Virus record (IMG/VR): IMGVR_UViG_3300030101_002875 | Span: 3,775-42,420 of that record | Direction: 5' to 3' (one strand) | Source: a virus | Length of the DNA stretch: 38,646 nucleotides | Shown here: positions 1 to 38,646 of the stretch, piece after piece | How positions within the stretch are numbered: the first letter of the stretch is position 1 | How the letters are laid out: each line of letters begins with the position of its first letter | Notes under the pieces: model-generated | Told to the model about the DNA's origin: nothing | The model's database searches: none | The model's input: the letters and a program-made list of their open reading frames with translations, nothing else | Translations under genes and position numbers: made by a program

Positions 1-211
1 GGCACAAGAAGCATTCTTTAACAAGTATGGAGGCGAACAGCATATACCTAAAGACTTAGAGAGACAAATGGAAGACTTTAGAGGCGCCATGCATGAATTT
101 GAATGTTATTTAAAAGATAAAAGCGGCGAAGAGTTAATGGAAGAAGAAAACAATTTAACTTTAGGTCAAGCAGTCGTAAAAGCTCTTAACAGTCTTGATG
201 CATCCAAATAA
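1..211 (+). CDS. 3' part of DnaA-C-like early gene (continues from 38396)
   Basis: The frame starting at base 2 is open from the window edge to TAA at 209-211 and encodes about 69 residues. Placed after the last two bases of the window (AT), base 1 (G) completes an ATG codon, and the frame runs on from the gene at 38396 with no stop. The joined product would be 153 residues. The first residues here (AQEAFFNKYGG) would be the last helix of a helix-turn-helix domain that begins at the far end. The tail is acidic (GEELMEEENN) and unrecognised. The stop overlaps the next gene by 14 bases. Closure of the reading frame is seen; circularity is inferred from it. Confidence 0.75.
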   Translation, partial: AQEAFFNKYGGEQHIPKDLERQMEDFRGAMHEFECYLKDKSGEELMEEENNLTLGQAVVKALNSLDASK

Positions 212-518
212 TAATAAAACCATGTTTAAAATTAAAGAATTCAACAAGGACTGTTTACGCGATCTAATCAGCGATTACGAAGTTATGATCATAAAGGAAT
301 ACGGATTAATTCCTAAGCACTGGCAAGATCGCATTGACGCAGCCAAAGAGTTTTTAAAGCTCGAAAAGGAACCAGTCGACGTCACTATCATCTGGGGTGC
401 AGATAAAGACTGGACCGAGAGTTATTCTTTTGACTCCGCAGAGGAGAAAAAGGCTTTTATAAAAGGCATTGAAAGTGCGATTGGTTGGCATGATTGGGAA
501 CCTAAAATAGAAGACTAA
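198..518 (+). CDS. hypothetical early protein, about 106 aa
   Basis: Unrecognised small soluble protein, acidic near the C-terminus, with a Trp-rich end (IGWHDWEPKIED). No signal peptide, membrane segment or metal motif is visible. Possible starts are ATG 198 (overlapping the upstream stop), ATG 222, or a TTG at 195. None has a Shine-Dalgarno; ATG 222 follows an A-rich leader typical of this genome and may be the real start. The stop codon overlaps the next ATG (TAATG), which suggests translational coupling in an early operon with the genes at 518 and 769. Confidence 0.65.
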   Translation: MHPNNNKTMFKIKEFNKDCLRDLISDYEVMIIKEYGLIPKHWQDRIDAAKEFLKLEKEPVDVTIIWGADKDWTESYSFDSAEEKKAFIKGIESAIGWHDWEPKIED

Positions 519-772
519 TGCACATTTGGAGATCTTTACGCCCTGATGGGGCGCCATGTATTTTTCATTTAGAATACGATCCGGAAACGTTGAAAATAAA
601 AAAGGGTTTAATGTTTCCTTTATCGCCTGAGCTTGATGATGAAGAGCCGCTTGTCGGAGAGGTGATTGATTTTACTGCGGATGCTTTACGCAATCAAATC
701 GTCATGGAGCCAATTGAATTAGAATTAGAAACAATCAGTGAGCTTGATGTCATGCTTAAACAATCATTATGA
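518..772 (+). CDS. hypothetical early protein, 84 aa; paralogue of 37975
   Basis: Unknown function. It is clearly related to the 78-residue product at 37975: both have an N-terminal aromatic/basic start (MHIWRSLRP / MNLHRFIRP), then LSPE, D-E-P, a DFT-x-D-x-L or EFT-x-D-x-L segment, NQI, EP and an acidic tail. It overlaps the preceding stop by one base and the next start by four (ATGA), so the three genes are probably translated together. In both copies a DnaA-C-like gene follows, so the pair is a conserved module. No catalytic motif seen. Confidence 0.8.
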   Translation: MHIWRSLRPDGAPCIFHLEYDPETLKIKKGLMFPLSPELDDEEPLVGEVIDFTADALRNQIVMEPIELELETISELDVMLKQSL

Positions 773-1137
773 AAACAGAAATAAAAAAGAAAAAGAGAAG
801 ACCTTATCGTAAACATAAAACAGACATTCCAAACTTTGTGAATAGGAATTTATTGATGGACCGTTGTATACAATCATTAACGGAGATGTCAGGCTATTCA
901 AAAGATCAAATTTATAAGTGCAACACGCGCGACTGCTCATGGTGGAGGAGGCTTGGCGTTTATATACTGGTACAAAAGATGGAATGGACCCAAGAGTCAG
1001 CTGGTAAAGCTTTTGGCATGAGTGCTTCAGCTGTAAACCAGATTTTAGATAAATTTGACAAGATGTTGGAAGAAGACCAATACGACATCCGGTTGGTTCC
1101 CTATATGGAAAAGCTTTACAACGATATTGCGCTTTAA
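769..1137 (+). CDS. early DNA-binding protein, DnaA C-terminal-domain-like (copy 2)
   Basis: The product has 122 residues. The N-terminus is very basic (KKKKRRPYRKHK). The middle and C-terminal part resembles the helix-turn-helix of DnaA domain IV: a Trp-Arg pair, an aliphatic helix (LGVYILVQKM), then W-T-x-E-x-A-x-x-A-F-G followed by SASAVNQILDKFDKM. This is the place where DnaA has its AFG-RDHTT signature. The same pattern recurs in the gene spanning the window ends (38396-211). Likely a sequence-specific DNA binder acting on an origin, operator or early promoter; the target is unknown. It is the last larger early gene before the terminator and integrase. DnaA likeness is judged by eye, not by a profile search. 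Confidence 0.7.
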   Translation: MKTEIKKKKRRPYRKHKTDIPNFVNRNLLMDRCIQSLTEMSGYSKDQIYKCNTRDCSWWRRLGVYILVQKMEWTQESAGKAFGMSASAVNQILDKFDKMLEEDQYDIRLVPYMEKLYNDIAL

Positions 1138-1141
1138 AATA

Positions 1142-1267
1142 ATGCTTTTATTATTTGGTTGTATAGTATGGGGTTTTTTGATGTTTGTTATCCTTAGATT
1201 TTTTGCTGTCTGTTCTCTTGACAAAAGGGATACTGGCAATGAAAATAAAAAAACTAAACATTCATGA
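1142..1267 (+). CDS. small membrane protein, 41 aa
   Basis: ATG 1142 lies five bases after the previous stop. The product has one long hydrophobic segment (about residues 2-25: LLLFGCIVWGFLMFVILRFF), then a charged, Lys-rich tail, as expected for a small single-span inner-membrane protein with its C-terminus in the cytoplasm. A longer version starting inside the previous gene (1055) is possible but would overlap it by 83 bases. Early phage membrane peptides often target host functions; nothing here shows which. Confidence 0.5.
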   Translation: MLLLFGCIVWGFLMFVILRFFAVCSLDKRDTGNENKKTKHS

Positions 1268-1322
1268 TGATGAGGAGTTAGAGGGGCGCATGCTTATATT
1301 CGGGTTTTGGTTTTCCCAATAA
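1239..1322 (+). CDS. possible 27-aa peptide overlapping terminator
   Basis: ATG 1239 to TAA 1320-1322 encodes a 27-residue peptide with a basic start (MKIKKLNIHDDEE). A weak AAAGGG lies upstream. It overlaps the end of the previous gene and the first arm and loop of the terminator hairpin, so it could be a leader-type peptide or simply chance. Weak call. Confidence 0.2.
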   Translation: MKIKKLNIHDDEELEGRMLIFGFWFSQ

Positions 1323-1344
1323 GTGTGCGTCCCTTGCTTTTTTT
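1282..1344 (+). terminator. strong intrinsic terminator between early genes and integrase
   Basis: Bases 1282-1297 pair with 1319-1334 as a 16-bp stem with three G-T wobbles and no bulge. The loop is 21 nt and could form a small inner GGG/CCC stem. A run of seven T follows (1338-1344). It would end rightward early transcription before integrase, so integrase needs its own promoter or readthrough. Confidence 0.8.
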
Positions 1345-1348
1345 ATAA

Positions 1349-1367
1349 ATTGTTATAATATTACAAT
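1349..1367 (+). promoter_or_regulatory. operator-like palindrome containing a -10 box, upstream of integrase
   Basis: A 19-bp imperfect palindrome, ATTGT-TATAATATT-ACAAT, with 8 of 9 pairs matching, lies just after the terminator and 64 bp before the integrase ATG. Its core contains a perfect TATAAT (1354-1359), but no good -35 stands at 16-18 bp. A repressor or activator binding here would control integrase. Which protein binds is unknown; the DnaA-C-like products are candidates. Confidence 0.4.
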
Positions 1368-1430
1368 CAGGACCAATTTAGTACTGTTTATAAAAACCGA
1401 AATTAAAACCAACAAATGAAAGGGTAAAAG

Positions 1431-2543
1431 ATGTCAATAAGACCTAAAGGAAAAAAATGGCAGTATGACTTTATGTATGCTGGCAAGCGTTACAGAAAAA
1501 GCTTTACTGATAAAAAGGACGCACAAGCAGAAGAGTTAGATTTTAAAAGGCATCTTGAAGCTGGGTGGTCAATCGATAAGTTTACGAAGACGAGCGAACA
1601 AAAACAGAAACTAAAATCAGAGATTAACTTACAGGAGATGTTTGATTTAGTTTTGGATACTCACTGGAAAGGTAAAGCAAACTATGACAATGCCTTCAGC
1701 CATTCTAAAATGATCTGTGAGTATTTTGGTTCTAAGATGAAAGTAAAGGACATTGATCTTGTTGAGTTGAACGGTTTAAATCTGCATTTAAAACAAGCTG
1801 GTAACAGTGATGCAACACGTAAGCTAAAATTTGCTACACTTTCAACGGCCATGACTGAAGTTTTGAAGGCCGGATACATTCAATCAAAGCCGACCTTTCC
1901 AAAAATTAAAGTTGATAATGAAAGGTATGTTTTCTTTTCCCGTGAGGAAGAAGTAGAGATACTGGAATTTCTTGAAGCATCAGGCGAAGATTATTTTTAT
2001 GACTTTTTCTGCTGGCAAATGGATACTGGTTGCCGTCCTGGGGAATCAAGATCTATAAGACCTGAACATGTAAGGACAGATGACAATCTTGGATTGGTTG
2101 TTGATTTGTATGCAGAGAACACAAAGTCAAAAGTTAATAGAACGATTCCATTGACAAGACGAGCAATTGTCTCTTATAAAAACCAAGCTCACAGAGATAA
2201 ACTTTGGGATTATTGGACGAAGGAGCGAATTAGAACGGTGTGGGATAAGGTCAGAAAACACATGGGAAGAACGCGTGACAAGGATTTTGTCTTTTATTTG
2301 ACTCGGCATACTTGTGGATCAAGGATTGTTGAAGCGACCGGGTCTATCTATCTTGTAAAAGAGATGTTGGGTCATAAATCGCTAGAGCAATCTATGCGTT
2401 ACGCAAAGCTATCTCCAAGCAACCTTCGACAAGCTCTATGCGCTTTAGACAGGGGTCTGGAGTTAAGTGACAAAACAGTGACAAATGTGTCCCAATTTAG
2501 GGACAATTTAAAGTCTAAAAAGGAGAACAACAAGATAGCTTGA
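1431..2543 (+). CDS. int: tyrosine site-specific integrase
   Basis: 370 residues, normal for phage integrases. The N-terminus (about 1-45) is an arm-binding type domain (KKWQYDFMYAGKRYRKSF). About 66-150 is a SAM-like core-binding region. The C-terminal catalytic domain shows Arg202 (TGCRPGE), the beta-hairpin Lys at 232/234, Arg292 in LTRHTCGSR, His315 (LGH) and the Tyr324 nucleophile (MRYAKL). The usual first His of box II is Tyr289 here, a variant known in this family. ATG 1431 follows an AAAGGG-containing leader. An attP core lies just downstream and one arm-type repeat lies inside its last codons. It would insert the phage into a host tRNA-Leu gene. High confidence. Confidence 0.96.
   Translation: MSIRPKGKKWQYDFMYAGKRYRKSFTDKKDAQAEELDFKRHLEAGWSIDKFTKTSEQKQKLKSEINLQEMFDLVLDTHWKGKANYDNAFSHSKMICEYFGSKMKVKDIDLVELNGLNLHLKQAGNSDATRKLKFATLSTAMTEVLKAGYIQSKPTFPKIKVDNERYVFFSREEEVEILEFLEASGEDYFYDFFCWQMDTGCRPGESRSIRPEHVRTDDNLGLVVDLYAENTKSKVNRTIPLTRRAIVSYKNQAHRDKLWDYWTKERIRTVWDKVRKHMGRTRDKDFVFYLTRHTCGSRIVEATGSIYLVKEMLGHKSLEQSMRYAKLSPSNLRQALCALDRGLELSDKTVTNVSQFRDNLKSKKENNKIA
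2467..2483 (+). repeat. attP arm-type repeat, left copy
   Basis: GTGACAAAACAGTGACA. It contains two TGACA elements 11 bp apart (one helical turn) and lies within the 3' end of the integrase gene. A near-identical copy lies at 2711-2727. The two flank the tRNA-derived core at nearly equal distances (92 and 90 bases between), as expected of arm sites bound by the integrase N-terminal domain. Function is inferred. Confidence 0.6.
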
Positions 2544-2568
2544 AACGTATGTCCAGTATAGGTTTTAA
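2540..2568 (+). promoter_or_regulatory. weak promoter-like sequence before attP core
   Basis: TTGAAA (2540-2545), 17 bases, then TTTTAA (2563-2568, only a 3/6 match to TATAAT). Transcription would begin almost exactly at the first base of the tRNA-like sequence (2576). It could let the phage supply a promoter to the tRNA-Leu gene rebuilt after integration. Weak by sequence; kept because of its position. Confidence 0.2.
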
Positions 2569-2575
2569 GCTTTGT

Positions 2576-2620
2576 GCGGCTGTGGCGGAACTGGTAGACG
2601 CGCCAGATTTAGGTACTGGG
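2576..2620 (+). other. attP: attP core: 5' half of a tRNA-Leu(UAG) gene
   Basis: The segment reads like a bacterial tRNA-Leu from its first base: acceptor strand GCGGCTG, TG at positions 8-9, a D-arm with GGTAGACGC, then an anticodon arm CCAG-ATTTAGGTA-CTGG with anticodon TAG. After this the sequence no longer fits: there is no long variable arm, T-arm or acceptor 3' strand. It is therefore not a working tRNA but a shared core for integration into the host gene. A short frame through it (2540-2725) gives the false peptide AELVDAPDLGTGG, which is often mis-annotated over such tRNAs. Confidence 0.85.
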
Positions 2621-2710
2621 GGTTCTTATCGATTATTCTATAACCGTTGTCCTGCGGAGCTATGTCACCAGTCAAATACCAAAATACTGTTCTGCGAAAA
2701 CTTCTTGGAG

Positions 2711-2727
2711 GTGACAAAACGCTGACA
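2711..2727 (+). repeat. attP arm-type repeat, right copy
   Basis: GTGACAAAACGCTGACA matches the left copy (2467) in 15 of 17 bases, with the same 11-bp spacing between TGACA elements. It ends 12 bases before the RNA polymerase ATG, so integrase bound here could also affect polymerase expression. An inverted TGTCAC at 2663-2668 may be a further site. Confidence 0.6.
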
Positions 2728-2739
2728 TAATTTATCAAC

Positions 2740-5187
2740 ATGTTAGATCAGGACGACTTAAACAGAGAGATGGTTGAAATTGGCATAGGTCGATTTAACT
2801 CTCAGTGGAACAAAGCAAAAGAAAGCGAAAAGATATCGCGTTCAAAAGCCGGGCAAAGGCTCCTTAGAGATTTACTTCCTGAATACACAAAACAAGTAGC
2901 CACGTTGCTTGAAAGATCAAAGGGCAGACCTACGCGCTGGAAAGAAGACCTACAGCGTTTTGATCCCAAGGTGTTAGCCTTTGTTGCAATCAAAGTCATC
3001 ATGGACTCTATCGCTTTTAAAAAGACTATGGCTGCTACAAGTTATTGGGTTGGCCGGATGATTGAGCATGAAGTCAAGTGTCAGTTTTTGGTAGACACAA
3101 ACCCTGAAAAAGGAAAAGGAATTATTTTGGGAGCCAAGCGTCGCGTTACGAGTTCTCAGATGCGACACATCCAACTGTCGATGCGTAATGAGGCAAAGAA
3201 AAAAGGCATGCCGGAATTCGAGGACTGGTCACGTAAAGATAGAGTCAGTTGTGGTATGAATTTTGTTGAACTGCTACGTGCCTCGACTGGTTTGATTGAG
3301 TATTATTATTTTACTGAAAAGGGACGAAAGTATCCAACAAGATTTGTATCAGCTACGCCAGAGACTTTACAGTGGGTTGCAGATTTCAACAGTTACCACG
3401 CAGTGCTTGAACCTTTTTGGATGCCGACTTTAGATCCACCTGTAGATTGGAAAAATGTCTGGGTGGGTGGCTATAGGCCAAGTGAAAAGCTAAACCTTCC
3501 GCAAACGCCGTTTATAAAAACAGCAGACAGTTCTTTTTTAAGAATGATAAAGCCGACTGACATGCAGATTCCAAGAGAGGCTGTAAATCTAATTCAAAGA
3601 ACACCCTGGGAGATCAATGAAAGAGTTTTTGATGTTGTTGAGTGGGCTTGGAATAATGGCGTACCAATAAAAGGATTACCTGAACAAGACGATATGCCCA
3701 TACCTCCTTTTCCAGAAGACGGAGAAGAAAATAAACATGTTAGAGATAAGTGGGCTAAAGTTGCAAGGGTCATTCATAAAAGAAATTTATCAACACGATC
3801 AAAGAGAATGTTGACTAGCAAGATTTTAAGACTTGCAAGTAAATTTAAAGGTGAAAGGTTTTTCTTACCAAGCAATTGTGATTTTAGAGGCAGAGTTTAC
3901 AACACTCCGGTATTTTTAAATCCCCAGGGACCAGACTTATGCCGGGGTCTGATGCAGTTTTACAGAGAGGAAAGAATAAAAAATGCTGAAGGCGCAAAAT
4001 GGCTGGCGATCCACGGATCTAATTGTTGGGGTTATGATAAAGTTAGTCTCGAAGATAGAATAAAGTGGTCCTATGATTTTGGGGAGGATGCTATAAAAAT
4101 TGCTAGCGACCCTAAGTCCTTTACGCTTTGGCTTGATGCTGACAAACCTTTTAGTTTTTTGGCGTGGGTGTTTGAGTGGGCTGAGTATTATGAAAACTTT
4201 AAAAAAGGAAAGCATCGATTAAAGACGAAGATCCCGGTCATGATGGACGCAACCAACAACGGTTTGCAGATACTTTCTATTCTCACAAGATGCGACTATG
4301 GAACTGTAGCCACTAATTGCACTCCAAGTTCAACAAACACTCCGGCAGATATTTATGATGTTGTTAAAGTCAGGGCTGAATCCAGGATGCGCGAAGACGC
4401 TTCAAACAATCATCCTTTTGCTTCTACTTGGCTTGAGTATGGAATAAACAGATCGACAACCAAAAAGTGTGTGATGTGTTTTCCGTATGGACTTAGCAAG
4501 TATAGTTCGCGACAGTACATTGCAGATTGGTTTGACGATAAAATTCATGGCGATCAATGCCCCTCACCTTTTGATCAAAAAGAATATTACAAAGCCGTAC
4601 ATTATTTGAACGATAAAGTTTGGAACGCCATTGAAGAAGTTTTAGATTTGCCAAAGAGATGTATGGATTGGTTCCAAGAGGTTTCTAAAATCGCTTGTAA
4701 TAACGGACAGCCTCTTTGGTGGAAAACACCTTCAGGTTTTGTTGTAAAACAATCTTATAAAAAAATAAAAGACAGCAAAGTAAGCACTTGGATTTCAGGC
4801 GAAGCTATACACATAAAATTCAACAACACGACCGATCAGTTGAGTCCTCGTAAGCAAGCTAACGGCGTGGCGCCTAACGTAACTCACAGTTTGGACTCTT
4901 CGCTGCTTCATTTGACTGTTGTTTCTGCTAACAAAGGCACAAAGCAGCATAAAGGTATCTATGACTTTTCAATGATACACGACAGCTATGGAACCCACAG
5001 TCCAAACTGTCAGTTCTTAGCCGAGGTGATAAGAGATGAAGCTGTAAAAATGTTTACGCCTGATTTGTTGCGTGACTGGTTGGACCAGATTAAAAAACAA
5101 AACCCTGGCATAGAGTTTCCAGAGCCGCCCAAATACGGTTCTGCGGATGTGTCCTTGATACGGGACAGTCCGTTTTTCTTTTCGTAA
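2740..5187 (+). CDS. T7-like single-subunit RNA polymerase
   Basis: 815 residues (T7 gp1 has 883). It transcribes the middle and late phage genes. Catalytic Asp503 lies in DATNNGLQILS (T7 Asp537), Lys575 and Tyr583 in KKCVMCFPYG (T7 Lys631/Tyr639, same 8-residue spacing), and Asp748 in HDSYGTHS (T7 Asp812). The C-terminus ends in a Phe-rich DSPFFFS, similar to the T7 FAFA foot. The start ATG 2740 has no Shine-Dalgarno and lies 12 bases after an att arm repeat. The gene follows attP directly, so its 5' neighbour would change on integration. High confidence. Confidence 0.97.
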   Translation: MLDQDDLNREMVEIGIGRFNSQWNKAKESEKISRSKAGQRLLRDLLPEYTKQVATLLERSKGRPTRWKEDLQRFDPKVLAFVAIKVIMDSIAFKKTMAATSYWVGRMIEHEVKCQFLVDTNPEKGKGIILGAKRRVTSSQMRHIQLSMRNEAKKKGMPEFEDWSRKDRVSCGMNFVELLRASTGLIEYYYFTEKGRKYPTRFVSATPETLQWVADFNSYHAVLEPFWMPTLDPPVDWKNVWVGGYRPSEKLNLPQTPFIKTADSSFLRMIKPTDMQIPREAVNLIQRTPWEINERVFDVVEWAWNNGVPIKGLPEQDDMPIPPFPEDGEENKHVRDKWAKVARVIHKRNLSTRSKRMLTSKILRLASKFKGERFFLPSNCDFRGRVYNTPVFLNPQGPDLCRGLMQFYREERIKNAEGAKWLAIHGSNCWGYDKVSLEDRIKWSYDFGEDAIKIASDPKSFTLWLDADKPFSFLAWVFEWAEYYENFKKGKHRLKTKIPVMMDATNNGLQILSILTRCDYGTVATNCTPSSTNTPADIYDVVKVRAESRMREDASNNHPFASTWLEYGINRSTTKKCVMCFPYGLSKYSSRQYIADWFDDKIHGDQCPSPFDQKEYYKAVHYLNDKVWNAIEEVLDLPKRCMDWFQEVSKIACNNGQPLWWKTPSGFVVKQSYKKIKDSKVSTWISGEAIHIKFNNTTDQLSPRKQANGVAPNVTHSLDSSLLHLTVVSANKGTKQHKGIYDFSMIHDSYGTHSPNCQFLAEVIRDEAVKMFTPDLLRDWLDQIKKQNPGIEFPEPPKYGSADVSLIRDSPFFFS

Positions 5188-5226
5188 AAGCGAAAAACTA
5201 AACATAAATAAAAGGAATAAAACAAA

Positions 5227-5844
5227 ATGAGTAAATCAAATAACGTCGTAACAGGAGTAGGTAAAGCAGTCTATCCAAGACTTGTTGAGCCTGACTTTAA
5301 ATTCAACACTCAAGACGGAGAGTATTCTTGTCGGCTTCATCTTTCAAAGGAGCAATGGGAAGAACTTAAAGTCAAAGTTGATGCTATAGTTGAAGCTGGG
5401 TACAACAAAGCTTGTGCCAAAGAGGGAAAGGAAAAGTTGCACAGACACACGCCAGGTCCGATGAGAATCACGGACGAAGGCGACTATGAAGTAAGAGCTA
5501 AACAAGTAGCTAAAAAGCAAACTTCAAAAGGTGAAATCAATTTTTCTTTTCCGATTTACGACAGTCAGGGAAACAAAATTGAAGATCCACCAAACATTGG
5601 ATCAGGCTCAATGCTTTCTTTAAATTTGGAAGTAAGAACTTGGTTCGTCAACACGCTTGGCTTTGGTTACACTTTAAGCCCAAAAGGAGTCCAGCTTATC
5701 GAGCTTGTTGAATATGGAGGAGGAAGTACAGCCGAGAGTCTTGGATTCAAAGCTGTTGAGAATGGTTTTGTTAGTGAGTCATTAGAATTTGATAAAAGTG
5801 AAGAAGGCCAAACACAGGATAAAGCATCGTCGGTCCCGTTTTAG
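5227..5844 (+). CDS. single-stranded DNA-binding protein, T7 gp2.5-like
   Basis: 205 residues (T7 gp2.5: 232). A beta-rich OB-fold-type body (about 1-160; VVTGVGKAVYPRLVEPDF near the start, QLIELVEYGG at its end) is followed by a low-complexity acidic tail whose last residue is Phe (SSVPF). An acidic tail with a terminal aromatic residue is the feature by which gp2.5 contacts the polymerase and helicase. A leader with AAAGGA and then an A-rich stretch precedes ATG 5227. It coats single strands at the replication fork and promotes annealing. Family call rests on tail, size and position between RNA polymerase and endonuclease I. Confidence 0.88.
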   Translation: MSKSNNVVTGVGKAVYPRLVEPDFKFNTQDGEYSCRLHLSKEQWEELKVKVDAIVEAGYNKACAKEGKEKLHRHTPGPMRITDEGDYEVRAKQVAKKQTSKGEINFSFPIYDSQGNKIEDPPNIGSGSMLSLNLEVRTWFVNTLGFGYTLSPKGVQLIELVEYGGGSTAESLGFKAVENGFVSESLEFDKSEEGQTQDKASSVPF

Positions 5845-6187
5845 GTCCGGCTTTGAGGAAACAGTAGCTCTCTCCCTGAAAAGGGAGGGAGTTGAGTTTG
5901 AATATGAAACTTTAAGGATTAAGTATGTGAAGCATGCAGTTTACACTCCCGATTTTATTCTAGGTAACGGCGTTATAATAGAAGCTAAGGGCTACATGCC
6001 TCCGAAAGATAGGACGAAACATATTTTAATCTCACAGCAGCATCCGGAATTGGACATAAGATTTTTGTTCCAAGATGCACATGTCCGCATTTCAAAAACC
6101 AGCGCGACCACGTATGCCAAATGGGCGGACCGACATGGCTTTAAGTGGGCGCATAAAAAAATACCTACATCATGGACGCAACCTTAA
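5789..6187 (+). CDS. endonuclease I, Holliday-junction resolvase, T7 gp3-like
   Basis: 132 residues from a TTG start at 5789; a GTG at 5798 is the alternative, and no ATG is available. It overlaps the preceding gene by 56 bases in another frame. The active-site residues stand as in T7: Glu23/24 (SGFEE), Asp55 (YTPDF), Glu65 and Lys67 (IIEAKG). The dimeric enzyme cuts branched DNA, degrades host DNA and resolves concatemer branches before packaging. It overlaps the next gene by 16 bases. Strong call; only the start is uncertain. Confidence 0.93.
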   Translation: MIKVKKAKHRIKHRRSRFRSGFEETVALSLKREGVEFEYETLRIKYVKHAVYTPDFILGNGVIIEAKGYMPPKDRTKHILISQQHPELDIRFLFQDAHVRISKTSATTYAKWADRHGFKWAHKKIPTSWTQP

Positions 6188-7779
6188 AACCAGAAGAAAA
6201 TACATTTGTAAAAACACACCAACCTTGCGATGACTGTGGCAGCTCAGACGGGCTAGCAATCAACGCGGACGGCAGCACTCATTGTTTTGTTTGCAACGAA
6301 CATAAAATGGACGCCGTAAATCCGTCTCGAAAAAAAGCTTTTAAAAAACACGCCAAGAAATTTCAACAAGTCGTTGGAGCTATAGAGCCAATACCAGAGA
6401 GAAAGATACACGAAGAGACGTGCAAAAAGTATTCATACTACATTGACGGTAACGATACGCACATTGCTAATTATTACGATGATGAGGGAGTTCTTGTTGG
6501 TCAAAAAATAAGAAAGGAAGATAAAAGTTTTAGCATCAACGGGAACATAACTCACAGGTTTTTTGGTCAACACCTTTGGCAGAACGGCGGTAAGAAACTT
6601 GTGATCACTGAAGGCGAACTAGATTGCCTTACTGTTAGCCAACTCAACAAAGGTTATCCTTGTGTCTCGATACCTTCAGGAACCAACAGCGCAAAACAGG
6701 CCGTAAAGACACAACTAAAGTGGCTCGATAAATTTGAAGAGATTGTTGTCATGTTTGATGGTGATGCTGCCGGACGTGAAGGTGTTGAGTCAATCATTCG
6801 TATCCTACCCCCAGGAAAAGCATTTGTTGCAAAACTACCTGAAGGAGAAGATCCCAATTCACTTCTTGTGAAAGGTGAAGGATCAAAAGTTATTCGCGCA
6901 ATGTGGGATGCCGGAAAGTGGGCGCCTCCTCACATCATAGAAGCTAGCTCGCTTTACGATGACTTAAAATATTTAAAGCCAGTAGAGTCAGCTTCGTATC
7001 CCTTTGAGGGTCTTAATAAAAAATCTGGTGGTGGTATTCGTAAAGGAGAAATTGTTACCCTATGCGCTGGCAGTGGTGTTGGTAAATCTCAAGTATGCAG
7101 GACCATAGCGCATCATCTTTTAACAAAGGAAAATAAAAAGATTGCTTACATTGCTTTGGAAGAAAACAACATCCAGACTGCTCAATCAATTGTTGGTATT
7201 GAGATGGGAGCTAACCTTAGATCTGACTCTAACATTACAAGCAGAGAAGCCTTTGACATAGCCTGGAATAAAACTCTAGGCAAACAACATCAGTTCTATC
7301 TTTACGACCAATGGGGATCAATGAAGACAGAAGAGCTTTTGAGTGACATAAGATTTTATGTGCAGTCACTTGACGTAGACGTAATATTTTTAGATCACGT
7401 CAGCATTGTGGTTAGTGGCCTTGTGTTTCAGTTAGGAGACGAGCGCAAGGCACTTGACGTTTTGATGACTGAGTTGCGGACTCTTGTTGAGGAAAGCAAA
7501 TTCGCTTTGTTTTTAGTTAGTCATCTTAGACGTGCTGAAGGCAACAGAGGATATGAAGATGGATTAGCTCCAAACCTTTCAGCACTTAGAGGCAGCGCCA
7601 GCCTCGCGCAGCTTTCGGATCAAGTTTATAGCTTGAGCAGAAATTTGATGTCAGAGGAGCGACACGTCACAACAGTCTCAGTTTTGAAAAACAGATTCAC
7701 AGGCGATACAGGTGTTGCTTGCCATCTGCGTTACGACCCTGAGACTGGTAGACTTCAAGAGGAAGAACATGACTTTTAA
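6172..7779 (+). CDS. primase-helicase, T7 gp4-like
   Basis: 535 residues (T7 gp4A: 566). The N-terminal zinc-binding domain has Cys19, Cys22, Cys38 and Cys41 (CDDCG ... CFVC), so this is the full-length primase form. The TOPRIM primase core has Glu147 (ITEGELDCL) and Asp196/Asp198 (VMFDGDAAGR). The RecA-like helicase domain has Walker A at about 299-306 (GSGVGKS, Lys305), an FLDH motif (VDVIFLDHVS) and VSHLRR. It unwinds DNA at the fork and makes primers. It starts inside the end of the endonuclease gene with no Shine-Dalgarno. High confidence. Confidence 0.97.
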   Translation: MDATLKPEENTFVKTHQPCDDCGSSDGLAINADGSTHCFVCNEHKMDAVNPSRKKAFKKHAKKFQQVVGAIEPIPERKIHEETCKKYSYYIDGNDTHIANYYDDEGVLVGQKIRKEDKSFSINGNITHRFFGQHLWQNGGKKLVITEGELDCLTVSQLNKGYPCVSIPSGTNSAKQAVKTQLKWLDKFEEIVVMFDGDAAGREGVESIIRILPPGKAFVAKLPEGEDPNSLLVKGEGSKVIRAMWDAGKWAPPHIIEASSLYDDLKYLKPVESASYPFEGLNKKSGGGIRKGEIVTLCAGSGVGKSQVCRTIAHHLLTKENKKIAYIALEENNIQTAQSIVGIEMGANLRSDSNITSREAFDIAWNKTLGKQHQFYLYDQWGSMKTEELLSDIRFYVQSLDVDVIFLDHVSIVVSGLVFQLGDERKALDVLMTELRTLVEESKFALFLVSHLRRAEGNRGYEDGLAPNLSALRGSASLAQLSDQVYSLSRNLMSEERHVTTVSVLKNRFTGDTGVACHLRYDPETGRLQEEEHDF

Positions 7780-7805
7780 AATAATAACTAAACCAAAACA
7801 AAAAG

Positions 7806-9656
7806 ATGAACTATAAATATAAAATACTTGTAGCGGACATAGAGACTAACGCTATAAAAAATTGGCAGACACTTGAAGGTCTTGAGACTTGCCATTGCAT
7901 ATCAATTATTGATGTAGCCACAAAAGAGCTTTACGAATTCAATACAATGAAAGACAACATCGAAGACGGCTTGAAGATGTTGCAAGAAGCTGAATATGTT
8001 TGTGGGCATAATTTTATTGGGTTCGACGCTCCAGCTCTTTATAAACTGTTCGACATAAAATTAAATAAGATCATTGATACTTACATAATGAGTAAGGTCA
8101 TGTATCCGGCTCTTGAAGACTACGACCGAACTAAGAAGTTTGAGTTTCCTTTTAAAGGTTCGTGGGATAGACACAAACTAGCAGCCTGGGGGATCAGAGT
8201 TGGTGAACATAAATCAACGCATGGCGAGACAGAAGACTGGACTACATGTACTCCTGAGATGCAAATTTATTGCAATCAAGACGTACGCACCAACCTTAAA
8301 GTTTATGAGTTCCTGTTGCAGCAGCCAAAGAGTTCTAAGGCGCTTGTCATGGAACACGAGTTTGCAAAAACTCTAACCATTCAAGAATTAAACGGTTTTC
8401 CGTTTGATGTAGAAAAAGCAAAGAAGCTAGCAAAAGAACTAACGGTCCGCAGGGCTGAACTTGAGAAAGAAGTTCAAGAAGTCTTTCCGCCAAAGAAAGA
8501 AGAAATGAAACAACCAAAAGGATGGAAGGTTGAGGTAGAAGGTTTTGAGTACGAAGCTAAAACAAAAGCCGCTTTGAAAAAGCTTCTCAAAGATGCAGGG
8601 TTAAAACAAAGCTACGCCAACGAAGCAGAGAAGACAGGCTCCAGGGTTAAAACAATTCCTTTCAACCCGGCATCAAGAGATCAAATAGCTGAAAGACTTA
8701 TGGAAGCTGGATGGGTTCCGAAGGCTTACGAGGGCAAGCGACCTGCAATCAACGAAGCTGTACTCAAAGAGATCAACACAACAGAATCTTTAAAGCTGCT
8801 TGAATACAATCTTGTAAACAAAAGAATAGGAATGTTGTCTGAAGGTAAGTACGCGTGGTTGCGTCTTGTAACACCTGAAGGGAGAATACACGGGTCAATT
8901 GACAGTTGTTCTGCAATCTCCACACGCTGCACTCATTCAAAACCAAACCTTGCGCAAATTCCTGCGGTGCGCTCTATCTACGGAAAAGAATGTAGAGAGC
9001 TGTTTACTGCTCCTGAAGGTAAGGTACTTGTTGGAGCTGATGCAAAATCCATCGAGCTTAGAGTTGTTTCTGAATATCTTTATCCGTTCGATGACGGAGC
9101 CTATGCTAAAGAAGTTGTTGAGGGAGACATACATCAAGCCAACGCTGATGCTATTGGCGTAACTAGAGGAGAAGGTAAAACATTCATCTATGCCCTTTTA
9201 TATGGCGCCGGAAATCAAAAGCTTGGAGAAATTGTTGGTAAAGGAATGCGAGAAGGAAAAAGACTACGCAACCTTTTTATGACAAAGCTTCCGGCTTTCC
9301 AAAAACTTATCGATGCGGTCCAGCGATCAGTGGCTACAACTAACGCTATCAAAACAGTTGATGGCAGAATGATTACTGTACGCTCTCAACGGTCATCTTT
9401 AAATCTGTTAATACAATCGGCTGGCAGCATTATTATGAAACAAGCTGCTGTTTGTTTTAGGCAGGACGCTCGCCATCCGTACGAGATGCATGCCAACGTT
9501 CATGATGAAGTTCAATTTAGTTGTCTTGAAGAACACGCTGATGATTTAGGCACTGACTTTTGTAACGCTATTAAAAAAGCAGGGCAAACTCTTAACCTTA
9601 AAGTTCCTTTTGAAGGTGACTTTAAAGTAGGTAAAAACTGGAAGGAAACACACTAA
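7806..9656 (+). CDS. family A DNA polymerase, T7 gp5-like
   Basis: 616 residues (T7 gp5: 704). The N-terminal 3'-5' exonuclease has Asp11 and Glu13 (VADIETNA), GHNFIGFDAPAL, and a later QDVRTNLKVYEF segment. In the polymerase domain, motif A holds Asp412 (GADAKSIELR), motif B is KTFIYALLYGAG, and motif C is HDEVQ with Asp567 and Glu568. It is about 90 residues shorter than T7 gp5; a reduced thumb/thioredoxin-binding region is possible but needs a model. Preceded by an A-rich leader without Shine-Dalgarno; the next ATG follows three bases after the stop codon's first base. Confidence 0.97.
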   Translation: MNYKYKILVADIETNAIKNWQTLEGLETCHCISIIDVATKELYEFNTMKDNIEDGLKMLQEAEYVCGHNFIGFDAPALYKLFDIKLNKIIDTYIMSKVMYPALEDYDRTKKFEFPFKGSWDRHKLAAWGIRVGEHKSTHGETEDWTTCTPEMQIYCNQDVRTNLKVYEFLLQQPKSSKALVMEHEFAKTLTIQELNGFPFDVEKAKKLAKELTVRRAELEKEVQEVFPPKKEEMKQPKGWKVEVEGFEYEAKTKAALKKLLKDAGLKQSYANEAEKTGSRVKTIPFNPASRDQIAERLMEAGWVPKAYEGKRPAINEAVLKEINTTESLKLLEYNLVNKRIGMLSEGKYAWLRLVTPEGRIHGSIDSCSAISTRCTHSKPNLAQIPAVRSIYGKECRELFTAPEGKVLVGADAKSIELRVVSEYLYPFDDGAYAKEVVEGDIHQANADAIGVTRGEGKTFIYALLYGAGNQKLGEIVGKGMREGKRLRNLFMTKLPAFQKLIDAVQRSVATTNAIKTVDGRMITVRSQRSSLNLLIQSAGSIIMKQAAVCFRQDARHPYEMHANVHDEVQFSCLEEHADDLGTDFCNAIKKAGQTLNLKVPFEGDFKVGKNWKETH

Positions 9657-9657
9657 C

Positions 9658-9912
9658 ATGTCTTTAGAAGAACTTTCAGAAATAAACCCAGATGCGCTCC
9701 AGGCTGACGGTCTTGAAAAAGCCTTTATAGGATTTGTTGAACGAACCGGACAACTGCCAACCGCTTGTTATGATAAACCAAAAATAATTGAGGATCTTGT
9801 AGCAGACGGTCTTACTTATGAAGAAGCTATAGAACACTTTGAGTACAACATCTTAGGTGCGTACGTAGGAGAGTTCACGCCATTCTATTTAACTAAAACA
9901 ACAAAAGATTAA
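9658..9912 (+). CDS. hypothetical protein between polymerase and exonuclease, 84 aa
   Basis: Small acidic protein with an alpha-helical centre and a recognisable end, HFEYNILGAYVGEFTPFYL, that I have seen in similarly placed small podovirus proteins. No function is known to me. It begins one base after the polymerase stop and ends one base before the exonuclease start, so it is almost certainly translated with the replication genes. No Shine-Dalgarno at a normal distance. Confidence 0.8.
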   Translation: MSLEELSEINPDALQADGLEKAFIGFVERTGQLPTACYDKPKIIEDLVADGLTYEEAIEHFEYNILGAYVGEFTPFYLTKTTKD

Positions 9913-9913
9913 G

Positions 9914-10654
9914 ATGAGTAAAAGAACAGCGGCCATAGACGGCGACATGATAATTTATAAAGCTGGCTTTGCGAGCGAAGTAGAGACGCGGTGGTCCGAT
10001 GCTATATGGACTTTACATAGTAGTGAGGATCAAATGAAACTTATTGTTGATGATATGATGGAGTACATCCTCGATACTGTAGAGGCAGATGATTATTGTG
10101 TTGTATTTTCTGATTCAAAAAACTTTAGATATGAATTGTTTTCCGAATATAAAGCCAACAGAAAAAACAAAAGAAAGCCTTTAGGTTTACAAGCGATTAC
10201 AGATTGGATGTTTGAAAACTATAACGGCAAGCGCTGGAATAACCTTGAAGCGGATGACGTGATCGGAATGCTTTGCTCTAAGCAAGACAACATGGTTGCT
10301 GTAAGTGGCGATAAGGACTTTGGTACGCTTCCGTGTGAATGGTTTAATTTTTTAAAAGCAGAGACTAGCCACACAACAGAAGAAGAAGCCAACTATAATC
10401 ACCTTTCTCAAACTTTATCAGGCGATAGTGTTGACGGCTTCTCAGGCGCTTCCGGTGTTGGACCTGTAACAGCTAATAAAATCTTGGATAAAAAAGGAGC
10501 AACCTGGGAAACAGTTGTTGAGACTTATGAATCCAAAGGTCAGACGGAAGAGGACGCGCTTCTCAACGCTCGACTATCATACATACTACGAAACAAAAAC
10601 GAATACAATAAACAGAAAGGACAGGTCAAGTTATGGACACCAACGAAAAAGTAA
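9914..10654 (+). CDS. 5'-3' exonuclease, T7 gp6-like
   Basis: 246 residues. Metal-binding Asp residues of the FEN/5'-nuclease family are visible: Asp9/Asp11 (AAIDGDMI), then a YKANRKNKR positively charged arch segment, LEADDVIG, and VSGDKDFGTLP. A helix-hairpin-helix DNA-binding region follows (DGFSGASGVGPVTANKIL). It removes RNA primers and, with endonuclease I, degrades host DNA. It overlaps the next gene by 22 bases. High confidence. Confidence 0.94.
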   Translation: MSKRTAAIDGDMIIYKAGFASEVETRWSDAIWTLHSSEDQMKLIVDDMMEYILDTVEADDYCVVFSDSKNFRYELFSEYKANRKNKRKPLGLQAITDWMFENYNGKRWNNLEADDVIGMLCSKQDNMVAVSGDKDFGTLPCEWFNFLKAETSHTTEEEANYNHLSQTLSGDSVDGFSGASGVGPVTANKILDKKGATWETVVETYESKGQTEEDALLNARLSYILRNKNEYNKQKGQVKLWTPTKK

Positions 10655-10995
10655 ACGAACTGCCAGATAGCGGCGAACGCACTGAATTTGAAACCGGATC
10701 GGTGAGGGATTCAATGAAAGGCAAGGGTTATCCTAGCCACCTTCCTCCTGTGGTCCTACGTGCAATCAGCCGTAGATTCGAGCAGGGAAGCACCAAGTAT
10801 GGGTTGCGCAACTGGGAGAAGGGTCAGTTTTTCAGCAGATATGTTGATGCAATTTATCGCCACCTTTGGGCCTATATGGAAGGCTTTGAAGACGAAGATC
10901 ATCTTAGTGCAGTGATCTGGAACGCCATGTGTTTGTATCAAACTGACGAATGGGTAAAGGAGGGTAAATTGCCTGAAAAATTAAAAGATATTTAA
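10633..10995 (+). CDS. dATP/dGTP diphosphohydrolase-like protein (DUF5664 type)
   Basis: 120 residues. The sequence has the pattern of this phage family: a start with FETGSVRDSMKGKG, then RFEQGSTKYGLRNWEKG, a helix with YRHLWAYMEGFEDEDHL, and NAMCLYQ. The E/D-rich helices resemble the MazG-like all-alpha fold that binds Mg and nucleotides. In some phages relatives take part in 2-aminoadenine metabolism, but no PurZ or DatZ homologue is present here, so ordinary nucleotide-pool control is more likely. It starts inside the exonuclease gene. Confidence 0.82.
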   Translation: MDTNEKVNELPDSGERTEFETGSVRDSMKGKGYPSHLPPVVLRAISRRFEQGSTKYGLRNWEKGQFFSRYVDAIYRHLWAYMEGFEDEDHLSAVIWNAMCLYQTDEWVKEGKLPEKLKDI

Positions 10996-11028
10996 TTTGT
11001 TCGACTATATGAAGAATAAAACATCCAA
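10996..11028 (+). promoter_or_regulatory. possible phage RNA polymerase promoter
   Basis: The only gap between replication and virion genes contains TTCGACTATATGAAGAA, which resembles the SP6-type promoter core (GACACTATAGAAGA) and lies where a late promoter is expected. The resemblance is short and I found no exact second copy, so this is a weak guess. Confidence 0.2.
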
Positions 11029-11298
11029 ATGGCTAAAAAACGCATTAAGCTTACCTCAAAACATAAGTCACCTTCTGGGGGCTTAAATGCAGCAGGAAGA
11101 CGTGCAGCCAAACGACAAGGGAGTAACCTCAAACCTCCTGTTTCAGCTAAACAAGCTAAAAAAAGCAAGAAGTCAGCTGCAAGGAGACGTTCGTTTTGCG
11201 CCAGGATGAAAGGAATGAAACGAAGGTTAACCTCTGCAAAAACAGCCAGAGATCCTAATTCACGAATAAATAAAGCCCTTAGAAAGTGGGACTGCTAA
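11029..11298 (+). CDS. very basic small protein, DUF6321-like
   Basis: 89 residues, extremely Lys/Arg-rich. It contains SPSGGLNAAGRRAAKR, SFCARMKGMKRRLTS, and a C-terminal TARDPNSRINKALRKW, the signature pattern I associate with the DUF6321 family common in marine phages. Function unknown; the charge suggests nucleic-acid binding, perhaps with packaged DNA. First of five small genes in a tight row. No Shine-Dalgarno; the leader is ATAAAACATCCAA. The domain name is from memory. Confidence 0.8.
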   Translation: MAKKRIKLTSKHKSPSGGLNAAGRRAAKRQGSNLKPPVSAKQAKKSKKSAARRRSFCARMKGMKRRLTSAKTARDPNSRINKALRKWDC

Positions 11299-11301
11299 AA
11301 G

Positions 11302-11379
11302 ATGAATAAATATTATACTAATCCAACCAAAAAGAAAAAAGCTAAGAAAAAGCGTAACGACCTAAAAATTAAAAAATGA
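11302..11379 (+). CDS. Lys-rich 25-aa peptide
   Basis: ATG 11302, three bases after the previous stop, to TGA 11377-11379. The peptide starts MNKYYTNPTKKKKAKKKR and is nearly all Lys, Arg and Asn after residue 10. The stop overlaps the next start (ATGA), which favours a real coupled gene. Similar charge and position to its neighbours; function unknown. Confidence 0.55.
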   Translation: MNKYYTNPTKKKKAKKKRNDLKIKK

Positions 11380-11537
11380 AAGCACGGAAAGGTCTAAGTG
11401 TTAGGCAAGAGAAGACGATGAAGCGTCACTCTAAGCACCACACTAAAAAACACATGATGTTCATGCGCAAAGCAATGCTAGGCGGCATGTCTTTTACTGA
11501 AGCACATAAAAGAGCTATCAAGGAGGTAGGTAAATAA
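11376..11537 (+). CDS. basic His/Lys-rich small protein, 53 aa
   Basis: ATG 11376 overlaps the previous stop by four bases. The peptide begins MKARKGLSVRQEKTMKRHSK, continues with HHTKKHMMFMRKAM, and ends in an amphipathic MSFTEAHKRAIKEVGK. It looks like a conserved small phage protein rather than chance: it is coupled, strongly biased and fits the row. Function unknown; DNA binding or virion association is a guess. Confidence 0.7.
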   Translation: MKARKGLSVRQEKTMKRHSKHHTKKHMMFMRKAMLGGMSFTEAHKRAIKEVGK

Positions 11538-11541
11538 TGCT

Positions 11542-11706
11542 ATGGGCAATAAAATATGTCCTAAAGGTATAGCTTGGGCCAAACGGACTTTTGATAAGTA
11601 CCCTTCGGCTTACGCTAATATGGCCGCTTCCAAGTATTGCAAAGACCCAAACTACGCTAAGGGAAGCAAAAGAAAAAAACTGAAAATCAGAAAGAAAAAG
11701 AAGTAG
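11542..11706 (+). CDS. basic small protein with two Cys, 54 aa
   Basis: ATG 11542 to TAG 11704-11706. Begins MGNKICPKGIAWAKRTFDKY, then PSAYANMAASKYC, then a tail of mostly Lys/Arg. The CPKG-x(n)-AKR-x-F-x-x-YPSAYAN pattern is familiar from small proteins placed next to DUF5872-like genes in phages. Four bases separate it from the next gene. Function unknown. Confidence 0.75.
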   Translation: MGNKICPKGIAWAKRTFDKYPSAYANMAASKYCKDPNYAKGSKRKKLKIRKKKK

Positions 11707-11710
11707 TAAT

Positions 11711-11968
11711 ATGGGCGCTTTAGCTGAATGGCGAAAACAAAAGTGGGTTCGTATTGGAACCGACGGAGGCATTAAAGGTCCATGCGGTACGAGTAAAAAC
11801 AAAAAAAACCCAGATCGTTGTTTGCCTCTCGCTAAAGCTCGTCGGCTTTCAAAAGCTCAAAGAGCGACAACAGCCAAGAAAAAGAAGAGAGCTGGAGCCA
11901 AGGGAAAACAATTTGTTGCAAACACTAAAGCAGCTAGAGTGAAGCTAAAGGTTAAAAAATATGCCTAA
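11711..11968 (+). CDS. basic protein, DUF5872-like
   Basis: 85 residues. The N-terminal part holds EWRKQKWVRIGTDG, then KGPCGTSKNKKNPDRCLP and AKARRLSKAQRATTAKKKKR, followed by a basic tail. This is the pattern I know as DUF5872. The two Cys in a Gly/Asn-rich loop might bind metal. Likely virion- or DNA-associated given charge and neighbours, but no function is established. It overlaps the next gene by eight bases. Confidence 0.8.
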   Translation: MGALAEWRKQKWVRIGTDGGIKGPCGTSKNKKNPDRCLPLAKARRLSKAQRATTAKKKKRAGAKGKQFVANTKAARVKLKVKKYA

Positions 11969-12155
11969 AGAAGATACTTTCCCCTTTGTTTCTAACGAAC
12001 TAGTAAAAAAGCTGGATGAAATTTTTCCGGCAAAAGAATTTGGTCCAAAAGATGATTTAAGAGAAATGGATTATTTTTTCGGACAACGTAACATCGTAAA
12101 CTTTCTGCGATCAAAAAACGCAGAACAACAAGAAAATATTTTAAAAATAGATTAA
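11961..12155 (+). CDS. small acidic protein, 64 aa
   Basis: Product with NELVKKLDEIFPAKEF near the start and MDYFFGQRNIVNFLRSKNAE near the end. This two-helix pattern is common in small podovirus proteins coded near the portal gene. Acidic, unlike the very basic proteins before it. It starts inside the previous gene. Function unknown. Confidence 0.75.
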   Translation: MPKEDTFPFVSNELVKKLDEIFPAKEFGPKDDLREMDYFFGQRNIVNFLRSKNAEQQENILKID

Positions 12156-12160
12156 AAAAC

Positions 12161-12370
12161 ATGTGTTTATCAAGACCTAAAATGCCATCAGTTGTAAGTC
12201 AACCTGCACCTATGGCTCCCCCACCGCCGACGCCTTTAGCTGAAGTGGTCGAAACTAAAAAGAAAAAGAATAATAACATAACAAAAAGACGAGGCACATC
12301 TTCTCTTACAATCAGACGACCTTCAGTGAACCTTCCGACTGGTGGAAGCGGAGCAAACATTAACTATTAA
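12161..12370 (+). CDS. small Pro-rich protein with N-terminal Met-Cys, 69 aa
   Basis: Starts MCLSRPKMPSVV, then a Pro-rich PAPMAPPPPTPLAEV, a basic run KKKKNNNITKRRGTSSLTIRR and a Gly/Asn-rich end. Proteins of this shape (Met-Cys, poly-Pro, basic, STLTI-like) often lie beside podovirus head and tail genes and are probably minor virion or head-tail connector parts. There is no signal peptide, so the Cys is not a lipobox. Function unproven. Confidence 0.7.
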   Translation: MCLSRPKMPSVVSQPAPMAPPPPTPLAEVVETKKKKNNNITKRRGTSSLTIRRPSVNLPTGGSGANINY

Positions 12371-12385
12371 AAAAGATAAAAAGAT

Positions 12386-12733
12386 ATGGCATCATACATT
12401 ACTAACATTAACTTAAACAGAAGCACTCACGGCACTTCTTCGTTAGACGCAGACGGGAACGGTACGCTTGGTTTTTCAAGTAACCCAGTAATCAATAAAA
12501 CGAAAGCAGGAACCTATTGTTTCCTTGCTAGCGGTACTTTTGGTTCGGGAAGAACTTTAACGCTTCAACACAAAGTAGGAGGCGCTTTTGTAACTCTTGG
12601 GCCGGATACAGTCCTTACAGCTCCAGGCGGAAGTATATTTACATCTACGCAAACTGAGTTACAGCTTGTCGTCTCTGGAGGATCTGGAGATTCAGGAGAC
12701 GATCTTTACGTTGTAATTGCACCTCTTAATTAA
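12386..12733 (+). CDS. putative small structural protein, 115 aa
   Basis: Beta-rich, Gly/Ser/Thr-rich sequence without charged helices (for example ASGTFGSGRTLTLQHKVGG). It looks like a small virion decoration, head fibre or trimeric attachment protein. Its place directly upstream of the large adhesin-like gene fits a surface role. Not recognised as a named family. Confidence 0.65.
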   Translation: MASYITNINLNRSTHGTSSLDADGNGTLGFSSNPVINKTKAGTYCFLASGTFGSGRTLTLQHKVGGAFVTLGPDTVLTAPGGSIFTSTQTELQLVVSGGSGDSGDDLYVVIAPLN

Positions 12734-12748
12734 TCATAAAAATTTTTA

Positions 12749-15136
12749 ATGAGTTATTCATCGTCTTCCTCTTCTTCTTCTTCTTCAAGTAGTAGCAGTA
12801 GTACTTCAGCTAGTAGGCCATCTTCCAAGTTGACAACACCTCTTACTGCGAAACTTACAAGACCACTGACAGGTGCAGAACTTGAGGAGTTATTCCTTGA
12901 GAAGTTTAAGTTTACTTTGGGAGAAGAGTTAATAACTAATGGAGACTTTAGTAATGGTATAACTGGTTGGGGAAATGCGACTGGTCATTTTAGGTATGAT
13001 AGTTCTTCAAAAAGAATTGAAAAATTTGGTGGAACAGGTGGTGAAAACTCAGCATTTACTCAAGTCATACCTATTGTCACTGGGCGTAAATACAGAGTTG
13101 AGTTTGACGTTACTCACACTAGTGGAAACACTCTTTCAAACGTCTTTATTAACACGGGTGCAGGTTTCATAACAATTGGCGCACAAATCGGAACAGGTCA
13201 TGTTTCTGCGGAATTTACAGCTTTAACGACTGGAAACATGGCATTCCAATTATTCGGCATAAGCGACTTTCGTGGATTCTGGGACAACATCTCAGTCAAA
13301 GAGGTAGCAATGTTGTCCCCTTCCGAATACATAAGCACCCCCGTGGTTTCCAACGATGGACTAACATTTACCGAAACAACACTTGATGACTTTGTTGGCG
13401 GTGAGAATTTGATCCGCAAATCTGAAGACTTTAGTTCTAATTGGATTAACAATAATTTAACCATTACAGCCGATACCTCTGTAACAGATCCCTTCGGAGG
13501 CACTGGTGCTTTCAAATGTGTCAAGACAGGCAACGGCTCGTTCCAAAGACTTTATGATGGTGCTAAATATTCTAGTGGAGCTAACCTTACAGGAGGAGCA
13601 GGAGACACTTATACCTTTTCAGTCTATGTAAAGCCGACAGGGACAACTGTAGGTTTAAGAATAACTGCTACTGGAACCTCTTCCGTCTTTCAAGACTTTA
13701 CAGTAACTCCTAATGTTTGGCAGAGGCTAAGTTTTAGCCACACAACCACTGGAGCTTATACAGGTCTTACAGCCTTCGTTTATCCATGTGGCACGGGGGC
13801 AGACAATGATTCTACAACGGGAGGTGACGCTCATATATTTGGCGCACAGCTAAACACCAACTCACTCAAGAAGTACCAAAAGACCACTGGCACAGCAAGA
13901 GACGGAAACGCAGGAATTGTCGTGCTATACAACCAGACAGGAGGGGAAGATGCTATTCAAGCTACTACTGCTAATCAGCCATTCTTATATAAAGCAGGGT
14001 TGCTTGTAAGGTCTGGAAGTAGTCCTGCTATTGAGTTCCTTCAAACTAATCCTAACTACAGTAACCTTGAAATATCTAGAGTAAATGTAGACAGACTAGA
14101 TGCTTGGTTTGTTGCGGATACTTCAAGCACTCAATACATCTATCCATCTGCCCACAATGATGGCAATAGACACGGTTGGATTGCCCAAGAGGGTAATCAC
14201 AATATACAAGCCCACCTAAATTATGGAGGAGAACCTGTAAGGCTATATGCTAACGGATCACTGGTTGGAGGCTACGATATAAAAAGACTCGACGTTTACG
14301 CAGGTCTTAACGGACGGAAGTTAGTTCACCATCAAGACGCAGACACATCATCTTGGGGGGCAGGTGGGCCAATAATTCAAGTTGGTTGGTATGGTAATGG
14401 ACCCGCTGTAAATTCTCACATACCTTGGGGATACGAAGGAAAGATGAGCGAGATTATCTTCTTTGACTCTAACCAGTCAGCCAATAGAGAAGCCATTGAA
14501 GCTGACATAGCAGATTTTCATAACATAAGACTAAGCTCTCCTGCTACATTCAATATTGCTGCTAACAATGATGATGGCCATTCTCTTAGCAGCTTCACAA
14601 CTGGTACAAGCGTGCAATTTAACGGCTCAATATTTAAAAACGAATCCACTATAAAAGCAGGTGCGGTATATCAAACAAACACTGGAGGAGGGCCACCTGC
14701 CCTAGAGTTTAATGTAGCCTACTTTAGATTTGCTAATGTAACTGTTGATCAAGGAGCAACAATTGTTTCAGCTAAACTAAAACCAATTAAAAAATCATTA
14801 TCAGGTTCAGCAAGTGAAGACTTTGAAATAGCTGCTGTAGATTCAGATAGTCCAAACGTACCTAGTAGTGGTGGTAGTTTGTCAACGAGAACAACAGCTA
14901 AAGTAACTTTACCAAAGGCAACTGTATCTGCTGTATCAAACGGAAATAGATTTGATACCCCAGATATTAAAACAGTAATTCAAGAGATTGTTAATCGCTC
15001 TGGTTGGTCATCAGGAAATGCTATAGTAATCGCAGTGTACACTCCAACAAATGTTCAGAACAGTAATGCAGTTCTTGCAACTTTTGGCTCTAAAGATGGA
15101 ACAGACGAATCAGCGCAATTAGAAATTACTGTATAA
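12749..15136 (+). CDS. large modular adhesin / tail-fibre-like protein
   Basis: 795 residues in several beta-rich modules. A poly-Ser linker (about 3-22) comes first. About 60-190 is a CBM4/9-like carbohydrate-binding module (NGDFSNGITGWGN ... FWDNISVKEV). About 215-380 is a second, related jelly-roll-like module (SVYVKPTGTTVGL). About 410-600 is a LamG/concanavalin-like module (LDAWFVADTSST ... GYEGKMSEIIFF). About 640-795 is DNRLRE-like (FRFANVTVDQGATIVSAKLK). These point to sugar binding at the host surface. The gene lies between replication genes and portal, not after the internal core genes as in T7. The T7-type N-terminal anchor is absent, so how it attaches to the virion is unknown. 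Confidence 0.8.
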   Translation: MSYSSSSSSSSSSSSSSSTSASRPSSKLTTPLTAKLTRPLTGAELEELFLEKFKFTLGEELITNGDFSNGITGWGNATGHFRYDSSSKRIEKFGGTGGENSAFTQVIPIVTGRKYRVEFDVTHTSGNTLSNVFINTGAGFITIGAQIGTGHVSAEFTALTTGNMAFQLFGISDFRGFWDNISVKEVAMLSPSEYISTPVVSNDGLTFTETTLDDFVGGENLIRKSEDFSSNWINNNLTITADTSVTDPFGGTGAFKCVKTGNGSFQRLYDGAKYSSGANLTGGAGDTYTFSVYVKPTGTTVGLRITATGTSSVFQDFTVTPNVWQRLSFSHTTTGAYTGLTAFVYPCGTGADNDSTTGGDAHIFGAQLNTNSLKKYQKTTGTARDGNAGIVVLYNQTGGEDAIQATTANQPFLYKAGLLVRSGSSPAIEFLQTNPNYSNLEISRVNVDRLDAWFVADTSSTQYIYPSAHNDGNRHGWIAQEGNHNIQAHLNYGGEPVRLYANGSLVGGYDIKRLDVYAGLNGRKLVHHQDADTSSWGAGGPIIQVGWYGNGPAVNSHIPWGYEGKMSEIIFFDSNQSANREAIEADIADFHNIRLSSPATFNIAANNDDGHSLSSFTTGTSVQFNGSIFKNESTIKAGAVYQTNTGGGPPALEFNVAYFRFANVTVDQGATIVSAKLKPIKKSLSGSASEDFEIAAVDSDSPNVPSSGGSLSTRTTAKVTLPKATVSAVSNGNRFDTPDIKTVIQEIVNRSGWSSGNAIVIAVYTPTNVQNSNAVLATFGSKDGTDESAQLEITV

Positions 15137-15155
15137 TAGAAAAATAATTATCATT

Positions 15156-15497
15156 ATGACCGATCCATTTTATTTAATTTACGATAACGAGGCTCAAGCA
15201 CTTCTTAGAAGCCAACAAGCAGGAGGCATGAGAGGACTTAGTTGGTCGCTCAATGGTACTGGAAGTAGGTACTGGTTTTCTGTTGTTGTTGAGAGCAAAG
15301 AAGAGAATCCTAGAGCAGCACTCGTATTACCAACAACAACGGAAACAGAAACAGATCCAGAAACATTTGAAGTAATCTCTTCAGAAGTTGTTGCGGTTGA
15401 TAAAGACATTCTCACAGATGAAGACGAGGTTGTAGAAACCCTTCCTAGTGACTGGGCATATCCTCCCGAACCCGAAGCCCTCGTTCAACCTGACTAA
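15156..15497 (+). CDS. hypothetical protein partner of the adhesin, 113 aa
   Basis: Contains a conserved-looking centre (SRYWFSVVVESKE, ALVLPTT) and an acidic Pro-rich end (DWAYPPEPEALVQPD). Small proteins like this are often found right after marine phage tail-fibre genes and may be chaperones or tip proteins; this is inference from position. Its last codons (CCC GAA CCC GAA, CCC TCG) already show the base habits of the following segment, so one seam in composition falls at its 3' end. Confidence 0.7.
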   Translation: MTDPFYLIYDNEAQALLRSQQAGGMRGLSWSLNGTGSRYWFSVVVESKEENPRAALVLPTTTETETDPETFEVISSEVVAVDKDILTDEDEVVETLPSDWAYPPEPEALVQPD

Positions 15498-15509
15498 AAA
15501 AATTTTTAT

Positions 15510-17069
15510 ATGAATTACTCAAAAGAAACAGCCGAGCAGCTTTATAGTAAGCTTGAAGGTAATAGACACAGCTATTTAGAACGAGGTAGACAAGCAGCGC
15601 GTTTAACACTTCCTTACATATTACCCGATGAAGGATTCGGGACAAGCTCTCGTCTCAATACACCATTTCAAAGTATAGGATCGAAAGGCACAAATAACCT
15701 AGCATCTAAATTATTACTCGCCCTTCTCCCACCGAACGCCCCCTTCTTCAGACTACAAGTAGATAAGAATAAACTACAGCAGGAGGGAGCCGAGGAAAAA
15801 GTTATCTCGGAAATTGACTCGGCTTTACAAAAGGTTGAGGACACAATAATGGATGAAATTGCTCGGGAGAGATACCGCATCGTTTTGCATGAGGCCCTTA
15901 AAAATCTCATCGTAACTGGCAATGCTCTTATCTTCACGGATGAAAAAATGGGTATGCGAGTGTTCCGTCTGGACCGCTTTGTTATCGAAAGAGACCCGAT
16001 GGGTAATGTTTTATACATAGCCACGAAAGAGACTCTTAGTTACTCGGCACTTGACGAGGAAATCAAGGAAGCTATCGGGACACCAAAAGATTTATCTAAA
16101 AGCACTGACATTGAAAACGTAAACCTATTTACTGCTATATGCCGACACGGGGATAAGTGGATGGTTAAACAAGATATCAACGGAACACTTTTACCAAAGA
16201 CAGGAGGCTTATTACCCCTCGATAAAAACCCGTACATACCACTTAGGTTTTCTCGGGTGGATGGGGAAAGTTATGGTAGATCATTCATCGAGGATATGCT
16301 CGGGGATCTACAATCACTCGAGTCACTTACTCAAGCAATCGTTGAGGGATCAGCAGCAGCAGCCAAGGTACTCTTCCTCGTTTCCCCGAATGGAACAACG
16401 AAGGCTAGGGATCTCAGCAAAAGCCCGAATGGTGCTATTGTCAGCGGTTCAGCTAATGATGTATCAACTTTACAGTTAAATAAATTTAATGACTTCCGAG
16501 TAGCAGCCGAGACAATCAACTCAATCAAGGACAGGCTCGGGCAAAGCTTTCTACTTACCAGTAATTCTATAAGAAGTGCTGAGAGGGTAACAGCCGAGGA
16601 AATACGAATGGTATCTCAGGAACTCGAAAGTTCACTCGGTGGTTTATACTCCTTACTTTCTAATGAACTACAGACACCTCTCGTAAAACGTATAATGGAT
16701 GTTATGCAAAAGACTAAGAAGATGCCGAAGCTCCCGAGTGATCTCGTGAAGCCCGTGGTAATCACTGGTCTTGAAGCTTTAGGAAGAGGTAATGATTTAC
16801 AGAAACTTGATGCCTTTCTCGCAGGAGCAGCGCAAGTGGTAGGTCCACAAGCTATTGGTACATTTGTGAACGTAGACGAATACTTTAAGAGACGAGCAAC
16901 TTCCCTCGGGATAAAAACAGCGGGTCTTATCAAAACACAAGAGGATATTTTACAAGAGCAACAACAAGCTCAGATGCAACAGATGGCAGAGAAGCTTGGG
17001 CCTTCCGCTATCAAGAGCGCTACCGATCAAGCAATGGCCTCGGAACAACCCGAAGAGCCTATTGAATAA
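15510..17069 (+). CDS. portal (head-tail connector) protein, T7 gp8-like
   Basis: 519 residues (T7 gp8: 536). It begins with the conserved helix LYSKLEGNRHSYLERGRQAA and the LTLPYILP-type segment; later DRFVIERDPMGN and the helical ESYGRSFIEDMLGDLQSLE typical of podovirus portals. Twelve copies form the ring through which DNA enters. The C-terminus is Gln/Glu-rich. It marks the start of the genome segment rich in CTCG/CCCGAG words. The ATG follows AAAAATTTTTAT and no Shine-Dalgarno. High confidence. Confidence 0.95.
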   Translation: MNYSKETAEQLYSKLEGNRHSYLERGRQAARLTLPYILPDEGFGTSSRLNTPFQSIGSKGTNNLASKLLLALLPPNAPFFRLQVDKNKLQQEGAEEKVISEIDSALQKVEDTIMDEIARERYRIVLHEALKNLIVTGNALIFTDEKMGMRVFRLDRFVIERDPMGNVLYIATKETLSYSALDEEIKEAIGTPKDLSKSTDIENVNLFTAICRHGDKWMVKQDINGTLLPKTGGLLPLDKNPYIPLRFSRVDGESYGRSFIEDMLGDLQSLESLTQAIVEGSAAAAKVLFLVSPNGTTKARDLSKSPNGAIVSGSANDVSTLQLNKFNDFRVAAETINSIKDRLGQSFLLTSNSIRSAERVTAEEIRMVSQELESSLGGLYSLLSNELQTPLVKRIMDVMQKTKKMPKLPSDLVKPVVITGLEALGRGNDLQKLDAFLAGAAQVVGPQAIGTFVNVDEYFKRRATSLGIKTAGLIKTQEDILQEQQQAQMQQMAEKLGPSAIKSATDQAMASEQPEEPIE

Positions 17070-17101
17070 CATAAAAAAAATACTGGAGGTAACAATAAAA
17101 T

Positions 17102-17920
17102 ATGCAACGTGTAGAAGTAAATGAGCCAACGGCTGATGAACTAGTAAACCCAACTCTCGAGGAAGAACTTGAAATGCAAGAGAAAGCTCGGGAAAATAAA
17201 AACACTACTGAAGAAGAGGAAACTCCCGAGGAAACTCCCGAGGAAACTCCCGAGGAAACTACTACTACAGAAGAAGAAGAAGAGGTTATCGAGGAAAGAC
17301 CTGAATGGTTGCCCGAGAAATTTAAATCACCCGAGGATCTTGCAAAGGCGTATAGCGAACTTGAGAAAACGCAAGGTAACAAAAACACCGAGCAACAAGA
17401 ACAACAAGAACAACCTCTTAGTAATGTGTCCGATGTTATACAAAACGCGAGTGACTCTTATTATGAAAACGGGGAGTTATCCCCAGATAACTACAAAGCA
17501 CTAGAAGAAAGTGGAATACCTCGCGAGTTTGTAGACGCTTATGTAAAAGGTCAAGAAGCAACTATGGAAGCCGAGGTATCTTCGATCACTAGCTCGGTAG
17601 GAGGTCAAGAAAATTACGATGATATGGTGCAGTGGGCGCAAGCTAATTTACCAGATTCAGAAATAGACAGCTATGACGAACTCGTATCAACAGGTACAAC
17701 AGAGGTAGCAAAGATGGCAGTTAAGGGCTTATACGCGCGATATATGAGCGAAGACGGGGGATCGTCCGTGAATATTGCAAAGGGAGCCACTTCAGGATCT
17801 AATATTCAGCCTTTTGGTTCGATGGCACAAGTCACTACAGCTATGAAAGACAAGAGGTATCAACAAGATCCCTCGTTTCGTAGAGAGGTAGAACAACGAA
17901 TTTCAATATCTAATTTATAA
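17102..17920 (+). CDS. scaffolding protein, T7 gp9-like
   Basis: 272 residues, strongly acidic in the first half, with a Glu/Thr/Pro repeat (TPEETPEETPEET), a PEWLPEKFKSPEDLAKAYSE segment that is typical of podovirus scaffolds, a helical middle and a basic C-terminus (DKRYQQDPSFRREVEQR) of the kind that contacts the capsid. It directs procapsid assembly and then leaves. It has one of the few strong ribosome-binding sites in the genome (GGAGGT at 17085-17090, 11 bases from ATG), which fits high expression. High confidence by position and composition. Confidence 0.92.
   Translation: MQRVEVNEPTADELVNPTLEEELEMQEKARENKNTTEEEETPEETPEETPEETTTTEEEEEVIEERPEWLPEKFKSPEDLAKAYSELEKTQGNKNTEQQEQQEQPLSNVSDVIQNASDSYYENGELSPDNYKALEESGIPREFVDAYVKGQEATMEAEVSSITSSVGGQENYDDMVQWAQANLPDSEIDSYDELVSTGTTEVAKMAVKGLYARYMSEDGGSSVNIAKGATSGSNIQPFGSMAQVTTAMKDKRYQQDPSFRREVEQRISISNL
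17219..17260 (+). repeat. 12-bp tandem repeat in scaffold gene
   Basis: Three and a half exact copies of GAAACTCCCGAG encode the repeated Glu-Thr-Pro-Glu stretch. The copies are identical at the DNA level, so the expansion is recent or maintained by slippage. Each unit holds a CCCGAG word. Confidence 0.9.
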
Positions 17921-17939
17921 CAACAACAAAAAGGAAAAC

Positions 17940-18122
17940 ATGATTAATTATATAATCGAAAATAAGGAACAGCTAATTACGATAGCAACCGCAACAGTTA
18001 CTTTAGCATCCCTCGTTAGCGCTTTAACACCTAACAAGACGGATAACAAGATAACAGGTATTCTATTAAAACTAATTAACTGGCTTGCTTTGAACATTGG
18101 CAAAGCTAAACCAAAAAGCTAA
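17940..18122 (+). CDS. small membrane protein, holin-like, 60 aa
   Basis: One hydrophobic segment (LITIATATVTLASLVSAL, about 12-29), then TPNKTDNKITGILLKLINWLALNIGK, an amphipathic, basic end. The SALTP-x-K-x-D-x-K-x-x-x-x-L pattern is frequent in short phage membrane proteins tentatively called holins. It has a good Shine-Dalgarno (AAGGA, 6 bases from ATG 17940). It sits with the spanin-like genes between scaffold and capsid, which suggests a small lysis cluster. Holin role is inferred. Confidence 0.6.
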   Translation: MINYIIENKEQLITIATATVTLASLVSALTPNKTDNKITGILLKLINWLALNIGKAKPKS

Positions 18123-18134
18123 CCACAAAACACA

Positions 18135-18383
18135 ATGATAAAACTACTTGTATCTTTTCTGATAAACTTCCCGAAAATTTGCGAGTATCTTTTTAAAGTT
18201 GTAGAAGCTTATGAAAGGGAAGCTCTTAATCGTAACCGTGAGCGCAACGTTGATCTTATCGATGAGTGGCTGCAAGACACGGACACCGAGCAAGATTCCC
18301 CATTTTATCTCGAAACTCAAAGCCCATTCGTTCACCGCTCCTCAAAAGGAGACCATAGCCGAGATACTAAGATACACGAATGA
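18135..18383 (+). CDS. possible inner-membrane spanin-like protein, 82 aa
   Basis: Starts with a short hydrophobic stretch (IKLLVSFLINF), then a charged helix (VEAYEREALNRNRERNVDLIDEWLQ). The rest overlaps the next gene in another frame and looks less constrained. A membrane-anchored helical protein with a lipoprotein gene embedded in the +1 frame is the arrangement of Rz/Rz1 spanins. However, 82 residues is short for an i-spanin and the hydrophobic span is only about 11 residues, so this is a tentative call. Confidence 0.45.
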   Translation: MIKLLVSFLINFPKICEYLFKVVEAYEREALNRNRERNVDLIDEWLQDTDTEQDSPFYLETQSPFVHRSSKGDHSRDTKIHE

Positions 18384-18399
18384 ACTCGAACATAAGTAA
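18211..18399 (+). CDS. small outer-membrane lipoprotein, o-spanin (Rz1)-like
   Basis: 62 residues starting inside the previous gene in another frame. It has a textbook lipoprotein signal: MKGK, a hydrophobic stretch LLIVTVSATLILSM, then S-G-C with Cys21 as the lipidation site. The mature part is about 42 residues (KIPHFISKLKAHSFTAP). A secreted lipoprotein encoded within another small membrane-protein gene is typical of Rz1. Outer-membrane location implies a Gram-negative host. The lipoprotein signal is clear; the spanin role is inferred from the overlap. Confidence 0.65.
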   Translation: MKGKLLIVTVSATLILSMSGCKTRTPSKIPHFISKLKAHSFTAPQKETIAEILRYTNELEHK

Positions 18400-18584
18400 T
18401 ATATAAAGATTTCAACACACAAAAAGAACACTAATTAACCGAAAGGTTGTTACGAGTGCGACCCCTTGCGAGGGACAATCAACAACAAGAACAAATCAAT
18501 AGGTCTTTTTAGTTTATTAGAGTGCGTTGTTTAGAAGAAATAAAACAACAAACACAAAATAAATAAAGAAAGGTAAATAATATT
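18400..18584 (+). other. structured noncoding region before the capsid gene
   Basis: No gene. It contains a hairpin AACC-GAAA-GGTT (18437-18448) with a GNRA tetraloop, a second CCCT-TGCG-AGGG (18463-18474), and an alternative outer pairing GTTGTT (18446-18451) with AACAAC (18481-18486). The rest is A-rich up to the capsid start, with a GAAAGG close to it. In T7 the main late promoter phi10 lies in this position, so a strong promoter and an mRNA-stabilising 5' structure are expected; I cannot identify the promoter itself. Confidence 0.45.
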
Positions 18585-19640
18585 ATGGCTGATATAGGCG
18601 CAAATATACCAAGAGCAGGTAGTATAGATAACGCTTCCGATAAGGATGCTTTGTTTCTCAAAGTATTCTCAGGAGAAGTTCTATCTGCATTCGAAGAAGC
18701 GAACGTTATGCGTGACCTTCACACAGTAAGAACAATAAGCGAGGGTAAGAGTGCATCTTTTCCAGTAACAGGAATTGCAAGCGCATCTTACTTGACAGCA
18801 GGTGAAGACATCCTAAACGGTGCGGATCACCTAAGTAAGATTAAGCACAGCGAGAGAGTCATCACAGTTGATGATCTTCTTGTTAGCTCAACCTTCATCG
18901 CTGACATTGATAGTTTGCGTAATCACTTCGATCTAAGAAGTATTTACTCAAAAGAACTCGGTAAGGCACTCGCTAAGAGATTTGACCTTGCGGTAATGAA
19001 GACATTAGTTGCGGGCGCAGGAGCTTCAGCAGCTACAGATCAACCTGCGGGTATTTCGATATCTTCGAATATTGCCGTCAGTAGTGGGCAATATACTAAT
19101 GCCACAGGTGCTAAAGTAGTTGACGCTATTATAGAAATGGCTCAGAAGTTAGATGAAAATGATATTCCTGATGATGGGGATCGTTTTGCTATTCTACCGC
19201 CAGAGCTTTACTACTTACTTATTAGTGATACTACAGGTAACATCGCTCTTAACAAAGACTTTGGTGGTGCAGGTTCTATCGCTGAAGGTAACGTACCGAT
19301 GGTTGCAGGGATCAAAATCTTCAAGTCAAACCACGTTAGAGATATCGCTGTAAATTCTACAACAGGTTCATACGCAGGTGTTGACGATGGTGACGATGCT
19401 GCTAAAAACAACCCGTTTGATGAAGCAGCAGGTTCAAGCGCAGGGAATGGTTACAACGCTGACCTTACTGGTCTTCGTTTTGTAGGTGGCCACAAACAGG
19501 CCGTTGGAACTGTGAAGTTATTGGATATCGCTACAGAGTCCGATTACAATATCCAAAGACAAGGTACTATCCTAGTCGCTAAGTATGCAATGGGTCACAA
19601 CTGGCTCAGACAAGGTGCATGCGTTAAGGTTGTTGCTTAA
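18585..19640 (+). CDS. major capsid protein, T7 gp10-like
   Basis: 351 residues (T7 gp10A: 345). Conserved features of the podovirus capsid are present: DKDALFLKVFSGEVLSAFEEAN near the start, SFPVTGIASASYLTAGEDI, an ERVITVDDLLVSSTFIAD segment, and the end NIQRQGTILVAKYAMGHNWLR. It has the HK97-type fold by family. Its base usage differs from nearby genes: I found no CYCGRG in it, and it prefers common codons, as expected of the most highly expressed gene. Followed by a strong terminator. High confidence. Confidence 0.97.
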   Translation: MADIGANIPRAGSIDNASDKDALFLKVFSGEVLSAFEEANVMRDLHTVRTISEGKSASFPVTGIASASYLTAGEDILNGADHLSKIKHSERVITVDDLLVSSTFIADIDSLRNHFDLRSIYSKELGKALAKRFDLAVMKTLVAGAGASAATDQPAGISISSNIAVSSGQYTNATGAKVVDAIIEMAQKLDENDIPDDGDRFAILPPELYYLLISDTTGNIALNKDFGGAGSIAEGNVPMVAGIKIFKSNHVRDIAVNSTTGSYAGVDDGDDAAKNNPFDEAAGSSAGNGYNADLTGLRFVGGHKQAVGTVKLLDIATESDYNIQRQGTILVAKYAMGHNWLRQGACVKVVA

Positions 19641-19679
19641 TTTAGAAAGTTAACAAACAACGAAACATCACGAGAGATT

Positions 19680-19723
19680 GGGTGGGGGAATCAATAAAGG
19701 TTCCCTCGCCCTTTTTCTTTTTT
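19680..19723 (+). terminator. intrinsic terminator after capsid gene (T-phi position)
   Basis: Bases 19680-19690 pair fully with 19701-19711 (11 bp, two G-T wobbles, GC-rich) around a 10-base loop, followed by an 11-of-12 T tract (19712-19723). It is in the same place as the T7 RNA polymerase terminator T-phi, which lowers transcription beyond the capsid gene. Confidence 0.92.
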
Positions 19724-19748
19724 CATTAAACATTTTTATAGAATTTTT

Positions 19749-20348
19749 ATGGCTACACTTACAACACAACTAGAAGCTTGTAATGTTATGCTAGGTTACA
19801 TCGGGGAAGCCCCTGTAAACAGCATTAGCAATACCTCGGAGCTTCCTGTCTCGGCAGCAAACGCAGTTACAATCCTCGAAGAAACATCAAGAGAAGTTCA
19901 AAGCGAGGGGTGGCACTTTAACACCGAAACAGAGATATCTTTGATAGGTAGTGCAGCCGATGGAAAAATATTATTAGACGAGGATGTCCTTCAAGTTGAC
20001 CATGATGGTACTGAAGATGTGGACCTCGTACAAAGAGGACGTTCCTTATTTGATAGAAAAAACAACACTTATGTATTTACCGATGCTATCGAGGTAACTG
20101 TGGTGAAATACCTCGTTTGGGATAATTTACCCGAGCAAGCACGGAGATACATAACTTTAAGGGCTGCCCGATCCCTTCAATCACGCCTTGTAGGTTCGAG
20201 GGAACTTGAAGCTCTTATCATACGCGATGAGTTTGCAGCAAAAGCAAACTTAGAGAACTCGGACAACAACAACTCCGATAGAACTATATTTGATAATTTC
20301 GATGTCGCTCGCAGGATAGGCATTAACAGAAACTATAATCCTTACTAA
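19749..20348 (+). CDS. tail tubular protein A, T7 gp11-like
   Basis: 199 residues, the usual size. It begins with the conserved helix QLEACNVMLGYIGEAPVNSI, then REVQSEGWHFNTE, and ends with the helical LPEQARRYITLRAARSLQSR. It forms the adaptor ring between portal and nozzle. The stop shares one base with the next start (TAATG). No Shine-Dalgarno; the leader is GAATTTTT. High confidence. Confidence 0.95.
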   Translation: MATLTTQLEACNVMLGYIGEAPVNSISNTSELPVSAANAVTILEETSREVQSEGWHFNTETEISLIGSAADGKILLDEDVLQVDHDGTEDVDLVQRGRSLFDRKNNTYVFTDAIEVTVVKYLVWDNLPEQARRYITLRAARSLQSRLVGSRELEALIIRDEFAAKANLENSDNNNSDRTIFDNFDVARRIGINRNYNPY

Positions 20349-22924
20349 TGGCATTAATAAACACTTCTCTTCCTAATCTCGTTCAAGGAGTCAGTCAGCA
20401 ACCCGCTACATTAAGATTTGATGGGCAATGCGAGGAACAGCTAAACGCTCTCTCGTCTGTATCCGATGGTTTAAAGAAACGCCCGAACACTCAATATATT
20501 AAAAATTTAATAAGCAGTGAACTAGATGATGGAGCTTTTGTTCATTTTATAAACAGAGATAATAACGAGAAGTATGTTCTTATTATAGAAAACCATTTTA
20601 ATACATCTCCCGAGAAGACAACCATCAAAGTTTATAACATTTTAGATGGCAGTTCTTCCCATGTTCACAGTACAGAGATAACAGAATCAGCAGCAAACAA
20701 TTATCTTTTCATACCAAAAACAGGAGTGAACGCTGCTAAACCTAAAGATGTTCTTAAAGCTCTTACGGTTGGTGATACAACTTTTATTCTTAATACAAGC
20801 AAAGACATTTCTAGGTTGGGCGCAGCTAACCAGAAAAGCGCACCTTTAACAGCGGATAACCGAGCTATAGTATTTATTAAAAAGGGCGACTTTCAAACCG
20901 AATACTCAGTAGAAGTAACGGATTCTGGCGGTAACACATTTAATGCAGGTTTTATTTCAGACAAACCCGATGCTTCTAATATACCAAACGCTGCTGTAAG
21001 AGCAGGTGTGATAGCAAACGAATTAAGAGGGAAGTTAGCGGGGTCTACAAAATTAGGAGGCAACGTAAATAACGCATCTGATAAGTTTGAAGCTTCGGTT
21101 TTTTCTGCACCCCAAAGACCCTCTATATCAGCTACTAATGTAAAAAGAGGGGTAAGCGGGAGTGTCAGCATTGTAGGAGGGAATAACGCTCATCCCGATA
21201 ATTTCTTTTTAATTACTTCAGATGAATCTAGTGCTTTCAAAATAAAAGTATCCGATAGTAAATCAGGATCAGCTTTAGGTGTCATATATAAAGAAGTTGA
21301 CTCCCTATCAGATTTACCTGTACGCGCTCCTAATAACTTCCGAGTAAAAGTTCGGGGATCTGTAGAAGATAACGAGGATGATTATTACGTTAAGTTTGAA
21401 ACTAACGATGGGTCTTCTGTAGGGAATGGTGGATGGGTTGAGGACGTAGGGTTTGATGAGTTCATAAGTTTTGATAGTAATACACTTCCTTATAAACTAG
21501 TGAACTCGGGTGTTAATTCTTTTTCTTTTTCTGCTTCTTCTTGGACTGCAAAACAAGTAGGAGATGACGAGTCTAATCCTTTTCCCTCGTTCTTTAACGG
21601 GACAACGGCTACAGGTGATAGAAAGATTTCAAATATATTCTTTTACAAAAACAGACTCGGGTTACTCTCGGAAGGTAGTGTGATAATGTCAGAAGCGGGG
21701 GAATACTTTAATTTCTTTCGAACTACTGTAAGATCCCTTCTCGATTCCGATCCGATAGATATAAACGTAGCATCTAAGCGTGTAACAAAACTTTCAAGTG
21801 CTGTAGGCTTCCAAGAAAATCTTATACTGTTTGCCGAGCGTGGACAGTTTGTACTTAGAGGAGGAGAACTCTTAACACCTAAAACTGTTTCAATAACACC
21901 TATTACAAACTACGAAAGCGATACGAGCAACACACCTTTGGAACTCGGAAGCTATCTTTACTTTCCATTTACACGCGGAAACTTTTCGGGCATCCGAGAG
22001 TTTACTGTTAATGCAAATACAGACAACTACGATTCAGCGGAAATAACCTCTCATGTACCACAATACATACCGTCTAGCATCCTAGATATAGCAGGATCAA
22101 CCGCAGAGAATTTAATATGCCTCGTTAGTAACAAAACGGCAGACGATACAAAAGACATGTACGTCTATAAATATTATTGGGAAGGTAACCAAAAGGTATT
22201 ATCTAGTTGGAGTAAATTTACATTTCCTTTTAATATACGAGGAATAGAATTTGTAGATAGTGATCTTTACATCGTAGCAGCTAAGAATGACAAAACAGAG
22301 CTTCTTAGAATGCCTATGGAAGAAAAGCTTGTCGATGATAATACTTCTTTCAATACTTACCTTGATATACGAGAAGCTAAAACTGTATCAGGAGGTCAGA
22401 TAACTTTATCGTTTACCCCAGAAAGCAGTGACGTAGTTCAGGTATATACGAGGGAATCAGGTGGCACCAAAGCAGGAGCTATAATACCCTCGACCCTAAA
22501 TGGTAATGTTTTAACTGTAAGCACAGATTACGATACAAAACCTGTATGGGTAGGAATAAAGTACACAATGTCTTACACCTTCTCAGAACAGCTATTTAAG
22601 CAACGAGCAAACAGAAATACAAGCCCCTCGGGATACCAAAGACACTTCCTTAAAGGTGGTACAATATTCTTTGATGATTCCTCGTCCTTTAGAGTTGAGG
22701 TTACCCCCAAGGCACGTAGCACCTATGTAAATACTTTCACCAGTACAATCATTGGAGCTTCGACTATAGGAACTCTTCCTATCGAGTCTGGTTCATTTAG
22801 TTTTCCTATAATGTCAGCAGCGAAAGACACGACAATTAAAATTGTAAATGACTCAGCTTTACCCGCTAACTTTCAGTCAGCAGAATTTGAATCCTTTATC
22901 CATTCGAGAAGTCGTCGTGTTTGA
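20348..22924 (+). CDS. tail tubular protein B (nozzle), T7 gp12-like
   Basis: 858 residues (T7 gp12: 794). Conserved start LINTSLPNLVQGVSQQPATLR with LNALSSVSDGLKKRPNT; later SFPSFFNGT-like and KNRLGLLSEGSVIMSEAGEY segments, then GERGQFVLRGG-like and TYTFSEQLFKQR. These are hallmarks of the nozzle, which carries the tail fibres and the exit channel. It overlaps the next gene by eight bases if that uses its GTG start. High confidence. Confidence 0.96.
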   Translation: MALINTSLPNLVQGVSQQPATLRFDGQCEEQLNALSSVSDGLKKRPNTQYIKNLISSELDDGAFVHFINRDNNEKYVLIIENHFNTSPEKTTIKVYNILDGSSSHVHSTEITESAANNYLFIPKTGVNAAKPKDVLKALTVGDTTFILNTSKDISRLGAANQKSAPLTADNRAIVFIKKGDFQTEYSVEVTDSGGNTFNAGFISDKPDASNIPNAAVRAGVIANELRGKLAGSTKLGGNVNNASDKFEASVFSAPQRPSISATNVKRGVSGSVSIVGGNNAHPDNFFLITSDESSAFKIKVSDSKSGSALGVIYKEVDSLSDLPVRAPNNFRVKVRGSVEDNEDDYYVKFETNDGSSVGNGGWVEDVGFDEFISFDSNTLPYKLVNSGVNSFSFSASSWTAKQVGDDESNPFPSFFNGTTATGDRKISNIFFYKNRLGLLSEGSVIMSEAGEYFNFFRTTVRSLLDSDPIDINVASKRVTKLSSAVGFQENLILFAERGQFVLRGGELLTPKTVSITPITNYESDTSNTPLELGSYLYFPFTRGNFSGIREFTVNANTDNYDSAEITSHVPQYIPSSILDIAGSTAENLICLVSNKTADDTKDMYVYKYYWEGNQKVLSSWSKFTFPFNIRGIEFVDSDLYIVAAKNDKTELLRMPMEEKLVDDNTSFNTYLDIREAKTVSGGQITLSFTPESSDVVQVYTRESGGTKAGAIIPSTLNGNVLTVSTDYDTKPVWVGIKYTMSYTFSEQLFKQRANRNTSPSGYQRHFLKGGTIFFDDSSSFRVEVTPKARSTYVNTFTSTIIGASTIGTLPIESGSFSFPIMSAAKDTTIKIVNDSALPANFQSAEFESFIHSRSRRV

Positions 22925-23420
22925 TCGAACAATAGCACGTTACGATAAGATTGATGTTATAGACGGACATCCCGATCATGCCGAGTATCTCTCGGATAAA
23001 CTCAGGGACATAGATAACATCGAATGTATGGCTCTCGGGAAACGCCCGAAGGATGCTTTGATGTCAGCTTTCGAACACGACATGGCTACTATGACAGTAG
23101 TAGATAAAAAGAGAAAACCTCTTGCTATGTTCGGTATAGGCGAGGATGAAGCAATGCCTTATATCTGGATGCTCGGGACAAAAGAATTTCCAAAGATTGC
23201 ACGAAGAGATCTTATGAAACACTCAAAAACTTGGATACGAGAACTGCTAAGAATCACAGGAGGATCAGCAGGTAATGTAGTTCACTGTCACAACCGACCT
23301 GCCGTAAGGTGGCTCGAGTGGCTCGGAGCAATTTTTAATCAACAACTAACCATAAAAGGAGAACCCTTCTATCAATTTATTTTAATCAACCACGAAATAG
23401 TAGACGAATATTATGTGTAG
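22917..23420 (+). CDS. internal virion protein, T7 gp13-like, GNAT-like fold
   Basis: About 167 residues from GTG 22917 (VFDRTIARYDKIDV). Upstream in-frame start candidates would overlap the nozzle gene by 77 bases and add residues with no likeness to the family, so the GTG is preferred. The body has features of the N-acetyltransferase-like podovirus protein: helix with DALMSAFEHD, strands with LAMFGIGEDEAMPYIWMLGT, and the end GEPFYQFILIN. In T7 gp13 is needed for particle infectivity. It overlaps the next start by eight bases. Confidence 0.85.
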   Translation: MFDRTIARYDKIDVIDGHPDHAEYLSDKLRDIDNIECMALGKRPKDALMSAFEHDMATMTVVDKKRKPLAMFGIGEDEAMPYIWMLGTKEFPKIARRDLMKHSKTWIRELLRITGGSAGNVVHCHNRPAVRWLEWLGAIFNQQLTIKGEPFYQFILINHEIVDEYYV

Positions 23421-23946
23421 CCCATTAATTGCATCATCAATCATAGGCGCAGCAGGAACCCTATCTTCAATACAAGGACAGAGGTATCAAGCTGATGCCC
23501 AAGCTCAAGCTCAAGCAATAGCTTCAAGACAAGAACGCGAACGTTATCTTGCCGAGGTGTCTGCTATGAGAACTCAACAGCAGCAAGAGGCAATAGCAAG
23601 ATCTCAAAAGATCGAGGAGTCTTCTAGGAAAGCTATGGAAGCCCGAGCAACTGCGGTTACGTCAGCGGGAGAAGCAGGGGTTAGTGGTTTAAGTGTAGAT
23701 GCTTTACTCGGGGATCTCTCGAGACAACAAGCAGAATATGAATTTTCAGTACAACAACAAGCAAATCTAACAGACGTAAACAGGCAGATGGCCTTAAAGG
23801 AATCTGGTCTAGGGTTTAGTAGAAACATGCTTAGAATCAATCAACCAATAGCACAACCTGATTACCTCGGATCTATGGTTCAAGGTGTCCAATCAGGATT
23901 GAGTAATTACAACGTGCTATATAACTCAGGACTATTCGAAAAATAA
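23413..23946 (+). CDS. internal virion protein B, T7 gp14-like
   Basis: 177 residues. A hydrophobic start (PLIASSIIGAAGTLSSI) is followed by a long Gln/Ala/Glu-rich helix (QADAQAQAQAIASRQERE) and VTSAGEAGVSGLSVDALLGDL, the features of gp14, which forms the outer-membrane part of the ejected DNA channel. Position after gp13-like and before gp15-like genes supports this. It starts inside the preceding gene. Confidence 0.9.
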   Translation: MCSPLIASSIIGAAGTLSSIQGQRYQADAQAQAQAIASRQERERYLAEVSAMRTQQQQEAIARSQKIEESSRKAMEARATAVTSAGEAGVSGLSVDALLGDLSRQQAEYEFSVQQQANLTDVNRQMALKESGLGFSRNMLRINQPIAQPDYLGSMVQGVQSGLSNYNVLYNSGLFEK

Positions 23947-23950
23947 ACAG

Positions 23951-26326
23951 ATGGCAGAACGAAAACAAGTTAATCTAGATCTCGGTAAAGTACCCGCTAA
24001 TCCTTCGATACAAGCAGTAGGGGGAACCAATCAAGCTGTAGTTCCCTCGGTTCTTAAAGATAACTCAGCTTTAAGGTTATCGAGATCTCTCGCGCAGTTT
24101 AGTAACATCCTCGGGCAAGCGAGTAACATCAACATGCAACGAGGGCAAGCCGAAGCCGAGAAGCTATCATCACAAGAGATAAATGATATTATAGAAGGTA
24201 AAGTCCCTGCGCCCACTGGAGGACCAACAGGTAAACTAGGTTTTCAAAAAGCTTTCCACCAGATAGCAGCTAAGAGATGGTTTGATACAACAGGTGTACA
24301 AAAGTATGCCGACCTAGAAAATAAACTAGATGCTAAGATGGATGAGTTTATACAAAGCTCAATGCCTATCGAGCAAGTACAAGCTTACGTTCAAAATGAA
24401 GTTAACGCGCTCGATAAAGAAATAGGAGAATATTTTGAAGGTAATACTTTCGGCTCTCGCGTAAAGAACTTACTAGGTAGTGAACTATCCGCTCGGATAA
24501 CAGCAGGAGCTACCAAAGGATACGAGAAGAAACAGTTGGCTTACATGAACGCAGCAGCAGATGAAAAGCTTAGAAATATATTTGGAGACGTAGGGGCTGC
24601 CGAGTCAGATATGAGTCTTAAAGGTTTGATGGCTTATGCAGAAAAAGATTTATCAGAAAGAAATTACTCTAATTTACAGAAACAAAAAATCATAACAGAT
24701 AACTTTGCGGATCTTTTAAATTCTATAATAAAAACAAACCCCGAAAGAGCAGGAGATTTTATAGACCAAGCTAGAGGTTTTAAACAATTTAAAACTATGG
24801 ATGGGCGAATGATGCTCAATAAGTTTACAACAACCTTAGAGAGCATCTCGGATGTTGAAGATGAAAAAAGCGCGTCACAATCTGCTATGAATATAGGAGG
24901 ATTTGCTAGTGAGTATCTTAGAGCAGCAAACTCTTACAGAGTATCAGACGATCCTAATAAACTTCCTTTCGAACAAAACGAAACAGCTAATAACGCACTA
25001 GACTTAATACTAAGCGAACTAGAGTTAGATGATGATACAAAATTTGTTTATAAGAAAGCTATAATGATAAGCGGTGATCCTTTACAAGAAATTACAAAAC
25101 AACTCACAGCAATAGCAAGCGACAGAAGAACATCAAGTTTTGCTGTAGATGTTATAGGTCGTTCTATTCGTGGTATAAATAACGAGAGATTTACGCTACT
25201 ACAATCACCTGATGATAGATCAATAGGCATAACACAATCACAAAGAGCCGTTATAAAAGAAGAAGCTTTAGCGTGGTTTCTACAAAGAGACACAACAAAT
25301 CCTTTAGTAACGCCTCAATCCTTTTTAAATGAAAACGGGATACAAGGTAAGCCTCCAAATAGCTTAATAAAGGCTTATGCTGAAGCTATAAAGTTTGATT
25401 CTTTTATAGACAAAAAAGATATTAATTTAAAAATATCAGGAAAACTAAATCAAATTCTAGGAACAGCAGGTGACCTAAAAGATTATTATAGTACAGAACA
25501 AATCAAACAATTAACAAACTCCACAACAGATGCGATAATACGGAGTTTGAAAACTAGGGGATTTGAAATAGCACCCGAAGGGCAATCAGTAGGCGGAGAA
25601 AATATCAATGAACTAAAAAAAGCTTTTTCTGAAATAATAGAAGAAGAGGTTAAAGAGACAACCGATCTTTTTGATGCCAGAGTTCAAGCCCTAAGAATAA
25701 ACAGCAATCAATTCGGATTTGATTTTGGTTTTAGCCCAAATATTGAGGACATCATAACAGAAAATATTTTTAGTGAGGCGGATCTTTCTGAAGACGGACT
25801 GTTTTATGAAGATGGGGGGCTTTTTAATTTAACCGAAAACAAAGAGCTTGTGAACTACGAGAGTCTTTACAGATCCGAGGTGCAAAAAGTAGTCGAGGCT
25901 AAAAAGAATAATAAAGATTTTAGAACATATAAAACCAATCAAGGTAACAATCTAGGAAAAGAAATACAAAACGACTTTAGTGAAGCACGAAGTAAACGCG
26001 ATGTTAAAGCTTTAAAACTTTTACAAAAAGTCTACGGATACGATCAGTTTGATAAAAATAATATATTAAATGATTTCGCTATCACAGGATTATGGTGGGA
26101 CTCGGTAAAGTTATTCGGGTCTTTAGACGAAGCTAAAAATACTTATACAGAATTTGCAAAAGTTATAGAAGCTTATTCAAATCAAATAGAATTGAGCGAC
26201 GAACAAAACAGAACTTTAAATGTTTTACAAGGATTAGGTTTATTTGAAACTTCTATTGAAGGGGAATCCGCAATCGCTTTAGAGACCTTTTACGAAGTAC
26301 AAACAAGATTTTTACCTAATAAATAA
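23951..26326 (+). CDS. internal core protein, T7 gp15-like
   Basis: 791 residues (T7 gp15: 747). Mostly alpha-helical, charged, without membrane spans. The start (RKQVNLDLGKVPANPSIQAV) and position fit the gp15 family, which builds the inner core and the periplasmic part of the ejection channel. Clear catalytic motifs are not visible. Two-base spacing from a coupled row of core genes. The family call rests mostly on size, order and helical composition. Confidence 0.85.
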   Translation: MAERKQVNLDLGKVPANPSIQAVGGTNQAVVPSVLKDNSALRLSRSLAQFSNILGQASNINMQRGQAEAEKLSSQEINDIIEGKVPAPTGGPTGKLGFQKAFHQIAAKRWFDTTGVQKYADLENKLDAKMDEFIQSSMPIEQVQAYVQNEVNALDKEIGEYFEGNTFGSRVKNLLGSELSARITAGATKGYEKKQLAYMNAAADEKLRNIFGDVGAAESDMSLKGLMAYAEKDLSERNYSNLQKQKIITDNFADLLNSIIKTNPERAGDFIDQARGFKQFKTMDGRMMLNKFTTTLESISDVEDEKSASQSAMNIGGFASEYLRAANSYRVSDDPNKLPFEQNETANNALDLILSELELDDDTKFVYKKAIMISGDPLQEITKQLTAIASDRRTSSFAVDVIGRSIRGINNERFTLLQSPDDRSIGITQSQRAVIKEEALAWFLQRDTTNPLVTPQSFLNENGIQGKPPNSLIKAYAEAIKFDSFIDKKDINLKISGKLNQILGTAGDLKDYYSTEQIKQLTNSTTDAIIRSLKTRGFEIAPEGQSVGGENINELKKAFSEIIEEEVKETTDLFDARVQALRINSNQFGFDFGFSPNIEDIITENIFSEADLSEDGLFYEDGGLFNLTENKELVNYESLYRSEVQKVVEAKKNNKDFRTYKTNQGNNLGKEIQNDFSEARSKRDVKALKLLQKVYGYDQFDKNNILNDFAITGLWWDSVKLFGSLDEAKNTYTEFAKVIEAYSNQIELSDEQNRTLNVLQGLGLFETSIEGESAIALETFYEVQTRFLPNK

Positions 26327-26336
26327 TTAATTTAAT

Positions 26337-29300
26337 ATGCCATTATCAATAGAAGAGCTTGAAACTAAGATAGCTAAAAGACAAGACGATAAGATTAGAA
26401 ACTCTATAGCAGAAAATCAAACTAGATTTCCAACTGTTCCACCAGAAGTTATAGAGGAATCTATGAGATTACAACACGAGGCAGGAAGAAAATCAAGTGT
26501 TTTAGGACTGAGTTTAGGGGTAGGTACCGAGCTAGGGCTTGGTATGTATTCCTCTAAAAAAATATACGACGCATACAAAGCAGGTAAAATTGTTAATTGG
26601 GCAAGTAAAGTCAAAAACTTTTCTTTGTTATCACAAGTAGGACCACAAGCTGCTGAACCTGTTTCTACTGTCACTGCTGTAATATTAGCAGGGATAGGAC
26701 AAGGTATTGCTTGGGGAGGCAGCAACTACTTAGCACAACAAATAAGAAAAGGTTACGGACTACAAGATGGAATATCTTATGGAGAACTTTTAGCGACAGG
26801 AGTTTTTGGAGCTTTAACAGGACCATCTAGTAAGTTAGGTGATTTAGCAAACAAGACCTTCATGTCAGGAGGTAATAGGAAACTTTTAGAGCTTACTGGT
26901 AAAACAGCAGGAGATATGAAAGCTTACGGAAAAGGTGGTTATATATTTAAAAATGGTATCAAGTCTTTTGTAGGTGGAGCTTCTTTCGGTATGGCGGAAA
27001 CAGCGGTTAGACAAGAATTGCAAATTGCTATGAACGAAAGAGAGAGCAGAGATATCTACGAGTATCTTTTTGCAGGAGGAATAGGAGGAACCGCTAATAC
27101 TGTTTTAGGAGCCTTTGCAAAAGCAGGAGCTTGGGGTAGAACCGAGCAAATAAGAATAACAACAAAAGCAGAGAACAGGCTTGCTAAAGAAGTTGATACT
27201 TTAAAAGCCGAGATAAAACAAATAGAAAAATCAGGAGAAACAGGATTATTCGGCAGGAAGCTTTCTAAAAAGAAAAAACAATTAAAAGAAACCGAGGAAG
27301 CACGAGGCTTACTTAAAAATGCTGTAGAAGAATATAACGAGCAAAACGCTAAAATAATTGATCTCGAAACAGGTAAAACAAAAGAAACCTATAATGACGA
27401 TGTCCCGACAGAACTTAAAAAATCTATTCCAGAAAAGGTAGAAGAAAAAAACACGGGAGACATTATTGAGGAAATAGAGGAACTACGTAATCAAAACTTA
27501 AAAGTTAAATCAGCAGACCTCGGAGAAGAGTTAGCAGCACGAGAGAAAGAGGGTCTTCATTTAGATGATTACGAAAAAGAAATATTAGATTTTTATAAAC
27601 AAGATCCAAAAGTTCTAAATAAGATTCCAACAGTTGACGAGCCTAAATTAGTGCTAAGAGCCACGACAATAACAAACGAACTAGACGACGAGATAAGTAA
27701 CGAATTAGCAAAAATAATTCTGAAAGAAGAAAAAGGACAAAACGCTCTAGATAATTATCGTAAACTTAAATTTCTTTTTACAAATAAAGAATACACATAC
27801 GAAAAAATACTAGACAATATAAATACAAAAAGCGGAAGAGCTTTACAAGCCAGACAACAAAGAGGAGCGAACCTAGCGAAAAACTATAGCAAAAACAGAG
27901 TATCTATAAACAGTCAAATAAGAAGATCAGCCCACAAAGATTTAATAGAAACAATCGATAACAAGATAAAAGATTTCGATAGCGAGGCTATAAACGTAAA
28001 TGATCTAAAAGGTAAACTGGCAAAACTTAACAAAGATTTAGATGCAGTAAAAAGAGCAAACGCCTCTCTCGGTAAGACAGCTAAAAAGATAAATAGAAAA
28101 CCCGAGGTTACTAAGATTGCACAGAAAGACTCTGAAGCAGCTATAAAAAGATTAGAAAAACAATTAGACGACCTTAGAAAAGGCGATGTAGACCTCGGAC
28201 AGCCTGTAAGAAAAGTTCCAAAAGCTGTAGCTAAAGAAGAAGAAATTTTAAAAGATAAGATAAAATTCTATAGAACATCACAAAAGGAATTAGTCGAACT
28301 CGATAAACTAAGAAAAGATTTAGACGATTTGGTTGGGATGTCTCCTGATGAATTTAAAAAGTTAGACGCAAAAGCAAGATCTAAGAAAAAGTTACTTCAG
28401 AAAGAAAAAATAAAAACAAAGAATGACCAGATAAAAGAAAAGATTGCTTCTATAAAAAAAGGTCTTCGAGCAGCTACACGAGAGTCCACAAAAAAGAAAA
28501 GAGCAGACCTCGACTCTCAGTTCTACACTTCAATGGAGAAGTATTATTTTGAAACTAGAAATAAAGGTTTTGGTACAAGAATAAAAAGATTTTTAAACAC
28601 AGCTACATCTTGGAGACAGGCAGCTTTAATTGACCAGTTAAGTTCGGTTGTTGCAGGTATCCCGACAGGTGGATTTGCAGTAGCGAAAACATTACTAAAA
28701 CCTCACACTAATTTATTCTTAAATGTAATAAGAGGTCGAGGATCATTAGCTTTTAAACTTTATGTAGGTAATTTATCTTCAGTTGCTCAATTAATTCACG
28801 GGATGAAAGATGCTCTCAAAGCAGGGTTTCTTTCTGCAAAAAGATTGCAGTCAGTAACAGATCCTCTAAGAGATTCAAAACTAGGCGAATTTAGAGGAGT
28901 TAAAACAGGTGTATCTCGTTCTTTAAGACAAGCAAAAATAAACGCAGAGAGACGCGTAAGAGCCGAGAAAAACATAATGAATGTTATAGATAGAAATATC
29001 GTAACAGGAAACTTATGGAACCTTTTGTCTTTAGGTCTACGAGGAATAATAGGAGTAGACGAGGTATTTAGAAGGCAGATAATAAAAACAAGGATAGCAT
29101 CTAACGCTAGGCAAAAAGCTATTTTACAAAATGCAAAAGACCCTTCTAAGTCTGTTGCTCAGATTGAAAAAGAACTTCTCGATACTGTATGGAAAAAGAA
29201 TGCAGATGGCTTAGATGTCTTACAAGAAACAGAAGATTTTATTACAGAGATAAACTTTGGAAGAGACCAATTATTTTATGCAGGAACTAAAGATAATGTA

Positions 29301-30788
29301 GGAGATGTTCATTATTCTATAGTTAATAGGTTTCTAGACTGGGCAAAACCAAAGACCGAGTATGGTAACTTTACTTTAAAAATATTTATTCCTTTTATGG
29401 ATGTTGTAGTACGAGGTGTTTACCGAGGTGCTAGGCTTACTACCTTACCTGTAACCGCATTACCTCGTATGACTTTTATGAATCCTTATGTAATGAAAAT
29501 AAAAGAACTTAAAAATATTAAAAACACAGCGCAAAATTCTTTAGACGAATTTGACGAAAATATTTTTGGAGGAACAAAAGCAGAATACCAAGCTAAAATT
29601 GACGAGGAAATTATAGATATAAATAAGAGGATTGAAAGATTAGAAATAAGAAAAGCAGAATATAACGAGGAAATATTAGCTGACACAGTAATGGGAGGAA
29701 CTCTTCTTTATCTTGGACACGAACTTGCCAGAATGGAAGACTCCGATGGTATCCCGCTTATAACAGGAGGTATGTCTTTTCTAAGCCCAGAACAACGAAA
29801 GAAGTTTGAGGAACGAGGAATAAAACCCTACACAATATTTGGTTTACCTTACGAAGCTATGATACCTTTTAGCTTACCGATGGCTTTTGCTGCTGATATA
29901 TCTTACTGGCAAAAACTTAAGGAAGATAAACAACTATCTGAAGATCAAAACTTTTTTAATGTAGCAATATCAGCAATAAACAACTTAGCGAGGGAACTAC
30001 CTTTCAACCAAGGTATTAAACTGTTTGATGACCTGTTAGTAGATCCTAATAGCGAAAACTCAAAATTAAGGTTCGAAAACGCTATAGCTAACTTAGTAGC
30101 GTCCTATACACCTATTCCCGCACAAGCTAGAAAACTACAAAGGATAGCAACAGGAGAAGGAAAGATAGCAGACCTAAAAGGTGGCTCGTTCATGGATAGA
30201 TATTACTACATGGCTTTCGGAACCTTCCCAACTAATTACAAAGTTAATTTATTTGGAGAAGACTTGAAGTCACCACAAACTCCCGAGCAAGCTATATTAA
30301 GATTTACTCCCGATAGAAAAGAAGAAATAACATTGTTCGATGAAATAGTAGCTAATGATGTTTTAAATATTATGCCTACGGAAATAAAAAGGGATTTAAT
30401 AACAGGCGTTACAATGCGAGACTTTTTAAACGAAGAAGGAAAAAGCTTACATTATGAATTTGCGGAAAGGCTTCGGAGGACAAACCTTAAAAAAGTTATT
30501 GAAAGAAAGATAAAAACCTCTGCTTGGAAAAGAAAATTCAGAGATGGGGACACTACACAAACTACAGGAGGCCAACAAACTAACGAGGGTCTAGTGGAGC
30601 TTGAAGCTATTATAAGAGAGTATTGGGGTAAAGTTTCCCAAGATATTTTAAGAGAAAATAAGAATTTTAAAAACTCATTTATCAATGAAGACGAGCAAAC
30701 TTTGTTTGAAGTTTTAAAAGAAAAGAGAGCAAAAGTTTACGGCAAAAGAATAGAAAGGGATATAAACCCATTAAAAATATCATTTTAA
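26337..30788 (+). CDS. giant internal core protein, T7 gp16-like
   Basis: 1483 residues (T7 gp16: 1318), the largest gene. The N-terminal part has hydrophobic, Gly-rich segments (SVLGLSLGVGTELGLGMY; VSTVTAVILAGIGQGIAWGG) that could insert in the inner membrane. About 270-740 is a long Lys/Glu-rich coiled-coil region. About 770-1100 is a helical domain with further hydrophobic stretches, and the C-terminus is charged. The T7 N-terminal lytic transglycosylase domain is not recognisable, so wall cutting during DNA entry is probably done by something else. It is more A-rich than its neighbours, with fewer CTCG words. Confidence 0.88.
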   Translation: MPLSIEELETKIAKRQDDKIRNSIAENQTRFPTVPPEVIEESMRLQHEAGRKSSVLGLSLGVGTELGLGMYSSKKIYDAYKAGKIVNWASKVKNFSLLSQVGPQAAEPVSTVTAVILAGIGQGIAWGGSNYLAQQIRKGYGLQDGISYGELLATGVFGALTGPSSKLGDLANKTFMSGGNRKLLELTGKTAGDMKAYGKGGYIFKNGIKSFVGGASFGMAETAVRQELQIAMNERESRDIYEYLFAGGIGGTANTVLGAFAKAGAWGRTEQIRITTKAENRLAKEVDTLKAEIKQIEKSGETGLFGRKLSKKKKQLKETEEARGLLKNAVEEYNEQNAKIIDLETGKTKETYNDDVPTELKKSIPEKVEEKNTGDIIEEIEELRNQNLKVKSADLGEELAAREKEGLHLDDYEKEILDFYKQDPKVLNKIPTVDEPKLVLRATTITNELDDEISNELAKIILKEEKGQNALDNYRKLKFLFTNKEYTYEKILDNINTKSGRALQARQQRGANLAKNYSKNRVSINSQIRRSAHKDLIETIDNKIKDFDSEAINVNDLKGKLAKLNKDLDAVKRANASLGKTAKKINRKPEVTKIAQKDSEAAIKRLEKQLDDLRKGDVDLGQPVRKVPKAVAKEEEILKDKIKFYRTSQKELVELDKLRKDLDDLVGMSPDEFKKLDAKARSKKKLLQKEKIKTKNDQIKEKIASIKKGLRAATRESTKKKRADLDSQFYTSMEKYYFETRNKGFGTRIKRFLNTATSWRQAALIDQLSSVVAGIPTGGFAVAKTLLKPHTNLFLNVIRGRGSLAFKLYVGNLSSVAQLIHGMKDALKAGFLSAKRLQSVTDPLRDSKLGEFRGVKTGVSRSLRQAKINAERRVRAEKNIMNVIDRNIVTGNLWNLLSLGLRGIIGVDEVFRRQIIKTRIASNARQKAILQNAKDPSKSVAQIEKELLDTVWKKNADGLDVLQETEDFITEINFGRDQLFYAGTKDNVGDVHYSIVNRFLDWAKPKTEYGNFTLKIFIPFMDVVVRGVYRGARLTTLPVTALPRMTFMNPYVMKIKELKNIKNTAQNSLDEFDENIFGGTKAEYQAKIDEEIIDINKRIERLEIRKAEYNEEILADTVMGGTLLYLGHELARMEDSDGIPLITGGMSFLSPEQRKKFEERGIKPYTIFGLPYEAMIPFSLPMAFAADISYWQKLKEDKQLSEDQNFFNVAISAINNLARELPFNQGIKLFDDLLVDPNSENSKLRFENAIANLVASYTPIPAQARKLQRIATGEGKIADLKGGSFMDRYYYMAFGTFPTNYKVNLFGEDLKSPQTPEQAILRFTPDRKEEITLFDEIVANDVLNIMPTEIKRDLITGVTMRDFLNEEGKSLHYEFAERLRRTNLKKVIERKIKTSAWKRKFRDGDTTQTTGGQQTNEGLVELEAIIREYWGKVSQDILRENKNFKNSFINEDEQTLFEVLKEKRAKVYGKRIERDINPLKISF

Positions 30789-30818
30789 AATAATTAATAA
30801 ACAAGAACCAAAAAATTT

Positions 30819-31715
30819 ATGGCAAATTCATATATAGAATATACAACAGGAGGGTCAGGTATTAACGAACTACAACAAGCTGTTTTTAGCTACAGTCCAA
30901 TAGAAGTTATAAGTGCAAACGACGTAAAAGCTTTTGCAGTAAAATCTAACGGAGACAAACATCAATTTACTATTAGCTCTAGGAATGCTACAGCGAAAAC
31001 AGTAACTCTATCAGAACTACCTTCTTCTCTTAGTCCCTCGGTAAGTAAAGTAAGAATATACAGGCAAACAAGTTCAGATGCTTTAGTAGACTTTGTCGAT
31101 GGCGCAAGACTTACGGAAAGAGATCTAGATACAGCTTACAAACAATCCTTACTGGTTGGACAAGAAGTTCAAGAAGACGCAGCAGGTAACAACACAACTC
31201 TAAACAATGTCACTGACCTTACCCTTGGAGGAATGACAACAGTAACAAACCTGACTGCTACAGGGATAGTAAGTCTTCCTTCAAACACAAACCTAAGTCT
31301 TAATAATTTAACAACAACAGGAACAGTTCAAATACCATCAGGCACACACGCTAATCACTTTTACAGAGAGGGTACTTGGTCTGCTGCTCTGATTAGCGGT
31401 AGTGGAATAAATTTTACTGTTTCTGAGGCAAAATATAGGAAAATTGGTACGCTTGTATTTATTCACATTCAATGTTCTTTTAGTGGAACAAGTAGTAACA
31501 GAGTGGAAATATCAGGACTTCCTTTTGCTGCAAACGAAACAGCAGCAATGAGTATATTTCATAGTGGAGGTTCACTTCCTAGTGGTGCATCGTTTCTAGC
31601 TCAAACACATAGTGGTCATAATAGACTGTCAGGAGGTAAATCAAATACGGATATGAGTTACACAGATGTAAATGGATGTAACATGAGAATTAGCGGATGT
31701 TATGTAACATCTTAA
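30819..31715 (+). CDS. tail fibre protein with T7 gp17-type N-terminus
   Basis: 298 residues. About 1-150 matches the tail-attachment domain of T7 gp17: IEYTTGGSGINEL, FAVKSNGDKHQFTI, VRIYRQTSSDALVDFVDGARLTE, DLDTAYKQSL. The rest is a short Thr/Asn-rich beta shaft and a compact C-terminal head (YRKIGTLVFIHIQCSF ... MRISGCYVTS). At 298 residues it is much shorter than T7 gp17 (553), so it may be a base onto which another adhesin, perhaps the product at 12749, attaches. The leader is A/T-rich without Shine-Dalgarno. Confidence 0.9.
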   Translation: MANSYIEYTTGGSGINELQQAVFSYSPIEVISANDVKAFAVKSNGDKHQFTISSRNATAKTVTLSELPSSLSPSVSKVRIYRQTSSDALVDFVDGARLTERDLDTAYKQSLLVGQEVQEDAAGNNTTLNNVTDLTLGGMTTVTNLTATGIVSLPSNTNLSLNNLTTTGTVQIPSGTHANHFYREGTWSAALISGSGINFTVSEAKYRKIGTLVFIHIQCSFSGTSSNRVEISGLPFAANETAAMSIFHSGGSLPSGASFLAQTHSGHNRLSGGKSNTDMSYTDVNGCNMRISGCYVTS

Positions 31716-31731
31716 AATAAGAATAATACTT

Positions 31732-31893
31732 ATGAACAATCAATTCACAACTCCCGCAGTTGGAGTTTTAGGACTTCTCGCCAACATAACTCTTAACGAC
31801 GTGAACGAGATATTAGCTGTATTAGTTGGTGCAGCTACTCTTGTTTACATGGTGCTAAAGATAATATCAGAATTACGTAAGAAAGGTAAATAA
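31732..31893 (+). CDS. small holin-like membrane protein, 53 aa
   Basis: ATG 31732 to TAA 31891-31893. The peptide starts MNNQFTTPAVGVLGLLANIT, has one membrane span (EILAVLVGAATLVYMVLKII) and a basic tail (SELRKKGK). This layout, in the T7 gene 17.5 position just before the small terminase gene, fits a class II-type or pinholin-like holin that lets lysis begin. A second holin-like gene lies at 17940. Confidence 0.75.
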   Translation: MNNQFTTPAVGVLGLLANITLNDVNEILAVLVGAATLVYMVLKIISELRKKGK

Positions 31894-31903
31894 CTATTTT
31901 ATT

Positions 31904-32149
31904 ATGAGCAATAAAGAACAACTAGAAGATAAGTTCTATCTGTTACAAGATTTACTAACAGACGAGTTTATCGAACGAATAAAATCAGGAGATGCCGAGC
32001 CGTCCCTTTTAAACGCAGCTAGGCAATACTTAAAAGATAACAGCATTCACGCATCTCTTAAACAGGATGATAAATTACAGGATCTTGTCAGTATTCTTCC
32101 GTTTAAAGACGAGGAAGACGAGTTAACACAAAAAGAGGCTACACAGTAA
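31904..32149 (+). CDS. small terminase subunit, T7 gp18-like
   Basis: 81 residues (T7 gp18: 89). Helical, with KEQLEDKFYLLQDLLTDEFIERI, a GDAEPSLLNAARQYLKDN helix that is characteristic of the family, and an acidic tail. It recognises phage DNA and stimulates the motor. Between holin-like and large terminase genes. High confidence by order and sequence. Confidence 0.9.
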   Translation: MSNKEQLEDKFYLLQDLLTDEFIERIKSGDAEPSLLNAARQYLKDNSIHASLKQDDKLQDLVSILPFKDEEDELTQKEATQ

Positions 32150-32167
32150 TTATATATTATACGTAAA

Positions 32168-33850
32168 ATGTCTTCTAAACAGACTGTTCCCGAGGAACTT
32201 AAAGACTTTAGGAACTTCTTATACCTCGTCTGGAAGCATCTCAATTTACCTGACCCCACACCGATACAATACGAGATTGCCGAGTGGATGCAAAACGGTC
32301 CACGAAGAGCAGTCATTCAAGGTTTCCGAGGTGTCGGCAAGAGTTGGATTTGTTCTGCTTATGTAGTTCACCAACTACTTGTAGACCCCTCAAAAAATAT
32401 TCTTGTCTGTTCCGCAAGTAAAACCAGAGCAGACGACTTTAGCACCTTTACGCTTCGGTTAATTCACGAGATGCCTATGCTATCTCATCTTATACCGAGC
32501 GATAAACAAAGGTTCTCAAAGATATCTTTTGATGTTGGTCCTGCTCCCGCAGCGCATGCCCCGAGTGTAAAGTCACTGGGTATCACCTCCCAACTGACGG
32601 GCAGTAGGGCTGACATCATTGTTGCGGATGACGTAGAAGTTCCCAACAACTCCGCTACGCAAGGGATGAGGGATAAGCTTGCCGAACAGGTCAAGGAATT
32701 TGAATCAATCCTAAAACCTGATAAGGAAAGCAAGATTGTATTCCTCGGTACGCCCCAGTGCGAGGATTCACTGTATAACAAATTGATCGAACGTGATTAT
32801 ACAGCTTGCATCTGGCCGTGCAAATACATAGCACCTAAAAAGAACGAAAAGACGTACTATGGGAGTGTAAGTCCTCTTTGCGTAGCGGAAGATAAAAAAG
32901 GTAAATCTACAGAACCCACGAGGTTCAGCGAGATAGATCTAGCAGAACGAGAGATCAGTTATGGTAAAGCAGGGTTCGCCATGCAGTTCATGTTGGACTC
33001 TCGGTTGTCCGATGTTGATAGGTTTCCTCTCAAGATTAACGACCTCATTGTTATGGACATAGATAACGAGGTAGCTCCCGAGAAAGTTGTATGGGCGCAG
33101 AGTCCCGAGCTTGTCTGGGGTGGTGATGTTCCCAACGTGGGATTCACGGGAGATCGCTTTTATCGCCCGATGAAACAAGTAGGTGGCATGGTGGAGTTCT
33201 CAGGCTCGGTAATGTCTATTGACCCCTCGGGAAGAGGACGAGATGAAACCTCTTGGGCAGTTGTAAAGATGCTTAATGGTTATCTCTACGTACCCGATGC
33301 AGGAGGAATGCAGGGAGGTTACGGTGACGAGGTATTGAAGAAGTTAGCACTAAAAGCAAAGACACATAAAGTTAACTACATAATTGTCGAGAGTAACTTC
33401 GGTGACGGTATGTTCTCGGAACTCTTCAAGCCCTTTCTTAATAAGGTACACCCATGTTCTGTCGAGGAAGTTCGGCACAGCATACAGAAGGAGAAGAGAA
33501 TTATAGACACCCTCGAACCCGTAATGAGTCAACACAAACTCGTTATATCACCCGATGTTATTCGGGAAGATTTCAATTCAGCCCAGAACTACCCGCTAGA
33601 ATCCCAATTACGCTATCAACTTATCTATCAACTCTCGAGACTTACTCGGGATAGAGGAGCGATAACCCATGATGACAGGTTGGACGCCCTAGCAATCGCA
33701 GTAGCTTACTGGACGGAACAAATGGCACAAGATGCAGAGAATAAGATAAAGAGTCGTAAGGAAGAACAGCTAGATGAAGAACTAAGAAAACTAGCAGATA
33801 CCTATTACGGCAATAAGAGCCACCACAGGAATAGCCCTAATTGGCTCTAG
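32168..33850 (+). CDS. large terminase subunit, T7 gp19-like
   Basis: 560 residues (T7 gp19: 586). The ATPase domain has Walker A GFRGVGKSW with Lys58 and Walker B IIVADDVE with Asp154/155 and Glu157. The nuclease domain has Asp352 (SIDPSGRGRDETSW) and DDRLDALAIA with Asp502/503/506. It packages DNA into the procapsid and cuts the concatemer; T7 relatives create direct terminal repeats. A GAATAGCCCTA repeat overlaps the last codons. High confidence. Confidence 0.97.
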   Translation: MSSKQTVPEELKDFRNFLYLVWKHLNLPDPTPIQYEIAEWMQNGPRRAVIQGFRGVGKSWICSAYVVHQLLVDPSKNILVCSASKTRADDFSTFTLRLIHEMPMLSHLIPSDKQRFSKISFDVGPAPAAHAPSVKSLGITSQLTGSRADIIVADDVEVPNNSATQGMRDKLAEQVKEFESILKPDKESKIVFLGTPQCEDSLYNKLIERDYTACIWPCKYIAPKKNEKTYYGSVSPLCVAEDKKGKSTEPTRFSEIDLAEREISYGKAGFAMQFMLDSRLSDVDRFPLKINDLIVMDIDNEVAPEKVVWAQSPELVWGGDVPNVGFTGDRFYRPMKQVGGMVEFSGSVMSIDPSGRGRDETSWAVVKMLNGYLYVPDAGGMQGGYGDEVLKKLALKAKTHKVNYIIVESNFGDGMFSELFKPFLNKVHPCSVEEVRHSIQKEKRIIDTLEPVMSQHKLVISPDVIREDFNSAQNYPLESQLRYQLIYQLSRLTRDRGAITHDDRLDALAIAVAYWTEQMAQDAENKIKSRKEEQLDEELRKLADTYYGNKSHHRNSPNWL

Positions 33851-33860
33851 AATAGCCCTA
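33829..33860 (+). repeat. 11-bp direct repeats at the end of the terminase gene
   Basis: GAATAGCCCTA occurs at 33829-33839 and 33850-33860, exactly 21 bp apart (two helical turns). Two CTCGGG words follow at about 33867 and 33879. This gap of 80 bases before the amidase gene has no other feature. Same-face spacing suggests a protein-binding site, perhaps for terminase or a late promoter; unproven. Confidence 0.5.
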
Positions 33861-33930
33861 GGATTGCTCGGGAGATTACTCGGGTGACCTAATATCAATT
33901 TAAACATTCAAACAATTTCTAAGGACATAT

Positions 33931-34641
33931 ATGAAGCAAATAAAAGAGGGGCTGTTTGAAGCCCAAGAATCTATCAGTAAAGCCATAGAAGCTCTTACAG
34001 AACTCGAGAAGCTAGGGGAACGACCTAAATCAATACCCTTCCCTACAAACAGTATACCTCGGGAGAAGCTTAACGTGGCTATCTGTGTAGGACATAGCAG
34101 ACAAGGAGATACTGGTGCTGTAAGCTGCGGAGGAATAAATGAGTGGACCTATAACAAAAAGGTCGCGGAATATCTTAAAAGTGACCTCCAAGAATATGGC
34201 ATCAGTTCATTTGTTGTAGATAATTACGGGGGAACTTACGGCTCCTACACGTCCTCTATGAAATGGCTCGCTAAACATTTGAAGGAACAAGAAGCTTCTA
34301 TAGCTGTTGAATTGCACTTTAATGCTGCCGACAATTCCAAAGCCGAAGGGATGGAAATGCTCTACTGGCACACTTCAAGGATAGGTTTAAGCATCGCTGA
34401 ATACATCCTTAAAAGCTGCCAACGCTTCTTCCCCCTAACAAAAAACCGAGGAACCAAAGCAATCAAATCGGGAGACCGCGGGGGACTTATGCTAAAAACA
34501 CCCTCACAACCCTGTTGCATCCTAGAACCCTTCTTTGGTTCTAATTGGCAGGACTGGATAACTTTTGCAGATCAAGAAGGAACCCTCAGTCAAGCTATAG
34601 CACTCGGGATAAAAGAATGGAGCGATGAACATGTCTTATAA
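33931..34641 (+). CDS. N-acetylmuramoyl-L-alanine amidase endolysin (Amidase_3 type)
   Basis: 236 residues. An N-terminal helical stretch of about 45 residues precedes the catalytic domain. Zinc ligands are His55 (CVGHS), Glu71 (INEWTYN) and His129 (VELHFNA); the catalytic Glu199 lies in CCILEPFF. It cuts the bond between muramic acid and the stem peptide to release progeny. Unlike T7, whose gp3.5 lysozyme is an Amidase_2 enzyme in the early region, this phage has an Amidase_3 enzyme after the terminase. No signal peptide, so it depends on a holin. Good Shine-Dalgarno (TAAGGA, 6-7 bases from ATG). Confidence 0.93.
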   Translation: MKQIKEGLFEAQESISKAIEALTELEKLGERPKSIPFPTNSIPREKLNVAICVGHSRQGDTGAVSCGGINEWTYNKKVAEYLKSDLQEYGISSFVVDNYGGTYGSYTSSMKWLAKHLKEQEASIAVELHFNAADNSKAEGMEMLYWHTSRIGLSIAEYILKSCQRFFPLTKNRGTKAIKSGDRGGLMLKTPSQPCCILEPFFGSNWQDWITFADQEGTLSQAIALGIKEWSDEHVL

Positions 34642-34948
34642 TCCTCGGCAGATCACAATAGGTGGTCATAAATACAAGATTGCTTACAAGAAAAACCTAG
34701 AGGATTTCGGGAACTTAGATATCGATAAGAAACTTATAACCATCCGAGGAACCCTTAGTGATAACGAGAAGCTTGAAACAATACTTCACGAAGCCTTCCA
34801 CGCTTGTCTAGCCCTATCGGGACTTAGCTACCTTATCGATGACGAGAACAAAGAGGAAGCACTCGTGAGAGCTTTCGATAGCCTTCTGCTTCCCGTTATA
34901 AAACGAGAAGTAAAAAAGCCTTGTTTTAAAGGACGAGGGAAAAATTGA
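34625..34948 (+). CDS. HExxH metallopeptidase-like protein
   Basis: 107 residues from ATG 34625; ATG 34631 is equally possible. It starts inside the amidase gene. A TILHEAFHACLAL helix provides His55, Glu56, His59, as in small zincins such as the SprT or ImmA/IrrE groups, and a later KEEALVRAF may give the third ligand. Small HExxH proteins are common near phage lysis genes, but substrates are unknown. If ImmA-like it could act on a repressor, which would be relevant in a temperate phage; no repressor is recognisable here. Confidence 0.75.
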   Translation: MNMSYNPRQITIGGHKYKIAYKKNLEDFGNLDIDKKLITIRGTLSDNEKLETILHEAFHACLALSGLSYLIDDENKEEALVRAFDSLLLPVIKREVKKPCFKGRGKN

Positions 34949-34995
34949 CTTATAAGTAAACAAATGGGGGGTAGGGGGGCTCTCTCTTACTTAGT

Positions 34996-35066
34996 GTTAA
35001 TTAGAGGGTCTATGTAATAGAGGGATAATTAGGATTTAAGTCTAAATTAATAACGTTAATAGAGGG
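34996..35066 (+). repeat. three TAATAGAGGG-like direct repeats
   Basis: GTTAATTAGAGGG (34996-35008), TAATAGAGGG (35015-35024) and GTTAATAGAGGG (35055-35066). An AT-rich box ending in GGG is the shape of T7-type promoters (…TATAGGG), so these might be start sites for the phage polymerase or binding sites at the genome end. Confidence 0.45.
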
Positions 35067-35528
35067 AAATTGCCCGAGAGCTATCGGGAGAACTTATAGT
35101 AGTGAGCAGTAAAGTTAAAGTAATTTAAAGATACTCCTAGGGAGAGACTAGATTACATGTTAAATGTGGTGTTTTAAAGGGAGCTATCGGGGAACTCCCG
35201 AGTATCTTAGCGGTATAATTGAAGAATATATACCCAATATATCTCTGTTGTTCCTCGGTTTTGGTGAGAAAATCTGAAGGGGTTCACGTATATATGACGA
35301 ATCTCTACTTTCCCCATAGGGATAGGCGGGTATGCAATTTTTAAGTGTCGATTGTCTGTATTTTGTCAACATGCCCCCTCCTTTTTTTTATATAGCCTAA
35401 GGAATACAACAAAAAGCAACAGAACATAAGTCTAGTGGCATCTAATAAGACACCTCGAAAGCTTCTAAGTCTTTTGGGTCGTTGTATTGCATTTGTAAAT
35501 ACACGTATTTTTTTATTAATCGGTGTTT

Positions 35529-35556
35529 TTGCATCTTGTTAAATATTTATTATATT
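35529..35556 (+). promoter_or_regulatory. candidate host sigma70-type early promoter 1
   Basis: TTGCAT (35529-35534), 16 bases, TATATT (35551-35556). The -10 box is a 5/6 match, the -35 box weak. It lies in a very A/T-rich stretch just before the first early gene. Confidence 0.35.
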
Positions 35557-35561
35557 TTTAT

Positions 35562-35589
35562 TTGACACTTAAAGAACCTTGTGTATTTT
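35562..35589 (+). promoter_or_regulatory. candidate host sigma70-type early promoter 2
   Basis: Perfect TTGACA (35562-35567), 16 bases, TATTTT (35584-35589, 4/6). Transcription would begin near 35596, at the start of a tandem repeat and about 50 bases before ATG 35649. This is the best candidate for the main early promoter used by the host polymerase. Confidence 0.5.
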
Positions 35590-35597
35590 AGTGACCT

Positions 35598-35616
35598 CGC
35601 GACAATCCGCGACAAT
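35598..35616 (+). repeat. tandem CGCGACAAT repeats at the early promoter start
   Basis: CGCGACAAT at 35598-35606 and again at 35608-35616, a 10-bp period (one helical turn), directly downstream of the TTGACA promoter. The place and spacing suit an operator for a repressor or the DnaA-C-like proteins. No binding partner is shown. Confidence 0.5.
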
Positions 35617-35648
35617 ATAAAAACATCTAAATAAAAACTAACTTAATC

Positions 35649-35888
35649 ATGAAAACTACTACATTTAATTATTTAATTCGTCGCAATAGTGACGGCAAGT
35701 TCTGGAAACCTACTCGAGGAAGCTGGAAACATTACGGCGAAGAAAATTGGACCGAAGAAAAACGGGGATGGATGGAAGGAGCTTTAAGTTTTACCATTAA
35801 GGGAGCTTATGAGAAAAAAAGGGAGCTTTTACATCTTGGATATTTTAAAGGATCAGAAATTGCAATAGTTGATAAATCAGTCTTTTAA
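35649..35888 (+). CDS. hypothetical early protein, 79 aa
   Basis: First gene after the noncoding region. Basic and aromatic (GKFWKPTRGSWKHYGEENW), with no membrane span or known motif. Preceded by the leader TAAATAAAAACTAAC, which recurs before the genes at 36436 and 36857. Gene 1 of the early region in T7-like phages often counters host defence or restriction; nothing in this sequence tests that. Confidence 0.7.
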   Translation: MKTTTFNYLIRRNSDGKFWKPTRGSWKHYGEENWTEEKRGWMEGALSFTIKGAYEKKRELLHLGYFKGSEIAIVDKSVF

Positions 35889-35933
35889 AACTTTCTTAAA
35901 ATATTATTTGCAATACTTTTAAAACTATACAAT
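35885..35933 (+). promoter_or_regulatory. repeated early promoter-like box, copy 1
   Basis: TTAAAACTTTCTTAAAAT (35885-35902), then TATTTGCA, then TACAAT (35928-35933) shortly before ATG 35943. The 18-base box and TATTTGCA recur at 36241. Possibly an A/T-rich UP-type element plus a promoter; spacing to the -10-like box (14) is short, so the call is weak. Confidence 0.4.
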
Positions 35934-35942
35934 AGATACTTT

Positions 35943-36236
35943 ATGAATACAAATACACCTAATAAAACAAGACAAGCTATTGAAGCTATTGATGTACTTA
36001 ATCAAATTAATCATATTAAGAACAATTTATCTTCTATAGAAAAACACAGGGCAACCGATAACACCCACAAAACCGCAACAGATCAAATGATTGATGAGTT
36101 AAATGTTGATTTTCATTTTAAAACTATTAAGCGCGAGTTAAGAACCTTAAAAGCGTACGCGGAATATAATTTAAAACAATCAGGAAAAGAAGCCAAGCCG
36201 AGTAAATATTCAGCGGGTCATTTAGTCCTTGATTAA
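35943..36236 (+). CDS. hypothetical early protein, 97 aa
   Basis: Helical and charged (TRQAIEAIDVLNQINHIKNN; KTIKRELRTLKAYAEYNL). No known motif. The 5' untranslated stretch would be only a few bases if the promoter-like box before it is used, so it may be read from a nearly leaderless message. Confidence 0.7.
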   Translation: MNTNTPNKTRQAIEAIDVLNQINHIKNNLSSIEKHRATDNTHKTATDQMIDELNVDFHFKTIKRELRTLKAYAEYNLKQSGKEAKPSKYSAGHLVLD

Positions 36237-36240
36237 ATAA

Positions 36241-36294
36241 TTAAAACTTTCTTAAAATTTATATTTGCATTTATTCAATCTTAACCTTTATTAT
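36241..36294 (+). promoter_or_regulatory. repeated early promoter-like box, copy 2
   Basis: The same TTAAAACTTTCTTAAAAT box (36241-36258) is followed by TATTTGCAT, which supplies TTGCAT (36265-36270), then 18 bases and TATTAT (36289-36294, 5/6 match). The expected start is about 36300-36301, on the ATG of the next small gene. Confidence 0.45.
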
Positions 36295-36300
36295 TTTATT

Positions 36301-36399
36301 ATGCTTTTTCTAGCATTAACAATCCTAACAATTTCGAGCGGTTTAATTCTTGTCGCGGGTCTCGCTTGGCTTGCTGATAAATTTAACTGGCTCGATTAA
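36301..36399 (+). CDS. tiny membrane protein, 32 aa
   Basis: ATG 36301 to TAA 36397-36399. Hydrophobic throughout the first 26 residues (LFLALTILTISSGLILVAGL) and ending DKFNWLD. It would be a single-span peptide. It has no Shine-Dalgarno, and the predicted promoter would start the transcript at or next to the ATG, so a leaderless mRNA is possible. Confidence 0.5.
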   Translation: MLFLALTILTISSGLILVAGLAWLADKFNWLD

Positions 36400-36435
36400 T
36401 AAAAAACTAACTTATAAATAAAAACTAACCTTATT

Positions 36436-36753
36436 ATGTCTGAAAATACTAAAACACACGTTCTTGAAATCGTTAAACAACTTGAGAACCCTGACTTGAT
36501 TGAGTGGCAAAATGAAGAAAATCAATCCGCTTTTGATTACCTCAATGACGCGCTTGATATTCAATACATTGTTAACAGTGCTAAAGAATACTTAGGAGCG
36601 AAAATCCTTGTGACTTTTGGCGGGCCTAATATCTGGATAAATACACAACACAACCAAGTTGAGGGTTATTGGTGGGGCGATAATTCCTCGTTTTCTTACG
36701 AAGACAAGCTAGGACTTGATGATGCAGCGCGAGAACTTTTCGAGTGTTGTTAA
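36436..36753 (+). CDS. hypothetical early protein, 105 aa
   Basis: Acidic protein with an aromatic C-terminal half (FGGPNIWINTQ, VEGYWWGDNSSFSYEDKLG) and final Cys-Cys. Some early phage proteins that mimic DNA are similarly acidic; that is only a thought. It has the TAAATAAAAACTAAC leader and is followed by a strong hairpin. Confidence 0.7.
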   Translation: MSENTKTHVLEIVKQLENPDLIEWQNEENQSAFDYLNDALDIQYIVNSAKEYLGAKILVTFGGPNIWINTQHNQVEGYWWGDNSSFSYEDKLGLDDAARELFECC

Positions 36754-36763
36754 CCGATTGACG

Positions 36764-36799
36764 GAGCCTATAAGCGTTTTAAAAGATGTTTATAGGCTC
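36764..36799 (+). terminator. strong hairpin between early genes
   Basis: GAGCCTATAA pairs perfectly with TTATAGGCTC and the stem continues inward with wobbles to about 15 bp. It is followed by TATTCAGTTTATTAAT and not by a clean T run, so it may be a weak terminator, a processing site or an mRNA stabiliser. Confidence 0.5.
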
Positions 36800-36856
36800 T
36801 ATTCAGTTTATTAATAACAAGCTGATATTAACAAATAAATAAAAACAAAACCTAAT

Positions 36857-37246
36857 ATGAAAAAACCAATAACTAAAAATAGAATTGTCACTTTTATTGA
36901 TCCCGAGTCCAACAGAAAATGGAATGTCAGATTATTAATTGAGGGTGATAAATACGGTCTTAATGATTGCCTCACTTATGGCGATAAGGAAGAACCAGAG
37001 GAAGAACCTTGTGTTGAGTTTTACGATGCTCACAACAACAAAGAAGAAACCTTTAGTCCTTGGGGGCAATTTGTCTCGCGTTATTATTTATCTACAATGA
37101 ATGAACGAGAAGAAAATGAGGGGTTAAACTTGTGCGGGTATGAACCAGTGTGGAGCGTCTCGGGTGATTTCATGGATGCTGTAATGGCTGAAATAAATAA
37201 AATTAATGACGCTATTGAAAACGGATTCAATACATTAACCGCTTAA
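36857..37246 (+). CDS. hypothetical early protein, 129 aa
   Basis: Acidic (EEPEEEPCVEFYD) with a beta-type start (RIVTFIDPESNRKWNVRLL) and a helical end (GDFMDAVMAEINKINDAIE). Ends in NTLTA, as does the next gene. Unknown family. Leader TAAATAAAAAC as in two other early genes. Confidence 0.7.
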   Translation: MKKPITKNRIVTFIDPESNRKWNVRLLIEGDKYGLNDCLTYGDKEEPEEEPCVEFYDAHNNKEETFSPWGQFVSRYYLSTMNEREENEGLNLCGYEPVWSVSGDFMDAVMAEINKINDAIENGFNTLTA

Positions 37247-37253
37247 AATTATT

Positions 37254-37448
37254 ATGGCACATTTAGCATATATAGAAGACAAGCAAGGTGATATAATTGA
37301 CCTTGTTATTTATTGCTCAGATTTTTGTAATAAAACACACAATAAAAATTATGAGGGGTGGAATGGGTGTCATGAAATACCCATTAGTCAATCTTGTGAG
37401 TGTTGCGGTGTAATCGTTGAAGGCATTGAGGAAACATTAACCGCTTAA
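37254..37448 (+). CDS. small Cys-rich, zinc-ribbon-like early protein, 64 aa
   Basis: Seven Cys residues: YCSDFC, then NGCHE, then SCECCG. The spacing suggests a zinc-binding knuckle pair, so it may bind nucleic acid or protein. It starts seven bases after the previous stop and its last codons share the ATTAACCGC word. Function unknown. A terminator follows. Confidence 0.7.
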   Translation: MAHLAYIEDKQGDIIDLVIYCSDFCNKTHNKNYEGWNGCHEIPISQSCECCGVIVEGIEETLTA

Positions 37449-37458
37449 CTAAATTATC

Positions 37459-37493
37459 AAAGCCTCTCGGGTTCATTCTCGGGGGGCTTTTTT
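37459..37493 (+). terminator. intrinsic terminator in the early region
   Basis: Bases 37459-37471 pair with 37478-37490 along 13 bp with wobbles (AAAGCC with GGCTTT at the base) around a TTCATT loop, ending in six T (37488-37493). It divides the early region; genes from 37510 on would need readthrough or a new promoter. Confidence 0.88.
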
Positions 37494-37509
37494 ATTAACC
37501 TAAAAAATT

Positions 37510-37677
37510 ATGAATCAATACGAATACAAAGTTAAAATAACTTTTAAAGGTCTCTTTAAAATCTACGCTGAGAACGAGCAAGAAGCCATAAACAACATTA
37601 AAAACTTTGATCTTTACGAATTAAGTTCTGAAGCTCCTAAAATTACTTACAAGATAGAAAAGAAAAAAACTAACTAA
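37510..37677 (+). CDS. small hypothetical early protein, 55 aa
   Basis: ATG 37510 to TAA 37675-37677. Begins NQYEYKVKITFKGLFKIYA, then ENEQEAINNIKNFD. The strand-helix-strand look and A-N-E-x-E-A pattern resemble small DpdA-unrelated phage proteins of a beta-alpha-beta type I cannot name. Leader TTATTAACCTAAAAAATT is nearly the same as that of 38218. Confidence 0.6.
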   Translation: MNQYEYKVKITFKGLFKIYAENEQEAINNIKNFDLYELSSEAPKITYKIEKKKTN

Positions 37678-37681
37678 CATT

Positions 37682-37972
37682 ATGAAAAATCCATTAACAC
37701 CGACAAGAAAAGAACTTGTTTTAAATTTGATTAAATCTAACAGCAAGTACCGACCTAATTATTATTTGAATAGTTATTCATCATGGAAAAAGGGAGCTAA
37801 TAAATTTTCCTTATTAAAGGACATATTAACCGCGCTCAGTTTAAAGGAGGGTAAACACTTTTCAACTGGTAATGACGCGCCTCGAGGGGGCTACACTGGT
37901 AATTATATAAAATTATTACCGTTAGGGAAACGTCTTAAAGTTATCAAAGATCTTAAAAAAGAATTAACCTAA
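37682..37972 (+). CDS. hypothetical basic early protein, 96 aa
   Basis: Strongly basic (TRKELVLNLIKSNSKYRPNYY; KRLKVIKDLKKEL). Helical with a Gly-rich APRGGYTGNY loop. It could bind nucleic acid but shows no named domain. Two bases separate its stop from the next ATG. Confidence 0.7.
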   Translation: MKNPLTPTRKELVLNLIKSNSKYRPNYYLNSYSSWKKGANKFSLLKDILTALSLKEGKHFSTGNDAPRGGYTGNYIKLLPLGKRLKVIKDLKKELT

Positions 37973-37974
37973 CC

Positions 37975-38211
37975 ATGAACCTCCACCGCTTTATTCGCCC
38001 TTGTCGCTTGCCAATAATTCTCGATGTTCAATATTCGGACTCGGGTGAATTATTAACCGCGTTTAGTTATGACTTATCACCCGAGCCATTTCAAAATGAT
38101 GAGCCGAGAATGGGTCATTGTGATGAGTTTACGCATGACAGTTTACTTAACCAAATTATCGGTGAACCTCGGGAAATTTCCGAGGAAGAACTCAGCACTT
38201 TATTAACCTGA
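37975..38211 (+). CDS. hypothetical early protein, 78 aa; paralogue of 518
   Basis: Shares with the gene at 518 the start pattern (H-x-F-I-R-P), LSPE, NDEP, EFT-x-D-x-L-x-NQI, EP and an acidic end. Identity is perhaps a third by eye, so the copies are old or came from different phages. It uses CTC/CCC before G (CTCGGG, CCCGAG), unlike the 518 copy. Unknown function; a DnaA-C-like gene follows both copies. Confidence 0.8.
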   Translation: MNLHRFIRPCRLPIILDVQYSDSGELLTAFSYDLSPEPFQNDEPRMGHCDEFTHDSLLNQIIGEPREISEEELSTLLT

Positions 38212-38217
38212 AAAATT

Positions 38218-38391
38218 ATGAAGACAATCAAAATACTATTAGAAGATCATCAAGAAATTTTTGATGATGAAACAGAGAATGAACTGAGGGCATCTATTCA
38301 GGAAGTCGTTAGCCAGTTCCTAGAAGACTTTGAACTAGTCGAGGTAAACATCTCGGATGATTGGGGAAACAGCCCCTACAAAAAGAAATAA
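38218..38391 (+). CDS. small acidic early protein, 57 aa
   Basis: ATG 38218 to TAA 38389-38391. Acidic and helical (LLEDHQEIFDDETENELRA; VSQFLEDFELVEVNISDDW). The highly acidic surface would suit a protein that binds a basic partner; unknown family. It separates the duplicated-family gene at 37975 from the DnaA-C-like gene; there is no counterpart between 518 and 769. Confidence 0.65.
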   Translation: MKTIKILLEDHQEIFDDETENELRASIQEVVSQFLEDFELVEVNISDDWGNSPYKKK

Positions 38392-38395
38392 ATTT

Positions 38396-38646
38396 ATGAA
38401 AACTAAAACTACACCAACAACAGCAAAAGAGATTAGACCTTTACTTAATCAAACCGTAATCATTAACCGCCTCTTAAAATCTATGAGGAACCACTCGGGA
38501 TTTGATGAGGATTATTTAAAGGACAGTACAAAACACAATGCCTCGCACTGGCGAAAGATAGGTATGTTTATCCTTGTGAAAAAATTTGGATTTACCTATG
38601 AAACTGCTGCGAATGTTTTCGGTAAGCATGCACCGCATTGTCACAT
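38396..38646 (+). CDS. 5' part of DnaA-C-like early gene (copy 1; continues at base 1)
   Basis: 83 residues up to the window end, then in frame with base 1 to 211. The part here contains SHWRKIGMFILVKKFGFTYE followed by TAANVFGKHAPHCH. This aligns with SWWRRLGVYILVQKMEWTQE of the gene at 769 (S-x-W-R-x-x-G-x-x-I-L-V-x-K) and with the DnaA domain IV signature, including an F-G then basic-His-containing turn. The His-rich turn is closer to DnaA's RDHTT than in the 769 copy. Likely a DNA-binding regulator or origin-related protein; acts in the cytoplasm on phage DNA. Confidence 0.75.
   Translation, partial: MKTKTTPTTAKEIRPLLNQTVIINRLLKSMRNHSGFDEDYLKDSTKHNASHWRKIGMFILVKKFGFTYETAANVFGKHAPHCH

Follow-up and report, generated by a model that had tools for sequence, protein, structure and literature searches.

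Why does half of a tRNA gene lie between the integrase gene and the RNA polymerase gene of a T7-like phage, and what are the repeated sequences that flank it? The window, meaning the whole 38.6-kb stretch of DNA analysed in this study, covers bases 3775-42420 of a viral record of 42,420 bases. It was originally predicted that the interval is an integrase attachment site (attP) with arm sites. This reading is supported by the conservation of the repeats in relatives, a predicted arm-binding domain in the integrase, and the division of the arms between the two ends of a related prophage. The interval is very probably a lambda/P2-type attP of a heterobivalent tyrosine integrase, with arm-type sites.

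Gene order and repeats in the window

On the + strand, the integrase gene (int) is followed by the 5′ half of a tRNA-Leu(TAG) and a T7-type RNA polymerase gene. The features of the locus are as follows.

1431..2543, + strand: tyrosine integrase (int), 370 aa, three-domain type (PF00589 E 1.5e-16; PF13102 E 8.6e-5; PHROG integrase E 1.7e-50)
1431..1562, + strand: predicted arm-binding domain, integrase codons 1-44 (AlphaFold2 model; PF12167 below cut-off)
2457..2540, + strand: predicted disordered integrase tail, codons 343-370, whose DNA carries the left arm (pLDDT about 40)
2467..2472, + strand: putative arm element P1, GTGACA
2478..2483, + strand: putative arm element P2, GTGACA, 11 bp 3′ of P1 (98% conserved)
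2488..2493, - strand: possible inverted arm element P3, TGTCCC (conservation limited to TGTC)
2500..2505, + strand: putative arm element P4, GGGACA, 33 bp 3′ of P1 (GTGACA or CTGACA in relatives)
2576..2614, + strand: tRNA-Leu(TAG) 5′ half, identical to Rhizobiales tRNA-Leu genes
2603..2619, + strand: presumed crossover core CCAGA - TTTAGGT - ACTGG (anticodon stem, 7-bp loop, stem)
2663..2668, - strand: putative inverted arm element P′1, TGTCAC
2711..2716, + strand: putative arm element P′2, GTGACA
2722..2727, + strand: putative arm element P′3, CTGACA, 11 bp 3′ of P′2 (98% conserved)
2740..5187, + strand: T7-type RNA polymerase gene, directly 3′ of the right arm (PF00940 E 1e-81)

No tRNA gene was detected in the window. 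An ORF upstream of int (769-1137, 122 aa) occupies the position where related phages carry a MarR-type regulator, and has no Pfam or PHROG match. Scanning the three ORFs upstream of int against Pfam and PHROG revealed no match to any family, and thus no recognisable excisionase. The RNA polymerase gene lacks a Shine-Dalgarno sequence close to its ATG, and the nearest GGAGG is located about 28 bases upstream, at P′2 (window 2700-2740).

As predicted, two near-identical 17-mers, GTGACAAAACAGTGACA at 2467 and GTGACAAAACGCTGACA at 2711, flank the tRNA half and are identical at 15 of 17 positions. Each contains two TGACA elements 11 bp apart; the left pair is GTGACA-N5-GTGACA (2467 and 2478), and the right pair is GTGACA-N5-CTGACA (2711 and 2722). 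It was also confirmed that the left repeat lies in the int frame, that the right one ends (at 2727) 12 bases before the RNA polymerase ATG at 2740, and that an inverted TGTCAC exists at 2663. Two further elements had been missed: a GGGACA at 2500, 33 bp from the first element, and an inverted TGTC at 2488. Positions 2468 and 2712 are the only places in the window where the pattern TGACA-N6-TGACA is found. When a 500-bp segment was shuffled with a Markov model, one of 5000 shuffles produced a comparable double pair of 5-mers, and 2 of 200 produced a 15/17 match at the observed distance. For the window, the count of 6-mers by itself did not reach significance (P 0.06).

The arms had been described as symmetric, 92 and 90 bases from the tRNA piece. 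This symmetry was rejected, because the two distances change with the endpoint assigned to the tRNA match. Measured from the presumed crossover in the anticodon loop (centre 2611), the arms are asymmetric, lying at about -142 to -108 on the left and +54 to +114 on the right.

Conservation among relatives

Are the repeats absent or unphased in close relatives? I aligned the window with 11 relatives from viral contigs (12 loci), whose integrases are 54-99% (group A, L002-L006) or 53-57% (group B, L009-L014) identical to that of the window. Both the motif and the spacing were kept in all 11 relatives, at integrase identities of at least 53%. All seven elements hold their position in 12/12 loci (integrase identity 53-99%), with the members of each pair still 11 bp apart and P4 still 33 bp from P1. 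The element 5-mers are 98% conserved in the 12 loci, compared with 93% for the tRNA core and 75% for all other columns; in 20,000 random placements of the blocks, this level of conservation was never reached. A DNA similarity search of phage records matched only tRNA-Leu pieces.

Within the int tail, conservation of the arm bases reaches 95-100% at all three codon positions, compared with 73-80% for the remaining bases. Since the arm bases are kept regardless of codon position, selection on the int tail appears to act on the DNA rather than on the protein, which fits the disordered tail in the structural model.

The first base (in the motif sense) of P1, P4, P′1, and P′2 is G in group A and C in all six group-B loci. 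The element at 2500 reads GGGACA in the window, GTGACA in L005 and L006, and CTGACA in the six group-B relatives. P2 is GTGACA in both groups, and P′3 is CTGACA in nearly all loci. Because four scattered sites change together, the concerted G-to-C change points to one protein reading all of them, as judged from the alignment, although the change may represent few events since the group members share ancestry. One group-B locus, L009, has an altered anticodon loop, GATTATGTTTCT, in its tRNA piece (about 2870-2910), unlike all its relatives; this may be either a decayed attP or a site adapted to a different attB.

Domain structure of the integrase

The catalytic domain is present, and R202, R292, H315, and Y324 are invariant in 11 loci. 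A core-binding SAM-like domain was recognised slightly above the cut-off (PF13102, 23.3 bits; cut-off 22.3), and 65 residues precede it. Residues 1-44 were modelled by AlphaFold2 as three strands and a helix (E2-6, E9-16, E19-25, H28-44) with a pLDDT of 83-87. The same topology has been described as the fold of arm-binding domains (PMC8138268). Thus, the N-terminus of the integrase is predicted to be an arm-binding domain. The match of PF12167 (Arm-DNA-bind_2) to this domain was below the cut-off of 22 (17.9 bits, E 0.003), and a Foldseek search with the N-domain alone gave nothing significant, its weak resemblances including AP2 DNA-binding domains. Among solved structures, P2 Int (5c6k) and HP1 Int (1aih) are the closest in sequence. 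The best fold match of the full-length model is lambda Int (1z1b), with a low TM-score due to the uncertain placement of the domains in the model.

The tRNA core and the presumed crossover

It was found that 39 bases, GCGGCTG...TTTAGGT (2576-2614), exactly match tRNA-Leu(TAG) in eight Rhizobiales genomes. The tRNA half had been given as 45 bp (2576-2620); its start stands, while the exact identity is shorter, since it stops with the anticodon loop, after which the next base is A instead of T. The eight exact matches lie in genome contigs, and all five that were checked with ARAGORN are full tRNA-Leu genes. A related tRNA half with one mismatch was found in 4 of 385 alphaproteobacterial genomes. 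The tRNA half is thus a clue to the host, but the host is not nameable from it because tRNA halves are conserved too widely.

By analogy with lambda-type integrases, a 7-bp overlap would be expected to coincide with the 7-base loop between CCAGA and ACTGG. When the window was joined in silico with an Ahrensia tRNA, a whole tRNA-Leu(TAG) resulted at the junction next to int, and the junction next to the RNA polymerase gene contained no tRNA. Between the arms and the core, no match to the IHF consensus WATCAANNNNTTR (up to 2 mismatches) was found at a position shared by all loci.

A related prophage

A prophage of the window's own lineage was not found in the 385 alphaproteobacterial genomes. 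One of them, G314, has a T7-like prophage of 40.6 kb on a 3.33-Mb contig (G314:C1:77627-118309; L053-L055 and L082), and its integrase is 29% identical to that of the window. The RNA polymerase gene (78028-80505) lies at one end of the prophage and int (117065-118126) at the other. A direct repeat, CAGACTCAAAATCTG (15-bp core), occurs at 77655 and 118261 and corresponds to the anticodon stem-loop of tRNA-Leu(CAA), the counterpart of the stem-loop that holds the presumed crossover in the window. Joining the host flanks in silico at the repeat rebuilt tRNA-Leu(CAA). GTGAC elements are located beside the int end (118130, 118142, 118147, and 118161) and in the interval from the opposite junction to the RNA polymerase gene (77780, 77801 inverted, and 77808). 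Int and the P arm are thus at one end and the P′ arm and the RNA polymerase gene at the other, as the reading of a split attP predicts.

The G314 prophage disrupts the only tRNA-Leu(CAA) gene detected in the host and has its own complete copy beside int. The integration leaves the host tRNA unrebuilt, and the phage supplies a whole tRNA-Leu(CAA) (118166-118253), which is the only intact gene with that anticodon detected. Such tRNA-dependent lysogeny has been described for actinobacteriophages (PMC10865867). G314 is a candidate for this type of lysogeny outside Actinobacteria, in a T7-like phage. In contrast, the window has only a tRNA half, and the join gives a whole tRNA.

Three other genomes, G214 (L048), G216, and G283, have related int or RNA polymerase genes and no usable junction. 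In G216 (G216:C1:419691-424256, L069), a T7-like int and an RNA polymerase gene are still adjacent in the bacterial assembly; therefore, this phage has not integrated through an attP between int and the RNA polymerase gene.

Other T7-like phages

An alignment of 31 T7-like integrases revealed two forms. The stretch before the core-binding domain comprises about 57-75 residues in the window lineage, the Votkovviruses, LUZ100, RHEph01/21, ProddE, and others, and 0-7 residues in HTVC019P, HTVC109P, P-SSP7, S-TIP28, S-CBP3, and others. HTVC309P and HTVC120P are intermediate, with 27 residues. From these sequences, T7-like integrases may be divided into two classes, according to whether they possess an arm-binding domain. 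Flanking repeats are clear in long-form phages, such as LUZ100 (CGACAC, six copies), ProddE (GCAACC, five copies), and S28C10 (GGTGAC, four copies). In a 6-mer repeat test of 25 non-duplicate T7-like int modules, the median P was 0.067 with the N-domain and 0.34 without it. The higher abundance of flanking repeats in modules with the N-domain is only suggestive, because the Mann-Whitney p for the difference was 0.058.

The Votkovviruses HTVC119P, HTVC200P, and S28C10 have a GTGAC pair in the 3′ end of int and another over the start of the RNA polymerase gene. The elements of these pairs are 12-13 bp apart (about 2489-2506 and 2694-2712 in L028; about 2484-2501 and 2689-2707 in L036), and both arms are nested in coding sequence. 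Complete tRNAs lie near int in L034 (1403-1488), L036 (1397-1480), L063 (2791-2879), and L057 (3997-4074); they are tRNA-Leu in LUZ100, YIMV22061, and Lo5R7ANS and of an unnamed type in S28C10. It is possible that they are further phage-supplied replacement tRNAs.

Comparison with known systems

In the attP of lambda, arm-type sites flank the core to the left and right (PMC4880445). The window shares this arrangement, as well as an integrase with N-terminal, core-binding, and catalytic domains. On the other hand, its core is a tRNA anticodon stem-loop, its P arm is embedded in the 3′ end of int, no IHF-consensus site is conserved in the aligned loci, and no Xis was recognised in the three upstream ORFs scanned. 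The P2 and HP1 integrases (IntP2 subgroup), the nearest in sequence among solved structures, belong to a different phage family, while the motif of the window is TGACA-based.

In Cluster K mycobacteriophages (CrimD, Anaya, Adephagia, and Pixie), paired arm-type repeats flank a tRNA core, and the arm-site consensus changes between phages (PMC3203893). This concerted change is of the same kind as that between groups A and B. In contrast, the Cluster K phages belong to another phage group, their repeats are 11 bp long, and their core lies 5′ of int, while the core of the window lies 3′ of int.

Integration into tRNA-Leu has been demonstrated by PCR for S-TIP37 and P-SSP7, while the integration and lysogeny of T7-like phages are debated (PMC8776855). 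P-SSP7, S-TIP37, and HTVC019P resemble the window in having a tRNA 5′ half between int and the RNA polymerase gene in the same orientation. However, only 4-7 residues precede the core-binding domain of the P-SSP7, S-TIP28, HTVC019P, and HTVC109P integrases, and their intervals have no clear arm repeats. The arm repeats had been regarded as the newer part of the locus. This holds for a T7-like phage, since the open-access literature searched yielded no previous account of arm sites in phages of this type, but not for paired arm-type repeats as such, which are known in mycobacteriophages.

Alternative explanations

The repeats may have a dual use, being arm sites whose occupation by the integrase also blocks RNA polymerase expression. 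This is a possible but rather doubtful addition to the attP reading. The distance of 12 bp between P′3 and the RNA polymerase ATG is consistent with it, as is the Votkovvirus GTGAC pair overlapping the start codon region of the RNA polymerase gene; however, a scan of the right arm found neither a sigma-70 promoter nor a terminator.

Might the TGACA elements be operators of a transcription regulator for the RNA polymerase gene (and int) rather than arm sites? The right pair is located where a repressor would act, and a MarR-type regulator is encoded beside int in the modules of related phages. Yet the window yielded no recognisable MarR gene, ORF 769-1137 included; four elements lie inside the int frame, across the tRNA core; the paired pattern is absent elsewhere in the window; and the GTGAC elements of G314 are at both ends of the integrated DNA. 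Operators are thus an improbable explanation. That the right 17-mer is a duplication leftover or a functionless chance repeat is scarcely credible: the identity is only 15/17, and shuffles occasionally gave a similar pair, but the spacing and the 5-mers persist at 53% integrase identity while the surrounding bases change, and the linkers between the elements differ.

Proposed mechanism and implications

Returning to the attP with arm-type sites, I infer that the integrase is the protein that binds the elements, that it forms a bridged complex on them, and that the phage of the window integrates. The N-domain would bind the TGACA elements, four in the P arm at the 3′ end of int and three in the P′ arm, and the 11-bp pairs would align neighbouring N-domains along roughly one face of the helix. 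The core-binding and catalytic domains would cut the tRNA-Leu anticodon stem-loop, and recombination would take place with the tRNA-Leu(TAG) gene of the host. Most likely, the integrase bridges the arms and the core as in lambda. Integration would rebuild the tRNA on the int side from the phage 5′ half and the host 3′ half, and would leave the host promoter and the host 5′ half before the P′ arm and the RNA polymerase gene.

Early promoters upstream of int have been mapped in LUZ100 (PMC10134795). Since attP lies between int and the RNA polymerase gene, integration would separate the latter from such promoters. It may be tentatively speculated that integration itself is the lysis-lysogeny switch, with attP placed in the early gene row, the RNA polymerase gene moved behind the host tRNA promoter, and its start covered by integrase molecules on the right arm. 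The codons of the predicted disordered tail of the integrase contain the left arm, and thus the site and the enzyme would be inherited together. The two integrase classes may predict which T7-like phages have directional, regulated integration.
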